DNA of 64,000 bases from Fimbriimonas ginsengisoli Gsoil 348 (GTDB lineage Bacteria > Armatimonadota > Fimbriimonadia > Fimbriimonadales > Fimbriimonadaceae), in NCBI RefSeq assembly GCF_000724625.1, contig NZ_CP007139.1:4278001-4342000 (forward strand). The letters are read 5' to 3'. The notes beneath the pieces are model-generated. The model made no database searches and was not told where the DNA came from. It saw only the letters and a program-made list of their open reading frames with translations. A program made the position numbers and the translations under genes. Positions 1 through 64,000 of this stretch are shown piece after piece; within the stretch, counting starts at the first letter, position 1, and each line of letters begins with the position of its first letter.

Positions 1-325
1 ACGAAGCGCAGAGCCCCAGCGCGAAGATCGCCGAATCGTTCTTCGGCGCCCGACCCGCCACGCTGACTTCCACGATGCGCCGAACCACGCGCTCTCCATC
101 CTCGTGGATGAGCTTGAGCACGTTCTGGGCGTTTTCCTGGGTCAGCTTCTGCGGGGCGACGTAGAAGGTCCCGGCCTCGCTGCCGAGGATCAGGAACCGG
201 TCAAGCACCGTCCAACCGTCGACTTCATAGACGAAGCCGCCGGCATGATTCAGGACTTGTCCAGATCCCGGGATTGGCATCGACTGGTGAGTCGTCGCGC
301 GGTTAAATAGCTTTGCGTAGTTCAT
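1..325 (-). CDS. rsr: Ro60/TROVE domain RNA-binding protein, 5' part only
   Basis: The minus strand from an ATG at 325 reads about 108 residues without a stop to the window edge, so only the N-terminus is present. The start of the protein reads as a short basic lead, then a VLNHAGGFVYEVDGW stretch, then DRFLILGSEAGTFY and the segment APQKLTQENA. This matches the conserved N-terminus of bacterial Ro60 orthologs (Rsr), ring-shaped HEAT-repeat proteins with a C-terminal vWFA domain that bind Y RNAs and misfolded RNA ends. An AGGTG Shine-Dalgarno lies 6 nt before the ATG. The gene lies downstream, on the same strand, of a tRNA-like Y RNA candidate (699-958), which is the usual bacterial neighbourhood for rsr. 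The family call is firm. The rest of the gene is outside the window. Confidence 0.88.
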   Translation of the reverse strand, partial: MNYAKLFNRATTHQSMPIPGSGQVLNHAGGFVYEVDGWTVLDRFLILGSEAGTFYVAPQKLTQENAQNVLKLIHEDGERVVRRIVEVSVAGRAPKNDSAIFALGLCAS

Positions 326-698
326 TCCTTTCACCTCTCCGGTGGGTCGTGGCGCACGCGTTTGCGGAGCGCTCGATCGGGTCGAGGGAGCGGGAAGGAA
401 TTCGTTTTGGGTATTCCGCCGCTCCAGGTAGGAGGGGCGGTCGAGTGGCAGACTACTCTGCCGGGTTCGCCACCCCGAAACTGGGGGTATTCAGGTTCTC
501 TGAGCCGCTAAGTCGCGACACCACGAAATCTCGCGGCGCTTGGCCGGCGAGAGTTTCTTTATAGATGCGCGTTATGGCTAACATGGCTTTCCTAATTGGC
601 GGATATGAATTCGTTACGTCGCGGACAAGTACCTAGTCGTCGGAGGGTTTCGTTATGAGCGAGAACCGACGCCATCCGGCCCGCGGCGAGCTTTCTAT
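326..698 (-). other. rsr leader / spacer between Y RNA candidate and rsr
   Basis: This 373-nt stretch between the tRNA-like RNA and rsr has no convincing gene. On the minus strand it holds a hairpin with arms TCTCG-CGGC and GCCG-CGAGA around 526-550. An ATG at about 574 preceded by AGGAAAG opens a 43-codon reading frame with no recognisable similarity, which is probably fortuitous. The stretch may be a long 5' untranslated leader if rsr is transcribed together with the RNA. Confidence 0.35.
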
Positions 699-958
699 TT
701 TAGTCGTTTGGGCAAGTTGGCGACCTGGATGTTTTAAGCGCTCTACCCACTGAGCTACCGGTCTTGCGACCGAGCCGGACTTGAACCGGCGACCTCTCGC
801 GTCATAGGCGGTAACCCAAGCCTTTCGGCCCAAACGAGAATTGAACTTGCACGGACGAGGAGCGTTTCTGGGAAGAGGTTCCGAGGAACCCCGCGGGGGT
901 CGAACCCGCTTGCTTTCGCTTACCAGATAACCCAGAATCAGCGGCCCGTGCGACTAAA
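699..958 (-). ncRNA. YrlA-like Y RNA with several permuted tRNA-like modules
   Basis: Read on the minus strand, this segment folds into a closed structure. Its ends pair as TTTAGTCG (951-958) with CGACTAAA (699-706). The 3' half contains a circularly permuted tRNA: T-arm GCCGG-TTCAAGT-CCGGC (774-790), an acceptor stem closed by a GCAA tetraloop (758-773), then a D-arm GCTC-AGTGGGTA-GAGC (740-755). A kinked anticodon-like stem is closed by CCTATG (803-808) and CATCCAGG (724-731). Two further T-arm plus tetraloop-closed acceptor units lie at 875-909 (GCGGG-TTCGACC-CCCGC, CTCG loop) and 833-850 with 816-833 (GAAA loop). Known YrlA RNAs have one tRNA-mimic module with no free CCA end and are encoded next to rsr, as here. 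The multi-module form is unusual. The fold is by eye; ends are approximate. Confidence 0.72.
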
Positions 959-996
959 CTGTGCGGCCCGTAGCTTTCACTGCAGGCAGGAGTGAG

Positions 997-1026
997 ATAG
1001 TGTCAGACCCACCCGGACGTTGTCAA
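997..1026 (-). promoter_or_regulatory. Sigma-70-type promoter for the Y RNA candidate
   Basis: On the minus strand a perfect TTGACA (1021-1026) is followed after 18 nt by CACTAT (997-1002), giving a start near 990, about 30 nt before the closed RNA structure. An AT-rich tract with GAATATTCGAATAT character lies just upstream (about 1035-1060) and could act as an UP element. The -35 is perfect; the -10 is weak. Confidence 0.5.
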
Positions 1027-1078
1027 GGGTTTGTTGGAAAGTATTCGAATATTTTCTTAACTATTAACGCGAAGCGTT

Positions 1079-1197
1079 GTAGCCGCAGGTTGGCTCGTAC
1101 CTGTGCGAGAGCCTTTCGTCGTAGCGTCGGCGCCCCCGCCGATGTTCCGGTGTACCGAAGGTACACCAGGCGCAGGTACGAGCCAACCTGCGGCTAC
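1079..1197. repeat. Long palindrome: 25-bp perfect inverted repeat with inner hairpin
   Basis: The arms 1079-1103 and 1173-1197 are exact reverse complements (each begins or ends with GTAGCCGCAGG). Inside, GGTGTACC and GGTACACC (about 1149-1167) form another short hairpin. The element lies between thpR and the Y RNA promoter, has no coding content, and looks like a REP-like or non-autonomous mobile palindrome. Confidence 0.7.
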
Positions 1198-1216
1198 ACG
1201 TCCTTCGGACGTAGGG

Positions 1217-1242
1217 GAGGCCGGTCTGGAGACCAGCGGTCC
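1217..1242. repeat. Dispersed palindromic repeat (family A copy)
   Basis: The segment around GGTCTGGAGACC is palindromic. It recurs in inverted orientation at 59888-59912, 58 kb away, with almost identical flanks. Neither copy is inside a gene. Confidence 0.55.
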
Positions 1243-1259
1243 ACGGTCGAGGTTGCCGG

Positions 1260-1835
1260 TTAGGCGACGGGAAGGTTTCCGAGATTCCAACGCTTTAAAA
1301 CCTCGTACCGCCCATCTGGCGTGCTTTCAAAAAGGAGCACCTGGGCGACATCCCAGTCGGCGATCGCCAGCTCGCCTAGCTCGGTCGACAGGCCGGTTGC
1401 CATCCGCCCAACCTCCTTCGAGCCGGGTGAGAGGCGGGCGAGGGTGAGGTGGGGCACGTAGGGTTTCTCATCCAGGGGCAAAAGCGTTTTGAGTGCCTCC
1501 TCGAGAGCAGCTTGCAGATGCTTCAGTGCCGGGAGATCGCCGTCGACTCCTGCCCACAGGGCGCGGGGGCGATAGAGGCTGGGAAACGCCCCCAAACCCT
1601 TCACGACTAACCGGACGGGCTCAGATCCGGCGCAAATCGGAACGCAAAGGGCGTCGATGGCTTCCACGCTCTCCTCCGGAAGATGGCCTAAGAACACCAC
1701 GGTGAGGTGGATCTTCTCCGGCCGGACGAACCGAACCCCTTGCCGGGTCGCGACGTCCTTCAGGCGGTCTTGCAAGGCGACCACGCGGTCGCGGACCACT
1801 TCGCTTAGTTCTAGACCGATAAAGAGCCGCTTCAT
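1260..1835 (-). CDS. thpR: RNA 2',3'-cyclic 3'-phosphodiesterase (ThpR/LigT family)
   Basis: At 191 residues this is the normal length of the family. It carries the two catalytic HxTx motifs of the 2H phosphoesterase fold, HLTV at residues 43-46 and HLTL at 129-132, each in its usual beta-strand context. Family members hydrolyse 2',3'-cyclic phosphates on RNA ends and can ligate 2'-5' in reverse. The gene is on the same strand as, and immediately upstream of, the Y RNA candidate and rsr. A joint role in handling RNA ends is plausible but unproven. A prepilin-like gene lies 52 bp upstream. Confidence 0.88.
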   Translation of the reverse strand: MKRLFIGLELSEVVRDRVVALQDRLKDVATRQGVRFVRPEKIHLTVVFLGHLPEESVEAIDALCVPICAGSEPVRLVVKGLGAFPSLYRPRALWAGVDGDLPALKHLQAALEEALKTLLPLDEKPYVPHLTLARLSPGSKEVGRMATGLSTELGELAIADWDVAQVLLFESTPDGRYEVLKRWNLGNLPVA

Positions 1836-1887
1836 CTCGATATCAGGGCGACCGCTAACCGCAAACGGCTAACCGCCAACCTGGGTG

Positions 1888-2592
1888 TCACGCTTTGGTA
1901 CGGATATCCCGCAGCCATTTCGCGTGGCCGTCTTCGAACAGCCGATTTCGGCCGCCAGTATGAACTGCCTTGCCTTTCAGCGAGGCGTCCACGGAGGGAA
2001 TGGTGCCGGGGAAATAGGGATCGACCGCCAACTCGACTTCCGCCTCTCCCTGCGGATTTCCGGCTTGGGGATTTTTGGCTTCTTGTAGGTCGGACACCGT
2101 TTGATCGGGTGTTTTCCCCCAGAAATTGTCTAGCGGCACCGGATCGGTGATCTGGTCGAATCGCCATAGCCAATAGCGGGAGGCCGGACTGGTGGACTCG
2201 TCCCGCAAGGTCTGCTTCACTTGAACGACGCTGCCAACCGCTGAGCCGCGGATCGAGTCGCAAGACCAGATGTCGTCGTTGTGGGTGTAGGGGTGAAGAG
2301 TAATCATTGCCCATCCGCCCCGCGGATCGGAGGCAGGCCAAGTGCTCCAGGGTTTCCACCCGCCTGGCAGCGATTGCTTTAGGTCGCGGCGGTCCGGAAA
2401 CCGGTCGTCGGCATCGTTCAGATAGAGGGCGAACGACGTTCCGATTTGGCGGAGATTGCTCAGGCAGGCTGTCTTCTTTGCCGCCTCTTTCGCCTGGGCA
2501 AAAACCGGAAATAAAATTGCCGCCAAGATCGCGATGATAGCGATGACGACCAGCAGTTCGATCAGTGTAAACGCACGACTAAATTTCGTCAT
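1888..2592 (-). CDS. Prepilin-type N-terminal cleavage/methylation domain protein
   Basis: This 234-residue protein starts with a short basic leader and the [19 protein letters not shown] helix typical of type IV pilins and type II pseudopilins; cleavage is expected just before the Phe at residue 8. The helix continues into FPVFAQAK, then a Cys-containing LSNLRQI segment and, near the C-terminus, a GHAKWLRD motif. These are the hallmarks of the DUF1559-like H-X9-DG family, abundant in Planctomycetes and Armatimonadota. Substrate or role is unknown; it is likely exported and anchored in the envelope. A related protein is encoded at 19499-20308. Confidence 0.85.
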
Positions 2593-2736
2593 CTAAACGG
2601 CTCACCTCATTCTCCCATACCGCGCCGTTAGGAACACGATCGTTCGTGTGAGCGCCTATCAACTGTCGGTTCTGCTGCTTGCAACGGCGCAACATTGCAG
2701 GTTATCGGTACGCCGACGGACGGTTTGGAGAGCAAA

Positions 2737-3948
2737 ATGGGAAACACAATCTACGCATCTTTCGTCGACCCTTCGCTTGCGGAGAAGGCGGCGGGCGCAC
2801 TGCTCGATCACGGCGTACGAGCCGAGGACATTAGTGTCGTGCAAAGCCACGAGGGCGCCGTCGAGTCCACAAATTACGGCACCGAGACGAGGACCAACAT
2901 CGGATCCGCGCGAAGCGACGGAGACAACGACCTTAAGAACGCCGGCGACGGCGTGGTTGGCGAGGGACACGCAGCCGCCCACAAGGTGGCGGAGTGGGGA
3001 GATCGAGCCGTAGGCGGCATAGCCGGCGCGGTGGGCGCCGAGGGGACCGCCGCTCGCTACGACTCCGCCGCCGACCAGCAGAGAGCGAAGGCGGGCTATG
3101 ACGCCCATGCGGCCGGACGTGAGTTCAACGACGCCGTCGATATGCCGAACACCGGTTCGCCCTACACGACCTCCCATTCCATGGGGACCGACCGCGATAG
3201 CGACATCAAGAACGCCGGTGACGCGGCCGTCGGCGAAACCCACGCGGCGGGCCATAAACTGGCCGAGGGTGGCGACCGGCTCGTCGGCGGAATCGCCGGA
3301 GCGGTGGGCGCGGAAGGCACCGCGGCTAACTACGATGCCGCGGCAAACCGCCAGGAAATGAAGGCGGGCATCGACGCGGCGAGCGCGCGCGGCCAGTGGG
3401 ACGAAGCCTCGTCCGATCGTCCGGCGATCTACACGACGAGTTACGCGGGTGACTACCCGAACGACCCAAACGCGACGGCGAACACCACCGGTTCCGTTAC
3501 CTACCCGGATCGAGTCGATTCGGCGGGCGACACCGAAGGGGCGGCCAAGCACGGGATCTCCACCACGACGGCCGCCGACGCCGGTTCGGGCGCTAAGACG
3601 GGCGCGGCTTGGGGCGTCGGACTTGGCGCGGTAGCGGCGATCGCGTCGCTCCTGGTACCCGGATTCGGCTGGGTCGTCGGCGGCGGCGCCCTTGCCACCG
3701 CGCTCGCCGGGGTGGCAGCGTCCGCCGGTGCGGGCGCGGTTGCCGGAGCCGTGACCGGTTACCTGAAGGACCAGGGCGTGGAAGAGCACATCGCGGCTCA
3801 TTACGACAACACCATCACCGGCGGCGGCGCCCTCCTCGCGGTTACGGTCCCTTCGGGCAACGTAAGCGAGACCGATGCCAGAAGGATCCTCGACAAGTAC
3901 GGCGCGACCAACATCAACGCCTACGAAAGCCGCGGATATCTCGCTTAG
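2737..3948 (+). CDS. Putative general stress protein with internal repeats and glycine zipper
   Basis: The ATG at 2737 has GGAG 8 nt upstream and gives a 403-residue protein; an earlier in-frame ATG at 2695 lacks a site. The N-terminus (IYASFVDPSLAEKAA and following) resembles the alpha/beta fold of YflT/GS17M-type stress proteins. Two ~60-residue repeats follow, each with NAGD, VGE.HAA, GGIAGAVGAEGTA and a Tyr-Asp-Ala-rich end. A hydrophobic Ala/Gly-rich membrane or glycine-zipper segment lies around residues 290-345, and the C-terminal domain contains TVPSGNVSETDARRIL. Function is not known. The composition suggests envelope or desiccation stress. A perfect hairpin terminates it against the convergent hydrolase gene. 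Confidence 0.7.
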   Translation: MGNTIYASFVDPSLAEKAAGALLDHGVRAEDISVVQSHEGAVESTNYGTETRTNIGSARSDGDNDLKNAGDGVVGEGHAAAHKVAEWGDRAVGGIAGAVGAEGTAARYDSAADQQRAKAGYDAHAAGREFNDAVDMPNTGSPYTTSHSMGTDRDSDIKNAGDAAVGETHAAGHKLAEGGDRLVGGIAGAVGAEGTAANYDAAANRQEMKAGIDAASARGQWDEASSDRPAIYTTSYAGDYPNDPNATANTTGSVTYPDRVDSAGDTEGAAKHGISTTTAADAGSGAKTGAAWGVGLGAVAAIASLLVPGFGWVVGGGALATALAGVAASAGAGAVAGAVTGYLKDQGVEEHIAAHYDNTITGGGALLAVTVPSGNVSETDARRILDKYGATNINAYESRGYLA

Positions 3949-3962
3949 CCTCGGTGATAGTT

Positions 3963-3991
3963 GTGAACCCGGCTCATGGAGCCGGGTTCAC
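3963..3991. terminator. Bidirectional hairpin terminator between convergent genes
   Basis: A perfect 13-bp stem (arms starting GTGAACCC and ending GGGTTCAC) encloses an ATG triloop. It sits between the stop at 3948 and the convergent stop at 3988, overlapping the last codon of the latter. There is no T-run, so intrinsic termination strength is uncertain. Confidence 0.6.
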
Positions 3992-4908
3992 TCGACCGGT
4001 TTCACGCCGAGCTCTTTCAGCATCGCAGACGCGATAAACGGGATCAATCCGGCCTCGTTGCTGTGATCTTTTGTGAAGATCGCATAGACGAACTCTCGTC
4101 CGTCCGGAAGCTGGATGTAGGCCACGTCGTGACGAACGGTATCGGTCCACCCTGCCTTCGACCATAGTTTGGTTCCGCTGGGGAGCACCTTGCCGGAGAA
4201 GAGCTTCGACTGCTCGTTCGTCTCCTTGGAATCGGCCGGAATCGCGCGCGAAAGGTACCCACGCATCCACGCGCATTGTCCAGGACTGACAATCTTGTCC
4301 AGGGCGATATCGGACATCAGCCTGACGCAAACGTTCGGGCTGAGGGAATTTCGGAGCTCGAAGTGCGGTCCGTAGCCTTGACGTTCGCGACCGTACGGTC
4401 CCTCGTTCCAGGTTTTCTGGCAGGCATTCAGGGTGGGGTACCCGAGGGAGGCGAACCATCGGTTGACGGCTTGGCGCTTGTCCATCCATCTCGCAAGCTC
4501 TTTCGGGGAGAGCTCCGGACCACCCGTCGTACCGGTGACCGTCTCTAGAACGAGTCCGGTGGCGTCGTTGACGGAGTCGACGATCATGTCGTGGACGGCT
4601 CGCTCGAGCTCGGGGGTCATTCGGAGTTTCTTCTTCTCCAAGAGGTGACCCGCGTAGGCGAGGAAGAACATCTTGACCACGCTCGCCGGGTACATCGCCT
4701 CCGCGCCCCGGTATGAGCCAGATTGGAACGAGTTCCCTTTACGATCCAGAACGGCCAGCGTGATGCCGATTTGGTCGGGCTTGACCCCTCTGTCCGAATA
4801 CTTGGCGAGCGCCGCTTTGGCGGCATTGTCCGCGAAACGCGCCAGATCCAGAGGCGAAGGGGATTGAGCTGCGACAACGGCAGTAAGCGCGAGGCCGATC
4901 GTAATCAT
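3988..4908 (-). CDS. Class A beta-lactamase-fold serine hydrolase, secreted
   Basis: Starting at the ATG at 4908 gives a 306-residue protein with a short hydrophobic signal peptide ending near AVVAAQS; a longer reading from 4968 would overlap the divergent acylphosphatase start. The penicillin-binding motifs are present: SVVK (residues 76-79, nucleophile Ser76), SVN (112-114), and KAG instead of KTG about residue 256. The omega-loop ExxLN motif of true beta-lactamases is not obvious, so it may be a D,D-peptidase or esterase-like relative and not a resistance enzyme. It acts in the periplasm or on the cell surface. Confidence 0.78.
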   Translation of the reverse strand: MITIGLALTAVVAAQSPSPLDLARFADNAAKAALAKYSDRGVKPDQIGITLAVLDRKGNSFQSGSYRGAEAMYPASVVKMFFLAYAGHLLEKKKLRMTPELERAVHDMIVDSVNDATGLVLETVTGTTGGPELSPKELARWMDKRQAVNRWFASLGYPTLNACQKTWNEGPYGRERQGYGPHFELRNSLSPNVCVRLMSDIALDKIVSPGQCAWMRGYLSRAIPADSKETNEQSKLFSGKVLPSGTKLWSKAGWTDTVRHDVAYIQLPDGREFVYAIFTKDHSNEAGLIPFIASAMLKELGVKPVE

Positions 4909-4958
4909 CTGGGGCGGTTTACCCGACCGGGGTTGCGCCGCGGAGGTAAATATCGTTT

Positions 4959-5228
4959 GTGGCGACAAGGCGGTTCGTGGTGAAGGGAAGGGTGCAGGGG
5001 GTCGGCTTCCGCTACTTTGTCAGCCAGACCGCCCGCAGCCTTGGAGTGCTTGGCGAAGTATGGAATCGCCGCGACGGCGGCGTCGAGGTCATAGCCGAGC
5101 ACGAAGAGCCGATGGTTTTGGTCGAATTCGAGAACCTTTTGTGGGAAGGTCCGGGCTACGTCCATGCGGTGCTCGGAGAAGAGTCGACGGGTTCGTTTTC
5201 CGATTTCAAGATCGGCTACTCCCGTTGA
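4959..5228 (+). CDS. acyP: Acylphosphatase
   Basis: This 89-residue protein from a GTG start has the acylphosphatase signature: VKGRVQGVGFRYF with the phosphate-binding loop and Arg, followed by GEVWNRRDGGVEV containing the catalytic Asn. It hydrolyses carboxyl-phosphate bonds such as acetyl phosphate in the cytoplasm. GGAGG lies 12 nt before the GTG, slightly far. It is divergent from the serine hydrolase. Confidence 0.93.
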   Translation: MATRRFVVKGRVQGVGFRYFVSQTARSLGVLGEVWNRRDGGVEVIAEHEEPMVLVEFENLLWEGPGYVHAVLGEESTGSFSDFKIGYSR

Positions 5229-5265
5229 ATGGGAACGCCCATTCTCCGGTGCCGTCCAACCACAT

Positions 5266-5652
5266 ATGGTCAACCGAGAAGATCATCCCGCCGGCGATTC
5301 GCCGAATGATGTGGGTCAAAGTCGCGAACAGCTCGAGGCGCAGCCGGGCGTGTTCGAGACGGGACATCCCAGTAGTCTAAAGCCGGTACCGGAAAATGAG
5401 CGAGAGGAGCCAGGGGGCGTAGTCGGCCCCGGCGGCGATTCCCGGCCGGATCGGCACGATCCCGGCGGTTTTGTCGGCATCGACGACGATCCGCGAATGA
5501 CGACCACGCGCGATCCGCACGAGCAGCCGCCCGTTCGTAAAGAAGATCCGCAGTTCCTAGCCGAACATCGCGTCGACCAGCGGGACGAAATCGTTCCCCG
5601 TCCCGATCCTTTGACGGGCGAGGAGATCGCCGAGCTACGGCCGCGAACCTGA
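5266..5652 (+). CDS. Hydrophilic, probably disordered protein
   Basis: The ATG at 5266 gives 128 residues rich in Pro, Gly, Glu, Asp and Arg, without a hydrophobic segment or any recognised domain. The end (PDPLTGEEIAELRPRT) looks like a short structured tail. No clear Shine-Dalgarno precedes it, so the start is unsure. It ends 14 bp before a second small hydrophilic gene with the same composition, which supports an operon. Both may be stress-related, by analogy with other small disordered proteins; this is only an inference. Confidence 0.55.
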   Translation: MVNREDHPAGDSPNDVGQSREQLEAQPGVFETGHPSSLKPVPENEREEPGGVVGPGGDSRPDRHDPGGFVGIDDDPRMTTTRDPHEQPPVRKEDPQFLAEHRVDQRDEIVPRPDPLTGEEIAELRPRT

Positions 5653-5666
5653 TTTGGAGAAGTGAA

Positions 5667-5951
5667 ATGACCAATCGAGATAACGTTTACGGCGAGAACC
5701 ATCCGGCGAGCGACGACCGGGGTAATGGCGGGAGCGATATTCGAGATGAGATCGCCGGCAACGGCGTCGCCGAGGATATCGACAAGGCGCGCGAACGTTC
5801 CGAACGGAAGACCGGCGGTATGGGACGCCGTGAGACGCCCAAGGACGGGGTAACTCAGGGTTCTTGGCAGCGTCCGGAAGAAGCGGAACTTGCTGCGGAG
5901 ATCGAGCGGCCGGAAGATACGCTGACGCAGCCCGAACCAAGCCGTCAATAG
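5667..5951 (+). CDS. Small hydrophilic disordered protein
   Basis: At 94 residues, it is rich in Gly, Arg, Glu and Asp (MTNRDNVYGENH start) with no hydrophobic core. TTTGGAGAAGTGAA upstream is a good ribosome site. It follows 5266-5652 by 14 bp and precedes the carboxylesterase by 15 bp, so the three are probably cotranscribed. I recognise no family. Confidence 0.62.
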   Translation: MTNRDNVYGENHPASDDRGNGGSDIRDEIAGNGVAEDIDKARERSERKTGGMGRRETPKDGVTQGSWQRPEEAELAAEIERPEDTLTQPEPSRQ

Positions 5952-5966
5952 AGGTCTAATAGAGGC

Positions 5967-6608
5967 GTGGCCTCACGACTCACGCGCTTGGTTCGCGACC
6001 CGTCGCCGCCTAGCGGCGACGCCCCCTTGCTCATCCTGCTTCACGGCTTGGGAAGCGACGAGCGCGACCTTATGGGGTTGGCTCCGGAGCTCGATCCGCG
6101 GCTGCGCGTGGTGACCCTTCGAGCGCCCCATCCTTGGATGCAGGGAGGCTACGCGTGGTTCAACCTCGAATGGGACGACGAAGGGATCCACATCGATGCC
6201 GCCCAGGTGGTGGCGAGCCTCGAGCTTCTCGTCTCGGAGATCCTGGCCGTCACCGCCGAGCTACGCCCCCGGCATCTGTTCCTTGGCGGCTTCAGCCAAG
6301 GCGCCGTGATGACCCTGGGCGTGACGTTGCGCCGTCCCGATATCTTCACCGGGTCGCTGCTGCTAAGCGGCACCCACGTGCCGGAGCTCTTCGTCGGCGC
6401 CGACCCGGCGGTAGCGGATGTGCCGTTTTTGATTCAACACGGTCTCTATGACCCGGTTCTGCCGGTAGCCGAGGCGCGAACGATGCGCGACGCCGTCACC
6501 GCCATGGGCTCGCCCGTCGACTACCGGGAGTACCCGATGGGCCACGAGGTGAGCTACGCAAGCCTCCGGGACGCCAAACAATGGCTCGCGTCTCGGGCGT
6601 TTGGGTAG
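5967..6608 (+). CDS. Alpha/beta hydrolase (phospholipase/carboxylesterase family)
   Basis: A 213-residue alpha/beta hydrolase of the cytosolic phospholipase/carboxylesterase type (YpfH-like). The oxyanion region is LILLHGLGSDERDL near residue 25. The nucleophile is Ser110 in GFSQG, the Asp is 162 in HGLYDP, and the His is 193 in MGHE, so the triad is complete. There is no signal peptide, so it is cytoplasmic. The start is GTG. Expected substrates are short-chain esters or lysophospholipids. Confidence 0.88.
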   Translation: MASRLTRLVRDPSPPSGDAPLLILLHGLGSDERDLMGLAPELDPRLRVVTLRAPHPWMQGGYAWFNLEWDDEGIHIDAAQVVASLELLVSEILAVTAELRPRHLFLGGFSQGAVMTLGVTLRRPDIFTGSLLLSGTHVPELFVGADPAVADVPFLIQHGLYDPVLPVAEARTMRDAVTAMGSPVDYREYPMGHEVSYASLRDAKQWLASRAFG

Positions 6609-6758
6609 TGTAGTGTCTCGCTACTTTCAGGTCGGCTTGAGGCTAAGCTCCCCCACGCGTAGCGGATGAAAGGAGACTGACAGTACGTGGCGTTCTCTAG
6701 CGATACATTCGCTAACATCCGCAATCTTATGATAACCAGGTCGCAATAAAGGGGAAAT

Positions 6759-7180
6759 TTCATCACTTGGACTTACGACGGACGCGGCATGTTGCACAGC
6801 CTCGGCAACGAGCTCGGCTATCTCCGCACATACGCCTACGATCCGGTCGGTAACGTCTATATGCTCACGAGCTTCTCGGGCGACGACACCGGCTATCGCT
6901 ACGACGGAGTGAACCAGCTCACGACGACGATTGAAGGGGTTTCGCTGACGACGTACTCCTACGACCGGAACGGCTCGCTATCAGGTAACCGATCCGGACG
7001 GGACGGCTTATACTTGCGGTACGGACGGAGAGTTCCGCCTCACCTGGCAAGACACGAACGGCGCGAACCGGAAGAACTGGACATACGACGCGAACGGCAA
7101 GCTTGCCAAGTTACGACGTTGGAGCGGGTTCGGTGACGGTAGTGTGGGACGGCGAGAATTACCTGCAGTTGAGGAGCTAA
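6759..7180 (+). pseudogene. RHS repeat protein remnant (frameshifted)
   Basis: YD-type repeats are visible from about 6759: WTYDGRGML, TYAYDPVGNV, YRYDGVNQL, YSYDRNGSL. The frame then shifts near 6985; translation continues in another frame as VTDPDGTAYTCGTDG and WTYDANGKLAKL, shifts again near 7135, and ends as VVWDGENYLQLRS followed by TAA at 7178. RHS proteins normally exceed 1000 residues, so only the last fraction is left. It sits directly before the first RHS tip cassette, which suggests the ancestral gene was continuous. Confidence 0.75.
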
Positions 7181-7494
7181 ACGAATGCCGGTTACGAACT
7201 ACTATACGGTGCGTTCAGAGATTCTCGGGGAATCCTCCTCGGGAGCCTCCCGCAACTACCTTCGGGACGCTCTCGGGAGCGTGGTGGCGATGGCGGACAC
7301 CGCCAGCACCAAGAGCTTCACCGAACGGTCCAAGCCACACGGGGGCACGCTTGCCTCGACCGGAACCGAACCTTCTTTTACCTGGGTCGGAACGCTCGGC
7401 TACCTGAAAGCCGCCGGCAGCGTCCACAACGACTTCAGCGTAAGGGCCAGGTTCTACGGATATCGCGAAGGACTGTGGGCGACACTTGATCCGC
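7154..7494 (+). repeat. RHS tip repeat, copy 1
   Basis: This ~340-bp segment runs from GAGAATTACCTGCAG to the codons for GLWATLDP. It recurs at 8925-9267 and 10829-11170 at high nucleotide identity. It includes AGGAG, a short spacer, an ATG, and the conserved RHS core tip. Confidence 0.85.
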
Positions 7495-8132
7495 TGTGGC
7501 CTAGAGAGCATGCGTACGCATATCTGAACGGGAGTCCATCCTACTTTTCTGATTCGAGTGGTAAGGCGCGAGATGGCCAAGGTAAGTGTAAAGTCACCAG
7601 CCTTAGCAATGCGCCAAGGAAACCAATCACACCGAAGATTACTTGGAATCCTGTTGAGCAAGGTTACGACGTTCTTGCAGTACTCCCTGTTGACCTGTAT
7701 TGCAACTATTCGTGCGAAAAAGTGCCACCGGCTTCCTACCATTGCCCGAAGCCACAGCCAGTAATGTTTGTCCAGCACATCAGCGGCTACGCGAAAGTTG
7801 GGAATATGATCGTTCCCGAAGATACTACGGAGAATATGTCACAGTGCAAGGACCCGATCCAAACGGGCGATTGCACGTATCGAGGATTTACTATCGATGC
7901 ACCTGGATTTGGAGATGGCGAGCGAGAGGACGTCGGGTGCTCCTTTAAGCTGGTCGCTAAGAATCATAAGGCGTCTGATTTTCCCTTGGCATTAAGATGG
8001 GTGTTCCATACGTGTTGTTATTTTCAGGGCACCGAACAGCCCGACAGCAAGACATGTAAGCCGTTTACGATTTGGGTTGTTGCCATTCTTTGCGATTCTC
8101 CTTCTGGGGTATGCCATGTTGCTAGTTCCTAA
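7185..8132 (+). CDS. RHS tip with Cys-rich C-terminal domain, cassette 1
   Basis: From an ATG preceded by AGGAG (8 nt spacing) this 315-residue protein has an RHS core end (TNYYTVRSEILGES, RDALGSVVAMADTA, VRARFYGYREGLW, LDPLWPREHAYAYLNGSP). About 190 residues of divergent C-terminal domain follow. That domain begins at KCKVTSL, is rich in Cys (YCNYSC, HTCCYFQG) and includes DAPGFGDG. In RHS systems such variable tips are usually toxins. I do not recognise the fold or active site. The related tip in 8957-9934 shares KCKxTSL, DAPG and a TCC motif. GC content falls in the tip. It overlaps the next gene by 17 bp. Confidence 0.7.
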   Translation: MPVTNYYTVRSEILGESSSGASRNYLRDALGSVVAMADTASTKSFTERSKPHGGTLASTGTEPSFTWVGTLGYLKAAGSVHNDFSVRARFYGYREGLWATLDPLWPREHAYAYLNGSPSYFSDSSGKARDGQGKCKVTSLSNAPRKPITPKITWNPVEQGYDVLAVLPVDLYCNYSCEKVPPASYHCPKPQPVMFVQHISGYAKVGNMIVPEDTTENMSQCKDPIQTGDCTYRGFTIDAPGFGDGEREDVGCSFKLVAKNHKASDFPLALRWVFHTCCYFQGTEQPDSKTCKPFTIWVVAILCDSPSGVCHVASS

Positions 8133-8817
8133 TTTGATGTTTTTGGTTGTATGCTTGCAGCCGGATCTTGTGAGCATCGAAAGATACAAGTATTGCCACT
8201 GTCTGTACACTGTAGGATTTAAACCCATGGAGTACTTTTGGGCAAATGAATTGGTAGATCCTTTGGTGGACATAAGCCCCAGTGTTCTTTACGCGGATTC
8301 GGTTGCGATAGCTAGACGCGTGAATGAATTTTATCACTGGGCTGAGAGTCCTGTTGCTTGTAAAGCAATTCGCAGCGATTCTTTGAGCTTAAGAGGTTTG
8401 AACGTCTCGGATAGATTCGCTGCTGGCCTGGTCTGGTGGGGTCGAGCAAAAGAGGATTACAATCGCGCCCGAAAGCATCGGCTTTCCAGTTCCGCCATCG
8501 CAGCCTTCGACAGCATCTTGCTTGACGATGCAGGTAAGCATCAGGATACACTGTTCTTGATGATCGTTAAACTTGCACGAACATTGGCACTGGAGGAGTC
8601 TTCCCAGGACAAGACTCGCTCTTTGCAAAAACTCGAAGACGAGGCCGCTGGGCTCGCTCCAGAAATCTCTTTGATGGCCGCTTGGCAGCAATTCAAAATA
8701 GCAAAAGATAATTCTTCATTACGACGGACAATTGCTGTCCGAGCTTGTAAGCGCTACTCATCCCTTTCACAATACAAGTCTTATCGTTTGATGTCTCCAT
8801 GGGGGCTACCGAACTGA
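8116..8817 (+). CDS. Partner protein of RHS cassette 1 (immunity-like position)
   Basis: The ATG at 8116 (GGGG 8 nt upstream) gives 233 residues; a TTG at 8077 would add 13. The N-terminus is hydrophobic (LLVPNLMFLVVC), a signal or membrane anchor. The rest is helical and resembles TPR-like scaffolds. It shares DRFAAGLVWW with the DDLAAGITYW of the protein encoded at 9949-10785, and the two align around it. Overlap with the RHS tip and presence of a paralog after the second tip suggest a cognate partner, by position an immunity protein. Lower GC than flanking genes. Confidence 0.6.
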   Translation: MLLVPNLMFLVVCLQPDLVSIERYKYCHCLYTVGFKPMEYFWANELVDPLVDISPSVLYADSVAIARRVNEFYHWAESPVACKAIRSDSLSLRGLNVSDRFAAGLVWWGRAKEDYNRARKHRLSSSAIAAFDSILLDDAGKHQDTLFLMIVKLARTLALEESSQDKTRSLQKLEDEAAGLAPEISLMAAWQQFKIAKDNSSLRRTIAVRACKRYSSLSQYKSYRLMSPWGLPN

Positions 8818-8924
8818 TAATCGGGAGATGCTTCTGAGTAGCGGCTCGTGGGAGTTAGGTCGCAAACGATGGCAGAAGGTCCCCTTCGGTTTAGTTTTAC
8901 GATCGCTACAGGTATCTCAACAGT

Positions 8925-9267
8925 GAGAATTACCTGCAGTTGAGGAGCTAAGGGCGATGTCTGTTACGAACTACTACACGGTGCGGTCGGAGATCCTCGG
9001 GGAGTCTTCTTCGGGTGCGTCCCGCAACTACCTGCGGGATGCCTTGGTGAGCGTTGTGGCGATGGCGGACACGGCCAACGCAAAGTCTTTCACCGGCCGG
9101 TACAAGCCCTACGGAGGCACGCTCGCCTCGACCGGCACTGAGCCCTCTTTCACGTGGGTTGGCATCCTCGGATACCTCAAAGCCGCTGGCAGTGTTCACA
9201 ACGACTTCGGCGTGAGGGCCAGATTTTATGCTAAGAATGTGGGCCTCTGGTGTAGCCTCGATTCCAC
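8925..9267 (+). repeat. RHS tip repeat, copy 2
   Basis: Second copy of the ~340-bp RHS tip. The TAA after LQLRS and the AGGAG-ATG restart are preserved (9-nt spacer). It diverges after GLWCSLDS. Confidence 0.85.
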
Positions 9268-9934
9268 GCGCGCCGAACAACAACCTTATCTCTACGGTTC
9301 AGGCTCCCCCGTTTCGCTTGCGGATCCGCTCGGAGCGTGCGCTGTACCGTTTGGTTTTAAATGCAAAGCCACCTCTTTGACCAAGAACGTTGTCAAAGGC
9401 GCGGCAACATCAAAGAAACAACCTTGGGGAGGCTGGGACATAAGGATCTACGCCGATGCATCATTTGATTGCACCATTACGTGCTCACCGTGCATAAATG
9501 TTTCAAAGAACTGCCTGTGCCCTTCTCATCAGATTGACCAATGGGTAACTGGAATCGAGCGTGCTGACGGAGTACGATTCCCGGTCAACGAATACGACGG
9601 CAGTCAAGATTGTGGCCCGTGCACGGGCGGGCCGTGTGAGTGGCACCAGAAAGGAAGAGACGCCCCAGGTCTGTGGAGTGGTGCCTGGGACAGCAAGACT
9701 GAAAATTGCAATGCACTTATCGCCGATCTACCATGGGATCGCAAAGATACGCCAATTTTCATGGAAGACCACTTCGTAACTTGCTGCTCCTCGCCCAAGG
9801 CGTTCACCAACGAGCCCGACAAGGACAGATATGAGGACAGGTGCCAAGTCTCGACAAGATGGGGTTACCGGCTATCTGCAACTGCCGCTCAACTCGACGC
9901 GGGGAAACCAGAACTTACAATTTTGAGCGGATAA
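8957..9934 (+). CDS. RHS tip with Cys-rich C-terminal domain, cassette 2
   Basis: This 325-residue protein has the same RHS tip as cassette 1 (TNYYTVRSEILGES, FTGRYKPYGG, VRARFYAKNVGLW). A divergent connector QPYLYGSGSPVSLADPLG precedes the C-terminal domain, which starts at FKCKATSL. That domain has many Cys (FDCTITCSPC, CLCPSH, CGPCTGGPC, FVTCCSS), suggesting disulfides or metal sites, and RDAPGLWSG. It is recognisably related to the cassette 1 tip but strongly diverged, as expected for a polymorphic effector. Function is unknown. Its stop is 14 bp before the partner gene. Confidence 0.7.
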   Translation: MSVTNYYTVRSEILGESSSGASRNYLRDALVSVVAMADTANAKSFTGRYKPYGGTLASTGTEPSFTWVGILGYLKAAGSVHNDFGVRARFYAKNVGLWCSLDSTRAEQQPYLYGSGSPVSLADPLGACAVPFGFKCKATSLTKNVVKGAATSKKQPWGGWDIRIYADASFDCTITCSPCINVSKNCLCPSHQIDQWVTGIERADGVRFPVNEYDGSQDCGPCTGGPCEWHQKGRDAPGLWSGAWDSKTENCNALIADLPWDRKDTPIFMEDHFVTCCSSPKAFTNEPDKDRYEDRCQVSTRWGYRLSATAAQLDAGKPELTILSG

Positions 9935-9948
9935 TTTGGAGGACAACC

Positions 9949-10785
9949 TTGACCACTTTTATGTGTTTATCAATACTCTCGCTGGCTCAAATTAACAATG
10001 GTCAGAACCTCGACGATCTATTCGGATCTCCTACCTATATCTATAGACGTGCCACAACGATGTGGGCCGCGCTCCTTGTCGATGTATTGACCGGCTTGCC
10101 TAAAGTGCGAAACACTAACGAACTTTCGCCCGCCGCAAAGGTTGTCGCAGGAGATCTTTTGAAGCGGATAGATCGCCCCATCGTAAGACTGATCGTGGAA
10201 AGAGGAGATTCCACGGGGAGCGCTTCGCCGGAAGACGATCTTGCCGCCGGAATCACATACTGGACTCTTGAATGGAAAGATGCGGAATATGGCAGAAAGA
10301 ACGAACGAGTGTTAGCGGAAAGTGCAAAACATTTCCTTTCGAAAGCAAGCAAAGAGGGAGATCAAATTCAGCGTAGTTACGCCAGCTTGGCTCTTGCTTA
10401 CGCTTCAATTCCGGGCGTACGGTATTTACACGACCCCAAAAGGACAGAGGAGATGGAAAAGCAACTAGGATTCGTTGTCGAAGAGTTTCGCAAAACAGTT
10501 CCCGAGCGTGCCCTCCGAGCAGCTTATCAACTGAAAGAATTTTACGCTTATTCCAATCGCTTCGATGATAAGCAACGCGAAGCAGATTACATCCTCCGTG
10601 AGTTCGAAGGGTTTCGTGATTGGAATTGCTACAAGCGAACGCGAAAGACGTTAAATATGAGAGAAACTAGGTCGATCCTTTGGAACGTTATTGCCGTCGC
10701 AAGGACGCATCCCTCATTAGGGAATCGAGAGAGGGATTGGCCGTCTGGCAGGGCCCAATTGTACCTATGCGCGGCGAACCAGTAA
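9949..10785 (+). CDS. Partner protein of RHS cassette 2, exported helical
   Basis: A TTG at 9949 with GGAGG 6 nt before it fits best; a longer frame from 9841 would overlap the RHS tip. The 278-residue product begins with a short hydrophobic signal (FMCLSILSLAQ) and continues as an all-helical protein with EDDLAAGITYWTLEWKDAEYG and LASLALAYASI-like TPR features. It is a distant paralog of the cassette 1 partner. Exported localisation would place it where an RHS effector or its Cys-rich tip could be met. An immunity role is inferred from position only. Confidence 0.6.
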   Translation: MTTFMCLSILSLAQINNGQNLDDLFGSPTYIYRRATTMWAALLVDVLTGLPKVRNTNELSPAAKVVAGDLLKRIDRPIVRLIVERGDSTGSASPEDDLAAGITYWTLEWKDAEYGRKNERVLAESAKHFLSKASKEGDQIQRSYASLALAYASIPGVRYLHDPKRTEEMEKQLGFVVEEFRKTVPERALRAAYQLKEFYAYSNRFDDKQREADYILREFEGFRDWNCYKRTRKTLNMRETRSILWNVIAVARTHPSLGNRERDWPSGRAQLYLCAANQ

Positions 10786-10828
10786 CGAGAGGGCCAGGAC
10801 GGTTTCTAAATTAAGCCTTAGGGACAGT

Positions 10829-11170
10829 GAGAACTACCTGCAGTTGAGGAGCTATCGGCAATGCCAGTCACGAACTACTATACGGTGCGGTCGGAGATCC
10901 TCGGGGAGTCTTCCTCAGGAGCCTCCCGCAATTACCTGCGGGACGCATTGGGCAGCGTGGTGGCGATGGCGGACACTGCCAACACGAAGTCCTTCACCGG
11001 CCGGTACAAGCCGTACGGAGGTGTTCTCGTCACAACGGGAACCGAGCCCTCGTTCACTTGGGTAGGAGTCCTCGGCTACTTAAGGGCCGCCGGCAGCGCC
11101 CACAACGAGTTCAGCGTGAGGGCCAGGTTCTACGGACACCGCGAGGGGATTTGGTGCAACTTGGATCCAA
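10829..11170 (+). repeat. RHS tip repeat, copy 3
   Basis: Third copy, closest to copy 1 in sequence. It lacks the in-frame TAA after LQLRS but keeps AGGAG and the ATG. It ends near IWCNLDP. Confidence 0.85.
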
Positions 11171-11448
11171 TTATCGTTCCCGAAGTATGCGCGGCGAATG
11201 CTTCCGTCGCCGTCGGGGTCGAAGTGTACGAGGTGCGCCGGCTGCTAGATGCGATCGAGATCCTGAGCGGGTCCAGCCTCTTCTCCCCGCATCGTTTTGA
11301 GCCGAGCTTTGGCATCCTTAATCGAACAGGGCAGTGTTTTGTTCGATTTCCTTCCTTGAACAATCTGAAGCCGATGAGAGGATGCGGGACGCTTCCAATC
11401 GGTCCCGGGACCCCAAGCCGGGCTTCCCGACGATCATCATCACTATAG
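10861..11448 (+). pseudogene. RHS tip cassette 3, without recognisable effector domain
   Basis: The RHS tip is intact to IWCNLDPIIV. The remaining ~90 residues, up to 11448, have no Cys-rich domain and lack similarity to cassettes 1 and 2. They end in a low-complexity Arg/Ser stretch typical of non-coding frames. No partner gene follows before leuD. It is best read as a decayed or deleted cassette, though a genuinely different short tip cannot be excluded. Confidence 0.6.
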
Positions 11449-11523
11449 GGACCAGGTGCGGTGATGATCGTCGCCTCCTGAACCGAGTGAACCGGTTCGG
11501 GAATGTCTCCGCAACGCCGTGGA
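11171..11523 (+). other. Spacer between RHS cassette 3 and leuD
   Basis: No confident gene. It contains an inverted pair GATCATCATCAC (about 11433-11444) and GTGATGATCG (11460-11469) separated by about 15 nt, lying 55 bp before leuD, which could be a terminator or leader structure. It also contains GGTCCCGGGACC, a short palindrome at about 11400. No T-box or leader peptide rich in Leu codons is apparent. Confidence 0.35.
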
Positions 11524-12132
11524 ATGGGTCACACTTCTTGGGTGGATCCATTTACGACTCACACGGGGAAGATTGCGGTTGTTCCGGGGGACAACATTGA
11601 TACGGATCGGATCATTCCGGCTCGGTTTCTGACGATGGTGAGCCGTTCCGGCTATGGGGAGCTTTTGTTCAACGATGTGCGGAACGCCGAATTCCCGTTG
11701 AACCAGCCAGCCGCGGAGGGCGCCTCCATCCTCGTGGTGGGGACGAATTTCGGCTGCGGCTCCTCGCGGGAGCATGCGGTTTGGGCGATTCAGCAGGCCG
11801 GCTACCGGGCGGTGGTCGCTCGCCGAACCGACACCTCGCCCGGTTACAGCGACATCTTCCGCCAGAACGCGGCCAATTGCGGGCTGTTGCTCGTGGAGCT
11901 GCCGAACGAAGCACATGCGAAGCTGGTGGCGGCCGGTAGCGGGGCCGAGGCCACCGTCGACCTTCCGAACCAAACGATCACCGTTAACGGCGAGAAGCTT
12001 CCGTTCGAGATTAACGAGGTCACGAAAGGGGCGCTGGTGGAAGGATTGGACCTTATCGGGACCACTCTGCGGTATGGACCGGAGATCGAAGCGTACGAGA
12101 AGCGGCTCGATGCCTTTGCGTTGCCGCGCTGA
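11524..12132 (+). CDS. leuD: 3-isopropylmalate dehydratase small subunit
   Basis: A 202-residue protein from the ATG at 11524. It has the LeuD swivel-domain features: VDPFTTHTGKIAVVPGDNID near the start, TDRIIPARFLT, then GTNFGCGSSREHAVWA, where the small subunit contacts substrate, and FRQNAANCGLLLVELP. With LeuC it isomerises 2-isopropylmalate to 3-isopropylmalate in leucine biosynthesis. leuC is not in the window. The next gene follows after 17 bp but is unrelated in function. Weak ribosome site. Confidence 0.93.
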   Translation: MGHTSWVDPFTTHTGKIAVVPGDNIDTDRIIPARFLTMVSRSGYGELLFNDVRNAEFPLNQPAAEGASILVVGTNFGCGSSREHAVWAIQQAGYRAVVARRTDTSPGYSDIFRQNAANCGLLLVELPNEAHAKLVAAGSGAEATVDLPNQTITVNGEKLPFEINEVTKGALVEGLDLIGTTLRYGPEIEAYEKRLDAFALPR

Positions 12133-12149
12133 CGGTGCAGAATAGAGCC

Positions 12150-12734
12150 ATGAAGCCGGCCGGTTATGTTCTCTTCGCTTTGATCGCGCTTGTGGGGTGC
12201 AACCCAAGTAAAGACGTCGAGCCTGCCGCCCCGCCTAAAACGGAAACCGCGACGACGGCCCCGAAGACCGAGCCGCCCAAGACCACTCCGGCGCCGGCGG
12301 TCGACGAGCATGCCAATGCCGACCGGGCGTTCCAGCTGAAGGACCTGGAGACCAAGACGGTCAAGGTTAACGGAAAGCCGATTCAGGTTTGGGTGATGGA
12401 TACCGGGCAAAAACGGCAAGAGGGGATGATGTTCCTCACGGCGAAAGACGTGCGGGACGACCAAGGGATGATCTTCGTCTCACCCCGCCCGAGCCAGCCG
12501 AAGGAAGAGTCGTTCTGGATGCACAACACCATCCTCCCGCTCGACATCATCTATATCGGCTCGGACAAATCGGTGATCAACATCCAGAAAGGGAAGCCGC
12601 AGGACGACACGCAGCTTCCTGCCGCCGCGCCGTTCCTCTACGTGATCGAGCTCAAGCAGGGCCAGGCTGAGAAATACGGCATCAAGCCTGGAACAAAGAT
12701 CGATATTCCCAACGACATCGCGTCGAAAGATTAG
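12150..12734 (+). CDS. DUF192 family lipoprotein
   Basis: From the ATG at 12150, 194 residues. A lipoprotein signal ends with the lipobox VGC at residue 16. A Pro/Thr/Lys-rich linker (to about 55) is followed by a DUF192 domain: KVNGKPIQVWVMDT, GMMFLTAKDVRDDQGMIF, FWMHNTILPLDIIYI. The FWMxNTxxPLDIxxI core is diagnostic. DUF192 proteins are small beta-barrels of unknown function. It is anchored in the envelope here. Confidence 0.88.
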   Translation: MKPAGYVLFALIALVGCNPSKDVEPAAPPKTETATTAPKTEPPKTTPAPAVDEHANADRAFQLKDLETKTVKVNGKPIQVWVMDTGQKRQEGMMFLTAKDVRDDQGMIFVSPRPSQPKEESFWMHNTILPLDIIYIGSDKSVINIQKGKPQDDTQLPAAAPFLYVIELKQGQAEKYGIKPGTKIDIPNDIASKD

Positions 12735-12774
12735 AAAAGCCGAACCTAAGGCGGCTCTTGCCTTAGTCTATTAG

Positions 12775-14166
12775 ATGATGTTGCGACTCCTTGCCGCCGC
12801 CATTTCCTTTGCCGCCGTTTGCCTTGCTTCCGCACAGATTCCAGATATCCGCCGTGACTTCGTCCTGCTGGAAAAGGATGCGGTGGGACTCTTGGCGCCC
12901 CGGGTGGCAAGTGGGGCCTATTCTGAATCGATCAAGTGGTCCAGCGATGGCGCCTACTTGATGATCAACCAACTCGATATGGGTTCGGTCGAATCGATTT
13001 TGAAGTCGATGGCCAGCGGGACTCCTCCCTCGGCCGAGGTCGAGCCGCAACGCCAAATCGTCTTCTTTTCTACCAAGGGATACAAGACCAAGTCGGTGGT
13101 TCCGATCACCGGGGCCGGAATCAAGATCCAGACGCTGGAATGGCTGCCGAACTCTTCCCAGGCGATCGTTCAGTACATGATGCCGCGGCTAAGAGAGGAT
13201 GGCACCGTCGAAGACATGGACGACGTGGTGTCTCTGATCTCCGCCGGCGACGGAAAGGTGCGACCTTTGGCCAAGTCCGAGCCAAACACCTCTTTGTCGG
13301 TGGAGATTTCTCCCAATACCTCTAGGTTTGCGATCACTCGAACCAAGCTTGTGGTGCCGACTCCGGGATCGGGGGAGCATCCGGCCATGCGTTCTGAAAT
13401 TCAGTTCGGTTCGTCCGACGGGTCGCTGAGTCCGTTTCTCAAGCTTCCGCACTCCTATTCGGAGTTTAGGTGGGGGGCCGACGGCGCCCCGTACGTTTGC
13501 ATCCGAGAGATCAGCAAGAAGCATGCCGGCGTGGACACCACCTGGTTCCGCATCGATGGCCGGACGGGGGCTACCACTCCCGCAACCGAACCGGCCTGGC
13601 CGTCGGCCCCGGCCGCTAAGGTCGTTAACGCGCTCTCGTTCGAATTCAAGATGCCGGTTCCGAAGAAGGTCGACGGGGACGTACCCAACATCAGGGCGGT
13701 GGTCATCGTCCCGGCGGAAGGGAAGGGCGAGCATATGGCGTTCGCCAGCTCGGACGGCGTTCAGGGGCTGGTTTCGCCGGCGGGGGACGCGGTGGCCTAT
13801 ATTCACCACGGCGTCGCCTTGGTTCGCCCGCTTATCCATGTATCGAAAGATGCGTACCTTCAGGCTCTCGCGGCGGCCAAGCGGGTCGAGCTTCTGTCGA
13901 ATGCGAAGCAGGCGGGACTCGCGTTGATTATGTTCGGCGCCGACAACGACGACAAGCTGCCCGGGGTTGGCGATAACTTCCTTGACAAAATCAATCCGTA
14001 CGTGAAAAATCCGTCGCTCTTGAACGGCTTTGTTTTCAGCCTCGCCGGCGCGGATTTGTCGAAGGTCGACAATCCGGCCAGCACCGAGTTGGGTTACATT
14101 CCGGGACCCGGCGGCCGGGCGGTTGTGTACGCCGACGGGCATGCCAAGTGGATTCCGAACCCTTAG
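12775..14166 (+). CDS. Secreted WD40-like protein with prepilin-family C-terminal tail
   Basis: 463 residues with an N-terminal signal peptide ending near LASAQ. The middle looks like a TolB/WD40-like propeller (IKWSSDGAYLMI, LEWLPNSSQAIV, VEISPNTSRFAI, FRWGADGAPYV), one blade per ~50 residues. The last ~90 residues (AKRVELLSNAKQAGLALIMFG, DNDDKLPG, VYADGHAKWIPN) match the globular part of the DUF1559-like prepilin proteins, yet the protein lacks the prepilin helix. It is an apparent domain fusion. Function is unknown. Confidence 0.7.
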   Translation: MMLRLLAAAISFAAVCLASAQIPDIRRDFVLLEKDAVGLLAPRVASGAYSESIKWSSDGAYLMINQLDMGSVESILKSMASGTPPSAEVEPQRQIVFFSTKGYKTKSVVPITGAGIKIQTLEWLPNSSQAIVQYMMPRLREDGTVEDMDDVVSLISAGDGKVRPLAKSEPNTSLSVEISPNTSRFAITRTKLVVPTPGSGEHPAMRSEIQFGSSDGSLSPFLKLPHSYSEFRWGADGAPYVCIREISKKHAGVDTTWFRIDGRTGATTPATEPAWPSAPAAKVVNALSFEFKMPVPKKVDGDVPNIRAVVIVPAEGKGEHMAFASSDGVQGLVSPAGDAVAYIHHGVALVRPLIHVSKDAYLQALAAAKRVELLSNAKQAGLALIMFGADNDDKLPGVGDNFLDKINPYVKNPSLLNGFVFSLAGADLSKVDNPASTELGYIPGPGGRAVVYADGHAKWIPNP

Positions 14167-14245
14167 CATAGGATCTCGGGAGCAAGATTCCGCTTTTGGC
14201 AGTCTCTTCCTGTATCGCGGCCTGCCGCGCACGGGGAGAGACCCA

Positions 14246-14590
14246 ATGACCGATAACGTTCAGCTTTGTCCAGTCGAGCACGATGGAGTGCCGATGACCC
14301 TCAATCTTCACAGGATCTCCAAGGAGCTTGTCGCCCTGGAGTTACGCGATCACCTGCCCCCGATCCGGTCGATTTCGTTTACGCCGGACATGCTTCAGCA
14401 GGTGGTCTCCGGAGAGCTTCCGTCGATCGAATCGCCCGACCGCCAGTACGGGCTGAGCCGGGTGGGCGACCGCGTCCAGATCGTGTTCTGCGACCCAGAA
14501 GCCGGCATTCACGTCGCCTGCGACGTTTCGCCCGACGACTTGATGGCCGCGGTGGCGAAAGTCACGGGTTTGGGGGCGTTCTTCTCTTAG
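14246..14590 (+). CDS. Hypothetical protein, 114 residues
   Basis: The ATG at 14246 with GGGGAG 8 nt before it is the likely start; the open frame extends further upstream without a site. The protein has no signal or membrane segment and mixes beta-like (MTLNLHRISKELVALELRD) and helical (PDDLMAAVAKVTGLGAFF) parts. I recognise no family. Confidence 0.6.
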   Translation: MTDNVQLCPVEHDGVPMTLNLHRISKELVALELRDHLPPIRSISFTPDMLQQVVSGELPSIESPDRQYGLSRVGDRVQIVFCDPEAGIHVACDVSPDDLMAAVAKVTGLGAFFS

Positions 14591-14595
14591 GACTC

Positions 14596-14619
14596 GTCCC
14601 GGCTGGAAGCCGGGGGGAC
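14596..14619. repeat. Palindromic repeat of the CCCGGCT/AGCCGGG type
   Basis: GTCCCGGCT-GGA-AGCCGGG forms a hairpin just after the stop at 14590, between convergent genes. It belongs to the ggctggaagcc-containing repeat family also seen at 30545 and 38662-38755, and may act as a terminator. Confidence 0.5.
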
Positions 14620-14666
14620 ACTGGAGAAGATGCCGCCTGGGAAGGTGGCACTACGCGATGCAGGCG

Positions 14667-15425
14667 CTACTTTTGCTTTAGGACATCCGGCTCTACGGCG
14701 GCGCGGGCTTCTGGAGAGATGCCGAGGGCGGAAAGGAGGGTGTGCGTCATCACGCGATAACCCTGGGGGTTCATGTGAACTCCGTCGGTCGTGAGCAGAT
14801 TGTCGCGCGCGCCGGTCGTGCGCCGGTAGGCGCCGATCAGGTCGCGGAACGGCCGCTGGTAATCCACGAACGGGACGTGGTGGCGTCGCGCGATGTCTTT
14901 CAACGCCCCGTTGTAAGCGGCCGCCTTTGCGTTCTCCCGATTCCCGAAGTCTTCATAGATTGGGGTTGCGGATAGGATGACGACGCGAGAACCGATCGCC
15001 TGAGCCTTGGTGACCATCTCGTCGACGTTGCGCTTGTAATCCTCGAGCGGAATCCCCTTCGGACCGTCGCCCATCGGGTGGTTATCGTAGAACCCGTGCC
15101 AAACGTCGTTGACGCCGACGCTGATCGTGAGCAGATCCGGCTTCTTGTCGAGCACGTCCGTCTGGTACCGCGCCAGCATGTCGGTCGACTTATTCCCGGA
15201 GATCCCGGCGTTGATCAGCTCGATGTTCTGATCCGGATAGAGCTTTTGCAGGAACAGCCGCGTCATCCAAACATAACCGCCATATCCATCTCCAAACTGG
15301 GTGATGCTGTCCCCAAGCATCACCACGCGATGGACCCCCTGGAGCATCGGTGGTGGGGAAGTGGGAGTCTGAGAACCGGCTACCCCGGCAAGCGTCAGAA
15401 GGGCAAAAGCGATCGCTGCGCGCAT
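14667..15425 (-). CDS. SGNH/GDSL-type esterase, secreted
   Basis: 252 residues with a cleavable signal (to about residue 18, GVAGSQ). All four SGNH blocks are present: GDSITQFG (Ser nucleophile), NAGISGNKS (Gly and Asn), SVGVNDVW (GxND), and DGVHMNPQGY with the Asp-x-x-His pair. Such enzymes deacetylate or de-esterify carbohydrates or lipids outside the cytoplasm. It is isolated, on the minus strand downstream of mfd. Confidence 0.9.
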   Translation of the reverse strand: MRAAIAFALLTLAGVAGSQTPTSPPPMLQGVHRVVMLGDSITQFGDGYGGYVWMTRLFLQKLYPDQNIELINAGISGNKSTDMLARYQTDVLDKKPDLLTISVGVNDVWHGFYDNHPMGDGPKGIPLEDYKRNVDEMVTKAQAIGSRVVILSATPIYEDFGNRENAKAAAYNGALKDIARRHHVPFVDYQRPFRDLIGAYRRTTGARDNLLTTDGVHMNPQGYRVMTHTLLSALGISPEARAAVEPDVLKQK

Positions 15426-15488
15426 TCCCGAGTATGGCCCGAAGCACGACCGGCCACCTTATGGATGGCCGTTATCGGCAGGCGAATT

Positions 15489-18400
15489 TCATTGCCGTAG
15501 ACTCGCTCGAGAGGATTCCACGTGCTGGAGGGCGGACTCGAACTCGTCCATCATCCGGTCGATGGCGGGGATCGGGGCTCCTTGGTAGGGCCAGATGTAT
15601 TGTTCCCGGGTCACGTACGCTTCACGGTTGCGCTTCGCCAGCACCGAGAAGACCATTGGGGGCACGGTGCTGCGATCCTTGAAAGTGATTGCGATCCGGC
15701 CTTGGCGGGCATCCAGCTTCTCGAATCCAAGGCGTCGGGCTCGGAGACGTTGCCCCATGATGGCGAACGCCTGGCCGACTTGCAGCGGGGGGTGGCCGTA
15801 CCGGTCTTCGACCTCGGCTTGAACTTCGCCGAGGGTCGCTTCGTCGCGCGACGACATCATCCGCTGGTAGTAATAAAGCCGCTGCGCCTGGTCTTTGATA
15901 TATGCCTCGGGGATGAGGGCGATGACCGGCACTTCGAACGCCGGGAGCGGGGTGAGGGACTCGAGCGGGTCGCGAACCTCGTCGTCGGGCGAGACGGGCG
16001 TCCCATCCACCGTGTTCTTCAGCATCGCCACCGCTTCGTTGATAAGCTGCGTGTATAGCTCGTAGCCCACGCTCACCATCGTTCCGGATTGCTTAGCTCC
16101 CAAAAGCTCACCGGCGCCTCGGATTTGCAGGTCTCGGAAGGCGAGGGAATATCCGGCACCGAGGTTGCTGAACTCTTGCAAGGCCTGCAAGCGCTGGAGC
16201 GCTCCCTCGGTCACGGTCAGTTTTTTCCGTTTCCCTGGAAGGGGAACGTTTGGCTGGGCATCCACCAATCCCGCCCGAATGGTCGCGTCGAGCGCGCCGC
16301 TGTAGAGGAAATAGCCGTACGCTTGCCGGTCGGATCGGCCGACGCGGCCTCGAAGTTGGTACAACTGGGCCAGGCCGAGGCGATCGGACTGCTCTACGAT
16401 TAGGGTGTTGGCGTTCGGTATGTCGATGCCCGACTCGACGATGGTCGTCGAAAGTAAAACGTCGATCTCTCCCTTGATAAAGCCGACCATGATCGGCTCC
16501 AGTTCCTTCTCATGCATCTGCCCGTGGCCGACGCCGATGCGGGCCATGGGAACGAGTTTTCGGAGCTTCTCTTCGACGTGGTGAATGGACTCCACGCGGT
16601 TGTAAACGTAGAAGACTTGGCCACCCCGCGCGAGCTCGCGCAGGATCGCCTCTCGAATCACCTCACCGGCGTAGGGGCGGACGAAGGTGCGAACGGGAAG
16701 GCGGCCGGGAGGGGGATCGTTGATGAGAGACATCTGGCGGATGTCCATCAGGGCCATGGAAAGGGTACGCGGGATCGGCGTCGCGGAGAGAGTCAGAACG
16801 TCGACCTGGGTCCGCAGGTTCTTCAACATCTCCTTCTGCTTCACGCCAAATTTCTGCTCCTCGTCGATAACGACGAGCCCCAGATCCTTAAACTCGATCC
16901 CCTGCCCAAGGAGGGCGTGCGTCCCCACGACGACCTCCGCCTTGCCGGACTTAATTCGGGCGAGGATTTCCTTCTTCTCCGCGGTCGAGGTGAACCGGTT
17001 GATGATGTCGATCTGCGATCCGAACGACCCGAGGCGGTCGAGGAAGCTCCGGTAATGCTGCTCCGAAAGGATGGTGGTGGGGCAAAGGATGGCGACCTGC
17101 CGCCCGGCCTGCACCGCCTTGAACGCGGCTCGTATTGCCACCTCGGTCTTTCCAAAACCGACGTCGCCGCATACGAGCCGGTCCATCGGGAACGGCTCGT
17201 TCATATCGTTCTTGGCGTCCCGGATCGCCTGCATTTGGGAGCGGGTTTCCACCCACGGGAAGGTCGACTCCATCTCGTGTTGGAACGGAGTATCCGGTCC
17301 GTACGGCTTGCGCATGACCTGTTTCCGCTGGGCGTACAGCTTAACCAGGTCTCGAGCGAACGCCTTCGCCTCCTCTTTCGCCTTCCCAAGCGTGCGCTGC
17401 CACTCGCCTCCGGTCAGCTTGTTCAGCTTCGGCTGTTGGTCGCCGGGGTTGAGGTATTTCTGGATCCGGTCGAGCTGGTCGGCGGGGACGAACAGCTTGT
17501 CCGGCGCCTGGTATTCCACGTAGAGAAACTCTTTCTCAACCCCCTCGATCGTCTTATTGACCAGCCCGCGGAAGATGCCGATGCCGAAGTTGATGTGGAC
17601 GACGAAGTCGCCCGGCTTGAGGTCGAGGACGGTGGCGATCGGCGCACCCTCCATGAACCGCTTTTGCGGAAGACGGAGGCGGGCGACGCCAAACAGCTCG
17701 GCGTCTGAAATGTACGCCAGCTTGTGGTCGGGAAGAACGAAGCCCCCGCCCAGATTTCCTTGGGCGAGGATCGTTTGGGGGAAAGACTTGGTCTCGAGAC
17801 CTTCGATTTCGCTCGCTTCGAACGCCTCGGATTCCGCGGATGCGAAGATCTCCGCTTGGGAGAGGACGGTCTTGGCTCGGTTGGGCTGGTCGGTCGTGAA
17901 GACGAGGGTGAATTTCTGTTTCTGGTAGTTGCGCAGCGTCAGCGCCAACGCTTCGGCGCGGCCGCGGTACGAGTCGAGCGAGAGGGCGTTGACTTCGATC
18001 TTGCGCGGCAGGTCGGCCCACTCCGGGAAGGCGTTCATCGCGCTGAGGGCGAGCGTCTTCGGATGGGTGGCCAAGTGTTCGGGTGGGAGAATGAAGTCCA
18101 CGGCCGGCGATCGGAGGATTTCGCCGCGCTCGGCACGGGCGTCCAGCGCCACCGCCAGCTCGTCTTCGGCCCGGGTGACGACGGTCTCCAGCTCTAGCGG
18201 CTCATCCAGCACAAGCAGATCCTCTTCGCCAAGGAGGTCGATCGCGCAACCCGAATCCGGGTGCAAGATCGGCCGGTACAGGTCGAGCCGGTCGAAGTAC
18301 ACGCCCTGGCTGAGCGCTTCCACGTCTTCGGCGATCAGCTCGCGTAGACGCTCGGCGGATTCGTCGGAGAGGGTGCTCGCTTCTCGCTCCATCGTCGAGA

Positions 18401-19127
18401 GGATTAGATCGGCGATTCCGGAATCGTGACCGGCGAAGAGGGTTTCTCGGCTGGGGGAAAGCTCCAGCGAGTTCAGCTTTCCGACCGACCGCTGGTTGTT
18501 CGGATCGAACCGCCGGATCGATTCGACTTCGTCTCCGAAGAGCTCCACTCGGATCGGGAGGTCGCGGCCGGTGGCGTAAACGTCGATGATTCCGCCCCGT
18601 TGCGAGAACTGCCCCGGCAACCGGACCGGTTCTTGGTGCTCGTACCCGAGCGCGATGAGCTGTTTGAGAAACTTTGCCGGATTGATCGTGTCGCCGGGCT
18701 GGATCTTGACGAAGGCGTCGAGTAATACGTCTTTCGGCAGCGTCCGTTCAAGCGCCGCGCCGGGGGAGGCGAGGACTATGCAAGGGTCATCGCAGGCGAG
18801 CGTACGGAGGGCGCCGAGCCGGTCGGAAAGGGCGATATGCTCTGGAGCGGCGTCCTCGAAGAGCTGCGATTGTCCGGAAGGAAGCTGGCTAATGTTGTCC
18901 GGGCTGACGCCGCAGATCTGGAGCTTTGCCTGCCAAGCGAGCGCGCGCTCGTAATTGGCGGTGACCACGAGCATCTTTCGCGGATGCTTTAGGTAGCTGG
19001 CGGCAAGCAGCACCGGACGGGCCTCGTAGGCGACGGAGCGCCATTGCGATGCCTGCGTTGAGTCTGCGAGGATGTCCTGAAGGCCGGGGAGGTCGGCAAG
19101 CCGCCTCGCCCATTCGGCGGTCCGCAT
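15489..19127 (-). CDS. mfd: Transcription-repair coupling factor
   Basis: 1212 residues, near the normal length. In order: UvrB-like N-terminal domains (GQFSQRGGIIDVYATG, VELFGDEVESIRRF), the RNA polymerase-interacting domain around 490-560 (VDPADQLDRI-like segment), and the RecG-like translocase with Walker A GDVGFGKTEVA, DEEQ box, LSATPIPRTL, and the TRG/C-terminal D7 region. Mfd removes RNA polymerase stalled at DNA lesions and recruits UvrA. Several helicase motifs (QLRGRVGRS) are intact. It is transcribed alone or after the small lipoprotein, from which a terminator separates it. Confidence 0.97.
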   Translation of the reverse strand: MRTAEWARRLADLPGLQDILADSTQASQWRSVAYEARPVLLAASYLKHPRKMLVVTANYERALAWQAKLQICGVSPDNISQLPSGQSQLFEDAAPEHIALSDRLGALRTLACDDPCIVLASPGAALERTLPKDVLLDAFVKIQPGDTINPAKFLKQLIALGYEHQEPVRLPGQFSQRGGIIDVYATGRDLPIRVELFGDEVESIRRFDPNNQRSVGKLNSLELSPSRETLFAGHDSGIADLILSTMEREASTLSDESAERLRELIAEDVEALSQGVYFDRLDLYRPILHPDSGCAIDLLGEEDLLVLDEPLELETVVTRAEDELAVALDARAERGEILRSPAVDFILPPEHLATHPKTLALSAMNAFPEWADLPRKIEVNALSLDSYRGRAEALALTLRNYQKQKFTLVFTTDQPNRAKTVLSQAEIFASAESEAFEASEIEGLETKSFPQTILAQGNLGGGFVLPDHKLAYISDAELFGVARLRLPQKRFMEGAPIATVLDLKPGDFVVHINFGIGIFRGLVNKTIEGVEKEFLYVEYQAPDKLFVPADQLDRIQKYLNPGDQQPKLNKLTGGEWQRTLGKAKEEAKAFARDLVKLYAQRKQVMRKPYGPDTPFQHEMESTFPWVETRSQMQAIRDAKNDMNEPFPMDRLVCGDVGFGKTEVAIRAAFKAVQAGRQVAILCPTTILSEQHYRSFLDRLGSFGSQIDIINRFTSTAEKKEILARIKSGKAEVVVGTHALLGQGIEFKDLGLVVIDEEQKFGVKQKEMLKNLRTQVDVLTLSATPIPRTLSMALMDIRQMSLINDPPPGRLPVRTFVRPYAGEVIREAILRELARGGQVFYVYNRVESIHHVEEKLRKLVPMARIGVGHGQMHEKELEPIMVGFIKGEIDVLLSTTIVESGIDIPNANTLIVEQSDRLGLAQLYQLRGRVGRSDRQAYGYFLYSGALDATIRAGLVDAQPNVPLPGKRKKLTVTEGALQRLQALQEFSNLGAGYSLAFRDLQIRGAGELLGAKQSGTMVSVGYELYTQLINEAVAMLKNTVDGTPVSPDDEVRDPLESLTPLPAFEVPVIALIPEAYIKDQAQRLYYYQRMMSSRDEATLGEVQAEVEDRYGHPPLQVGQAFAIMGQRLRARRLGFEKLDARQGRIAITFKDRSTVPPMVFSVLAKRNREAYVTREQYIWPYQGAPIPAIDRMMDEFESALQHVESSRASLRQ

Positions 19128-19172
19128 TGTCGAGAAGTGTACCGCCGCCTCAATGCCTACCTAAACAAAAAT

Positions 19173-19220
19173 GATTCGGACCCCGAAGACATGTGCCGTC
19201 GCGGTCCGAATCGTTTTTTG
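19173..19220 (-). terminator. Rho-independent terminator downstream of lipoprotein gene
   Basis: A 10-bp perfect stem GATTCGGACC/GGTCCGAATC (19173-19182 and 19203-19212) is flanked by T-rich tracts on both strands: ATTTTTGTTT after the hairpin on the minus strand and GTTTTTTG on the plus strand. It lies 10 bp after the lipoprotein stop, separating that unit from mfd. Confidence 0.75.
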
Positions 19221-19229
19221 AATTAGAAG

Positions 19230-19496
19230 CTAACCGCCACCGGCGAGCTTCGGATCTTGCTTGAAGTGAGGGTCGTTCGGATCTTTGGGGGCGATCCGGT
19301 AGCCACCCTGAGTTCCCTCGGCGGGCGGTGTATTGAAGACCTGGCCACCGTTGGCCGGTTTCGTATCCGGAGTCGTGCTGGCAGTTCCCGCAGTAGCCGG
19401 AGGCGTCGTTACCACCGGCTCTTCGGGCTTCGCGCAGCCCGCCACATAGGTGGCGGACAACGCGAGAATCGCTAGCGAAATGATTCGTTTGGTCAT
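19230..19496 (-). CDS. Small lipoprotein
   Basis: From the ATG at 19496, 88 residues. The signal peptide ends in a lipobox VAGC near residue 21. The mature part is Pro/Thr/Gly-rich and presumably disordered (VVTTPPATAG, GGQVFNTPPAEG). It starts 2 bp after the stop of the prepilin-like gene, so the pair is an operon. No known family. Confidence 0.72.
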   Translation of the reverse strand: MTKRIISLAILALSATYVAGCAKPEEPVVTTPPATAGTASTTPDTKPANGGQVFNTPPAEGTQGGYRIAPKDPNDPHFKQDPKLAGGG

Positions 19497-19498
19497 TC

Positions 19499-20308
19499 CT
19501 AAGGCACCGGCACGCACGGGTCGTTGATATTCCACTTCAGGTGAGCGGCGTTCTTGTCGAGCCACCAGAGGCCGGTGAAGAACGAGTCGTCCTTACACTC
19601 GTAGGTCGCATTCGGGTTGCCCACGATAGCGACGGTCTTGAACCACTTGGCGTGGCCGTCGTAGAAGCCGAGGACGGTTCCCTCGGTGTGGCGGTTCGAG
19701 ATGCTGAGACCGGGGAGGTTAACCGCGTCGTTGCGAGCCAAATAGCCGCGGTAGCCCTGGGCGGTCGGTCCGGGGAAGGAGCTCGCGAAGTGAACCGTAT
19801 TGGCCACGTTGTCGAGCGTGTTGATGTTCTGGTCCTTGAAGCGTCCTGGGCAACCCGGGACGGAAGAATCGGGGAAGTACCAGCCGTTGACGGTGGCATT
19901 CATTCCGATCGAGGTCCAACCTCGGCCGAACTTCGTGGGCTTGTCAGGGGGATTATCGGTCCAGATTCCACCGTATTTGGTGTTGGAAGCGGCGGTGTCT
20001 AGGAAGACGCCTTCGTTCTTTACGTAGGGCTGAATAAGGTTCGGCCAGATGTCGGTGCTGTTGGTGAGAGACGGGTCACCGGGCACGCCACAGGCGTTAT
20101 AGCGAGGGATCTGGTTCCCCTCGTTGTCATCCATGTACTGGATGGCGGCAAGCTCGATCTGCTTGGTGTTGCTGACGGTCGAAGTTTTCTTAGCGGCCGC
20201 CTTGGCTTGGGCGAAGACGGGGAAAAGGATCGCGGCGAGAATCGCGATAATCGCGATCACGACGAGTAGTTCGATCAGGGTAAATGCTCGAATAAATGTT
20301 TTGGCCAT
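19499..20308 (-). CDS. Prepilin-type N-terminal cleavage/methylation domain protein
   Basis: 269 residues. The type IV prepilin leader and helix ([20 protein letters not shown]) are followed by [23 protein letters not shown], nearly identical in design to 1888-2592. The globular domain has [28 protein letters not shown] and [12 protein letters not shown] close to the end. These envelope proteins occur in large paralogous sets in Armatimonadota and Planctomycetes with unknown cargo. It is followed by a lipoprotein gene in the same operon. Confidence 0.85.
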
Positions 20309-20969
20309 AGCAAATAAACCTCATACGCGGCCGACCCCGATGTCCAGCCGCAGAATGCGGAACACCATCACATTTACGCAGAAACGCGGATCGGACAAGT
20401 AGACACTTGTATCCCGATCGAACTGAATTTTCTCGTCATAGACCCAGATACACGAGCTATTTGAGGAGGAATCTAGGAGATCGACGTAGAGCGGTGTACA
20501 CCAAGCAATTAGACCTGGTTTTGGTTCGTTCCGACGGCACGAACGCAAGCTCGACTTTCACGCTTTACGGGTACCTGCGTACGCCCCCTCCGAATCTAGA
20601 AGGTGGCGGAAAAGGTGGACGGTAAAGTGCCTTCACCATTGATCCAAGATAGGAGCAAAACGACGACGGGAACGCCATGGAAGGAATATCCCTCCGATAG
20701 GTTCTTAAACACTAAGTTTCTCCGGTTCACCGCAAGAAACTTTTTTGACTGTCGCCCAACGAGGCGGGTGGCGTCTTCACGCCCAGGTATTAAAACGACG
20801 TAAATGCGATTGGGTTTCGTTCTCGTGGCGGCTAAGTTCTCAAGACCCCTGCGGTTTGGGTAGGACTGGCCGGCAGAGTTTGCGTCGCGTGGCATCAAGG
20901 GCGTGGTCTGACTGATTTCCCGAGTGCCGATAACGCGGGCGTCGGTATACTCGGATTGGATCTGACACC
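20309..20969. other. 660-bp intergenic region upstream of nuoB
   Basis: Between the divergent prepilin gene and nuoB. Short reading frames here (such as 20603-20803 on the plus strand) look fortuitous and have no recognisable similarity. A TATACT hexamer at 20946-20951 is a possible -10 for nuoB, with no good -35 and a leader of about a dozen bases. Nothing else stands out. Confidence 0.4.
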
Positions 20970-21548
20970 ATGCCAAAGCGAGTCGAAACCGTTGTTTTGC
21001 ACGATAGCTCCACCCCGGTCTTGGGTGATACGCAGAAGGCCGGCAGCGTCGTGGTCACCACCCTCGACACCTTGCTGAGCCAGGCTCGCGCGAACTCACT
21101 GTGGCCGCTTACCTTTGGGCTCGCGTGCTGCGCGATCGAGATGATGTCGTCGGTGGCGGCCCGATTCGACCTCGCCCGATTCGGCTCGGAGGCTTTCCGC
21201 GCTACTCCCCGCCAAGCGGACGTGATGATCATCGCCGGACGTCTCAGTAAGAAAATGGCCCCGGTCCTTCGCCAGATTTACGACCAGATGCCGGAGCCGA
21301 AGTGGGTGATCTCCATGGGCGCTTGTGCCAGCAGCGGCGGTGTTTACAATAACTACGCGATTGTCCAAGGCGCCGACCAGGTGGTGCCGGTCGACGTCTA
21401 TGTGCCGGGTTGCCCTCCCTCGCCCGACGCGTTGATCTACGGGATCATGAAACTTCAGGAAAAGATCAAGCGAGGCAAGCCGAAGACGATGCAAGACCTG
21501 CGGCTTATCGAGCTGCATCCGCGGACCCTGGAAGAGGTGGAGGCGTAA
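20970..21548 (+). CDS. nuoB: NADH-quinone oxidoreductase subunit B
   Basis: 192 residues of the complex I subunit that holds the N2 [4Fe-4S] cluster. The ligands are at Cys53-Cys54 (GLACCAIEM), Cys119 (GACAS) and Cys148 ([11 protein letters not shown]). The Arg-Pro/Gln contacts of the quinone site ([16 protein letters not shown]) are present. The product passes electrons to quinone at the membrane face of the hydrophilic arm. It is followed directly by nuoI, without the usual C and D genes. Confidence 0.97.
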
Positions 21549-21998
21549 ATGGAACTCTTAAAAGACGTTGTCAAGCCGATGATCGCGGGGTTCGGGATCA
21601 CCAAGCGACGCCTCGCCCATAAGAAGGTGACGATTTCCTACCCGGAGGAGCGACGCGAGCAGTTCCCGCGCACCCGCTGGCGGCATGTATTGACCCGATA
21701 TGAGAGCGGGCTGGAGCGGTGCATCGGCTGTTCGCTCTGTGCGGGGGCTTGTCCGGCGCGCTGCATCTTCGTCCAGGCGGCGGAAAACACCGACGACGAG
21801 CGATATTCGCCGGGCGAGCGGTACGCAGTGCGATACGAGATCAACATGATCCGCTGCATCTTCTGCGGCTACTGCCAAGAGGCGTGCCCAACCGGCGCGA
21901 TCGTGCTTCGAAAGGACTTCGAACTCGCCAACTACAAGCGGGAGCAGTTCATCTACACGAAAGAGATGCTGCTGGAGCCGGCTTCCGTCGAAGCTTAG
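21549..21998 (+). CDS. nuoI: NADH-quinone oxidoreductase subunit I
   Basis: 149 residues with two ferredoxin-type CxxCxxCxxxCP motifs at Cys58/61/64/68 and Cys103/106/109/113, ligating the N6a and N6b [4Fe-4S] clusters. The ATG immediately follows the nuoB stop (TAA then ATG), indicating translational coupling. The rest of complex I is encoded elsewhere. The product sits in the hydrophilic arm between NuoG and NuoB. Confidence 0.96.
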
Positions 21999-22019
21999 TC
22001 ACGCCGTTTTTCTGCGACC

Positions 22020-22115
22020 ACCTTCGGGGTCGATAAGAGGTTGAACGTCTTACCCCGGGTCTGCTGACCCGGGGCTAATTTCTGAAGACCCCTCCGGGGT
22101 CGAAACTAGGTCGTG
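22020..22115. repeat. Dispersed palindromic repeat (family B copy 1)
   Basis: Intergenic space between convergent nuoI and a BON-like gene. Bases 22054-22083 (hairpin CCCGGGT-CTGCTG-ACCCGGG, then GCTAATTTCT) are identical to 58279-58308. Flanking CCTTCGGGGTCG and CCTCCGGGGTCG are further related units. Confidence 0.7.
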
Positions 22116-22140
22116 AGAATTATCGCGCTAGGTCCCGCGG

Positions 22141-22383
22141 CTATTGGTACTTGCAGTCAAGGATTACTTCGCGGATCTCGGGCTTTTGTCGGAGCAGTCG
22201 CGCGATGTGGTCCATCTCGATCTTTACGTCGCTGATGTTCGATCCGGGCATCGGCACGATGACCCCCCGAACCATGAGCACCCCGTGGCGCAGTTGGAGA
22301 TCGGATCGGGCGATGTCGATCCCACGCTTTGACATTTCGGTCCGGGCCGTTCTGAGGCCGCGTACATCCTTTTGGTCAACCAT
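22141..22383 (-). CDS. Small BON-like hypothetical protein
   Basis: The ATG at 22383 has GGAGG 4 nt upstream and gives 80 residues; 13 further residues upstream have no site. The predicted order helix, strand LQLRHGVLMVRGVIV, helix VKIEMDHIARLLRQ, strand EIREVILDCKY resembles a BON domain, found in phospholipid- or osmotic-stress-related proteins. No signal peptide. Function unknown. Confidence 0.62.
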   Translation of the reverse strand: MVDQKDVRGLRTARTEMSKRGIDIARSDLQLRHGVLMVRGVIVPMPGSNISDVKIEMDHIARLLRQKPEIREVILDCKYQ

Positions 22384-22516
22384 GATGCCTCCTGCCTTTG
22401 AGGGGAGCGCGCCTGATATCAAAAAGTCCTAGGGCCTGCGATTCCCTCCATATCATTGTAAGAGCGAAGTGGGGGAACGGTTCGGCGATTTTTGCCTGCT
22501 ATGCCAAAAGCCCTGC

Positions 22517-23464
22517 TCACTCCGCAGATTTGGCGGATTCCCATAGGTCGTCCCATTCTTGGGCCGACATCTCTCGGAGCGGCTTGGCGGCGGCTTTCTC
22601 CATCGCCATGAAGCGGCGGGTGAACCGGTCGAGCATCTTTCGCAGCGCCTCTTCCGGCTCCACCTTCGCCCAGCGGGCGATATTGACGGCGGTAAAGAGA
22701 AGGTCGCCTACTTCACTTTCGATTCGCTCGAGGTCGCCTGAACCGATCTCTTCCCGGAGTTCGTTCTCCTCCTCGCGCAGCTTGTCGAACACCGATTCCA
22801 TGTTCGGCCACTCGAACCCGGCGCGGGCGGCCCGCTTGCTCACGTCGAAAGCGCGGAGCAGCGCCGGCATCGCCTTGGGAACCCCGGCGAGGATGCTTTT
22901 CGGGGGGCCGCCCTTCTCGCCCTGTTTGATCCGGTCCCAGTTCTTCAGGACCTCCTCGGCGTTCGCGACGTCGGTGTCTCCGAACACATGGGGGTGACGC
23001 CGGACCAGTTTCTCCACGATCTCGTGCGCGACCGCGTCGATGTCGAATTCCCCGGTTCGAAGCTTGCGGATCTGGGCGTGCATAAACGGCTGGAGGAGAA
23101 GGTCGCCGAGCTCCTCGCGAAGCTTCGAGGCGTCTCCCTCGTCGATTGCATCCAGTACCTCATAGGTTTCTTCGACCAGGTGCTTTTTCAGCGATTCGTG
23201 GGTCTGCTCTTGATCCCAGGGGCAACCGCCGGGTCCGAGAAGTCGATCCACGACGTAAGTCAGCTCTTCCAACGGACGCCGCGGCAAAATCAAGACCGCA
23301 TCGTCCGGCACGGAGTCGCCGGCAATCGTCGCCTCGATTCCGGCCTCCCGAAGCTTGGCCTCGACGGATACTTCGGACTCGGACAGGAATACGGCGGAGC
23401 CCTGCAGGCGGCGGATCAAATCGTCGGTAAGAGGACCCGGCTCAAGTCGAACAATTGCGGCCAC
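22517..23464 (-). CDS. mazG: Nucleoside triphosphate pyrophosphohydrolase MazG
   Basis: 315 residues with two all-alpha MazG units. The first starts at GPGGCPWDQEQTHESLKKHL and has the metal-binding EExxE (VEETYEVLDAID, REELGDLLLQ). The second has REEENELREEI and ESEVGDLLF. A ~75-residue N-terminal extension precedes them; in YabN-type proteins this position holds a methylase domain, here only a short fragment or unrelated leader. MazG hydrolyses (d)NTPs to monophosphates, housecleaning aberrant nucleotides and lowering (p)ppGpp precursors. Confidence 0.94.
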   Translation of the reverse strand: MAAIVRLEPGPLTDDLIRRLQGSAVFLSESEVSVEAKLREAGIEATIAGDSVPDDAVLILPRRPLEELTYVVDRLLGPGGCPWDQEQTHESLKKHLVEETYEVLDAIDEGDASKLREELGDLLLQPFMHAQIRKLRTGEFDIDAVAHEIVEKLVRRHPHVFGDTDVANAEEVLKNWDRIKQGEKGGPPKSILAGVPKAMPALLRAFDVSKRAARAGFEWPNMESVFDKLREEENELREEIGSGDLERIESEVGDLLFTAVNIARWAKVEPEEALRKMLDRFTRRFMAMEKAAAKPLREMSAQEWDDLWESAKSAE

Positions 23465-23480
23465 CGCACTAGTTTATTGT

Positions 23481-24242
23481 CTACCGCTTAACCGCGCACC
23501 ACATTTCCTCGGCCGGCCATCGGTGCGACCATTCGAGATCGATGTATTCGAAGCGGGTCGGCGGGGTATCGGCGCGAGGAAATAGCTCGATAAAGTCAAC
23601 GACGTCGAAGCCGCTGGCGCGAAGAAGTCGTAGCATGTCGCCGGTCGGCATGTGGAATTCGATGCCGTCATCCCAGTCCATTCGCTCGATCTTCCGGTAA
23701 TCGTTCACCAACTCGGGTTTAGCGGCCCCTTCCTGGGGCGAGCAGAGTACGGAAATCGTGCTGTTGCGCAGGAACACCAGACGTCCCCCGGGGCGGAGGA
23801 GACGGGCCGCCTCGGGGATCCATTTTTTAGGGTCGCACCAGATGCTGGCGCCATACTCGCTCACCGCGTAATCGAACGACTCGCTGGGCAGGGAGGTCTC
23901 CTCGGCGCTTTCTTCGTACAGCGGAAACTGGATGCCGAATTCCCGCTGGTACTTGCGGGCATTGGCAAGCTGCTCCGGCGTGATATCGACGCCGACCGGC
24001 CTGGCGCCGAGCCGGGCCAACCAGGAAGAAACGTAACCGGTCCCGCAGCCAAGCTCGACGGTGTCCTTACCATTGAGCAAGGAGAGATCTCCGAGGGCGT
24101 GGACCTCCTCCTCGGGGACATTCCAGACTCCCCAATCGATCACGCCGCTCGCCCAGGCGCGGCGGCCGGGCTCATCGAAATCTTTGCTCAGCCGAGCCCA
24201 GAGGGTTCGATTGTTTTCGACATGGTGAGGCAGGGAAGACAT
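23481..24242 (-). CDS. Class I SAM-dependent methyltransferase
   Basis: 253 residues. Motif I is TVELGCGTGYVSSWLARLG, with the acidic end of strand 2 at VGVDITPEQL, then FDYAVSEYGASIW and a post-motif LLRPGGRLVFLRNS. This is the COG2226-type Rossmann fold. The substrate cannot be told. It ends 17 bp before mazG on the same strand, suggesting one transcript. Confidence 0.85.
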   Translation of the reverse strand: MSSLPHHVENNRTLWARLSKDFDEPGRRAWASGVIDWGVWNVPEEEVHALGDLSLLNGKDTVELGCGTGYVSSWLARLGARPVGVDITPEQLANARKYQREFGIQFPLYEESAEETSLPSESFDYAVSEYGASIWCDPKKWIPEAARLLRPGGRLVFLRNSTISVLCSPQEGAAKPELVNDYRKIERMDWDDGIEFHMPTGDMLRLLRASGFDVVDFIELFPRADTPPTRFEYIDLEWSHRWPAEEMWCAVKR

Positions 24243-24263
24243 CGGGCGGATTATAGCGCGGCG

Positions 24264-24977
24264 CTATTTTCGGATCATCTCGGCCTTGATCGTGGCGCGG
24301 CCTTCCTCGCCCATCTTGGCGTCGAGCGAGGTCAGCTCGGATTTCACGAGAGACATATCCTTAAGGTCGAAAGCGAACGATCCGGTGACCTTGGCCGGCT
24401 TTGGGTCTCCGCGATGGGCGTACTTGAACTCCACCTCGACGACGTCGTAGACGCCAATCTTTCCTAGGCCCTTGACTTCGTATTCGATCTCGGCCGCTCT
24501 TAGGCTTTGCGCCTCGTCGGCTTTGATCTTGCGGACCCATTTGTCTCCCTTCTTCACCGGCTTCTCGGGAGGTACGAACTCGGTGGGGCTGAGTATCGCT
24601 CTGAGCATGTTTCCTTGAGCCTGCTCGCCCTCTTCCTTTTTGTCGATCCGCTCCCCTTTTGCGGTGTACTCGGCGATCTCTGGTTCGGTGTCGTCGGGCG
24701 CTTCGTGCGCCTCCCGGTCGACGATCACTTTTCCGCCCGTCCGAAGAGTCTCGACGGTGTAATCGCCATTCGTCCGGATCTTGGTGACTTTGCCCGTGGC
24801 GATGCCGGTAATTTCGATCGTCTTACCGCCGGAGTCGATGCTGATTTTCGTTTCGTAGGTGAGCGTCTGGCCTAGAAACGGTTTCCACGTGAGCGAATAG
24901 CTCGGCTCCTCCTGGGGCACGCCCGCGAACGTACAAAAGGTGGCGGAGAGGAGAAGCAGGGCGGAGGCCGGTTTCAT
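24264..24977 (-). CDS. Secreted hypothetical protein
   Basis: 237 residues with a signal peptide (ALLLLSATFCTFAGV). The mature part is beta-rich and charged (WKPFLGQTLTYETKIS, GIATGKVTKIRTNGDYTVE, VKKGDKWVRKIKADEA). It resembles DUF6263-like or lipid-binding sandwich proteins but I cannot name it. Upstream of the methyltransferase by 21 bp, same strand. Confidence 0.6.
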   Translation of the reverse strand: MKPASALLLLSATFCTFAGVPQEEPSYSLTWKPFLGQTLTYETKISIDSGGKTIEITGIATGKVTKIRTNGDYTVETLRTGGKVIVDREAHEAPDDTEPEIAEYTAKGERIDKKEEGEQAQGNMLRAILSPTEFVPPEKPVKKGDKWVRKIKADEAQSLRAAEIEYEVKGLGKIGVYDVVEVEFKYAHRGDPKPAKVTGSFAFDLKDMSLVKSELTSLDAKMGEEGRATIKAEMIRK

Positions 24978-25073
24978 ATGCTCGATCTATTTTAGGTCAG
25001 TGACCGAATGGGCCGGGCTTCCCGGTCCAATTGACAGTTTCAATCACCGCAGTTCTGTAGTAATTTTGGTAAC

Positions 25074-26696
25074 GTGTTACATCCGCGCCGCCCGCTAGTC
25101 GCGCTCTTCGTGTCTTTCGCTGCCATGTTGGCGCTATCCGGATGCGGCGGCGGTAGCGGATCGGCGTCGACTTCCCGTTTGAAAGTACCGATCGATTGGC
25201 CGGCGCGGCAGCGGGCGTTGGGGGCGACCGAGTCCGCAGAATCGGTGCTGGTGGTTCTGACTACTCCCGAACCGGGAGGCAAAGGTTTTAGCGCTTTCGG
25301 CAATCGAGGCGCCGACTCTTCGGCGCACCAGACGATGGCGATTTCGGTGGACAAGGTTCCGGTGGGAATCTGGCGGCTCCAGGCGGAGTTCCATGCTCTT
25401 CCGGAAGGGAACGGGGCCACGGTTGCCACGGCCTCCGCGATCGTCCAGGTCCGAGCGGACGGCGCTCTTTTGAGCGCCTCGGGTGCGCCGCTGGGCAGCA
25501 TCGCCGTCCAATCGCAGATCGCGGGAGTCGTCGTGAACGACCAGCAGACGGTGACCGTCGGCTCCCAAGTGGCCCCTGAGGTCACCGCCTTTACGCCAAA
25601 TGGGATCGCGGCACTTTCGCCGAACGCCGTGCGGTACGCGATCGTCGGCGGGGGTGAGCACGCCACTCTGACAAGTGGCCTTGTGAGAGGGGTGTCCCCA
25701 GGGGACGTGACCGTGACCGCAGAGGTAGACGGCATTACCAGCGGAGGGCAAGTCATCTCCGTGGTGACACCGGGAACGAAAATTACGACGGTCGACATTG
25801 CGGCGCAGGGCCTCGCAGGGATGCCCGGGTCGAACACGATCTATGCCGCGGTGGGAGGGCAGGGAGCTCAGAATCCAAACTCCGTTGTCGCGATCGACAC
25901 GTCAACCGGAGCGGTGACCGGCAGCGTGTCCATCGGCAGCGCTCCGCAGTACCCCACTCTGTCGGCGGACGGAAAAACGCTTTACGTGGTGGTGGACAAC
26001 GGAGCGAGCGTCGCGAAAATCGATTCGACCACGATGACGAAGACGGCGGAGTTTAGTATCGGGACCGACCCGTTCGGACAGCCGTTAACGGCAGCGGGCT
26101 TGGCCGTCTCGCCGGTCGATTCGAACGTGGTGGCGGTTTCCACGAACTGGATTGGGATTGGCATTCAAATCTATCGATCGGGCGTGCGGTTGGGGCATGT
26201 CGATTCGCGGTCGGACCAAGGGGCGACGGCCGTCGCCTTCAACGACACGGGCTCAGCGGTGTTTTCCGTGACGGGCTTTAGCCCGAGTGAACTGATTCGG
26301 GACGACGTCGATAGCTCCGGGGTTACGGCAGTGACCACGGCGGGTGGAAATGGCGGCTACCCGGTTTCCTTCGAGGGCGGGCGGCTTTATGTCGGTAACA
26401 CCGCCTACAATCCGGCCACCCTCCAATCTATCGGCCAGTTTGTGAACGCCGAGGGAACCTTCGGCGGTCTGGCGGTCGACGCTACGCTCGGACGGGCTTG
26501 GCAAGTCTCTCGAACCCGCCTGATCGCCTTCGACATCGCGACCTTCGGGCGGGTTGCTAGTTACCCGCTTCCTTCCGATAACATCAATTCGACGAACATC
26601 GTCCGGTTCGGAGCGAAAGGAATCGCCTTTATCGAGCAGGGCGGCGGCATCGGCGGTGGCCGCATCGATCTGCTAAATATCGCCCCTGGCTTGTAG
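25074..26696 (+). CDS. Lipoprotein with Ig-like and beta-propeller regions
   Basis: 540 residues from a GTG start. The lipobox is ALSGC at about residue 23, followed by GGGSGSAS. Residues ~150-240 resemble a bacterial Ig-like segment (ALSPNAVRYAIVGGGEHATLTSGLV). The remainder is a YVTN-type beta-propeller: VVAIDTSTGAVTGSVSIG, PTLSADGKTLYVVVDNG, VAKIDSTT. It is attached to the envelope and likely binds a ligand or protein; no enzymatic motif is seen. Confidence 0.72.
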   Translation: MLHPRRPLVALFVSFAAMLALSGCGGGSGSASTSRLKVPIDWPARQRALGATESAESVLVVLTTPEPGGKGFSAFGNRGADSSAHQTMAISVDKVPVGIWRLQAEFHALPEGNGATVATASAIVQVRADGALLSASGAPLGSIAVQSQIAGVVVNDQQTVTVGSQVAPEVTAFTPNGIAALSPNAVRYAIVGGGEHATLTSGLVRGVSPGDVTVTAEVDGITSGGQVISVVTPGTKITTVDIAAQGLAGMPGSNTIYAAVGGQGAQNPNSVVAIDTSTGAVTGSVSIGSAPQYPTLSADGKTLYVVVDNGASVAKIDSTTMTKTAEFSIGTDPFGQPLTAAGLAVSPVDSNVVAVSTNWIGIGIQIYRSGVRLGHVDSRSDQGATAVAFNDTGSAVFSVTGFSPSELIRDDVDSSGVTAVTTAGGNGGYPVSFEGGRLYVGNTAYNPATLQSIGQFVNAEGTFGGLAVDATLGRAWQVSRTRLIAFDIATFGRVASYPLPSDNINSTNIVRFGAKGIAFIEQGGGIGGGRIDLLNIAPGL

Positions 26697-26831
26697 ACCA
26701 AGCCAGAGGGTTCGTCGCGAGGCTGACGATCGGGCAACTGCCTCTGGGCTACTCCTGGGCGGAGAAGAATTCGGGAACGCCGCCTAATGTGTCGCCCTGT
26801 TAGGCGGCGAACACGGAGCAATTAGGCACTT

Positions 26832-27797
26832 TTACAGCGTCTCGGTCACCTTTCGGATGTGTTGCGGGCGATCGGGGTCCAAGCCGCGGGCGCGGGCGGC
26901 GGATAGGGCGAGCCACTGTCCGAACATGGCATCCCAAAGCGGCTCTAACGGCTCGTGCTCGACTCGGCACTCGGGCGCTTGAACGATGGCGCAGCCTTGG
27001 GCGGCGAGATCGGGCTTCGGGCCGTCAAACGAAATGATCGCCGAGCCATGCCCGGCCAGCGCCTTTGGGCCGTGTTCGAAATCCGCGCTCGAATATGCCT
27101 TGCAAGGGATCAGCGCGCATTCCATGAGCTTCAGCGCGGCTTCTTGACAGGTCGAGAACCCAAACGTCCGACCCAGGGCGAAGACCGGCTGGCAGCGCAC
27201 CGCAGTCCCGCTCGACTCGACGGCCGCGTTGCGCGCAGTCTCAATCCACGCGTCGTTTGGCAAGAGGTCGGCGGGATCGGGCAATTCGCCGCCGAGGGCG
27301 CGGACGACCTGATAGAGGGCGAGCAGGGAAGCGGAGTAGGTCTTGGTTGCGGCGACGGAGTTCTCGGCCCCGCAATTCATGAGGATCGAGTGGTCGGCCT
27401 CCCTGGTGAGCCGGGAACCAGCCGTGTTGGTTATGGCCAGCGTGGCGTGGCCGTCCTCCCGCATCGCCGCCAGCACCTCGGCAACATCCGGCGCCGCGCC
27501 GCTTTGCGAAATCCCGATGGCGAGGCACCGCGGATATCGGATCCGCCGATGAAATTGAGTGATGACGCTGGGCGCGGCGAGCATCGCGGGAATTCCTAAG
27601 AAGACCTCGATCAAGTACCGAGCATATAGGGCGGCGTTGTCCGAAGAGCCCCGAGCGGCGAGCAAGACCATGTCGAACCCGCGATCCCCGACGGCTTGGC
27701 GGGTCGCTTCTCGGGCCGATTCAAAGTAACCGGCTGCGTTTTTCGCCAGCAAGTCCGGCTGCTCGCGGATTTCTTGCTCCATCAGGGGGCCTAACAT
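26832..27797 (-). CDS. SIS domain sugar isomerase-like protein (GlmS C-terminal/AgaS type)
   Basis: The ATG at 27797 gives 321 residues (an ATG at 27782 is also possible); the open frame extends upstream across the divergent promoter and is not used. Two SIS domains: MVLLAARGSSDNAALYARYLIE and later VFALGRTFGFSTCQEAALKLME. The phosphosugar-binding ISQSG is in the first. The MEQEIREQPD start is typical of GlmS isomerase-like proteins without the glutaminase domain. It probably isomerises or deaminates an amino sugar phosphate. Confidence 0.85.
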   Translation of the reverse strand: MLGPLMEQEIREQPDLLAKNAAGYFESAREATRQAVGDRGFDMVLLAARGSSDNAALYARYLIEVFLGIPAMLAAPSVITQFHRRIRYPRCLAIGISQSGAAPDVAEVLAAMREDGHATLAITNTAGSRLTREADHSILMNCGAENSVAATKTYSASLLALYQVVRALGGELPDPADLLPNDAWIETARNAAVESSGTAVRCQPVFALGRTFGFSTCQEAALKLMECALIPCKAYSSADFEHGPKALAGHGSAIISFDGPKPDLAAQGCAIVQAPECRVEHEPLEPLWDAMFGQWLALSAARARGLDPDRPQHIRKVTETL

Positions 27798-27818
27798 CCG
27801 CACGATTATAATCTGCCC

Positions 27819-29531
27819 ATGAGCTTGCCCATCGCCTTCACCGATCTCATCGCGAAGGTAGCTCGCGAACCGGACTCCTCCAAAGCGCTGCAGGAGATTT
27901 CCCGGGCAGCCCTTGGACTCACAAAAAGTCAGCATGTGCTCGTCGCCGTTCTAAACGAAGAGATTGGCGAGTTGGAAGGGCGAGCCGGCGCGGGGGATGG
28001 ATTTGGAGACCCTGGGCAACGCTGGGCCCTGTCGGTGGGAGGGCGCGAAGGGATTGTAGGTTACGTCGCCGCAACGGGGGCGACGGTGGTGACCGGGAAT
28101 GTTCACCGGGATTCTCGCTATCTTTCGGTGTTCCCATCCACGCAAAGCGAGATGGCGGTTCCGGTTACGGACCACGATGGACGTATCCGCGGGGTCTTGA
28201 ATCTCGAAGCGGATGCCCTCGAAGCGTACGAGGGGACGGATACCGTCCTTGCATGCGCGTTGGCCGACCTTGTGATGATCGTCTTGGAGCGCGAGGCGCA
28301 TCTGCGGCGGGAGGAAGCCCTGATGCGGGTGGGCGGCGCCGTGGGGTCGGCAGTGACGGAGACGGACCTGATCGAACAGGTGATCCGCGTAGCCGAGGAT
28401 GTGCTTCGGCTGCAGGCATGCTCGATCTTTCTTATCGAACCATCGGGCGAGAAGTTTGTTCTGCGGAGTAGCACGGGGCGGTTGCGCGATCTGGTCGGTC
28501 AGATCTCGTACGACCGCGGAGAAGGGTTTACGGGATGGGTTTGCGATACCGGCCAACCGATCTTGCTGGACAACCCCCAGGGGGATCCCCGTTGGCGTGG
28601 GAAGTACGTGGAATTCCCATCCGAACAGGTGGCAAGCTTCTTGGCGGTTCCGATCGTGTGGCGCGGGCGAGGAATCGGCGCGATTCGGGCATTGCGGCGG
28701 AAATCGGACAACCCGTTCTACGACAACCGCTTCCGAACCGGCGACATGCGGCTGCTGGCGGCGATCGCCGAGCAGCTCGCGATCGGTCTGGAGAGCGTGC
28801 GAAGCACGGAGCGGACGATTCGCGGCGAGCGGATGATCGCGTGGGGCGAGCTAAGCGCGAAAAGCTCTCACATGATCGGCAACCGGGTTTTTGCCCTCAA
28901 AGGGGACCTGAACGAGCTGCGGCACCTATTGGCGGAGTCGTCTCCCTCGGCGGATGAGCTACGGGAGTTGGAACGAAGCGTCTCGACGAACGTGCGTCGG
29001 ATCGAAGAGATCCTCCAGGACTTCCGGGACTTCGTGACGGCGACCCAACTCTCCCGAGAGCCTACCGACCTTAACACGCTGGTCCGGGAGACGTTGGAAG
29101 AGGTCTTTCCCCGGAGGTCGTCGGTCCAGTTGGAGACGGAGTATGCGGCGGACCTGCCCGAGTTTGGAATCGACGGGAAGCGGCTGCGGCGGGCGGTGTC
29201 GGAGCTTATCGAGAACTCGTTGAGCTATATGGACAAGGGTGGGCGCCTGAGTGTCTCGACCTCGGTCGTGGATTCCGAGGACAACGAGAGACTCTACGGG
29301 GCGAGCGCCCACCGTTTCGCCCAGATCGTCATCCAAGACACCGGTCCGGGCGTCGAGAGTGGGAAGAAGACGCTCATCTTTCAGCCTTTCTACAGCGGAC
29401 GGGTCCGCGGTATGGGGCTGGGACTGTCGATCGTCAAGGGGATCGTCGACGCCCACGGCGGGCAAGTCTACGAAGCGGGCGAGCCGGGTGAGGGGGCGAA
29501 GTTCGTCATCCTTCTGCCTCTGACGACGTAG
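27819..29531 (+). CDS. GAF-domain sensor histidine kinase
   Basis: 570 residues, no membrane segment. The first GAF spans about residues 15-160, the second about 170-330 (QACSIFLIEPSGEKFVLRSS, GEGFTGWVCDTGQPILLDNP). The phosphoacceptor is probably His351 in SAKSSHMIGNR. The HATPase domain has ELIENSLSYMD (N box), IQDTGPGV (G1) and GMGLGLSIVKGI (G2). A soluble kinase sensing a small ligand through GAF; no response regulator lies nearby. Only 21 bp separate it from the divergent SIS gene start. Confidence 0.9.
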   Translation: MSLPIAFTDLIAKVAREPDSSKALQEISRAALGLTKSQHVLVAVLNEEIGELEGRAGAGDGFGDPGQRWALSVGGREGIVGYVAATGATVVTGNVHRDSRYLSVFPSTQSEMAVPVTDHDGRIRGVLNLEADALEAYEGTDTVLACALADLVMIVLEREAHLRREEALMRVGGAVGSAVTETDLIEQVIRVAEDVLRLQACSIFLIEPSGEKFVLRSSTGRLRDLVGQISYDRGEGFTGWVCDTGQPILLDNPQGDPRWRGKYVEFPSEQVASFLAVPIVWRGRGIGAIRALRRKSDNPFYDNRFRTGDMRLLAAIAEQLAIGLESVRSTERTIRGERMIAWGELSAKSSHMIGNRVFALKGDLNELRHLLAESSPSADELRELERSVSTNVRRIEEILQDFRDFVTATQLSREPTDLNTLVRETLEEVFPRRSSVQLETEYAADLPEFGIDGKRLRRAVSELIENSLSYMDKGGRLSVSTSVVDSEDNERLYGASAHRFAQIVIQDTGPGVESGKKTLIFQPFYSGRVRGMGLGLSIVKGIVDAHGGQVYEAGEPGEGAKFVILLPLTT

Positions 29532-29539
29532 CATCGGAG

Positions 29540-30496
29540 CTACGGACGGGCGAGAAAATCGTAGGTTATGTCTCCGAACCCGGGAAGGCCTTCGTGGCCG
29601 TAATCGGGATAAACGACGGTCGATTTGAGGCCGCCGAGCTTGTTGTATGCAGCGAACTGGGTGGAGGGGAGGCAGATGTTATCCATTAGGCCGACCCCCA
29701 TCATCACCTCCGCTCGGACGCGGGGGGCGAGGAACTGGATGTCGATGTAGCCGAGGCGGGTGAAGATCTCCTCCTCTCGCGTGTGGCGAGGATCGTGCAT
29801 GCGGAAGAAGTGCCGGATCTCCTCATAGGCGGAGCCGCCTTGGTCCATCTCCCACGTCCGGCGGTAGTCGCTTAGGAACGGATAGACGGGCGCCGCCCTT
29901 CGGATGCGAGGCTCGAGTGCCGCGCAGGCGATCGTCAGGGCTCCCCCTTGAGAGCCACCCATCGCGGAGACCCGGTTGGCGTCGACTTCCGGCATCTCCA
30001 TCACGATTTTCGCTAGCTGGGCGGTATCGAGGAAGATGCTCCGGAAAAGGAGCTTTTCGGGTGCATCGTCCAGTCCCCGGATAATGTGCCCTTTGTGGGT
30101 GGGGCCTTTCACACCGCCCACGTCTTCGGAGAGGCCGCCTTGGCCGCGACAGTCGAGGGAGGCGACGCAGATTCCGTTGGCGACGTACGCCAGTTTGTCG
30201 TGCCATTCGCCTGAGTGCCAGGTGTAACCGTGGAACTGGAGTACGGCCGGGCAGTCGGCTTTGCCCTTCGGGCGAAGGAATTTCGCATGGATTCGGGCAC
30301 CGCCGACGCCAGTGAACCAGAGGTCGAAGCATTCCGCGAAATCGGCCGCGATAGGGTGCGGGGTCAACTCAAGGTTTGAATCGACGGCACGCATCTCGGC
30401 GAGGGCGGTGTCCCAGTACTCCTCGAAGTCGGCCGGGCGAGGGTTTCGGCCCTGATAATGCTCCAGTTCGTGCAGCGGCATGTCGACAAGCGGCAT
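29540..30496 (-). CDS. Acetyl xylan esterase / cephalosporin-C deacetylase
   Basis: 318 residues, the usual length for carbohydrate esterase family 7. PRPADFEEYWDTALAEM near the N-terminus, oxyanion region QFHGYTWHSGEW, RGQGG, the nucleophile Ser182 in GGSQGGAL, Asp about 270 (GLMDNICLPST) and His about 302 (YGHEG). It removes acetyl groups from xylo-oligosaccharides, probably inside the cell because no signal peptide is present. It begins a block of carbohydrate genes. Confidence 0.9.
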   Translation of the reverse strand: MPLVDMPLHELEHYQGRNPRPADFEEYWDTALAEMRAVDSNLELTPHPIAADFAECFDLWFTGVGGARIHAKFLRPKGKADCPAVLQFHGYTWHSGEWHDKLAYVANGICVASLDCRGQGGLSEDVGGVKGPTHKGHIIRGLDDAPEKLLFRSIFLDTAQLAKIVMEMPEVDANRVSAMGGSQGGALTIACAALEPRIRRAAPVYPFLSDYRRTWEMDQGGSAYEEIRHFFRMHDPRHTREEEIFTRLGYIDIQFLAPRVRAEVMMGVGLMDNICLPSTQFAAYNKLGGLKSTVVYPDYGHEGLPGFGDITYDFLARP

Positions 30497-30529
30497 GCCG
30501 ACTATCTCACCCTATTTTCAACGGGAAGT

Positions 30530-30703
30530 GCACGGTCATCGTAGCACGGGCTTCCAGCCCGTGTGTCTCACGACCATCCTGGTCGTGTAAACGTAGCATC
30601 GGCTCCCAGCCGATGAACCCCCTCGACCATCCTTGGTCGCGTGAGAAGGCCAAGGGCAGGATGCCCTTGGGACTCACTGGCAAGATACCAGTGCCACGAT
30701 CGC
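30530..30703. repeat. Cluster of palindromic repeats (family C)
   Basis: Tandem hairpins between two minus-strand genes: CACGGGCTT-CCAGCCCGTG (about 30545-30563), CGACCAT-CCTGGTCG, GCATCGGCT-CCCAGCCGATG (30597-30616), and GGGCAGGATGCCC-type units to about 30700. Bases 30593-30616 equal the reverse complement of 38732-38755. Such arrays look like REP/BIME-style elements. Confidence 0.7.
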
Positions 30704-31453
30704 TTAACGGGCGAACAGGGCTTTCAAGCCATCCAGGGCGTGGCGTAAGGTTGCGACGTCGGCGCCAGGGAGCATGCATTCGAGGCTGACCCGGCTATCG
30801 TAGCCGAGTTCTCGAAGGCGGTCGACGAAGCCGTGGAGCATCGAATCGTCGGGCTGAGGCGCGAAGCGGGGAAGGTTCGCGATGTGGACGTGGGTGGGAG
30901 CGAATGGAATCTGCTCGGCCCAGTGCTGGGCGCTTGGGGCTCCAGCGCCGCCCTCGGCGGCCCATTCGAACAGGACATGGTAAGTATCGGCGGTATAGCC
31001 GACGCCGTGATCGCGAAGGATGCGGGCGAAGGTTCCCAGGTCGTTGCCGACATTGGTTTCGGTTCGATTGAGCGATTCCGGGGCGATCTTGATTCCGTAC
31101 CGGCCGGCGATGGCGTTGACTTCGGCGGCGATCTTGGCAAATCGCTCGTCGTAGCCGCTTTCCGGCGCAAAGCGGGACGCGCCGCTTCCGATGACCATGA
31201 CCTGGATGCCGATCTGGGATGCCCTTCCGATAACCTTCTCGGCGTACTCGAGGTACGGTGCAGAGCCCGAGTCGAACAAGCGAATCGACGATGGAAAAAA
31301 GAGGTTGCTCGCCTCGGCATGCGCGGCTCGGTAGGGCGCTGGATCGAACGGATCCAACGCGACGAAGCTGGTTGCGCCAACTTCGACGTAGTCAAATCCG
31401 GCGGCTAAAGCGTTGGCTGCGCCGGTGAACTCGCTGCAGATTCCATATTTCAT
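30704..31453 (-). CDS. Sugar phosphate isomerase/epimerase (TIM barrel)
   Basis: 249 residues, AP-endonuclease-2-like TIM barrel. Features: MKYGICSEFTG start, FDYVEVGATSFVALD, MVIGSGASRFAPESGYDE, KIAPESLNRTETNVGN with the metal-binding Glu, YTADTYHVLFE, PTHVHIANLPRF, SRVSLECML. The His/Asp/Glu metal ligands of the family are visible. The substrate is a keto-sugar or inositol derivative. Its ATG follows the upstream oxidoreductase stop within a base, so it is coupled. Confidence 0.85.
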   Translation of the reverse strand: MKYGICSEFTGAANALAAGFDYVEVGATSFVALDPFDPAPYRAAHAEASNLFFPSSIRLFDSGSAPYLEYAEKVIGRASQIGIQVMVIGSGASRFAPESGYDERFAKIAAEVNAIAGRYGIKIAPESLNRTETNVGNDLGTFARILRDHGVGYTADTYHVLFEWAAEGGAGAPSAQHWAEQIPFAPTHVHIANLPRFAPQPDDSMLHGFVDRLRELGYDSRVSLECMLPGADVATLRHALDGLKALFAR

Positions 31454-32518
31454 TTACAAGACCACCTTTTCGCCACCCCGGCGGCTGCTTTCGTAGATGG
31501 AAAGTATCACTTTGAGAGGCTCGAGCGCCATCTCGCCCGTGATGTATGGGTCGCGGTCGTCGGCGACCGCCTGAGTGAAGTCCTCGAGTTGGAGGCGATG
31601 TTGTTCGCCCCATTGGTGACTGGGCCTCGCCTCTTCTTCGCTCGTCGCTTCGACTCCGGTGAGGTGAAGGTTGGGGGTGGGTTGCATCATTACGCCGCCG
31701 CCATATTGTCCTTGCTGGGCGGCAACCGGATCGACTTGCCACAGCTTCACTCGATCCCCTTCGAGAATCACGGAGCCGTGGACGCCGTGAACCTCCAGCC
31801 GCTCGGCGAGGCCGGGGTAACAGTTCGTGGAGGCGTGGATGAGGCCGATCGCGCCGGAGTGGTACTCCACCAAAGCGTAGGCGACGTCCTCGACCTCGAT
31901 ACTGTGCGCCATCGTCCGGCAAACCGCCTGCACCGACTTGATGCCGCCCATCACCCACTGCAGCATGTCGACATAGTGGACGCCCTGGTTCATCAGGCAG
32001 CCACCGCCGTCCAGGGCGTAGGTTCCACGCCAGTCGCCGGAATCGTAGTACGCCTGGGTCCGATACCACTTCACGTAGGCATCGCCCTGGAGGACCCGCC
32101 CAAGGTCGCCTCCGAGAGCGGCGTCGCGGAGACGGCGGATGTCGCGGGCGAACCGGTGCTGCGAAATGCAGGTGAACTTGACCCCGGCCTCCCGGCAGGA
32201 GCGAACCAGCCGGGTTGCGGCGTCTAAGGTCACATCGATCGGCTTTTCGACGACGACGTGCTTTCCGGCTTTCGCGGCCGCAATACCGACTTCCGCGTGA
32301 AGACCGCTCGGAACGCAAACAATCGCGGCGTCGATCTCTCCGAAGAGCTCGTCGAGCGTCTTTGCCGCCGGGACACCATAGCGTTCGCTTGCGGCGCAAG
32401 CGGCTGCAGAGTCGGTGTCGTAGACGGCGGCCAGGCGGGCGCCTTCGATCTCAAGAAGCGCGTCGCAATGCGTGGAATAAATTTTGCCGCAGCCGACGAT
32501 GCCGTAGCGCAGACTCAC
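31454..32518 (-). CDS. Gfo/Idh/MocA family oxidoreductase
   Basis: 354 residues. The Rossmann domain starts YGIVGCGKIYSTHCDAL; EKPIDVTLD carries the family EKP motif; CISQHRFARDIRRLRDA is followed by the C-terminal substrate domain (GGCLMNQGVHYVDML with the Gly-x-x-x-Asp/His signature). It oxidises or reduces a sugar or inositol using NAD(P). It overlaps the upstream isomerase (32515) by 4 bp; the three-gene unit 33348 to 30704 is an operon. Confidence 0.9.
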   Translation of the reverse strand: MSLRYGIVGCGKIYSTHCDALLEIEGARLAAVYDTDSAAACAASERYGVPAAKTLDELFGEIDAAIVCVPSGLHAEVGIAAAKAGKHVVVEKPIDVTLDAATRLVRSCREAGVKFTCISQHRFARDIRRLRDAALGGDLGRVLQGDAYVKWYRTQAYYDSGDWRGTYALDGGGCLMNQGVHYVDMLQWVMGGIKSVQAVCRTMAHSIEVEDVAYALVEYHSGAIGLIHASTNCYPGLAERLEVHGVHGSVILEGDRVKLWQVDPVAAQQGQYGGGVMMQPTPNLHLTGVEATSEEEARPSHQWGEQHRLQLEDFTQAVADDRDPYITGEMALEPLKVILSIYESSRRGGEKVVL

Positions 32519-33348
32519 GCGACTCCTCCGGCCCGTTGGAGCACGTTCCGCAGAGCGACGACGGCGGTCTCGAAGAGCTGGGCGCCGCTAAAACCGCCCA
32601 TGGGTCCCGCCGCCTGGAGGTGCGGTTCTAAGGTCAGGTTGCCGTTCCAACCTTCGCCGATCAGATAGCGAAGAGTCTCTTCGATCTCGGCGTCTCCCTC
32701 GCCGGCGGGGACGATGGCCCGTTCGGCGGCTTTCGCATCCTTAATGTGGAGCGTGTCGAGGTGGGGCAGCAACCAAGGGAACCAGTCCTTCGGTCGATAC
32801 CCGAGGAGAACGTCGTTGGCGAAATCGTACACCGCTTTGAAGTGACTGTCGCCGAGCTCGCCATACATCCGCTTGGCGTTCTCGGGGTAGGCGCCCCAGA
32901 AACGGGCGTCGTTTTCGTGGATCAGCACCACCTCTTGGTCCTTTGCGAGCTGCCTCTGTTCCTTCATCCATTCGATGACCTTGGGAGCGAGCTCATCCTC
33001 GCTCCCCTCCGGCACCTCGGGAGTGAAGATGCGGATCCGCTTGGTGTTGACTCGCTGAGCGACATAGCAAGCGCGCTTGAGTCGGTCGAATTCGCGTGCC
33101 TGGGCCATCACGTCGTACTTGACCTTGTTGACCGGCGAGCCGACACAAGAGATCTTGAGTCCGGCGTCGTGCACTTTGTCGAGGATTTTTTCCAGGTGGT
33201 CGAGGGTGAGATCGAGGACGTTGATGCCGTCGACACCTCGAAGGTCGAGTCCCGAGAGGCCGAGGCGAGACAGGGTTTCGACCTGTTCGTCGATGCTCGG
33301 ACTTATTTCGTCAGCGAATCCAGTGAGGTTGAAGCGCGGCGACTCCAT
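32515..33348 (-). CDS. Sugar phosphate isomerase/epimerase
   Basis: The real start is the ATG at 33348, giving 277 residues; the open frame runs further through an octamer repeat, which encodes only a Pro/Thr/Asn-repetitive artefact. TIM-barrel signs: FADEISPSIDEQVETLSRLGLSGLDLRGVD, KISCVGSPVNKVKYD, VLIHENDARFWG with metal ligands, DTLHIKDAK, GWNGNLTLEPHL. First gene of a three-gene sugar operon. Its upstream region contains the VNTR at 33379-33506. Confidence 0.87.
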   Translation of the reverse strand: MESPRFNLTGFADEISPSIDEQVETLSRLGLSGLDLRGVDGINVLDLTLDHLEKILDKVHDAGLKISCVGSPVNKVKYDVMAQAREFDRLKRACYVAQRVNTKRIRIFTPEVPEGSEDELAPKVIEWMKEQRQLAKDQEVVLIHENDARFWGAYPENAKRMYGELGDSHFKAVYDFANDVLLGYRPKDWFPWLLPHLDTLHIKDAKAAERAIVPAGEGDAEIEETLRYLIGEGWNGNLTLEPHLQAAGPMGGFSGAQLFETAVVALRNVLQRAGGVA

Positions 33349-33378
33349 TCGAGGGACGTTACCCTGCTTGTGGGGAGT

Positions 33379-33506
33379 GAGGCGTTGAGGCGTTGAGGCG
33401 TTGAGGCGTTGAGGCGTTGAGGCGTTGAGGCGTTGAGGCGTTGAGGCGTTGAGGCGTTGAGGCGTTGAGGCGTTGAGGCGTTGAGGCGTTGAGGCGTTGA
33501 GGCGTT
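33379..33506. repeat. Octamer tandem repeat (GAGGCGTT) x 16
   Basis: Exactly 16 perfect head-to-tail copies of GAGGCGTT (128 bp). It sits between the divergent starts at 33348 (minus) and 33653 (plus), 31 bp upstream of the isomerase ATG. The unit is not a multiple of 3. Slippage could change promoter spacing or an upstream reading frame. Confidence 0.95.
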
Positions 33507-33652
33507 GCCAGCTTGCTGCTTTACCCTTTCCTTCACGCCCAGTGCCCAACGCCCTAACGCCGAGATCCGGTCTGCACCTCACGCCTTAATGCCAAGCAGT
33601 TTCGAGCGCGCCGAACGTTCTCATTGTCGAAAGGGCGGTAGGATTTTCAGCG

Positions 33653-34672
33653 ATGAGGGGACTGCTTGTGGGGGCGGGGGGAATGGGGCGGGCTTGGGCT
33701 CGTAACCTGTCAGCGAATGGTGGGGTGACCCTTGCGGGTTGGGTGGATGTGCGGCCGGGGGCCGCTGAGGCGGCAGGGGGAGAACTTGGCCTAAACGTGG
33801 GCTATTACGGTGTGGACCTTGGGACCGCATTGAAGGAAGTTGCGCCAGATTTCCTGGTGGATGTGACTCCACCCGAGGTGCACCATGAGGTGACGTTAGC
33901 CGCCCTTGCCCACGGCGTGCCAGTAATCGGTGAGAAGCCGATGGCGGCGAGCATGGCTCAGGCCCGGAAGATGGTGGAAGCTTCCGAAACGGCAGGGAAG
34001 CTGTACATGGTCAGCCAGAGCCGACGGTACGACGGGCAGATTCGAGCTTATCGGAAACTCATTCGGGATCGCCTCGGTCCGTTGGGCATCCTTAACAGCG
34101 ACTTTTACATCGGAGCCCATTTCGGCGGGTTTCGCGATGAGATGGAGCACGTTCTCTTGCTGGACATGGCGATCCATACTTTCGACGCGGCGCGATATAT
34201 TTCTGGCGCCGATCCGGTGTCGGTGTACGCCGAGGAGTTCAACCCATCTTGGAGCTGGTACCAGGGAGCCGCCAGCGCGACCGCCTTGTTCGAGATGACC
34301 AACGGCCTCCGCTATACCTATCGAGGAAGCTGGTGCGCGGAGGGGCTGCCCAGCTCTTGGGAAGGGGACTGGCGAGCCGTCGGATCGAACGGTACCGCGG
34401 TTTGGATCGGTAACGAACAGCCGAGGGCAGCGATCGTCACCGAGCCGGGTGGGTTTCACTCGAAAACGGAACCGTTGGAAGTTATAAGCGAACCGGTGAG
34501 TAGCGGCATCGCCGGCTCGTTGAAGGAGTTTTTACACGCGCTCCAGACCGGGGAGACGCCGAACGGAGAGTGTCACGACAACATCAAGAGCCTCGCGATG
34601 GTATTCGGAGCCATCGAATCGGCCCGGCGGCGTGAGCGGGTGTCTATCTCAGAGGTGATGGAGACCATTTAG
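33653..34672 (+). CDS. Gfo/Idh/MocA family oxidoreductase
   Basis: 339 residues, ATG start. The Rossmann loop is VGAGGMGRAWARNL; GEKPMAASMAQARKM holds the EKP motif; SQSRRYDGQIRAYRKLI and DMAIHTFDAARYIS belong to the C-terminal domain. Diverged from the paralog at 31454-32518, divergently transcribed from the sugar operon across the octamer repeat, and likely part of the same catabolic set. Confidence 0.88.
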   Translation: MRGLLVGAGGMGRAWARNLSANGGVTLAGWVDVRPGAAEAAGGELGLNVGYYGVDLGTALKEVAPDFLVDVTPPEVHHEVTLAALAHGVPVIGEKPMAASMAQARKMVEASETAGKLYMVSQSRRYDGQIRAYRKLIRDRLGPLGILNSDFYIGAHFGGFRDEMEHVLLLDMAIHTFDAARYISGADPVSVYAEEFNPSWSWYQGAASATALFEMTNGLRYTYRGSWCAEGLPSSWEGDWRAVGSNGTAVWIGNEQPRAAIVTEPGGFHSKTEPLEVISEPVSSGIAGSLKEFLHALQTGETPNGECHDNIKSLAMVFGAIESARRRERVSISEVMETI

Positions 34673-34689
34673 ACGGCAGGGAATCAGGA

Positions 34690-35379
34690 ATGCACGACCA
34701 CAGCGAGGGGCACTTTACCGGAGGAGAAACGGTTCGGGACATCGTCATTGGAATGGCCGATGGCCTCACGGTACCGTTTGCTTTGGCCGCGGGTTTGGCG
34801 GGGGCGATCGCGTCGAGCCGTTTGGTCCTTACTGCGGGAGGAGCGGAAATCGCGGCGGGCTCGATCGCGATGGGTCTCGGCGGGTTTCTTGCCGCTCGTG
34901 GCGACGCCGAGCATTACCGGGCGGAGAGGGCTCGCGAGCAGCGTGAAGTCGTTGAGGTCCCAGACCGAGAGAGGAAGGAAGTAAGCGATCTGCTGGTCGA
35001 ATACGGCCTCGATCCGATCGACGCCGAGAAAGCGGCAATGGCTCTCAGCAAGAACGAAGAGAAGTGGATCGACTTCATGATGCGCTTCGAACTTGGGCTG
35101 GAAGAGCCCGATCCGAGGCGAGCCCTCCGTAGCGGCCTGACGATCGCCGGGGCGTATGTCGTCGGTGGCATCGTCCCGCTGGTTCCTTACTTTTTTATTC
35201 CTCACGCCACTAGCGCTCTGCCTTGGTCGGCGGGCGTTACGATGGCCGCGTTGTTGGTCTTTGGCTTGCTCAAAGGGCGGGCGGCAGGGATCTCGCCGGT
35301 GCAGAGCGCGGTTCAGACGGTGATCGTCGGCGGGCTGGCCGCGGCTGCCGCGTTCGCGCTGGCGCGGGCTTTTTCCTAG
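34690..35379 (+). CDS. VIT1/CCC1-family iron/manganese transporter
   Basis: 229 residues with five membrane segments typical of the family: IVIGMADGLTVPFALAAGLAG, AGSIAMGLGGFLAARGDAEHY (TM2, metal path), then a cytoplasmic helical metal-binding hairpin with Glu (REVVEVPDRERKEV, DLLVEYGL), then GAYVVGGIVPLVPYFF and two C-terminal helices. Members move Fe2+ or Mn2+ out of the cytosol. It starts 17 bp after the oxidoreductase stop. Confidence 0.87.
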   Translation: MHDHSEGHFTGGETVRDIVIGMADGLTVPFALAAGLAGAIASSRLVLTAGGAEIAAGSIAMGLGGFLAARGDAEHYRAERAREQREVVEVPDRERKEVSDLLVEYGLDPIDAEKAAMALSKNEEKWIDFMMRFELGLEEPDPRRALRSGLTIAGAYVVGGIVPLVPYFFIPHATSALPWSAGVTMAALLVFGLLKGRAAGISPVQSAVQTVIVGGLAAAAAFALARAFS

Positions 35380-35399
35380 GTTGGCGGCATACTGAACCT

Positions 35400-35609
35400 A
35401 TGCCCGGTCAACCGATAGATGAAGCGATCGGCGACTTGCTAAAGTCGCTCAACAAGGGGCAGTACTTGCTGCTTTGCTCGGCGATTCAGCAGCTGGGCGG
35501 CGAACTCCGCATCGATCCCGCTGCGTTTTCGAGGATGCTCGTCGCGGAAAATCCGAAGATGAGCGTCAGCGCATCCGACGGCCCGATTGTGCTTCGTCTC
35601 GTTGGGTAA
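35400..35609 (+). CDS. Small hypothetical protein, 69 residues
   Basis: ATG at 35400, 20 bp after the transporter stop. The protein is a soluble helix-rich mini-domain (IDEAIGDLLKSLNKGQYLLL, GELRIDPAAFSRML) with a beta end (DGPIVLRLVG). No family recognised. No clear ribosome site. Confidence 0.5.
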   Translation: MPGQPIDEAIGDLLKSLNKGQYLLLCSAIQQLGGELRIDPAAFSRMLVAENPKMSVSASDGPIVLRLVG

Positions 35610-35709
35610 GTCGGCGACGACCAACGACTGGTCGGACAGCCAGCCTGCTCAAGGAGATTCCGGCCGGGAATCGGCCGGAATTGAGGTCGCCAGGAGTACG
35701 AATCGCAGC

Positions 35710-36066
35710 CTACTGGATCGGTCGGACTTCGATTCCGAAGCCGTACTCCTCTCCGAAAAGAGCGGCGGGGTGGAGGGAGGCGATTTCCACCGCTTCGTCG
35801 ATGTTTTCCGCCTCGACGATGAAGAAGCTGCCGAGCTGCTCCTTAGTTTCGATGAACGGCCCATCGGTGACGCTGGGTTGGCCGCGTCGGGGGCGGATGG
35901 TTTTTGCGAGCCGCGGGCTTTGCAGACCTTCCTCGGCGACGACCTTGCCGGTGGCCCTAAAGGGGACGCATTGAGCGAAGCACTTGCTCAAGACGGCGGA
36001 TTTCTCCGCCTCGGGAACGCGGTCAAAGGTGTCGATGTCGAGGTAACCAAGGCACAAGAATTGCAT
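35710..36066 (-). CDS. YciI/DGPF domain protein
   Basis: 118 residues of the YciI-like dimeric alpha-beta barrel: MQFLCLGYLDIDTFD start, RATGKVV, TDGPFIETKEQLGSFFIVEAENIDEAVEIAS with the DGPF core and a catalytic-looking His in SLHPA. Function in this subfamily is unclear; a paralog lies at 47186-47545. Genes of this type often accompany sigma factors, but none is here. Confidence 0.88.
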   Translation of the reverse strand: MQFLCLGYLDIDTFDRVPEAEKSAVLSKCFAQCVPFRATGKVVAEEGLQSPRLAKTIRPRRGQPSVTDGPFIETKEQLGSFFIVEAENIDEAVEIASLHPAALFGEEYGFGIEVRPIQ

Positions 36067-36407
36067 TTTGTTTCTCCTAATTCTCTGGCTCCCGCAACTC
36101 GATCCCGTCGCGGAGGCCTCGCGTGCGGCCCCGGACCGGGGGCCGCATCCGCTTGTTAGTCGCTGGGCCTACTCAACGATTCGACCTTCGTTCAAAAAAT
36201 CGACGTTTCTCCCGGAGCATCAAGGCCAAGTATTTCCGGACTTCCAGGTCGCATCGACGCGGCCACGCGTATCGGCTCCCTTCAACGCGATGGCGATGCT
36301 CCACGCAACCAACTCGCGCACATCCGGGCGAGCCACTAGGTGGCCAATGGGGTTTCGTCTCGGATACACCGCAACGGACTAAGCCGCCCGGTTTGAACGG
36401 AGGCTAC
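36067..36407. other. Intergenic region, possible gene remnant
   Basis: No intact gene. On the minus strand a short frame reads LVARPDVRELVAWSIAIALK around 36260-36330, with coding-like composition but no start, which may be a relic. A GC palindrome (CGGCCCCGGACCGGGGGCCG, about 36123-36142) follows the YciI promoter side. I see nothing else. Confidence 0.3.
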
Positions 36408-36815
36408 TCAAATCGAATTAGGATCCGCGCCTAGCAGACCGACTTTTATGCCGGCTTGACTTAGCCGCGCCGTCGCCTTGCCGCTGAGCATAAGCAGCGC
36501 GATGAGCGACACGCATGGAATGAACATGAGAATCGTGTACAGAACCGGTGACAGTGCCAGTGCCTTCGCGAGCCTAATGACCGACATGATCATGAATACA
36601 AGCACGGCCAAGATCGCAATTAGAACCAGTATCGCAAGCGACGGCATCTTGGCGGCGGTAACTACACCGTTTAGAATCGCGACACCAATCTGGCCTAGGA
36701 CGCAGAGCAAAATCTGCCTCTGAGAGGCGGCAACCTCCCTGAGAACTTGCCGATCGTTGGCGAGATTCTGTCGCGGATAGTTGCTCGGCTCTGAACCAGG
36801 GGGAGGCGTTTGCAT
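36408..36815 (-). CDS. Small integral membrane protein
   Basis: From the ATG at 36815, 135 residues. A hydrophilic N-terminus (to about 40) is followed by three predicted membrane helices (LLCVLGQIGVAILNGVV, MPSLAILVLIAILAVLVF, LYTILMFIPCVSLIALLML), then ATARLSQAGIKVGLLGAD. The end, xAGIKVGLLGA, recurs in many uncharacterised bacterial membrane proteins. Function unknown. Confidence 0.65.
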   Translation of the reverse strand: MQTPPPGSEPSNYPRQNLANDRQVLREVAASQRQILLCVLGQIGVAILNGVVTAAKMPSLAILVLIAILAVLVFMIMSVIRLAKALALSPVLYTILMFIPCVSLIALLMLSGKATARLSQAGIKVGLLGADPNSI

Positions 36816-36909
36816 CTTGACCCCTATGCTACACCGTTTAGCGAGACCGGGCAATTCCTGGGGCTACGCTTTAACAAACTTGTGCGTCGTAACCAGACGC
36901 TGCCTGTTT

Positions 36910-37275
36910 TCAATGATCTCCGAAAGCTGGGTTAACATTCGTCTGTGGCCAACAAGACCAGAGCTTGTTGTTCCCTCCGTTCCTCGGGTTGCCTGCGAAT
37001 GATCGACAAGGTCGAGCGCTTCTTGAACCCCCATAGATCCGCGTGAGCGTTAGATCCAGCATGGCCAATACGAGCAGACCGACGCATCCGATCCCGCCGA
37101 AGGCAATGGTACGAGCCATCGAGTCATAAAGCCCGACAAGAGCCAGAATGCAGACGATGACGAGGATCACGAGGGAAAGCCCCGACTTTTTAAGAATAAG
37201 GCCAACTTTCGCCTTGGCGTAAGACCCGCGATCGATTGAAAACGAAGAGGTCTTTACGGCGGGTTGGCTAGTCAA
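36910..37275 (-). CDS. Small membrane protein, C-terminus uncertain
   Basis: A TTG start overlaps the stop of the upstream nucleotidyltransferase (37268). About 121 residues; two membrane helices (SGLSLVILVIVCILALVGL and IAFGGIGCVGLLVLAMLDL). The last ~35 residues, rich in Arg, Asn, Cys and Trp, look unlike a membrane protein tail and may follow a frameshift. No family recognised. Confidence 0.45.
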   Translation of the reverse strand: MTSQPAVKTSSFSIDRGSYAKAKVGLILKKSGLSLVILVIVCILALVGLYDSMARTIAFGGIGCVGLLVLAMLDLTLTRIYGGSRSARPCRSFAGNPRNGGNNKLWSCWPQTNVNPAFGDH

Positions 37276-37852
37276 TTTTTACCGCCTGAGAACGAGCCTC
37301 GGCCAACAAGCTGTAAACGCCAAAGAATTCCGCCCACCGGTGTAAGTAGACGTGATCCAGTTGACCTTCCTGTAGTTCCAGCACTTGAACGATGTCGTTC
37401 CATTGTTTGTCACTTACCCGATTTCCAAGGACAAACCACCGCAACTTGGTGAGGACAATGTCCTCGGGCGACGTGAATGGGAAAAGCCTATTTGGTGCCA
37501 ACTCGTACTGCCGGGCGCGCTTAAACAATTCCGTCACATATTCATTTGCTTCGAGAACGAACAGATCGATTTTGAAGGTTTCTTCGAAGTGCAGGATTTG
37601 AAATGACCGAAATTCCTCCCGCGACTCGAGCGCTTCGCGCATTTGCTCTTGCGAGCCCATGAAGTCATTTCGTGTCGCCTCGTGTAGACGGGGGACGTCA
37701 TCGGCATCGATCAGAACAGCTAAGTCCAAGTCGTAGGTTTGCCGAGGCTGGCCCCAAGCGCTGCTTGCAAAACTCCCCCCCACGACAAATTGGATGCTCA
37801 AGCTCTGCAGGAGCTCTAAAAATTCGATAACGAGAGAAGGGGCCGGGATCAC
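37268..37852 (-). CDS. Nucleotidyltransferase (MNT-like)
   Basis: The GTG at 37852 overlaps the previous stop by 4 bp (GTGA), giving 194 residues; the longer frame to 37948 lies inside the upstream gene. FVVGGSFASSAWG (the GGS signature, Gly25-Ser27) and TYDLDLAV (Asp41, Asp43) are the metal- and nucleotide-binding motifs of the pol-beta superfamily, in the arrangement of AbiEii/MNT-like proteins. It may act as a toxin or antitoxin-type nucleotidyltransferase in a coupled operon with the small gene at 37849-38028. Confidence 0.78.
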   Translation of the reverse strand: MIPAPSLVIEFLELLQSLSIQFVVGGSFASSAWGQPRQTYDLDLAVLIDADDVPRLHEATRNDFMGSQEQMREALESREEFRSFQILHFEETFKIDLFVLEANEYVTELFKRARQYELAPNRLFPFTSPEDIVLTKLRWFVLGNRVSDKQWNDIVQVLELQEGQLDHVYLHRWAEFFGVYSLLAEARSQAVKID

Positions 37853-38028
37853 AGGAATCTTATCTGCTTCCGAACGGCTTGCCGAGTCTGATCGGGAAAC
37901 ATTTGGCGGCTTTGATCCACCAGTTCGAAGGTCTTCTGGATCCGCCATTCGGGAGATTTGGCGCGGAGCAGCCTGATGCGCATCTTATGAACCTCGATGT
38001 TTGTGTCGAGCAAGTCCGTTCGCTGCAT
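37849..38028 (-). CDS. Small partner protein of the nucleotidyltransferase
   Basis: From the ATG at 38028, 59 residues: RTDLLDTNIEVHKMRIRLLRAKSPEWRIQ and following. The DLLDT...LLRxxSPxxR pattern recurs in small proteins encoded just upstream of nucleotidyltransferase genes in many bacteria, as I remember the family. The GTGA overlap with the next gene indicates coupled translation in a defined ratio. Too short for a DNA-binding prediction. The upstream part of the frame overlaps tRNA-Leu and is not coding. Confidence 0.68.
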   Translation of the reverse strand: MQRTDLLDTNIEVHKMRIRLLRAKSPEWRIQKTFELVDQSRQMFPDQTRQAVRKQIRFL

Positions 38029-38064
38029 AGGAGGCAGATTACCTATCGTCTCAAAAGAGAAGAG

Positions 38065-38151
<87 letters not shown>

Positions 38152-38216
38152 GGGCGGTTCGAAAGAGTACCCGGAAGGGGTCGATAATTCAAGACTCCAC
38201 GTCGTTATACTGGGGT

Positions 38217-38651
38217 ATGGCTACTGTTGGAACAGATCGCGTCCACGTCGTTCGGAACTCGGATACCTACGAAGGGAAGCAGGGGTTAACCTACTTCACC
38301 GGCATCTCCAAGGAGAGCACGGGATCGAAAGGGGTGTGCCTGCACGCCCTCAACATCCCACCCAGCGGACGAGCGAACGCTCACTACCACGACGGACACG
38401 AGAGCGCCATCTACATGCTGTCGGGGCATGCGGAGCAGCTCTGGGGAGATCAGCTCGAGAATCACGACGAGATCTTCCCCGGCGACTACGTCTACATCCC
38501 GTCCGGCGTTCCGCATGTGGTGATGAACGCGAGCTCCACCGAGCCGATCATGGCCGTGATCGCGCGGACCGACCCAAACGAGCAGGAAAGCGTCGTGCTC
38601 ACCCCCGAGCTAGAAGCCCGCGTTGACGAGTTTCTGAAGAACCGAAAGTAG
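38217..38651 (+). CDS. Cupin domain protein
   Basis: ATG at 38217, 144 residues. A single cupin barrel: PPSGRANAHYHDGHESAIYMLSG (motif 1, with two His and Glu) and GDYVYIPSGVPHVVMNAS (motif 2, with His). The metal-binding set is complete. The start overlaps a longer open frame that reads through the tRNA-Leu antisense strand and is not used. Substrate unknown; a dioxygenase, isomerase or sugar-binding role is possible. Confidence 0.85.
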   Translation: MATVGTDRVHVVRNSDTYEGKQGLTYFTGISKESTGSKGVCLHALNIPPSGRANAHYHDGHESAIYMLSGHAEQLWGDQLENHDEIFPGDYVYIPSGVPHVVMNASSTEPIMAVIARTDPNEQESVVLTPELEARVDEFLKNRK

Positions 38652-38657
38652 TCCGGC

Positions 38658-38757
38658 GGTGGCACGGGCGGCCCGCCCGTGTGTCTCAGGGGCGGCTCGC
38701 CCCTGATAAGAAAGCTTCCCCTTGAAGGTCTTCATCGGCTGGGAGCCGATGCTACGC
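38658..38757. repeat. Palindromic repeats (family C copies)
   Basis: CACGGGCGG-CCCGCCCGTG then GGGGCGG-CTCGCCCC and, after a gap, CATCGGCT-GGG-AGCCGATG (38733-38751). The last unit extends through the final seven codons and the stop of pyrE. Confidence 0.7.
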
Positions 38758-39310
38758 GGGTGCCTGGTTTCGTAACGGGGATCTCTGCGAGCCAGTCGGG
38801 GATGTCGTCTGGGGCGTAGGATTGGGCTTCCACCTTGTAAGCGCCGTACAGTGGAGCCCCGAACTCGACCCCCGGCTGGCTCCGGTCAATCAGGACTCCG
38901 AACCCGACGACCTCGCCCCCTGCCGTCTCGATCGCCTGCCGGCTTTCGAGCAGAGAAGTTCCGGTCGTCAGCACGTCGTCCACGACTAACACTCTCTGCC
39001 CAGGAGGCAAGGTCTTGTTGCGGCGCAACGTCTTCACCCCGTTTTCCGACTCAACGTAGATGGAAGGAAGGCCGAGCTGCCGGGCGACCTCGAACGCGAT
39101 GATGATGCCGCCAGTCGTCGGTCCCGCCACCGCCTCGATGTTTGCGCCGCGATATTGGGCGGCAATCTCCGTGCAAAGCGCGCTCAGGACATGGGGCTGT
39201 TCAAGGATGCGGAACTTCTCGAAATAGATCTCGGAGTGGCGGCCGGAGGTTAGGAGGAAGTGGCCGCGCAAGATGGCGCCCGAGTCTTCGAGAAGCTGTC
39301 CAAGGTCCAT
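38732..39310 (-). CDS. pyrE: Orotate phosphoribosyltransferase
   Basis: 192 residues. GHFLLTSGRHSEIYFEKF near the N-terminus, AGPTTGGIIIAFEVA, and the PRPP-binding signature RVLVVDDVLTTGTSL. It converts orotate and PRPP to OMP in pyrimidine synthesis. The gene ends in an imported palindromic repeat: the last residues VASAPSR and the TGA read through 38732-38755. Last gene of a minus-strand run beginning at ccmE. Confidence 0.95.
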   Translation of the reverse strand: MDLGQLLEDSGAILRGHFLLTSGRHSEIYFEKFRILEQPHVLSALCTEIAAQYRGANIEAVAGPTTGGIIIAFEVARQLGLPSIYVESENGVKTLRRNKTLPPGQRVLVVDDVLTTGTSLLESRQAIETAGGEVVGFGVLIDRSQPGVEFGAPLYGAYKVEAQSYAPDDIPDWLAEIPVTKPGTRVASAPSR

Positions 39311-39322
39311 AAGTTGGATAGT

Positions 39323-39679
39323 TTACGCTTTGAACTGGCAGATGACTTCAATAGCGCCCACGATGTGGCCGTTGAATTCTTCTAGCTCTTCGGCTGGAAC
39401 CCAGAGTTCGCGGTGCCGGGACGCGCCTACAACTTGGACCTCGTACCTGTCCACGAACGGCCTAGCGACTTGGAATCGGGTGACATAGCCGACGTGCCCA
39501 GAAGCCGCGTCCCGGGTGTTCCAGTCGCGGGCGATTTGCTCGGCGTAAGCCTGGTCTAGCACTGGGTAGAAGATCGGCTGGATCGGCAGTCGCGGTGGGA
39601 AGGTCTGAAAGCCGGTCGCCTCGATCAGGTCGAGCTCTGCTTGGCCGACCGGCCGAAACAAGGTAAGGGTCTCCATCAC
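39323..39679 (-). CDS. Hypothetical protein (ADP-ribosylation/crystallin J1-type annotation)
   Basis: 118 residues. TLFRPVGQAELDLI, FPPRLPIQPIFYPVL, AYAEQIARDWNTRDA, YVTRFQV, HRELWVPAEELEEFNGHIVG: all recur in a widespread small family that is often given this name automatically without proven activity. No catalytic residues can be assigned. Overlaps panD by 4 bp and precedes pyrE by 12 bp, so the genes are cotranscribed. Confidence 0.72.
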   Translation of the reverse strand: MMETLTLFRPVGQAELDLIEATGFQTFPPRLPIQPIFYPVLDQAYAEQIARDWNTRDAASGHVGYVTRFQVARPFVDRYEVQVVGASRHRELWVPAEELEEFNGHIVGAIEVICQFKA

Positions 39680-40038
39680 CCGACCACGCTGAACGGGGTC
39701 ATGTCGCGCACGACTCGGTTCTCCTCATCCAGTAACACGATCTTGGGCAGGATCGGCGCATCGGAAAGATCGAACGCGGCGATGATCACCCGGTCGCCGG
39801 TTTGGAAGAAATGCGCGGCGCCGCCGTTCAGGCCAACCACACCCGGAGGACCGGCGAAGGCGTAGGTCTGAATCCGAGATTCGTGGTCCACCGCCCAAAC
39901 GTGCACGAGCTCGCCGTCCTGGATTCCGACCCGATCCATGAGATCCGCTCCGATTTCAATGCTGCCCACATATTCGGGGTTTGCGTAGGTGACTCGGGCG
40001 TGGTGAAGTTTGGCTTTAAGCAACTGCGACAGTCGCAT
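39676..40038 (-). CDS. panD: Aspartate 1-decarboxylase
   Basis: 120 residues. The self-cleavage site is at Gly25-Ser26 (EYVGSIEIG), where Ser becomes the pyruvoyl group. LMDRVGIQDGELVHVWAVDH, GPPGVVGLNGGAAHFFQTGDRVII and LLDEENRVVRD fit the beta-barrel. It supplies beta-alanine for pantothenate. The ATG lies 23 bp inside the 3' end of ccmF, in another frame. Confidence 0.93.
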   Translation of the reverse strand: MRLSQLLKAKLHHARVTYANPEYVGSIEIGADLMDRVGIQDGELVHVWAVDHESRIQTYAFAGPPGVVGLNGGAAHFFQTGDRVIIAAFDLSDAPILPKIVLLDEENRVVRDMTPFSVVG

Positions 40039-42421
40039 CGGGGATACTTGGCTCCTCTATTTCGGTCGGCGTCTCGGTAACGACGTCTTGAATCTTTCTA
40101 CGCCGGCGCAGGAAGGCGGACAGGAAGCCGCCTACAAAAATCATCCCCGCACCCAGCCAAACCAGCCCGGTGAGCGGTTTCGTGAAGATCTCGATCGGAT
40201 ACAGAGCGGTCGAGAAGTACACCTGAAGCGCCACCGACTTATCCTTGGCGTCCATCTGCATCAGCGCCACGCGAAAGTCGCGGGTGGCCAAGGGAAGGTT
40301 TGGACCGTTAGCGACGCTGAATTGCGGGGTGACGTTCGCCACCTTTCCATCCGCGATAAATAAGATGTCGGCGCCGAACACCGCCGAAGGCGTCCCCGGC
40401 TGCCCCGTCATCTTCATCCCGCGGTACGTAATCGTAATATCCTTCTCGGTCTTGGTTTCCCCGGGTTTGAACCAGATCGGCTTTTCCCAAACCGTCACGA
40501 TCGGCGCGCCCATGCTCAGATAGAAATCGTGGGCTGCGTAGCGCCGGATGAACGGCCAGACCATCGGTTTTCCCTCGCCTCCGTCCATCGCCCGCTGAAA
40601 GTACAGCCCAGGCGTGGCGGTAAAGGTTTCGCCGCCGGGGGCGGTGACGGTGAAAGCGATCTTTCCGTCGCGGTCCTCCGGGCTCTTGGCGATACGATCT
40701 TTGTAGGCGACGGTGTAGCCGAACGCTCCGTCCGGGGTTCCGTCCCGTACGAAGAGCGGCTTGGTGTTGGTCTGCTCCAATCCTCGCGAAACGATCAATC
40801 CCGCGAAAAGCACCGCGATGCCGAGGTGGGTAAAGAAGCCGCCGAGGGAGCTCTTGCTCCGCTTCATCGTCTCCACGATCCGCCAGAGGTTGCCCACGAA
40901 CGCGAAGCAGCAGGTCAGGAGCAGAATCGCGACCCAAGGAAGGGTCGCCATCCTCAAGCCGAACGGCATCGTCACGGTTGACGCGGATGCCGCGCGCACG
41001 CCCCACTCCGGGAAGCGCAACGCCAGCAAGATCGCGCCTGTTAAAGCGACTGATGCGCTGAAGACATTGGTGAGGCGGCGCAGGATCTCCCGTCCGCCCA
41101 ACGGGCGCCAGCTTACAAAGGGGGTGACGGCGATGCCGATCATGACCGGGATGAAGAACCAGACCACCACCATGTGGTAGAGCGCTTCTTCCACCGCCGC
41201 CACTTGCCGGTGGCTGAGCGCCATGATCAGCGGCCAGCTCATTCCCATTGCGAGAACGAAGGCGAGCAGGCTTAGAAACAGGATCCCCGTTCCATACAGC
41301 CCTTCGCGTCCGATTCCCGGCTGCGCGGGAATCTCGGCGTTCGCGGCCCGCCCCAGCTTGGCTCCTCGGAATGCGTAAAGGGCAAAGAAGCCGAAGAACA
41401 CCAGAGAAAGGAAGATCTCCAGAATCTTGAGCGCCGACTTGTCCATCTCGGCGAAGGAGTGGACGCTGACGTTCTCCAGGAATCCTGACCGGGTGAGGAA
41501 CGTGCCGTAGACGAAAGCGATGAACGGTATCGCCCCGAGAACCAAGTTCATCCCATGCCAGCGCTTGCGCGAGACCTGAACCATGATCCCATGGACGAAA
41601 GTGACCAGGAAGAGCCAGGGAACGAAGCTGGCGTTCTCCACCGGGTCCCACTTCCAGAATCCGCCCCAGCCCAGCGTCTCGTACGCCCAGAAACCGCCCA
41701 TGCAGATTCCCAGGCCCAGAATCCCGGTGGCGACGAGCGACCATGGCCGCACTCGAGATACCCAGTCCCGAACGTCGCCCGTCACGATCGCCGCCACCGC
41801 GTACGCAAAGAGCACGGTGAGCGCGCCAAACCCCATGAAGATCGTCGGCGGGTGGATCACCACCCAATAGTTCATCAGGGAAGGCGCCAGCCCCTGGCCC
41901 GTGGGCGGAACCACGACCTTACCGTTCGAGATCAACTGCGGAATGATCTTAAAGGGGGTCTCATAGGCAAGAATGCCGCAGAGGGTGCCGAGGAAAGTGG
42001 AATAGACGGTGAGATAGGCAGACCGGTAGTGACCCGTCCCCCTCAGAGCCAAGAGCCCAAAGATGGCCGACGTGGTCGCCCATAGGAGGAAACTTCCTTG
42101 CTGGCCGGACCAAACCCCCGCGATCTTGTATTGGAGCGCGGTATGGACGTCTCCGTGGTTGAAGACGTAGTCGTACTCGAACTGGTTGTTGACGAAGAGG
42201 GAAGTGAGGCAGCCGACCGCTCCAAAGAGAGACACCGCCCCCAGATAGAAGCCGATCGTCGCGAAAACCTTGAATCGGTCAGACCGTGCACTCAGGCCCG
42301 AAAGGATCGCCGATAGGGCGAAGAAAACGAGACCGGCGATGACGAGACCTTTGCCCAGGGGGCCGACGAAGAGCGACCAGGCGGGGGCGGTGGGGAAGCC
42401 GGCGAGAGGGTCTTGGTTCAA
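40016..42421 (-). CDS. ccmF: Cytochrome c-type biogenesis protein CcmF
   Basis: 801 residues, multi-spanning (about 15 helices). AGVWSGQQGSFLLWATT, then WVVIHPPTIFMGF and LGWGGFWKWDPVENASFVPWL (the WWD-type heme-handling domain) and the later WRIVETMKRSKSSLGGFFTHLGIAVLF. CcmF joins apocytochrome c with heme delivered by CcmE at the outer membrane face. It follows ccmE by 9 bp. ccmABCDGH are not in the window. Confidence 0.95.
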   Translation of the reverse strand: MNQDPLAGFPTAPAWSLFVGPLGKGLVIAGLVFFALSAILSGLSARSDRFKVFATIGFYLGAVSLFGAVGCLTSLFVNNQFEYDYVFNHGDVHTALQYKIAGVWSGQQGSFLLWATTSAIFGLLALRGTGHYRSAYLTVYSTFLGTLCGILAYETPFKIIPQLISNGKVVVPPTGQGLAPSLMNYWVVIHPPTIFMGFGALTVLFAYAVAAIVTGDVRDWVSRVRPWSLVATGILGLGICMGGFWAYETLGWGGFWKWDPVENASFVPWLFLVTFVHGIMVQVSRKRWHGMNLVLGAIPFIAFVYGTFLTRSGFLENVSVHSFAEMDKSALKILEIFLSLVFFGFFALYAFRGAKLGRAANAEIPAQPGIGREGLYGTGILFLSLLAFVLAMGMSWPLIMALSHRQVAAVEEALYHMVVVWFFIPVMIGIAVTPFVSWRPLGGREILRRLTNVFSASVALTGAILLALRFPEWGVRAASASTVTMPFGLRMATLPWVAILLLTCCFAFVGNLWRIVETMKRSKSSLGGFFTHLGIAVLFAGLIVSRGLEQTNTKPLFVRDGTPDGAFGYTVAYKDRIAKSPEDRDGKIAFTVTAPGGETFTATPGLYFQRAMDGGEGKPMVWPFIRRYAAHDFYLSMGAPIVTVWEKPIWFKPGETKTEKDITITYRGMKMTGQPGTPSAVFGADILFIADGKVANVTPQFSVANGPNLPLATRDFRVALMQMDAKDKSVALQVYFSTALYPIEIFTKPLTGLVWLGAGMIFVGGFLSAFLRRRRKIQDVVTETPTEIEEPSIPDATVAVA

Positions 42422-42430
42422 AACGAAGCG

Positions 42431-42835
42431 TTACCTACATCTATCGCTGGGCGACGGCGCCCGGACTCTTTTTCCTTCGTACTTGGAAGGGCACTTGAGG
42501 AGCAGCTCTTTGGAGACGAATTCCGATCCTTGCATTCCGCCGATGGCGACGACCTGGGTCGCTTCTCCCATGTTGGCGGGACGCTCACCGAGATGGCGTA
42601 CGGTTACAGTTGCCCCCTCGGGGTCTTTCAGCAAGAAAGTAAGCGAGCCGCCTTGCTTAAAATCGGTGTGGAACGAGTTCTTAACGAGATCGCCCATCAA
42701 GTGGAGCCGGTCTCCGCTGCTGGTTTTTGCCTGCGCGATCGTTACGTACGGACTCGCGCTACGCAGGAAGGCGGCGACCACGCCAGTTATGGCGAGCCCC
42801 GCTACAATGGCCGTAACGATGGGACCTGTCTTCAT
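42431..42835 (-). CDS. ccmE: Cytochrome c maturation heme chaperone CcmE, Cys type
   Basis: 134 residues. One N-terminal membrane anchor (VTAIVAGLAITGVVAAFL), then the OB-fold: RLHLMGDLVKNS, LTFLLKDPEGATVTVRH and GGMQGSEFVSKELLLKC. In the usual HxxxY heme-binding motif the His is replaced by Cys115: CPSKY (115-119). A Cys-type CcmE is known from archaea and some deltaproteobacteria. Co-encoded with ccmF. Confidence 0.92.
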   Translation of the reverse strand: MKTGPIVTAIVAGLAITGVVAAFLRSASPYVTIAQAKTSSGDRLHLMGDLVKNSFHTDFKQGGSLTFLLKDPEGATVTVRHLGERPANMGEATQVVAIGGMQGSEFVSKELLLKCPSKYEGKRVRAPSPSDRCR

Positions 42836-42927
42836 CGTGACTATTCAAAAGGATACCGGACGTTGCGGTTCCTACGTTTGGGAACGCCATAACCGTGTCA
42901 GCCGTTATGGTTGGATCGGATAGACTC

Positions 42928-43569
42928 ATGAAGATGCGCTCGAATCGCACCGTTTTATTTGGAATGGCAACGCTCGGCACTGCCGCCCTGCTGCTGACGT
43001 CCGCTCGGATTGCCGGAGCGCAGGGAGGCGGCTTCCGGGTTGCGACCCCGCCCTCGGGAAAGACGGCGGCCCCGCCGGTAGCGCCGACTTCGGAAGCGGA
43101 GGCGAAAGCGAGCACGCTTTACGGCCACCTTAACATCATGACCAACGTGGGGAGCTTCAAGCTGCTCGGTTCGGACGCGGTGCCCGTGACTGGCGCGCTG
43201 ACGATGTCATTCTCAGGAACCGTTCTCATTAGCGATCCGGACCCCAAGACGAAGGTGACTCTCTCCAGCGGCGTCCGCAAGGATTACGAGACGAAGGATA
43301 AGACCAAGCAGGTCTATTTCGGCACCGGTACGATCTCGTGCGTGGGCCGGGTTCGGGCCATCCAGTTCTTCGGACGCGATATGAAGGGACGGTTCGACGG
43401 TATCGCGATTATCCGCCTCTACGGCGAATTCGATAAGAAACTGGACACCGGCTTCTATTGGTTCGACGGTCAGACCGATCGGATGCCGTGGGGTACCGGC
43501 GGTAACAACTTTGCCATCCCGAATCCTTCGATGGAACGGCCGAAGGTTCGCGTTAAGATCGGCGGCTAG
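42928..43569 (+). CDS. Secreted hypothetical protein
   Basis: From the ATG at 42928, 213 residues. Signal peptide (VLFGMATLGTAALLLTSARIAGA). Then a Pro/Ala linker and a beta-rich domain (ASTLYGHLNIMTNVGSFKLLGSD, TGALTMSFSGTVLIS, YFGTGTISCVGRVRAIQFFG, GIAIIRLYGEFD). No known family. Divergent from ccmE; the last base of its stop is shared with the next gene's start. Confidence 0.65.
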   Translation: MKMRSNRTVLFGMATLGTAALLLTSARIAGAQGGGFRVATPPSGKTAAPPVAPTSEAEAKASTLYGHLNIMTNVGSFKLLGSDAVPVTGALTMSFSGTVLISDPDPKTKVTLSSGVRKDYETKDKTKQVYFGTGTISCVGRVRAIQFFGRDMKGRFDGIAIIRLYGEFDKKLDTGFYWFDGQTDRMPWGTGGNNFAIPNPSMERPKVRVKIGG

Positions 43570-44318
43570 TGCTCGAGCGGACTTTTCTTCACATCCCTGG
43601 TGTCGGGGCGACCACAGAGCGGTCGCTTTGGCAGCAGGGATGTGAGAATTGGGACCATCTCTTAGCGGATGCCGACCGGTTCACATACGGCGCGGTCGAG
43701 CGTGACGTGATGTACGAGGTCATAAGGCGCAGCCGTTCGGCCCTCTCAGAAGGCCGGGCGGCGTTTTTTCGCTACGGACTGGGAATGCGGGAGTCGTGGC
43801 GGGCGTTCCCCGAGTTTCGGCACCGATGCGTCTACCTCGACATTGAAACCGACGGCGGCCAGACGGGAGCGTCGATCACGACCATCGGTTTGTACGATGG
43901 GTCGGAATACACCTGCCTGGTGAAAGGGAAGGATCTTGACCGTTTTCCTGAGATCATCTCCCGGTATGGCTATATCGTCACCTTCTTCGGGGCGGGGTTC
44001 GACATTCCGATGATCCAGAAGCGGTTCAAAGGGCTCATGTTAGATCAGCTCCATCTGGATCTTTGCCCGACGTTGCGGCGGCTTGGTTATCGGGGCGGAT
44101 TGAAGAAGATCGAGCGGCAACTCGGCATCGCGCGAGGGGCCGATACCGATGGTCTCGATGGATTGGATGCGATTCGCCTGTGGCGTCGGTACACGACCCT
44201 TGGCGATGATGGAGCTCTCGACACGTTGGTCGCCTACAACCGCGAAGACGTCGTCAACATGGAACGTCTCGCGGAGATCGCGTATGACGGCTTACGGACA
44301 CAGACCCTTCTCGCCTGA
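43569..44318 (+). CDS. DEDD-family exonuclease (YprB-like ribonuclease H-like)
   Basis: 249 residues. YLDIETDG (Asp91, Glu93), FFGAGFD (Asp145) and YNREDVV (Asp227) are the four acidic residues of an exonuclease fold, the last with the Tyr of DEDDy type. The N-terminal ~70 residues (IPGVGATTERSLWQQGCENW) resemble a helix-hairpin-helix. YprB-like proteins act on nucleic acid ends; the substrate is unknown. The GTG start overlaps the preceding stop. Confidence 0.83.
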   Translation: MLERTFLHIPGVGATTERSLWQQGCENWDHLLADADRFTYGAVERDVMYEVIRRSRSALSEGRAAFFRYGLGMRESWRAFPEFRHRCVYLDIETDGGQTGASITTIGLYDGSEYTCLVKGKDLDRFPEIISRYGYIVTFFGAGFDIPMIQKRFKGLMLDQLHLDLCPTLRRLGYRGGLKKIERQLGIARGADTDGLDGLDAIRLWRRYTTLGDDGALDTLVAYNREDVVNMERLAEIAYDGLRTQTLLA

Positions 44319-44327
44319 AGAATATAT

Positions 44328-44343
44328 GCAACCAAATGGTTGC
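44328..44343. promoter_or_regulatory. Palindromic operator for the ArsR-type regulator
   Basis: GCAACC-AAAT-GGTTGC is a perfect 6+4+6 palindrome. It ends 2 bp before the TATAAT at 44345-44350, so it covers the -35/-10 spacer of the regulator's own promoter. This is where an ArsR dimer should repress. Confidence 0.7.
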
Positions 44344-44344
44344 G

Positions 44345-44350
44345 TATAAT
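44345..44350 (+). promoter_or_regulatory. -10 box TATAAT, leaderless start
   Basis: A consensus -10 ends 7 nt before the GTG at 44358, so the transcript start should fall on or beside the start codon. No Shine-Dalgarno is present. The -35 region is not consensus. Confidence 0.6.
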
Positions 44351-44357
44351 CAAGGGT

Positions 44358-44684
44358 GTGGATGCGGTATTTCGAGCGTTGGCCGATTCAACTCGGCGTG
44401 AATTGCTCGATCGACTCTACCGGGAAGGCGGACTGACTCTAGGAAAGCTCTGCGAAGGGATGGAGATGTCGAGGCAGGCGGTCAGCAAGCATTTGGCGAT
44501 CCTGAAGCAGGCAAACCTTGTGGTGGTTCTCCCGCACGGAAGGGAGCGGCGACATTATTTGAACCCGGTACCGATCTACGAAATCTTCGAGCGGTGGATC
44601 GGCAAATACGACCGGTCGCGGTTGGAAGCGCTCAGCGATCTACGGCGCGCTTTAGAAGGGGACAGTGATGAACGAAAGGTTTGA
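44358..44684 (+). CDS. ArsR-family transcriptional regulator
   Basis: From GTG at 44358, 108 residues. AVFRALADSTRRELLDRL, then the winged-helix recognition region CEGMEMSRQAVSKHLAILKQANLV, and the wing VVLPHGRERRHYLNP. No Cys metal site is seen, so it is of the SRPBCC-associated group, not a metal sensor. It overlaps the AHSA1 gene by 17 bp and is likely autoregulated from the palindrome at 44328. Confidence 0.9.
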   Translation: MDAVFRALADSTRRELLDRLYREGGLTLGKLCEGMEMSRQAVSKHLAILKQANLVVVLPHGRERRHYLNPVPIYEIFERWIGKYDRSRLEALSDLRRALEGDSDERKV

Positions 44685-45576
44685 ATTCGTGTATGTAACG
44701 TACATCAAGACCACGCCGGAAGCACTCTGGCAGGCCCTGACCCACGCGGAATTCTCAGAGAGCTACTGGTTTGGGCTCCGCGTGGAAGTCGGATCGAAGG
44801 TCGGCGATCGCTTCGAAACCCGAAATCAGGACGGCACTGTTTGGGACGAGGGGGAAGTGCTCGTCTACGATCGGCCGAGCCGCCTCTCCTACAGCTTCGA
44901 GCCTAGTGGGGAGCCGCCGAGCCGAGTGGATTTTCTGCTCGAGCCGTTCGGCGAAGTCGTTCGATTGACCTTGACCCACCGCTTTACGGAAAGAACGAAA
45001 ACATTCGATGAGATCGGGATCGGTTGGCCCCCCATCCTCAGCGGTTTGAAGAGCCTCCTGGAGGCGAATTCGACGCTCGGGACAGTCCCGCTTCCCATCG
45101 AGGGGCCAAGACACGACATTTCTGGGAGAGAGCGGATCTTCGTTACCTATATCAAGGCTCCCGCCGAGCGGATATGGCAGGCGCTTACCGACGGCGAGTT
45201 TACGAAGCAGTACATGTTCGGCCGACGTGCCGAGTCGGATCTGAAGCCGGGTTCGAAATTCAACTATTGGTTCGACGATGGCCACGGGCTCGATGTGACC
45301 GGCGATATTTTGGAGATCGACGCGCCCCACCGGTTGGTGATGACCTGGCAAGTGGTCTCTGCGGAAGAATTCCGCAATCTCCCGCCCTCCCGAGTGACTT
45401 ACGAAATCGATTCCTTTGTCGATTTTTGCCGGCTTACCGTGGTGGAGCAGGTACCCGACGAGATTCCGGAGAAGTATCTGGAAGGGGGCAAGAAGGGATG
45501 GCCGGTGATCCTTAGCGGGCTCAAGAGCCTGTTGGAGACGGGGCAGCCATTGCCCGCGATCGACATGAAGGGTTAG
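44668..45576 (+). CDS. Tandem SRPBCC (AHSA1-like) protein
   Basis: 302 residues from ATG at 44668 (AAGGGG upstream). Two START/Bet v1-like domains of about 140 residues: TTPEALWQALTHAEFSESYWFG and APAERIWQALTDGEFTKQYMFG start them, and both end with GWPxILSGLKSLLE. AHSA1-type domains normally occur singly; the duplication is internal. The hydrophobic cavity likely binds a small ligand. Cotranscribed with and probably controlled by the ArsR protein. Confidence 0.86.
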   Translation: MNERFEFVYVTYIKTTPEALWQALTHAEFSESYWFGLRVEVGSKVGDRFETRNQDGTVWDEGEVLVYDRPSRLSYSFEPSGEPPSRVDFLLEPFGEVVRLTLTHRFTERTKTFDEIGIGWPPILSGLKSLLEANSTLGTVPLPIEGPRHDISGRERIFVTYIKAPAERIWQALTDGEFTKQYMFGRRAESDLKPGSKFNYWFDDGHGLDVTGDILEIDAPHRLVMTWQVVSAEEFRNLPPSRVTYEIDSFVDFCRLTVVEQVPDEIPEKYLEGGKKGWPVILSGLKSLLETGQPLPAIDMKG

Positions 45577-45618
45577 AAAATCGTCAGATCCCTCTAATCG
45601 CGGCGGGATAGGCACGTG

Positions 45619-45630
45619 CTACAACCGTAG
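45619..45630. promoter_or_regulatory. Possible operator upstream of BlaI-type gene
   Basis: CTAC-AACC-GTAG is a short palindrome 13 bp before the TTG start. BlaI operators contain TACA/TGTA dyads; this one is only partial, so the assignment is weak. Confidence 0.3.
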
Positions 45631-45642
45631 TCAGGTGATGCG

Positions 45643-46029
45643 TTGAAAAAGCCGCTGGGGGATCACGAGCTGGATCTTTTGCGGTTCGTGGCCGACCACG
45701 AACCGTGTACCGTACGGCAGGTCTCCGATTCCTACGGCGCCGCAGCCGGGCTCGCCCGTACGACGGTCCTCACCGTCATGGAACGTTTGCGGGGAAAGGG
45801 TTACTTGGTTCGTAGCAACGGCGAAGGTGCGTTTCTGTACCGCGCCGCGGAGTCGAAAGGAGAGGTGATGAGGGATGTCGTCGGCCAGTTCGTGCGGCGA
45901 ACTCTCGGCGGCTCGGTCTCTCCGTTCGTTGCCTTTTTAGCGGAAAGCGATCAGCTTTCGGATGAGGAGATCCAGCAGCTCCGCGATTTGATCAAGCGGT
46001 TCGAAGCGGAAAATCCGTCGCTGGTTTAG
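45643..46029 (+). CDS. BlaI/MecI/CopY-family transcriptional repressor
   Basis: 128 residues, TTG start. The winged helix has LGDHELDLLRFVADHEPCTVRQVSDSY and ARTTVLTVMERLRGKGYLVRSN, and the C-terminal dimer helices FVRRTLGGSVSPFVAFLAE and SDEEIQQLRDLIKRFE. BlaI-type repressors are usually paired with a BlaR-type M56 metalloprotease, which is absent here. Target genes unknown. Confidence 0.87.
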   Translation: MKKPLGDHELDLLRFVADHEPCTVRQVSDSYGAAAGLARTTVLTVMERLRGKGYLVRSNGEGAFLYRAAESKGEVMRDVVGQFVRRTLGGSVSPFVAFLAESDQLSDEEIQQLRDLIKRFEAENPSLV

Positions 46030-46107
46030 GCTGCCTTTGGCGTGTTCTCCTCCCGGTTGGGGTAGGGATGCGAGCCGGGTTCGGCGCCGGGGACCGGCAC
46101 GCCTGGG

Positions 46108-46431
46108 TTATTGCGGCATGTGCATTCGGATCTGGAGGAGGTGGGAGATGTAGAGGCAGGCGTAGAGCGCGGCGGCGGCCCAGGTGCCGATTTCGGCCGA
46201 CATCGGGCGTTTTGTACGGGCGTACTCGAGGATAGCAATAGGGATCAGCACGTACACGAATTTCGCCGCCACGAGGGCCAGGCTGCCGAACTTTGCGACA
46301 TACGCGAAAAGCGGGTTGCCTTCCATTCCGCCGATATTCAGCCACATCAGAGTAGTTACCAGGTCAAATGTGGCGATCGTAAGAAGCACCGTCGTGCTGA
46401 GGTGGGGCTTCTGGCGAAACATTGTTACCAT
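46108..46431 (-). CDS. DUF5658-like membrane protein
   Basis: 107 residues with three hydrophobic helices (TVLLTIATFDLVTTLMWLNI, LALVAAKFVYVLIPIAILEY, IGTWAAAALYACLYISHLL). The FDLVTTLMWL and GMEGNPLFAYVA motifs with a helix AAKFVYV match the DUF5658 pattern. Function unknown. Confidence 0.7.
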   Translation of the reverse strand: MVTMFRQKPHLSTTVLLTIATFDLVTTLMWLNIGGMEGNPLFAYVAKFGSLALVAAKFVYVLIPIAILEYARTKRPMSAEIGTWAAAALYACLYISHLLQIRMHMPQ

Positions 46432-46556
46432 TATATCCGAGAGTGGCGAAGTCGCCTTCTGGATCTATATATAGACTCCTCTCCAATTTCCGGCGACGCT
46501 CATGGATGCATGTTGCGGCGTGGCGCCGAAGGTTGTCGGGGAGCTCTCATAGCGAC

Positions 46557-47081
46557 CTAACTTCTGTGACGTCGAAACTTAAGCTCGAACTGGCTTGGAA
46601 CGCCATCTTTGACTGACTCCACGGCGACGTGCAGGCGGCCGCCGGGGCTGGTGACGTGGAGGGCGTGGGGTTGAGCCCCTTCGAACTGGTTGACGAAGTC
46701 GGCGGAGCCTTTCGACTTGGCGACGAGTACCATAACGGCCGGCTTCTCGCCGGCGGGATTCAACTCGGGTGTCAAGCCGCGGAGTCGCATCTTTACCTTC
46801 TTTCCGTCTTGTTGAAGGTTGAGGGCGGAGATGGAGGCTAACTTGCCGTCGACGATAAGCCGGAAAATGCCGACCATCGAACCGCCTTTGGCGGGCAGCC
46901 AAAGCTCCTCGTATTCGTTCCCGGGTCCGTCGCTCTTCCAGTCGCCGGCAAGCCACGCGAATTCCGAAAGATCGGCGTCGATCGCCCGTTCCGATTCCTT
47001 TGAGATGGGGCGGGAATCGGGGACTTGCGAGCAGAGCATCAAGGTAGCTGCAATCACAGATCCGAGAAAATACGACAGCAT
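46557..47081 (-). CDS. DUF6265-like secreted protein
   Basis: 174 residues with a signal peptide ending near LMLCSQV. FAWLAGDWKSDGPGNEYEELWLPAKGGSMVGIF is the hallmark, followed by beta strands ISALNLQQDGKKVKMRLRGL and FVNQFEGAQPHALHV. A beta-barrel of unknown function in the periplasm or outside. Confidence 0.78.
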   Translation of the reverse strand: MLSYFLGSVIAATLMLCSQVPDSRPISKESERAIDADLSEFAWLAGDWKSDGPGNEYEELWLPAKGGSMVGIFRLIVDGKLASISALNLQQDGKKVKMRLRGLTPELNPAGEKPAVMVLVAKSKGSADFVNQFEGAQPHALHVTSPGGRLHVAVESVKDGVPSQFELKFRRHRS

Positions 47082-47185
47082 GTTCGCGGTTTTACCTCCT
47101 TCGTTTGCCAGTGAACGGGCGAGTTAGACTGGGGTGCTGGGATCACCCGGGGGAATTGATTGGCGACGGATCGGTTTGCGAGCGC

Positions 47186-47545
47186 CTACTCGTACGATTC
47201 ACACGGTCGGACCTCGACGGCGAAGCCGAGATTTTCGCCGACGTTCGCCGCCGCGTGCTTTGAAGCGGTGGACATGGCGATTTCGGGTGTTTCGGCGTCG
47301 ACGACGAAGAACGCGCCGACCTGGAGGTTGCTCTTGACGTACGGCCCTTCGGCGAGTTGCGGCTTACCGCCCCTAGGGACGAAGTAGCTCCACGATTCAG
47401 CGAGCGAAGCGTGCACGATTACCTTTCCCGTGGCTTTCAGCGCCTCGTCGTGGGGCTGGCAAGCCGGACCGATCGCCTCGGCTTCGGCTTGGCTGATGCG
47501 GGTGAGGGCGTCGGTGTCGTAGTAACAGAGGCAGAGATATTTCAT
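47186..47545 (-). CDS. YciI family protein
   Basis: 119 residues, close to 35710-36066: MKYLCLCYYDTDALT start, KATGKVIVHASLAES, EGPYVKSNLQVGAFFVVDAETPEIAMSTAS. DGPF is replaced by EGPY. A SKHAAANVG segment follows. Function unknown. Confidence 0.85.
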   Translation of the reverse strand: MKYLCLCYYDTDALTRISQAEAEAIGPACQPHDEALKATGKVIVHASLAESWSYFVPRGGKPQLAEGPYVKSNLQVGAFFVVDAETPEIAMSTASKHAAANVGENLGFAVEVRPCESYE

Positions 47546-47579
47546 CGCGCTCCCCTGATTATTACCAGAGAGCTAGTAG

Positions 47580-47789
47580 ATGAGATTGGCGCCGAAATCC
47601 GGAATGCCGCCTGCCTTAACCTCGGCCTCATTTTTCCCCGGCCACACCGTCGCTGATTTCACCGAGGAGCTAAAGGGGTACAAAACGGCGAAGGGAACCG
47701 TTCAATTTCCTCACGACAAGCCGCTGCCGGAACCGTTGGTGAGGGCGATGGTACGGGCTCGGATGAACGAAAATTTGGCGAGCGGATAA
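47580..47789 (+). pseudogene. DUF1801/iron-chaperone-like C-terminal fragment
   Basis: The last ~35 residues (ELKGYKTAKGTVQFPHDKPLPEPLVRAM) match the C-terminus of DUF1801 proteins, which are about 120 residues long. The N-terminal ~30 residues do not fit. The coding capacity for the rest is not visible upstream, so it appears truncated or rearranged. Expression is doubtful. Confidence 0.6.
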
Positions 47790-47957
47790 GATTGTGGTTG
47801 CGGGACTACCTACCATCGTTAGGGTGATATCGCCACTTACAGGGTTCGTACGGCTTGATGGCCATCCGCTTCAGGATCTGCGCTTGGACGCACCTTCGAT
47901 CGTCAGACGCGTGAATCCGTGAGAAATCCGATGCAGCGCTAGGTAGCATTTCCGGGA

Positions 47958-49634
47958 ATGCTCAGCAGGCGCGATCTCCTCAAAAATGCCGGACACACAT
48001 GCCTGGCGGCCGGCTCCGCTCCTCTCATTAGTGGCCTCTTGAAAACAGATATGGTCCGCGATTCGCACTCTATCCGGTGCATCAACGTCGTCAACTTCAT
48101 TCGGGGTGTCGAGCCACGGTTTGCGACCGATTTGCTGCTGCCGGTGCGAAAGCAGATGGAGCTGATCCTCGAACATCGGCTGCCCGCGACCTGGCTCTTG
48201 CAATTCGACGCGCTTGTCGCCGGACCTTTCGTGGGCTTTCTGAAGGGGCACATGGCGAAAGACCATGAGGTCGGTTTCTGGTTCGAAATGAACGAGATGC
48301 TGTGCAAAGCGGCCGAGGTCGAGTGGCGAGGCCGGCCTGGGTTTGAATGGGACCACCTTCCACCGGTCGCGTTCACGATCGGCTACACGCCCGAGGAGAG
48401 GATTAAGCTTGCCGACACTGCCATGCAGCATTTCAAGTCGATTTGGGGCCGGTATCCAAGCTCGGTGGCGAGTTGGAATCTCGACTCGATTACGATCGCG
48501 CACCTGACGGAGCGGTACGGCGTGGATGCTTACGCCGTTTGCCGCGATCAGATCGCGACCGACGGCTTCACGATTTGGGGAGCGCCGATCGCCGGATACT
48601 ATCCGAGCAAGACGAACTGTTGGAGCCCGGCGCTGGATCGCAAAAACCAGATCGACGCTCCGATCTTTCGGATGCTCGGGCAGGACCCGGTCTATTACTA
48701 CGACACGGAGTTCAAGCTGCCTAGCGGCCGGGTTATCCGCGAGCCGGACACGATGGAGCCAACCTGGACCTCCGGCCAATCGCCGGAGTTCGTGAAGAAC
48801 TTCCTCCACATGATCTCGGACGAGCCGACTCTGAAGTTCGCCTACGCTCAGCTCGGTCAGGAAAACAGCTTTCCGTGGGAAGGGACGGCCGAGGGTTATC
48901 CGATGCAAATGAAAGCCCTGGCGCATCTCCGGGACGCCGGCTCCGTCCATGTGGAAACGATGGGAGAATCCGGGCGGCGCTTCAAGCGCTCGTTCCGAAC
49001 CACGCCGCCGCAGGCGCAGGTGATGCTGAACGATCCTTTCGGAAATACCGATCCAGCCGAAAAATCGATTTGGTACCAAAGCCGGTTCTATCGGGCCGAC
49101 CTGCATATCAAAGGTGACCTTGCGTTTCTGCGCGATTTGACCGTTTACAGCGACCGCAATCCGCAGCCATTCCTGAACAAGGCGACGCGACTGAACGATG
49201 TCGAGCAGAGGATGCCGGCGATCCTCGACGGATTTCATTGGCGAAAGGGCGGGGAAAAGCCGGGCGCGGGTGGATTCCTCGAGTTAGACGGCCAACGAAT
49301 GCGGATGGCGGGTGAGCCACGGGTGAGGGAAGAGGGGGGCACGCTGACGGTCGACCTTCCGATGCAAGGTGGGACTAGCGTGAACGTAAGATTCGAAGAG
49401 CGGCAGATCACGATCCATCATTCGGCACGGGGAGGGAAGTTCGGCGTCGTTTTCGAATGGGATCCATCGAAGAGCGCTTTTGTCGGCGTCGAGGGGAAAA
49501 GGGCCAAATACCGTCATGACCCGTTCGAGTACTCCGTGGAGATAAGGCAGGGGACCGCGAGCGCGAGTCCGGAAGGGTGGACGGTGCTGGAAGAACAGGG
49601 CAGCGTCGCACTGCATATGGCTCAAGCGGATTAG
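47958..49634 (+). CDS. Tat-exported polysaccharide deacetylase-like or glycosidase-like protein
   Basis: 558 residues. A twin-Arg signal SRRDLLKNAG is followed by a hydrophobic stretch. The body has barrel-type segments: LPATWLLQFDALVAG, DHEVGFWFEMNEML, SVASWNLDSITIAHLTERYGVDAYAVCRDQ and later a beta-rich domain (TVDLPMQGGTSVNVRFEERQIT). The central region resembles polysaccharide deacetylase/GH57-like barrels, though the usual NodB metal motif is not clear. Exported to the cell surface or beyond. Function unsure. Confidence 0.62.
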   Translation: MLSRRDLLKNAGHTCLAAGSAPLISGLLKTDMVRDSHSIRCINVVNFIRGVEPRFATDLLLPVRKQMELILEHRLPATWLLQFDALVAGPFVGFLKGHMAKDHEVGFWFEMNEMLCKAAEVEWRGRPGFEWDHLPPVAFTIGYTPEERIKLADTAMQHFKSIWGRYPSSVASWNLDSITIAHLTERYGVDAYAVCRDQIATDGFTIWGAPIAGYYPSKTNCWSPALDRKNQIDAPIFRMLGQDPVYYYDTEFKLPSGRVIREPDTMEPTWTSGQSPEFVKNFLHMISDEPTLKFAYAQLGQENSFPWEGTAEGYPMQMKALAHLRDAGSVHVETMGESGRRFKRSFRTTPPQAQVMLNDPFGNTDPAEKSIWYQSRFYRADLHIKGDLAFLRDLTVYSDRNPQPFLNKATRLNDVEQRMPAILDGFHWRKGGEKPGAGGFLELDGQRMRMAGEPRVREEGGTLTVDLPMQGGTSVNVRFEERQITIHHSARGGKFGVVFEWDPSKSAFVGVEGKRAKYRHDPFEYSVEIRQGTASASPEGWTVLEEQGSVALHMAQAD

Positions 49635-49639
49635 GGCAC

Positions 49640-50347
49640 GTGGAAAACTCGGCTCGCCCTGGTTGGATCGTGATCCTGAACGGAGCGCCCCGGTCGGGCA
49701 AGTCCAGCATCGTCAGGGCTATTCAAGATTCATCCGACGTGGTTTGGATGAACCTCGGGGTCGACGTCTTCGTTCGGGAAGTGACTCCGGAACGATTCAG
49801 ACCGGGAATCGGCCTTCGACCCGGTGGCGAACGGCCGGACCTCGAGCCTTACCTTCCGCCGATGTTCGCAGCGTTGTACGACTCGATCGCGGCGCACAGC
49901 CGGCAGGGGCTGAATGTGGTGGTCGACGTGGGGCATCACGATTCATATTCCCGGCCCTTGGGAATGCTCTCGCGCTGCGCCGAAAGGGTGCGCGGCTTGC
50001 CGGTGTTATTCGTTGGCGTCCGGTGCCCGATCGAGGTGATCATGCAGCGCCGAAACGACGGGCAAGATGGTCGAGAGTATCTGCGAGGCTCGGAGGTCGA
50101 CCCGCCGTTGCCGGTCAGGTGCTGGCAGGAGGCGGTCCATGTTCCGGGGATTTACGACCTCGAGGTGGATACGTCGGTGGCTAGTCCCGAGGAATGCGCG
50201 GAGCGGATTCTAAAGCGGATACAAGAAGGACTGTCTCCGGACGCTTTTTGGAGAGCTGGTGAGGCGCTATCCAGCAAAAACTTGCCGGATAACGAAGACG
50301 CGCGCCCCTGCCGCACGGAATGCGGCAGGGGTCTGAGGATGAATTAG
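49640..50347 (+). CDS. Chloramphenicol phosphotransferase-like kinase
   Basis: From GTG at 49640, 235 residues. The P-loop LNGAPRSGKSSIV (Lys21), VNLGVDVFV, VVVDVGHHDSYSR and FVGVRCPIEVIMQRR match CPT-type kinases. Many such proteins are not resistance determinants. A C-terminal extension of ~40 residues encodes the hairpin at 50305-50331 and is unlike the family. Confidence 0.78.
   Translation: MENSARPGWIVILNGAPRSGKSSIVRAIQDSSDVVWMNLGVDVFVREVTPERFRPGIGLRPGGERPDLEPYLPPMFAALYDSIAAHSRQGLNVVVDVGHHDSYSRPLGMLSRCAERVRGLPVLFVGVRCPIEVIMQRRNDGQDGREYLRGSEVDPPLPVRCWQEAVHVPGIYDLEVDTSVASPEECAERILKRIQEGLSPDAFWRAGEALSSKNLPDNEDARPCRTECGRGLRMN
50305..50331. terminator. 11-bp hairpin between convergent genes
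   Basis: CCCCTGCCGCA-CGGAA-TGCGGCAGGGG is perfect. It lies within the last codons of 49640-50347 and just before the convergent stop at 50344. No T-run follows on either strand. Confidence 0.6.
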
Positions 50348-51237
50348 CCGCCGGTCAGCGACGTCGGAGTAAAGGTGGGGTTCACGTAAGGTCCCGGGTT
50401 GCTTTGGTTCCATTTCGCGTAGTAGCGCGTTTGGAAGCCGTCCAAGACTTGCACTGAGGCGGTTGTGCCCGAATAGTGGATCTCGGCAAGGAATACTTGC
50501 AGATAGGTGGTCGGATTGGGAGTCAGCGTCTTGTTCTGAGGGAGCTCGATCGGTGACTTCGAGATTAGCCCGAGGTACTTATCGAACCACACCGGGAAAT
50601 TAGGATTGGACGGTCCTCCTCGAGTGTCCCACTTGCTTGTGTAAAGCGATTGGTCTTCGCTTTCCGTCCAATAGAACGGTAGTCCGTCCGGCGGAACGCC
50701 GAGCCATGCCGCGTTCTTCTCCCAGATCGGCTTGAAGTTGTCGCCCACGTAGAGCGGTCCGGGAATGAGGCGGACGATCCAACGCAGGTTTGCCACCGGT
50801 ACGGTGTGGGTGCCGGCGATTCCTTGGAGACGCGGGTTGGGCGGATCGACCATCGGGGAAGGGTAGGCGTACGTGTATCGAGAGACGATATATTCGCCGG
50901 CCCAGTCGTAATTCCCGGGGAGCGTTGCCGCCTGGCGTCGATCGAGGGTGATCGTTCCCGAGGTGGCTGGTCCGGTTCCAAAGCTCCAACCCAAATAGGA
51001 GAAGTCCTGGGCAAGTTGGGCGGCCACGCTGTTCGCTTCGGGGCCGAATGCTTGCAGGTAAGTGACGCCCGGGGGGCCGAAAATGCTAGTGCTTATGGGG
51101 ATGGACTGAACGTGCCAATGGAAATTGTTCGAGGTTAAGGGACCGTAGTATTCGATGTACTTTTCGTACAGGAGGGCGGGTCGTCCCACCGCGCTCATTC
51201 CGACTACGAGGGGTAAAAGCAAGAGCTTGTATTTCAT
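50344..51237 (-). CDS. Secreted hypothetical protein
   Basis: 297 residues with a cleavable signal (LLLLPLVVGMSAVGR). The mature protein is rich in aromatic residues, Pro, Asn and Ser (YYGPLTSNNFHWHVQ, GNYDWAGEYIVSRYTYAY), typical of an extracellular beta protein. No family recognised. A hairpin CGACAT-AAA-ATGTCG lies 15 bp upstream of the ATG (51252-51266). Confidence 0.62.
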   Translation of the reverse strand: MKYKLLLLPLVVGMSAVGRPALLYEKYIEYYGPLTSNNFHWHVQSIPISTSIFGPPGVTYLQAFGPEANSVAAQLAQDFSYLGWSFGTGPATSGTITLDRRQAATLPGNYDWAGEYIVSRYTYAYPSPMVDPPNPRLQGIAGTHTVPVANLRWIVRLIPGPLYVGDNFKPIWEKNAAWLGVPPDGLPFYWTESEDQSLYTSKWDTRGGPSNPNFPVWFDKYLGLISKSPIELPQNKTLTPNPTTYLQVFLAEIHYSGTTASVQVLDGFQTRYYAKWNQSNPGPYVNPTFTPTSLTGG

Positions 51238-51251
51238 AGCACTTGACTTTA

Positions 51252-51266
51252 CGACATAAAATGTCG
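51252..51266. promoter_or_regulatory. Hairpin in the leader of the secreted gene
   Basis: CGACAT-AAA-ATGTCG, 6-bp stem, just before the minus-strand start at 51237, in an AT-rich leader of about 100 bp. A TTGACA motif (minus, 51329-51334) suggests a promoter. It could affect mRNA stability or bind a regulator. Confidence 0.35.
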
Positions 51267-51464
51267 AAGGTTGTATTAAATATTGTTGAATTTATTCGAG
51301 AACTTTTTTCGAAAAAACCACGTCATTGTCAATTTTTCGATTTTAGAGCCGGGAGGAGCGTCTACCGTCTTGTGTATGTTTTCTGATTCGAGAGTCGGAT
51401 CTCGTGCCGAGGCGCAATTTGAGTCGGTGAATTCGTAACGACACGAGGACGAGGTTAGGGGCGC

Positions 51465-52163
51465 TCAGCGTTCGGCGGCAATCGCTCGCCGCACCGCGGC
51501 CTGAGCGAGCAGGCAGGTGGAATCGAGGGTGGGTAGAGGGGAGTTCGTGTCGTCGACGATCAACGGGATCTCCGTGCATCCAAGAATCACCGCGTCGGCC
51601 CCCTGGTCCCTGAACTTTTGGATCACCTGCTGAAACCGGGCGACCGAAGAAGGCTCGAAGTGACCCCGCACGAGCTCCTCCATGATGACCCGGCTGGTCT
51701 CGATCCGGTCCTCGATGGAAGGTCGTAAGTAGCTTATATCTCGGGCGGCAAGGCGTTCCGGATAGACCTCGCTCTCCACCAGCCACTTTGTCCCCATCAG
51801 CCCAACCCGCCGAAAACCGCGCCTTTGAGCGCTTTCGGCGACCACCTCGGCGATGTGGAGCCAGGGCAATGGTGACCGCGACTCCATATAGGAAAATGCT
51901 TGGTGGATCGTGTTGTCCGGGCAGATCAGGAAGTCGGCCCCGCAAGCGGTCAGCTTTCTCGCCGACGCGAGCATCAGCTCGCCGACGGCGGCCCAATCGC
52001 CTTGATCGAAGCATCGAACGTAGTCGACAAATGGGGGTGTATGCACCGAGACTTCCGGGTGCCGATACCGCCCCATGAGCCGCTCGCCCTCGGTGCACAC
52101 CGTTCGATAGCACAGTGCGGCGCCTTCTGTGGAACACGCGACGATACCGATGTGTTGAGCCAT
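51465..52163 (-). CDS. Aspartate/glutamate racemase family protein
   Basis: 232 residues from the ATG at 52163. GIVACSTEGAALCYRTV, FLICPDNTIHQAF with the first catalytic Cys, VILGCTEIPLIVDD with the second Cys. Like AspR/RacX. The catalytic Cys in the first half is in CPDNT, as in the family. Probable racemase of an amino acid. Confidence 0.87.
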   Translation of the reverse strand: MAQHIGIVACSTEGAALCYRTVCTEGERLMGRYRHPEVSVHTPPFVDYVRCFDQGDWAAVGELMLASARKLTACGADFLICPDNTIHQAFSYMESRSPLPWLHIAEVVAESAQRRGFRRVGLMGTKWLVESEVYPERLAARDISYLRPSIEDRIETSRVIMEELVRGHFEPSSVARFQQVIQKFRDQGADAVILGCTEIPLIVDDTNSPLPTLDSTCLLAQAAVRRAIAAER

Positions 52164-52210
52164 TGAGCCGATTATGGGAAGGTAGTATCGTCTGGCGTCG
52201 ACGTCGTCTA

Positions 52211-52308
52211 AAGTGCAGGCTCGACTTACTGCATGTCGGTCAGATGGCCCGGTTAGCCGATCGAGAGGTTCGGGAGATGTGGGTCCGAATCCCACCGTCG
52301 TCGCACTT
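52211..52308 (+). ncRNA. tRNA-like element of unknown type
   Basis: Between the racemase and the membrane-protein gene, the plus strand has a T-arm GTGGG-TCCGAAT-CCCAC (52279-52295). It also has a D-arm-like GGC-CCGGTTA-GCC (52247-52259) and an outer stem AAGTGC (52211-52216)/GCACTT (52303-52308). No seven-base acceptor, anticodon loop or CCA fits a functional tRNA. The last bases overlap the stop of 52307-53383. It could be a degenerate tRNA or a structured RNA. Confidence 0.45.
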
Positions 52309-53383
52309 AACCAATTACCGCGCGGACCTCTTCCTTATCCTTTTTGTTAACCCGCCAGATGAAGGCGTCGAGGACGTAGTGAGTGATCTGCGGCATCGTC
52401 AGCAGAGGGACGAGCAGCATAAGAGCAGTGGCCGAGGCGACGACGTGGAAGGACCCGAAAATGTCGGCATGTTCGCGCCAGACGAAACGGTCCCAAATCC
52501 CTTCTTCGAAATAGGCGAACGCAAACAAGGCGGCTAAATACAGCGGCACGTACTTGAGCTGGAAGAACCGGAGGAACCGATTCTCAGCGTACTTCTGGTT
52601 CGTTCGCTTTCGGTACTGGTAGATCCAGATGAGGGCGATATACGGAACGCCGTGAGCGACGATATTGATGAGCGTAAAGGTGAGGTCGCCGTTAAAGAGA
52701 ATAATTCCGGTTCCCCAAGCGGCGGCCGTCGCGAACAGAAGAAGGCACTTGCCGACGTTTAACTCCCCGGTTTGCTTCCAACGATACGCCTCCTTAATGA
52801 CAAATGCGGCCAAGAGAGCGATGTAGATGGCACGGAAAACAAGGTCGGGCCAGATCGTCGGAATACGGTAGACCTCGAAGTCGCTAAACCACTGAAAATT
52901 GCGTGGGTAGGTGTGCCAGTAGATGAGCGGATAGACCGTCGTCATGTAGATCGCCATCTGGTCGATCCGGTAGCTCAGGTCTCCACGCGGTTCGTTGCGA
53001 CGGTACAGCATGAAGAATCCGTACTGCTGCCGCACGAAGTGGTAGATCGCGAAGTAGGCGACCGCCGTCCAGAAAAGCGTTGGGCCCCACAAGGCGTAGA
53101 TAACCACCCCGCCCAACCAGCTCACGAGGGGTACGACCAGGTAGAGCTTGCGGCGACGCTGAAACTCCTCGCGGTCGAAATAGGTGCGGAAGAGGGAACT
53201 GTAGACGTGGGCGACGTCGATCCCCAAGACCAATAAGATCCACAGCCATGGCGGAGTATCGCCGATGGAGGCCAGCTTGCTCCCCCAGATCAGTACGATC
53301 GTCGTAATCAGAACCGGCGGACCGATGATGGCGCCGAAGTCGAATTTTTGGGAGTAGATCCAGGGGGTCGCGATTCGCATCAA
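52307..53383 (-). CDS. Conserved multi-spanning membrane protein
   Basis: 358 residues with about eight helices (IIGPPVLITTIVLIWGSKLA, WLWILLVLGIDVAHVYSSLF, LFWTAVAYFAIYHFVRQQYGFFML). Between helices are His-containing motifs (DVAHVYSS, YHFVRQQYG) that could bind metal or heme. It resembles uncharacterised fatty-acid hydroxylase-like or membrane-bound acyl proteins only in its His pattern. The ATG overlaps the upstream GyrI-like stop by 4 bp. Confidence 0.68.
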   Translation of the reverse strand: MMRIATPWIYSQKFDFGAIIGPPVLITTIVLIWGSKLASIGDTPPWLWILLVLGIDVAHVYSSLFRTYFDREEFQRRRKLYLVVPLVSWLGGVVIYALWGPTLFWTAVAYFAIYHFVRQQYGFFMLYRRNEPRGDLSYRIDQMAIYMTTVYPLIYWHTYPRNFQWFSDFEVYRIPTIWPDLVFRAIYIALLAAFVIKEAYRWKQTGELNVGKCLLLFATAAAWGTGIILFNGDLTFTLINIVAHGVPYIALIWIYQYRKRTNQKYAENRFLRFFQLKYVPLYLAALFAFAYFEEGIWDRFVWREHADIFGSFHVVASATALMLLVPLLTMPQITHYVLDAFIWRVNKKDKEEVRAVIG

Positions 53384-53856
53384 CGTAGGGGCATGTAGAG
53401 CTCCGTAATGAGCTGCTCGGGCGGCGTGTCGCTCGCATCGTTTACGTAAACCTCGAAGGCCGGGTTATCGCTGATCTTTCGCCGCAAAGTTCCCTCCACG
53501 TATCGAGTCAGGTCTGACCAAACCGGCGCCAAATCTTCGTACGGGCCGACAAAACGCGTGGTTGCGTACTCGCCGCCGGCAATGTCGTCCACCTCTAAGG
53601 GCAACCCTCCCGAGTTTCCGATTTGAAATCCTGCTGGCACTTCCACGCATGCCGCGGAACGTAATTTCGAAGCCGGAACGAAATCGGGGTTATCCCAGTA
53701 GATGCCGATGGTGCGCAGGGCGGAAACCCGCTGAGCGGTGACCCATTCCCAGAGCCGGTCGAACTCACCACCCAACTCATCGTATGGTCCGCGATGCCTG
53801 ATCAGGACGACGTGGATCGGCGCAAGCTGAATAACCTGAACGTTCATGGCATTCAT
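53380..53856 (-). CDS. GyrI-like small-molecule-binding protein
   Basis: ATG at 53856 (158 residues; 53847 and 53868 are alternatives). Two SHS2 modules: VVLIRHRGPYDELGGEFDRLW and ATTRFVGPYEDLAPVWSDL, with the conserved Gly-Pro-Tyr. The binding-pocket Glu is near the C-terminus (ITELYMPL). AraC-type effector-binding domain without DNA-binding part. It is coupled to the membrane protein gene by a 4-bp overlap. Confidence 0.86.
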   Translation of the reverse strand: MNAMNVQVIQLAPIHVVLIRHRGPYDELGGEFDRLWEWVTAQRVSALRTIGIYWDNPDFVPASKLRSAACVEVPAGFQIGNSGGLPLEVDDIAGGEYATTRFVGPYEDLAPVWSDLTRYVEGTLRRKISDNPAFEVYVNDASDTPPEQLITELYMPLR

Positions 53857-53868
53857 GCTAACCCACAT

Positions 53869-54066
53869 CGGGCGGCAAGCGATGGCGGTTGCTAAAGGCT
53901 AACGCGGGATCTGATCTCTGCGCCCCCATGGTGGCTCCGGCTTGTTGTTCGGCGCCGGCCGACATCAGTTCAAAGTAGCGGATGGGGATTCGGTTCGCCT
54001 GGCGATATCCAAGAGCGGGTCGGCGGTCGCCGATCAACACCTGCTGGGACGAAACTGATCGTGGGT
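53869..54066. other. Intergenic, possible minus-strand remnant
   Basis: About 200 bp before the GyrI-like gene. A minus-strand frame reads ALGYRQANRIPIRYFELM with coding-like flavour but no plausible start or family. Nothing else is seen. Confidence 0.25.
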
Positions 54067-54294
54067 CTACGGGGTCGATCGCTTCGACTTAGCCTTGGCG
54101 ATCACCGCGAGGGCTAGCAGACCGAGCCAGATTCCCGTGACGACGCCTCGGGAAAAGTCGGAGACGTCGGTATGCCCGCGTAAGAGGAACGTCGACGCCG
54201 AGACGATTACCAAAATGAGTAGGAATGGGCGAGGAAACCTCGCCAAAGGCTGTGGAACCACGGTTGAAATCTTACCCGGACCTCTTTTCTTCAC
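54067..54294 (-). CDS. Small membrane protein, 75 residues
   Basis: Two predicted helices (FLLILVIVSASTFLLRG and GVVTGIWLGLLALAVIAK) with a basic end AKSKRSTP. No family recognised. Divergent from the DinB-type gene at 54321 with only 26 bp between starts. Confidence 0.6.
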   Translation of the reverse strand: MKKRGPGKISTVVPQPLARFPRPFLLILVIVSASTFLLRGHTDVSDFSRGVVTGIWLGLLALAVIAKAKSKRSTP

Positions 54295-54320
54295 ATCGAA
54301 GCGACGAAACTAAGGAAGAA

Positions 54321-54800
54321 ATGGTGACGATCCACGACCATCTAAAAGCGAGGTTTGCCTTTACGAGGCAAGACCTGGAACAAGTGCTCGGAAGGCTAAA
54401 GGATTCCGATCTCCCATGGGCGCCTCGGGAAGGCATGCCGACCATCGCCGATCTGTTGCTGGAGATCGCCAACAAGGAGAAGGAGACCCTGGTATGGGTC
54501 CAGAAAGGGGTCTGGCCGGACGAAGACCCCGACGCCTTCGATACTCAGTCGGCGACCCTGCATAAGATCCGGTCCACGTTCGGATTGCTGAGAACGGCAA
54601 CGTATGCCTACATCGACTCGCTGAGTGAGGCAGAGCTCGAGGAGTCGGTTCACAGTCCGGAGAGGTGGTGGGAGGCGATGAGGCAGACCGAGTGCCCCCT
54701 AAGCGAAGTCCTCCGAAATATCGCCGTCCACGAGTGGTACCACACGGCGCAACTCGTCACCTACCTTTGGCTTCGGGGCGACGATCCTAAACATTGGTAG
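54321..54800 (+). CDS. DinB-family four-helix protein
   Basis: 159 residues from ATG at 54321 (AAGGAAG upstream). Four-helix bundle: HLKARFAFTRQDLEQVL, ADLLLEIANKEKETLVWV, TATYAYIDSLSEAEL, VLRNIAVHEWYHTAQLVTYL. The His of the metal triad is in the last helix (HEWYH). Such proteins may be thiol transferases. No signal. Confidence 0.78.
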   Translation: MVTIHDHLKARFAFTRQDLEQVLGRLKDSDLPWAPREGMPTIADLLLEIANKEKETLVWVQKGVWPDEDPDAFDTQSATLHKIRSTFGLLRTATYAYIDSLSEAELEESVHSPERWWEAMRQTECPLSEVLRNIAVHEWYHTAQLVTYLWLRGDDPKHW

Positions 54801-54809
54801 CTCCGCCGC

Positions 54810-56018
54810 CTATTCGGGAGACAAACCTCGACGATTCTTTGTCAGAAGACGTTTGGCCTCGAACCACCAGACGTCGTCGTTTCCACGGGGTATGACGCGG
54901 ACCGGGGGAATCCACTCGTGCCTCGGGAGGCCGTTGATGTGAAAGACCTGCTCGGTTGGGAACGCCACCGGGATGCCGGACTGCGGGAGGATAAATCGAT
55001 CGACGGCGCCGCGAAGGCCGGCCATTTGGGTGCCGACGACGGTCGCTCGATGCATCGCGTCGAAACCGATTGCGATCCCTTCTCCCATGCTGCTGGTCCA
55101 CCTTCCGACCAAGACGACCATCTTGGCGGTTACTGGAGTCTTCAGCCGGGGAGTCGCGTATTCGACCCAGTCGCGGACGGTGCCGGTGCTGCGCTCTTCC
55201 ACACGGTGCCGCTGAAACGGCATCCGATGTGAAATGTACAGCCCCATGATCCCGCGGGCGACGTCCGAGTTGCCCCCGCTCGGAGTGTTGCGCAGGTCGA
55301 GGACGATCCTCTTGGCCGCTCGCATTTGGGGAGTCGTAGCGTCGAAGGCTCTAATCAGATCGTCGTTGCCAAGGCTGTTCTCGATCCGAATGTAAAGAAT
55401 CCCACCTTCACGGTGCTCGACCGTCAAGACGGGCATCGTCTCATCTTTGGCCGCGGTCGGTAGTGTGAGGGTGCGGCTTTGACCTCTACATCGTAAGCCT
55501 AAGATACGATTGGCGTTCCATCGGCCGGCTAACGCCGAGTTAAGCGCCCAATCCCAGGCTCGGCGATCCGGACGGCGAATTCCCAGCCACTTTCGGCACT
55601 CCTCCCGGACGGAATTGCGATTGATCGAAGTGATTTCTTCACCGGCTTTCACTCCCGCTCTCGCGGCCAAAGACTCCGTCTTGACTTGGTCGACGATTGC
55701 CTTATCGCCTTCCCAATGCCCCACGACGTCGGTTCCGCTCGGGACGAGCCGAGGCGACGCATCGTCATTGGTGCCAAGGGAGGCATGGAAGTCATGGAGC
55801 TCGGCGACGACCTGTTCGAGCGCCCGCAGGAGAGCCGGTCGACCGCTCACCGAAGCAAATTTGGGGGCGTAGGCCTTGCGGAGTGCCTCGACGTCGATCC
55901 CGTCATCGCGGACGTATGCTCCGTAATCCCGCCACGAGTCGATGAGAAAATTGAGATCTTGGCGATGGTCTTCGGCGGGCGCGAGACAGGAAGCGAGCGC
56001 GAAAACAACCGTAACCAT
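54810..56018 (-). CDS. S41 family peptidase
   Basis: 402 residues with a signal (VVFALASCLAPA). A PDZ-like segment (LAARAGVKAGEEITSINRNSV) precedes the C-terminal processing peptidase core: GILYIRIENSLG, KRIVLDLRNTPSGGNSD and VGRWTSSMGEGIAIGFDAM with catalytic Ser310. The catalytic Lys is not certain. Secreted peptidase or retro-peptidase. Confidence 0.82.
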   Translation of the reverse strand: MVTVVFALASCLAPAEDHRQDLNFLIDSWRDYGAYVRDDGIDVEALRKAYAPKFASVSGRPALLRALEQVVAELHDFHASLGTNDDASPRLVPSGTDVVGHWEGDKAIVDQVKTESLAARAGVKAGEEITSINRNSVREECRKWLGIRRPDRRAWDWALNSALAGRWNANRILGLRCRGQSRTLTLPTAAKDETMPVLTVEHREGGILYIRIENSLGNDDLIRAFDATTPQMRAAKRIVLDLRNTPSGGNSDVARGIMGLYISHRMPFQRHRVEERSTGTVRDWVEYATPRLKTPVTAKMVVLVGRWTSSMGEGIAIGFDAMHRATVVGTQMAGLRGAVDRFILPQSGIPVAFPTEQVFHINGLPRHEWIPPVRVIPRGNDDVWWFEAKRLLTKNRRGLSPE

Positions 56019-56034
56019 ATTGAGCGATTATGGT

Positions 56035-57201
56035 TTATGTCAAATCGCGAATAATCGGATCGACACCCGGGCCAGTCACGATTTTGACGGCTGAACAATA
56101 GGCCATCAGGTCCTGAAGGGCTCGCTCTAACTCGATTAAGAAAGACGGACCCGGATCGCCCGGTTCGAAGTGCCAGCTACGCACTTCCAGAACGCCGTCG
56201 CGGCACCAGAACTCGGCGCGGGCGACCATTGCGTCGCCGAACAGAACCGGCAGAACGTAGTATCCCCATCTCCGCTTGGCCTCCGGAATGTAGATCTCCC
56301 AGGCGTAGTCGAAGTCGAATAGGTGGGCGACCATTTTGCGGTCCCAAAGGAGCTGGTCGAGCGGCGCGACGAAAGTGACGCGGGGGGCAGGGGATGGGGA
56401 ATCGAGGTTGGAGAGTAGTTGGGGCGTCGCGTGGGCTTTGATCCCTTCCACATCGACGGGAACGAGCTCGCCCATCTCGATGAGTCGTTCGATCGCCGCC
56501 GCGCGCGGTCCGGCGTAAACCTTGTAAGACCAGAGCTCCATCGGCGCGCTGAACCTCAGCAGCCCTACCGCCCGATGGCGCTCGGCGACAAGCTCTCGGA
56601 CCGCATCCTCGTCTTCCATCATCGGCAGCCGGTAAAGGTGGGCGGGGACAAGTCGCTCGGCAAGGTCGTAGAGGTGTTGCCCCTTGCGGCGTCCCGCCGT
56701 CATCACCTGCCCGGTGTGCCACAGCGCGCGCAGCACTCGTTTGGTTACGTTTGGGCTGGACCAGTGACTCTTCCACTCCGCCTTCTTTTCCTGGAAGCCG
56801 CACTCCTTCGGCATTAGCGGTCCTCGCTCCTCGAGGTCTTTGAGGATGGCGGTCACCGCCTCGGGAAACTCTTCGAAGATCTTCTGAAAATGCCCGCGAT
56901 GCCACTTATGAAAGATCCGCCGCCACGGCCAACCTTCGAATGGGACCAGCGACGCCTGCTTGTCCCACCCATCGTAGATTTGCCGATCCTCGTAGGCGGT
57001 CTTCTCCCAATCGCCAATCCGATATCCGGGGACACGGGCTTGGAGGACGAGGTCGTGGTTACAACCGATGGGGGCGATGGGGTCGAATTGGATGCTTCGC
57101 AGACGTTCGAACGCCTCCATCTGCGTAGCGCAGGGCGCGAACTGGTGTTTCACGAGCGCCCTGCGGGCGTCGGCTTTGGACAGCTTGATGGGGCTCGCCA
57201 C
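56035..57201 (-). CDS. Winged-helix DNA glycosylase, YcaQ/AlkX type
   Basis: 388 residues. SIQFDPIAP (QxD, Gln38-Asp40) near the N-terminus, three winged-helix modules, and PLDQLLWDRKMVAHLFDFDYAWEIY (the [FL]DxLLWDR core). This group removes crosslinked or alkylated bases. Start at 57201 overlaps the promoter of the divergent TrhO gene. Confidence 0.82.
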   Translation of the reverse strand: MASPIKLSKADARRALVKHQFAPCATQMEAFERLRSIQFDPIAPIGCNHDLVLQARVPGYRIGDWEKTAYEDRQIYDGWDKQASLVPFEGWPWRRIFHKWHRGHFQKIFEEFPEAVTAILKDLEERGPLMPKECGFQEKKAEWKSHWSSPNVTKRVLRALWHTGQVMTAGRRKGQHLYDLAERLVPAHLYRLPMMEDEDAVRELVAERHRAVGLLRFSAPMELWSYKVYAGPRAAAIERLIEMGELVPVDVEGIKAHATPQLLSNLDSPSPAPRVTFVAPLDQLLWDRKMVAHLFDFDYAWEIYIPEAKRRWGYYVLPVLFGDAMVARAEFWCRDGVLEVRSWHFEPGDPGPSFLIELERALQDLMAYCSAVKIVTGPGVDPIIRDLT

Positions 57202-57262
57202 TGGGGAACGGTACCTGTTCCAAGTTGCGCTAGTGGTTAGGCGCGTGGAAGGCGTCAGCCGT

Positions 57263-58201
57263 ATGACTGCCTGGCTAAAGGAGCCGAGCGCACCAGGTAC
57301 CTTTCAGAGCGTGGCGGGTCGGAGCGAATGGTGGGTTAGCAGCTTTTACAAGTTTTGCCGGTTGACCTCGGAAGAGGTGCAGGCGCACCAGACTTGGTTC
57401 GGGTCTTACATGGAATCCAGCCGCGTTTTGGGGCTCGTGGTGCTGGCGGAGGAGGGGATCAATGCGACGGTGGCGGGGGAGCGAGGCGCCGTCGACGTGC
57501 TGAAGACTTACGTCGAAGCTCACTTCGGCGAAGTTCGGTTCAAAGATTCGGTCAGCGAGATGTGTCCGTTCCACCGGGTTTCGGTGGACATCCGGCGAGA
57601 GATCGTAGCGAGTAAGAATGACGGCTTGCCACTGCCGCCGGGCGACGACCACCACCTCAGCCCTTCCGAATGGCACGCGATGCTGGCCGGGCCGAATCCA
57701 AAAACGGTCATCGACACTCGCAATCGGTACGAGACCCAGCTCGGGATGTTCGAGGGCGCGGTCGACCCGGATCTTAAGTCGTTCGGCGATTGGGGCGGAT
57801 ACCTCGATCGGGCCGAGATCCCTCGGGACCAGCCGGTGATGATCTATTGCACGGGCGGGATCCGGTGCGAGAAGGCGATCTTCGAGCTGCGTTCACGCGG
57901 ATTCGAAGAGGTTTACCAGCTTCGGGACGGGATCTTGGGCTACCTGGAGCAGTTCCCGGAAGGGAAGTACCGGGGCGAGTGCTTCGTCTTTGACGATCGG
58001 GTGGCGCTAGACGCGCACCTGAACCCGACGACGAAAGCGGGCATCTGCCCGGGCTGTGGCCTCCCGGCGACTAACAAATTCGATTGCGCGTGGTGCGGCT
58101 CCGTTTGTTTTTGCTGCGACGACTGTCGGCCGGTTTGGGAAGGGGTGTGTTCCAAGACTTGCCGCGACCGTATTCGGCGGCATGGGTGCCCAACGGCTTA
58201 G
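57263..58201 (+). CDS. trhO: tRNA uridine(34) hydroxylase, rhodanese-type
   Basis: ATG at 57263, 312 residues, close to the family. An N-terminal acylphosphatase-like domain (LVVLAEEGINATVAG), a rhodanese domain with catalytic Cys196 (YCTGGIRCEKA) and a C-terminal Cys-rich zinc region (GICPGCGLPATNKF, CAWCGSVCFCCDDC). TrhO hydroxylates U34 of some tRNAs with prephenate-dependent chemistry proceeding independently. The zinc tail is common in the family. Confidence 0.92.
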   Translation: MTAWLKEPSAPGTFQSVAGRSEWWVSSFYKFCRLTSEEVQAHQTWFGSYMESSRVLGLVVLAEEGINATVAGERGAVDVLKTYVEAHFGEVRFKDSVSEMCPFHRVSVDIRREIVASKNDGLPLPPGDDHHLSPSEWHAMLAGPNPKTVIDTRNRYETQLGMFEGAVDPDLKSFGDWGGYLDRAEIPRDQPVMIYCTGGIRCEKAIFELRSRGFEEVYQLRDGILGYLEQFPEGKYRGECFVFDDRVALDAHLNPTTKAGICPGCGLPATNKFDCAWCGSVCFCCDDCRPVWEGVCSKTCRDRIRRHGCPTA

Positions 58202-58379
58202 GGTTTTGCCCAGAGACGCGGCCTGTGGTGGGGTTCTGCGACCGCCTGCCGGGGTCGGGGAGGGTTGGTCGCTCTTTGCCCGGGTCTGCTGACCCGGGGC
58301 TAATTTCTTTGATCCCTCCGGGATCGGGGAGGGTTGCAGGCGGTTGCCCCGGCTCCGCGACTGTGGAAGGCGACCGAGT
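58202..58379. repeat. Palindromic repeats between convergent genes (family B copy 2)
   Basis: 58279-58308 equals 22054-22083. Adjacent CCTCCGGGATCGGGGAGG and GGGGTCGGGGAGGGTTG units are imperfect relatives. Confidence 0.65.
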
Positions 58380-58883
58380 CTAGGGCTCGGAAGGCGAGGC
58401 TGCGTTTACCCAGAGGATGTAGTCCGAGTCGATCGGCTCCACGCCGTGAAGCTTCAGGAGGCAGGCAATTTGCCCCCGGTGAAACGTGCCGTGGTTGATC
58501 ACTTGGAGCAAGGTTTGCTCCACGGTGAGGATGAAAAGGCCGCGGCGGGTGTCGTTGCGGATCTCTTCGGCCAGTCGCTCCGGGGTCAAGGTCGGAACCA
58601 TCTGCCGGTATCTCGCCGAAACTTCGCTTGCGTAAGACGCCGCTTCGGCAGGGGTGGAGAACGAATCCGGAACGACGTCGGGAACCGGCTCGCCCATGAT
58701 ACGCGCTCGGTAACGGTCACTCGCTCCGAGCATGTGGATGCATTGCTGCCTCACCGAACTCAATTCTCCCGCGAATTCATGGGTGAATTGCGCCTCCGTC
58801 AGGGCCGAGACCGAGGCGAACATCTGGTCGGTGGCCCACTGGTCGTACCGGAGCAAATCAAGGATGGGAAGTTCGGCGCCCAT
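58380..58883 (-). CDS. DinB-family protein
   Basis: 167 residues. DLLRYDQWATDQMFASV, CIHMLGASDRYRARIMG, TVEQTLLQVINHGTFHRGQIACLL. The His triad (HMLGASD, NHGTFHRG) is complete, the pattern of metal-binding DinB proteins. Confidence 0.86.
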   Translation of the reverse strand: MGAELPILDLLRYDQWATDQMFASVSALTEAQFTHEFAGELSSVRQQCIHMLGASDRYRARIMGEPVPDVVPDSFSTPAEAASYASEVSARYRQMVPTLTPERLAEEIRNDTRRGLFILTVEQTLLQVINHGTFHRGQIACLLKLHGVEPIDSDYILWVNAASPSEP

Positions 58884-58993
58884 GTCCGTTAATTTAGCAT
58901 TTGGAGTTGGCTGGGTTAACCGGCCGTCTTAGTTCAAAAGAGCGGAGTTGTGAAAACTTAACGCGATCCGAAAAGCGTCACTTATGCAGGTCA

Positions 58994-59794
58994 ATGATTA
59001 CTTCCATGATCTTCGCCCTCCTACACGTTGGAGGCCACGTTCTGCATCCGGCAGCGCCGGTCTCTCCATTGTGGGAAGAGACGCCGATGGAGCAATTGAA
59101 TCCCGGATACCACCCGATGATCCGGTTCGGCTCTTGGGAGATCACGCGATTTAACCGGTCGACTACGTACATGTTCCTGACGCCCGACATGGTCCAGCAG
59201 GGGCAGTTTCAGGCGAACGGAAACCGTTACTTCTTCCGAGCTGTGATGGCCAACGAGTTGGAGAACGCGGATAAGGACAAGCTGATCGCGGACATGGATG
59301 GCGGAACGGCCCGCGGCTTCAACGAAGCGTACGCCCGGTCGATGTCCAACTTCGAAGGCAACTATGATCGCTCCACCAATACGCTCACCATTAGTTACCC
59401 CGTGAAAGGGATGCTGCGGACCTTCCAACTCCATCCCACCAACCAGGGCGACGACCGGCTCCCGATGGCGGCTTCGGGTGCCGAGAGGGGCTTGGTTGGT
59501 CTGTGGCAGGCCCCGGAGCCATTTCCCGACAAGCTCGACGCACGAACTCGAACCAAGGTCCAGGAGGAGGGGCTCCAGATGTTCTTCCAAGAAGCGTCGG
59601 CCAGCGACGGAGCCCAATTCGCGGTCATCGACCTTCGCCCGGACCACAGCTTCCGCGATCACTCAACTATCGGTTCCTGGCAAAGAAACGGCTCTACGCT
59701 TACCATGTTCGCCAAAGGCAAGCGCCTCGACCTTCAAATCTCCGGGGACGGGAGCAAGCTTCTTTCCAGGGGAAAGGCCGTTTACGTTAGGTAA
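58994..59794 (+). CDS. Secreted hypothetical protein
   Basis: From the ATG at 58994, 266 residues; an upstream extension to 58901 is unlikely. A weak signal (MIFALLHVGGHVLHPAAP). The mature part has repeated beta strands (NRYFFRAVMANELENADKDKL, NTLTISYPVKGMLRTFQLH, GSWQRNGSTLTMFAKG). No family recognised. Confidence 0.6.
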   Translation: MITSMIFALLHVGGHVLHPAAPVSPLWEETPMEQLNPGYHPMIRFGSWEITRFNRSTTYMFLTPDMVQQGQFQANGNRYFFRAVMANELENADKDKLIADMDGGTARGFNEAYARSMSNFEGNYDRSTNTLTISYPVKGMLRTFQLHPTNQGDDRLPMAASGAERGLVGLWQAPEPFPDKLDARTRTKVQEEGLQMFFQEASASDGAQFAVIDLRPDHSFRDHSTIGSWQRNGSTLTMFAKGKRLDLQISGDGSKLLSRGKAVYVR

Positions 59795-59887
59795 TCACCC
59801 ATGGCTTAGTGGCGCACACGAAGGTTCACGAGGTGGGAGGACATGGGAGAAGGCCCTTCGCGGCTGGTCTTTGCTTGTCGGCCTGGA

Positions 59888-59990
59888 GGACCGCTGGTCT
59901 CCAGACCGGCTCTTCCGGACTCCCTCACCCCCAACCCCCTCTCCCTCGTTCGGCACATACATCCGAAGGAGGGAGAGGGGGCTCCGGAGG
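59888..59990. repeat. Palindromic repeats, family A copy and C-rich hairpin
   Basis: 59888-59912 is the inverted copy of 1217-1242. A second hairpin pairs CCCCCTCTCCCTC (about 59934-59946) with GAGGGAGAGGGGG (59970-59982). Both lie between convergent genes. Confidence 0.65.
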
Positions 59991-60023
59991 CCAAAGATAG
60001 GAAGGGCGCAGGGGAGGATCCTT

Positions 60024-60872
60024 CTACTTGTTGTGCGAACGTTCGCTCGCTGGGTCGAGCAGAGGGTTGCCCTGGTAGCCGTCCGGACGGCCGGCTCGGG
60101 CGTGGGCGAGCGCACGTCGCACGAGGCCGACCTGCGCCTCGACTTCGCTGAACTCGTTCTTGCCCGAGTGGTGCTCGACTCCGAGCGCGCCTTGGTAGCC
60201 CGACTCCATGAGGATCGCCAAAGCGGAATCGAGGCGTTCGTAGCAGGTCTTTTGGTCGACGTGGGTGTGGATGGCGATCGGGGCGAGGGCGCGGTCGTAG
60301 TCGTCGGGACTCGTCCAGGTGTCTTTGCCCAGGTGCAGGAGGATGCCGTAGGCGGGTGAGGCGACGGCGGCGTGCAGCTTCAGCATGTTGTCCGGATAGT
60401 TGGTCGCTCCCCAGTGGGTCTCTGGGCCGACTCGGAAGCCGGAGGACGCGCCGATCTCAGCGAACTCGCGGAACGCTTTAACGATCGCGTCGAACTGCTC
60501 CCCGGTCCACTCCCGATCGCGGCCGCCGGTGTCGATACGCACCGTTTTGGCGCCTAGAATCTCGGCCGCCTTCAGGTGTCGCAGGGCCAAGGCCCGATGT
60601 CGCTCGCGCGCGTCGGGATCGTCTTCCCAAGGGTGGCAGCCGTCCGCGTGGTAGTTCACGCAGACGAGGTCTCGCTCATCCATGGCTTGCCGAACCTTCT
60701 TCAACCTCGCCTCGTCCAGTTGCACTTCCACATCCGCTCCGAGCAAGCCGTTCCAGATGTCGGCGGTGTCGAGGTGATAGCGGTAGCGGCACGCCTCGAG
60801 GTAGGTGAAGACGTCGACGGTTCCCGTGGCGATGGCGCCGTGGAACGAAAAGGAGGCAATGCTGATGTTCAT
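60024..60872 (-). CDS. Sugar phosphate isomerase/epimerase (TIM barrel)
   Basis: 282 residues. ISIASFSFHGAI start, YHLDTADIWNGLLG, VNYHADGCHPW, TVRIDTGGRDR, FRVGPETHWG, GILLHLGKDTW, VDQKTCYE, GVEHHSGKNE: the metal-binding Glu, Asp, His and Glu appear in order. 4-bp overlap with the GNAT gene. Confidence 0.82.
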   Translation of the reverse strand: MNISIASFSFHGAIATGTVDVFTYLEACRYRYHLDTADIWNGLLGADVEVQLDEARLKKVRQAMDERDLVCVNYHADGCHPWEDDPDARERHRALALRHLKAAEILGAKTVRIDTGGRDREWTGEQFDAIVKAFREFAEIGASSGFRVGPETHWGATNYPDNMLKLHAAVASPAYGILLHLGKDTWTSPDDYDRALAPIAIHTHVDQKTCYERLDSALAILMESGYQGALGVEHHSGKNEFSEVEAQVGLVRRALAHARAGRPDGYQGNPLLDPASERSHNK

Positions 60873-61468
60873 CGTTGGACCGGTTTGACTTTATCTCCAA
60901 ACCGGTCTGGATCGCTCTCAACCGTCTTCGTCACCACCCAATGGTACATGCCGAGTCGCCGCGTTTTCTGGAAACCGAGGCGCTCGAAGATCGACAGGGA
61001 AGCGTTGTATAGGAAGGCGCCCGACGTCTTTCGGCCTTCCACATCTTCCGGATAGCTCTCGACCACCCCGCCGCCGAGATGTGCAATTTGCTCCAGCGCG
61101 CCCGCAAGGGCGAGAGAAGTGACCCCCTTTCCGCGATACTCTTTGTCCACGAAGAAGCACGTGATCCGCCAGTCTGGAAGCTTCTCGAGTTCGCTTTCGT
61201 ATTGTCGCTTGTGTTTGATCCGAGGGAGCTCGTCGGTGGACCCGAACTGGCACCAGCCGACGGCGTTCGGACCGTCGTACACCAGCGCCGCATGGGCGCG
61301 CCCTTCTCGCACGCGGCACTCTTTCAGGTCACGGTTTTGGCTGCCGGCCGGCTTTTGGTGAAAGCCGATGCACCAGCAGCCGCCCCAAACGCCATTGTGC
61401 TTTTCGATCAGCCGGGCAAAGTCGGGCCAGGTGCTCTCATCGAGCGGCTTCACGGTGAAGTCGGACAT
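60869..61468 (-). CDS. GNAT-family N-acetyltransferase
   Basis: 199 residues. Acetyl-CoA site ITCFFVDKEYRGKGVTSLALAGAL (motif A), AFLYNASLSIFERLGFQKTRRLG (motif B). FARLIEKHNGVWGGCWCIGFH near the start is typical of a subgroup. Substrate unknown. Confidence 0.88.
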   Translation of the reverse strand: MSDFTVKPLDESTWPDFARLIEKHNGVWGGCWCIGFHQKPAGSQNRDLKECRVREGRAHAALVYDGPNAVGWCQFGSTDELPRIKHKRQYESELEKLPDWRITCFFVDKEYRGKGVTSLALAGALEQIAHLGGGVVESYPEDVEGRKTSGAFLYNASLSIFERLGFQKTRRLGMYHWVVTKTVESDPDRFGDKVKPVQR

Positions 61469-61555
61469 TTGATGGTTCGTTTACCCGGAGCCGCGTAGCG
61501 CCCACAACCGATTCACCGGTTTTTTGGGCGAACCACCACTGTATATACTTGTCGA

Positions 61556-61864
61556 GTGATCCTGGAATTCGGTGGGGAAGCCATCTGGTGGCGAGGGCCG
61601 GCGCCGTTCGTTTTCGTCCCGGTTCCGGCCGATCTCTCGGCGGAGATCAAGGCTAATTCTTCTCGCTTCACCTATGGCTGGGGCGTGATTCCGGCGATCG
61701 TGCAAATCGGTGACACGGAGTACACGACCTCGCTTTTTCCGAAGGACGGGCGCTACCTCGTGCCGGTCAAGGTCGCGGTGCAGAAAGCCGAGGGCGTCAA
61801 AGTAGGTGACTTTGTCGGGATCCGGCTTGAGCTTGTCTCAGCGTCACTGCCAAAAGGGCACTAA
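61556..61864 (+). CDS. DUF1905 domain protein
   Basis: 102 residues. FGGEAIWWRGPAPFVFVPVPADLSAEIK, WGVIPAIVQIGDTEYTTSLFPKDGRYLVPVKVAVQKAEG are characteristic of DUF1905, a small beta-barrel. Role unknown; GTG start. Confidence 0.87.
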   Translation: MILEFGGEAIWWRGPAPFVFVPVPADLSAEIKANSSRFTYGWGVIPAIVQIGDTEYTTSLFPKDGRYLVPVKVAVQKAEGVKVGDFVGIRLELVSASLPKGH

Positions 61865-61925
61865 ACCGGCATCCAGCCTGCAAGCTTCGCAACCCATACC
61901 AGGGCGTCGTTGTTATAGAGAGGCA

Positions 61926-62819
61926 ATGATGAGATTCAAGCCTCTGCTGGCGATGGTCTTCGCCTGTTCTGCCCTTACCGGCGTAGCTCGGGCGGACGAC
62001 GACGTATTCGACTCGAACGGGGTGAAGATTCGGTACGTGACGGCTGGAGAGGGAGAGGCCGTCGTTCTTATCCATGGCTGGATGGGCGACTCCAGTATGT
62101 GGGGCCGGGATGCGGCCGGAAACACGAAGCTCGATACCACCGGCTCGAAGGGATTCCAGATAATTGCGCTAGATTGCCGGGGGCATGGGAAGAGCGACAA
62201 GCCGCATGACGCGAGCAAGTACGGCGCGGAAATGGCCGCCGACGTGGTGCGCCTGCTCGACCACTTGAAGATCAAAAAGGCGCATCTTATCGGCTACTCG
62301 ATGGGCGCGTTCATCGCGGGCAAGGTGGCGGCGACCCATCCGGACAGGGTGCTCAGCGTCATCTATGGCGGACAAGCGCCGCTTATCGTCGGAGTTCCCG
62401 CATCCGGCTCGAACGAGGTCGAGGTGTTCGCCAAGGCGGTGGAAGAGGGGAAGGGGCTCGGACCGTACCTTCTGGAAGTAATGCCGCCGGACAAGCCCAA
62501 GCTGACCTTAGAGCAAGCGAACTCGATCGCGAAGTATCTCTACGGGGGCAGGGACGTAAAGGCGTTCGCCTTGGCCGGCCAGAGCCTCAGCGATCTTCGA
62601 GTGACCGCGGACGACCTGAGAAAGTGCGCGGCGCCGACTCTGTTCATCTACGGAGGAAACGAGTCTGCGCACACTCAAGAGAGTATCGCAGCGGCGCGAA
62701 GGGTGCTTGGTCGTGGCGAAGTCAAGGTTATCGAGGGGGGCGACCATATAACCACGCTTGCCAAGCCTGCGTTCGGAGCCTCGATCATGGCGTTCCTTCG
62801 TTCTCATATGTCGAAGTAG
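61926..62819 (+). CDS. Alpha/beta hydrolase, secreted
   Basis: 297 residues with a signal to about residue 23 (ALTGVARA). VVLIHGWMGDSSMW (oxyanion), GHGKSDKP, nucleophile Ser125 in LIGYSMGAF, Asp about 237 (PTLFIYGGNES), His about 266 (GGDHITT). Its 3' end overlaps the convergent oxidoreductase by 35 bp. Confidence 0.88.
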   Translation: MMRFKPLLAMVFACSALTGVARADDDVFDSNGVKIRYVTAGEGEAVVLIHGWMGDSSMWGRDAAGNTKLDTTGSKGFQIIALDCRGHGKSDKPHDASKYGAEMAADVVRLLDHLKIKKAHLIGYSMGAFIAGKVAATHPDRVLSVIYGGQAPLIVGVPASGSNEVEVFAKAVEEGKGLGPYLLEVMPPDKPKLTLEQANSIAKYLYGGRDVKAFALAGQSLSDLRVTADDLRKCAAPTLFIYGGNESAHTQESIAAARRVLGRGEVKVIEGGDHITTLAKPAFGASIMAFLRSHMSK

Positions 62820-63828
62820 GCTCGCCTTTTTTCAGGAGGAGGACAACCTTGCCCTTTGCGCGTCCACTCTCGACGTAAGTCAGAGCTTCCTTGACCGCGT
62901 CGAATGGGTAGGTTCGGTCGAGAATCGGTCGTATTTTTCCAGAATCGGCAAGCGACGTGATCTTGCCTAACTGATCGCCGTCCGCTCTCATGAATAGGAA
63001 CGAGTAGGTCACGTCACGAGCCTTTGCCTGCTTCCGAATTCCGAAGCTCAGAAGGGCCATGACCATCCTCACGAATCCATTTGCTCCAAGCTCTTTGGCG
63101 AAGGCCGGATCGGGCGGACCGGCTATCCCGATGAGCTTGCCACCCGGCTTTAAGACTCGTAAAGACTTTGCGAGGGTCTTCCCGCCGAGGCTATCCAATA
63201 CGACATCGTAGTCGTGTAGGACATTTTCGAAGTCGTCCTTCTTGTAATCGATGACTACGTCGGCGCCAAGGCTCTTTACCCATTCGATGTTCGCGGTGCT
63301 CGTCGTCGTGGCAACGGTCGCGCCTAGGTGTTTGGCAAGTTGAATTGCGATGCTTCCCACACCTCCGGAACCCGCTTGGATGAAAACCTTCTGCCCCTTC
63401 TGCAGGCCCGCTCGCTCGATCAGCGCTTGCCAGGCGGTTAGGGCGACCAGAGGGAGAGAGGCGGCTTCTTCCATCGTGAACGCTTTAGGCTTCATAGCCA
63501 GGTCCGCCTCATCCACCGCTATCCGTTCCGCGAAACTTCCAATGCGGTCTTTGTTTGGTCGGGAATAAACCTCGTCGCCGGGTTTGAAGCGCTTGACGCG
63601 GGATCCAACACGGAGCACGACTCCGGCCAAGTCGTTCCCGAGGATGAGCGGGAGGCGGTAAGGAAGGATCAGCTTGAATTCACCCTTTCTGATCTTCGAA
63701 TCGAGAAGGTTGATACCTGCGGCGCGGACCTCTACCAACACGTCGTTCTCGAGCAATTCCGGCTCCGGCATTTCGCCGATCCGTCCGCCATCGCGGCTGT
63801 TGTAACGGTCAACGATGAAAGCCTTCAT
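62785..63828 (-). CDS. NADP-dependent quinone oxidoreductase-like (MDR family)
   Basis: 347 residues. VEVRAAGINLLDSKIRKGE, ILGNDLAGVVLRVG, GDEVYSRP, nucleotide site FIQAGSGGVGSIAIQLAKHLGA and VVLDSLGGKTL. No catalytic zinc ligands, so a zeta-crystallin-type enzyme. 35-bp 3' overlap with the convergent hydrolase. Confidence 0.9.
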   Translation of the reverse strand: MKAFIVDRYNSRDGGRIGEMPEPELLENDVLVEVRAAGINLLDSKIRKGEFKLILPYRLPLILGNDLAGVVLRVGSRVKRFKPGDEVYSRPNKDRIGSFAERIAVDEADLAMKPKAFTMEEAASLPLVALTAWQALIERAGLQKGQKVFIQAGSGGVGSIAIQLAKHLGATVATTTSTANIEWVKSLGADVVIDYKKDDFENVLHDYDVVLDSLGGKTLAKSLRVLKPGGKLIGIAGPPDPAFAKELGANGFVRMVMALLSFGIRKQAKARDVTYSFLFMRADGDQLGKITSLADSGKIRPILDRTYPFDAVKEALTYVESGRAKGKVVLLLKKGEPTSTYENEGTP

Positions 63829-63858
63829 TTCTTTATTCCAAAGGTTCGCACGAATCGC

Positions 63859-64000
63859 CTACTTCTGCAAAGCCGGGGTGGCAGAGGTGGGGGTAGTTGA
63901 AGTATCGAGCCGGAGTTGTTTGCGGAGGCCGGAGTCCATCATTCCGGCGGGCGCAAATCGACGGAGTATTTTCAGGAGACCGGCGCGCCGGCCGGCCGTA
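63859..64000 (-). CDS. C-terminal end of an SDR-type protein (partial)
   Basis: On the minus strand one frame is open from the window edge to TAG at 63859, giving about 46 residues (GLLKILRRFAPAGMMD, SGLRKQLRLD). A tail of LLRxLRRFAPxGxxD...LRxQ is common at the C-terminus of short-chain dehydrogenases, but too little is present to be sure. The end is Thr/Pro-rich. Confidence 0.4.
   Translation of the reverse strand, partial: TAGRRAGLLKILRRFAPAGMMDSGLRKQLRLDTSTTPTSATPALQK

What the first reader, a model, noticed from the sequence alone, without database searches (positions are those of the whole stretch)
699..958. Expanded YrlA-like Y RNA with three T-arm/acceptor modules next to rsr
Minus-strand RNA with long-range closing stem and three permuted tRNA-like units, each a T-arm joined to an acceptor closed by a tetraloop (GCAA, GAAA, CTCG). 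Known YrlA RNAs have one such module and no free CCA. A multi-headed tRNA mimic bound by Ro60 would be new. The 3' unit (740-790) also has an intact D-arm and a kinked anticodon-like stem.
Basis: partly seen in the sequence, partly recalled or inferred. Interest (0 to 1): 0.9.

Follow-up and report, generated by a model that had tools for sequence, protein, structure and literature searches.

The report
Tandem Y RNA array beside rsr
The stretch is not one three-headed RNA but a row of three separate Y RNAs in front of the bacterial Ro60 (rsr) gene, one of them carrying a complete tRNA copy in rearranged order; many bacteria carry such rows, and their shared core closely resembles the Y RNA core of animals.

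Summary
Minus-strand bases 619-951, just upstream of rsr (Ro60 orthologue; rtcB follows it), hold three separate Y RNA units, each with its own Rsr-type stem (5' GGGCCGAWGG..UGG-GUUAUC / 3' CCA..CUUGYCC) and a different head. Unit 1 (849-951) has a T arm and an acceptor-like hairpin. Unit 2 (704-837) has a circularly permuted four-armed tRNA (anticodon-type, T, loop-closed acceptor, D). Unit 3 (619-686) is a short hairpin. Relatives carry 1-8 units upstream of rsr, on the rsr strand. The fold covaries strongly in 18 relatives and in 41 matches from other phyla and phages. Two aspects go beyond the YrlA descriptions I could read: about half of the tRNA-like heads keep an anticodon arm, and the core, UUAUC included, resembles metazoan Y/stem-bulge RNA (Rfam's nematode sbRNA model scores two bacterial units above its gathering threshold). 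Function is inferred from known RoRNPs; transcription, Rsr binding and processing are untested. The 2014 survey of bacterial Y RNAs could not be read, so novelty is provisional.

The parts
849..951 (-). Y RNA unit 1: P1, Rsr-type motif, P2, UUAUC, small GAAA hairpin, T arm, acceptor-like hairpin; no D arm
   Evidence: Core model R1 36.0 bits; R2 42.8 bits; nematode sbRNA model RF01656 28.9 bits; fold z -2.46
875..909 (-). unit 1 T arm (893-909) and acceptor-like hairpin closed by CTCG (875-892)
   Evidence: Sequence and fold
704..837 (-). Y RNA unit 2: YrlA-type with a circularly permuted four-armed tRNA head
   Evidence: R2 118.7 bits, E 3e-25 (the unit is one of the 18 in the model); Rfam YrlA 42.9 bits; covariation in 18 relatives and 41 others
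   Evidence: Conserved in all units
710..717 (-). unit 2 Rsr-type motif, 3' side (ACUUGCCC)
797..811 (-). unit 2 anticodon-arm-like hairpin, loop CUAUGAC (3 pairs form here, 4 in most relatives)
774..790 (-). unit 2 T arm
   Evidence: 100% of cells paired in relatives
758..773 (-). unit 2 acceptor stem closed by GCAA
   Evidence: 5 of 6 pairs with compensatory change
740..755 (-). unit 2 D arm
   Evidence: Invariant in 18 relatives, varies with pairing kept in 41 others
619..686 (-). Y RNA unit 3: short unit without tRNA-like head
   Evidence: R1 31.6 bits, also the only R1 match in the whole genome search; fold alone not unusual (z -0.18 for 616-687)
997..1026 (-). promoter-like TTGACA ... 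CACTAT upstream of the array
   Evidence: GACAC[A/T]AT box with an upstream TTG shared with three congeners at the same place before the array; the consensus scan did not list it
1..325 (-). rsr, 5' part (gene runs out of the window; rtcB follows it)
   Evidence: TROVE and vWA_Ro60; PDB Rsr/Ro60 matches

Best explanation
The locus encodes a tandem set of three bacterial Y RNAs in front of rsr-rtcB. Each unit folds on its own and is expected to bind Rsr through its lower stem (GGGCCGAWGG / CUUGYCC). Probably one transcript starting near 990 is made and then cut or trimmed into separate RNAs. The heads differ: a permuted four-armed tRNA mimic (unit 2), a T-arm/acceptor mimic (unit 1) and a plain short hairpin (unit 3). 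Rsr would thus carry alternative heads that gate its channel and recruit tRNA-binding enzymes or a nuclease such as PNPase, beside the RtcB ligase that rejoins cleaved RNA. Shown here: unit anatomy, covariation, strand and rsr linkage, the anticodon-arm variant, gene neighbours. Inferred: transcription, processing, Rsr binding, effector partner.
For: Motif-only units in relatives: outer-stem positions pair in 86% against 62% (sd 2.2) with swapped arms. Covariation of the tRNA-like unit: 95.5% paired against 78.2%, 20 pairs compensated, score 0.543 against at most 0.123 slid; same fold from RNAalifold; 41 matches from other phyla and phages, 33 of 35 pairs compensated. R2 matches in 69 rsr loci all on the rsr strand. 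Full-length R2 matches above 53 bits only in genomes with rsr. Same RNAs upstream of phage Ro-like genes. rtcB after rsr.
Against: No expression or binding data. The thermodynamic optimum of unit 2 is another fold, 1 kcal/mol better than the tRNA-like one. Unit 3 alone is not unusually stable. Unit 1 lacks a D arm and its 3' motif is CUCG, not CUUG. Most rsr loci (73 of 80) show no rtcB like this one in the held flanks. Where transcription ends, and whether the units are separated, is unknown.
Confidence: 0.8

Rival explanations
1. One long multi-headed Y RNA: units stay joined, closed by 699-706/951-958, and act as a single scaffold.
For: Units lie close together on one strand with a promoter-like site only upstream; nothing here shows cleavage between them.
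Against: The closing stem is at chance level; the middle module is the Rsr motif of unit 2; every unit has its own lower stem, and unit number varies from 1 to 8 among relatives.
Confidence: 0.12
2. A cis-acting leader: Rsr binds the units in its own mRNA leader and controls its own synthesis.
For: The units always lie upstream of rsr on its strand in this class, with no clear terminator found between them.
Against: Many loci of other groups have matches downstream of rsr (for example L103, L106, L134), and Y RNAs are known as separate RNAs in Deinococcus and Salmonella (PMC7790460).
Confidence: 0.15
3. Remains of ordinary tRNA genes (tRNA pseudogenes).
For: Arms look like tRNA arms; a tandem tRNA pair gives a partial match to the same model.
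Against: ARAGORN finds no tRNA here; the permuted acceptor stem and the Y stem covary across phyla.
Confidence: 0.02

Closest known systems
YrlA (Rfam RF02553), bacterial Y RNA with tRNA-like domain
   Same: Rsr linkage, long end-pairing stem, permuted T arm - closed acceptor - D arm order
   Different: Several units in a row; unit 2 also has an anticodon-type arm, absent from the Rfam consensus and from the review's description (PMC8394870); none of 37 genomes reaches the YrlA gathering score
Nematode stem-bulge RNAs (Rfam RF01656) and vertebrate Y RNAs
   Same: Lower stem with CCG.. / ..CUUG, upper UGG/CCA stem, UUAUC at the start of the loop; RF01656 matches units, two above threshold
   Different: Loops unrelated; bacterial units carry tRNA-like heads; no match to RF00019 was listed
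rsr-yrlBA-rtcBA RNA repair operon of Salmonella
   Same: Y RNAs, rsr and rtcB side by side (PMC7790460)
   Different: Here the Y RNAs precede rsr; RtcA and RtcR were not looked for
RYPER of Deinococcus radiodurans (Rsr / Y RNA / PNPase)
   Same: Proposed way of working: Y RNA as tether and gate on Rsr
   Different: No PNPase link tested here

Membership tests
Bacterial Y RNA (YrlA type) | Encoded beside an Rsr/Ro60 gene | tested here: met
   rsr starts at 325 on the same strand; linkage across phyla
Bacterial Y RNA (YrlA type) | 5' and 3' ends pair in a stem with the conserved Rsr motif | tested here: met
   P1 plus GGGCCGAWGG/CUUGYCC in three units; unit 1 has CUCG
Bacterial Y RNA (YrlA type) | tRNA-like domain with T, acceptor and D arms | tested here: met
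   Unit 2; unit 1 lacks the D arm; unit 3 has none
Rfam RF02553 YrlA | Score at or above the gathering threshold of 69 bits | tested here: not met
   42.9 bits; no relative reaches it. So not filed as an RF02553 member; it resembles YrlA in make-up
Bacterial Y RNA (YrlA type) | Bound by Rsr in the cell | not testable with these tools
   Needs pull-down
Metazoan Y RNA / sbRNA | Lower stem, upper stem and UUAUC loop motif | tested here: met
   motif roles from PMC4726728 and PMC4450293. In the window units the loop motif reads UUAUC (unit 1), UUACC (unit 2), UUCUC (unit 3)
Metazoan Y RNA / sbRNA | Reaches the RF01656 gathering threshold of 38 bits | tested here: not met
   Window units 28.9 and 17.4 bits; two units of other bacteria do reach it (40.5 and 38.3)
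Metazoan Y RNA / sbRNA | Common descent with metazoan Y RNAs | tested here: inconclusive
   Similarity is confined to a core of about 50 nt; binding to a conserved protein could keep or recreate it

The most novel reading that the evidence does not exclude
Bacterial Ro60 systems across many phyla use sets of Y RNAs that share the metazoan-type core, including the UUAUC loop motif reported as needed for metazoan DNA replication, with swappable heads, among them complete circularly permuted tRNAs with genuine anticodon loops. The heads would act as Rsr-held decoys or guides for tRNA-cutting and tRNA-modifying enzymes, and the core would predate animals.
Probability: 0.3. Interest if true: 0.85.

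Novelty: new variant of a known kind. Interest (0 to 1): 0.62.

Why it matters
Two questions become testable. First, bacterial Y RNAs have been described as not homologous to vertebrate ones (PMC4726728). A shared core down to UUAUC in rsr-linked RNAs of Chloroflexota, Planctomycetota, Verrucomicrobiota, Deinococcota and others points to common ancestry or a common Ro60 constraint, and suggests that UUAUC may serve Ro60 biology and not only replication. Second, Y RNAs with a real anticodon-type arm, here beside an RNA ligase gene, allow a direct test of the proposal (PMC7790460) that the tRNA-like domain competes with anticodon nucleases.

Tried and rejected
One multi-headed RNA closed by 699-706/951-958: chance-level helix. 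GCC-GAAA-GGC as an acceptor hairpin: it is the Rsr motif of unit 2. Twister-sister, group II intron and miRNA hits: weak; the mir-9456 hit at 1075-1200 is a repeated palindrome. Model R2 matches of range 27-105 in genomes without rsr: the one checked is a tandem tRNA-Asp/tRNA-Phe pair. R1 with filters off scored lower than with filters on and did not recover unit 1 as a whole. Identity of units against linkers in close genome pairs gave no clear answer: units higher in one pair, about equal in one, lower in one. The key papers on bacterial Y RNAs (Chen 2014; Sim and Wolin 2018) are not in the library.

Full report
Setting. The window is part of a 5.23-Mb genome (G000, 4278001-4342000), by its named relatives a Fimbriimonas-like Armatimonadota bacterium (inferred). 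Bases 1-325 minus are the start of rsr: 526 aa with TROVE and Ro60 vWA domains, about equally close to D. radiodurans Rsr (432 bits) and animal Ro60 (414 bits). The next gene after rsr, outside the window, is rtcB (PF01139). Upstream of the RNA region lies a LigT-type phosphoesterase gene (1260-1835 minus).

What relatives show. 37 of 113 genomes of the class have a TROVE match. The DNA upstream of rsr holds repeated blocks of the form NNNNGGGCCGAWGG..UGG-GUUAUC ... CCA....CUUGYCC-NNNN. A search for the motif pair plus stem gives up to 8 blocks per locus (one of the 8 in G009 looks spurious). Choosing blocks by motif only, the outer-stem positions pair in 86% of cases, against 62% (sd 2.2) when arms are swapped among blocks. 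A core alignment of 63 units shows compensatory change in four P1 pairs and all six P2 pairs; those units were chosen partly by stem, so the P1 count is not independent.

The window units. Unit 1 is 849-951, unit 2 704-837 and unit 3 619-686, all minus. Core model R1 finds units 1 and 3 and nothing else in the 64-kb window. Model R2 of the tRNA-like type gives unit 2 118.7 bits and unit 1 42.8 bits; unit 2 was among the 18 sequences of that model. The proposed closing stem is no better than chance.

The four-armed head. In 18 units of the unit 2 type the order is P1, P2, UUA, a 3-4-bp hairpin with a 7-nt loop, T arm, acceptor stem closed by a loop, UA, D arm, P2', P1'. The hairpin varies as UCGC/GCGG, UCGU/ACGG, UCAC/GUGG, UCGA/UCGG and CCGG/CCGG, and its loop is mostly CUNNNAA or CUNNNAC, with U at the place of U33 and variation at the three anticodon positions. 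This is a tRNA opened between D and anticodon arms, joined at the acceptor end, with the Y stem set into the opening. Covariation: 95.5% of cells paired; 20 of 35 pairs compensated; score 0.543 against 0.201 shuffled and at most 0.123 slid. RNAalifold predicts the same arms, the anticodon arm included. In 41 matches from other phyla and three phages, 33 of 35 pairs are compensated (aligned to the model, so leaning towards it), and 21 of 41 keep a 7-nt loop with U33. Rfam's YrlA consensus has only T, acceptor and D hairpins inside (structure line), and a review names only these arms (PMC8394870).

Linkage. In 69 rsr loci plus the window, all 214 R2 matches lie on the rsr strand (short ones of model range 27-64 may be ordinary tRNA pieces). 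R1 matches are on that strand with one exception. In the class, full-length R2 matches above 53 bits occur in 22 genomes, all with rsr. In the named loci many matches of Myxococcales-type genomes lie downstream of rsr. The model also matches RNAs upstream of Ro-like genes of phages FuzzBuster, Cashline and ET08.

The animal-type core. Rfam's nematode sbRNA model RF01656 (consensus UCGGUCCGGAGUCGAUGGGUUAUC...UUCCCAUCGACACCAACUUGACCGU) matches units in many of these loci, on the rsr strand: Limnoglobus L136 40.5 bits and L011 38.3 bits (threshold 38), others below. Outside Armatimonadota, units chosen by lower-stem criteria alone number 28 sense to 1 antisense, and 23 of the 28 have UUAYC within 26 nt after CCG, against 5% of random windows. 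UUAUC and the upper stem are the elements reported as needed for the replication activity of sbRNAs and Y RNAs (PMC4726728; PMC4450293). The same review calls bacterial Y RNAs not homologous to vertebrate ones. Whether the likeness reflects descent or shared constraint is open.

Mechanism. By analogy with known RoRNPs the lower stem would hold the RNA on Rsr, and the head would gate the ring and recruit a partner; in Deinococcus the Y RNA tethers Rsr to PNPase (PMC7790460, PMC8394870). With rtcB beside rsr, tRNA-like heads could act in tRNA repair or decay, or compete with anticodon nucleases, as proposed for Salmonella (PMC7790460). A promoter-like pair (1026-997) is shared with three congeners, which suggests one primary transcript. 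None of this is shown experimentally here.

Limits. Only genome DNA was available. An alternative fold of unit 2 is 1 kcal/mol better than the tRNA-like one. The main surveys of bacterial Y RNAs could not be opened, so tandem copies, the anticodon arm or the UUAUC core may already be recorded there.

Noticed in passing
window 1078-1198: A palindromic repeat (29-nt arms, 97% complementary, 63 nt between them) with 105 full or partial matches in this genome; it lies between the LigT gene and the array and causes the spurious mir-9456 hit.
   Followed up: partly
L010, L008, L017, L074, L014, L011 and others: units listed as type C: A further conserved head (CGGC-GGAAA-GCCG .. GAGGCG..GGA..CGCGG), about 150 nt units in two genera, with 21 compensated pairs in RNAalifold; no Rfam family matched it in L010, L074, L008, L014 and L011. 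The window genome lacks it.
   Followed up: partly
window 1260-1835 (-): LigT / 2'-5' RNA ligase-like phosphoesterase directly upstream of the array on the same strand, so the array sits between two RNA-end-processing genes; not next to the array in congeners whose upstream DNA was read.
   Followed up: partly
L161 (G053) 182-338: A tandem tRNA-Asp/tRNA-Phe pair 4 nt apart gives a partial match to the permuted head, which suggests that such heads could arise from the junction of two neighbouring tRNA genes.
   Followed up: no
L148, L095, L107: Many tRNA genes within a few kb of rsr and the Y RNA units in Chloroflexota, Armatimonadota and Verrucomicrobiota loci.
   Followed up: no
L162 (G040:C5:513500-518300): A YrlA-type unit (78.8 bits) among nine predicted tRNA genes, about 400 kb from the rsr copy on the same contig.
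   Followed up: no
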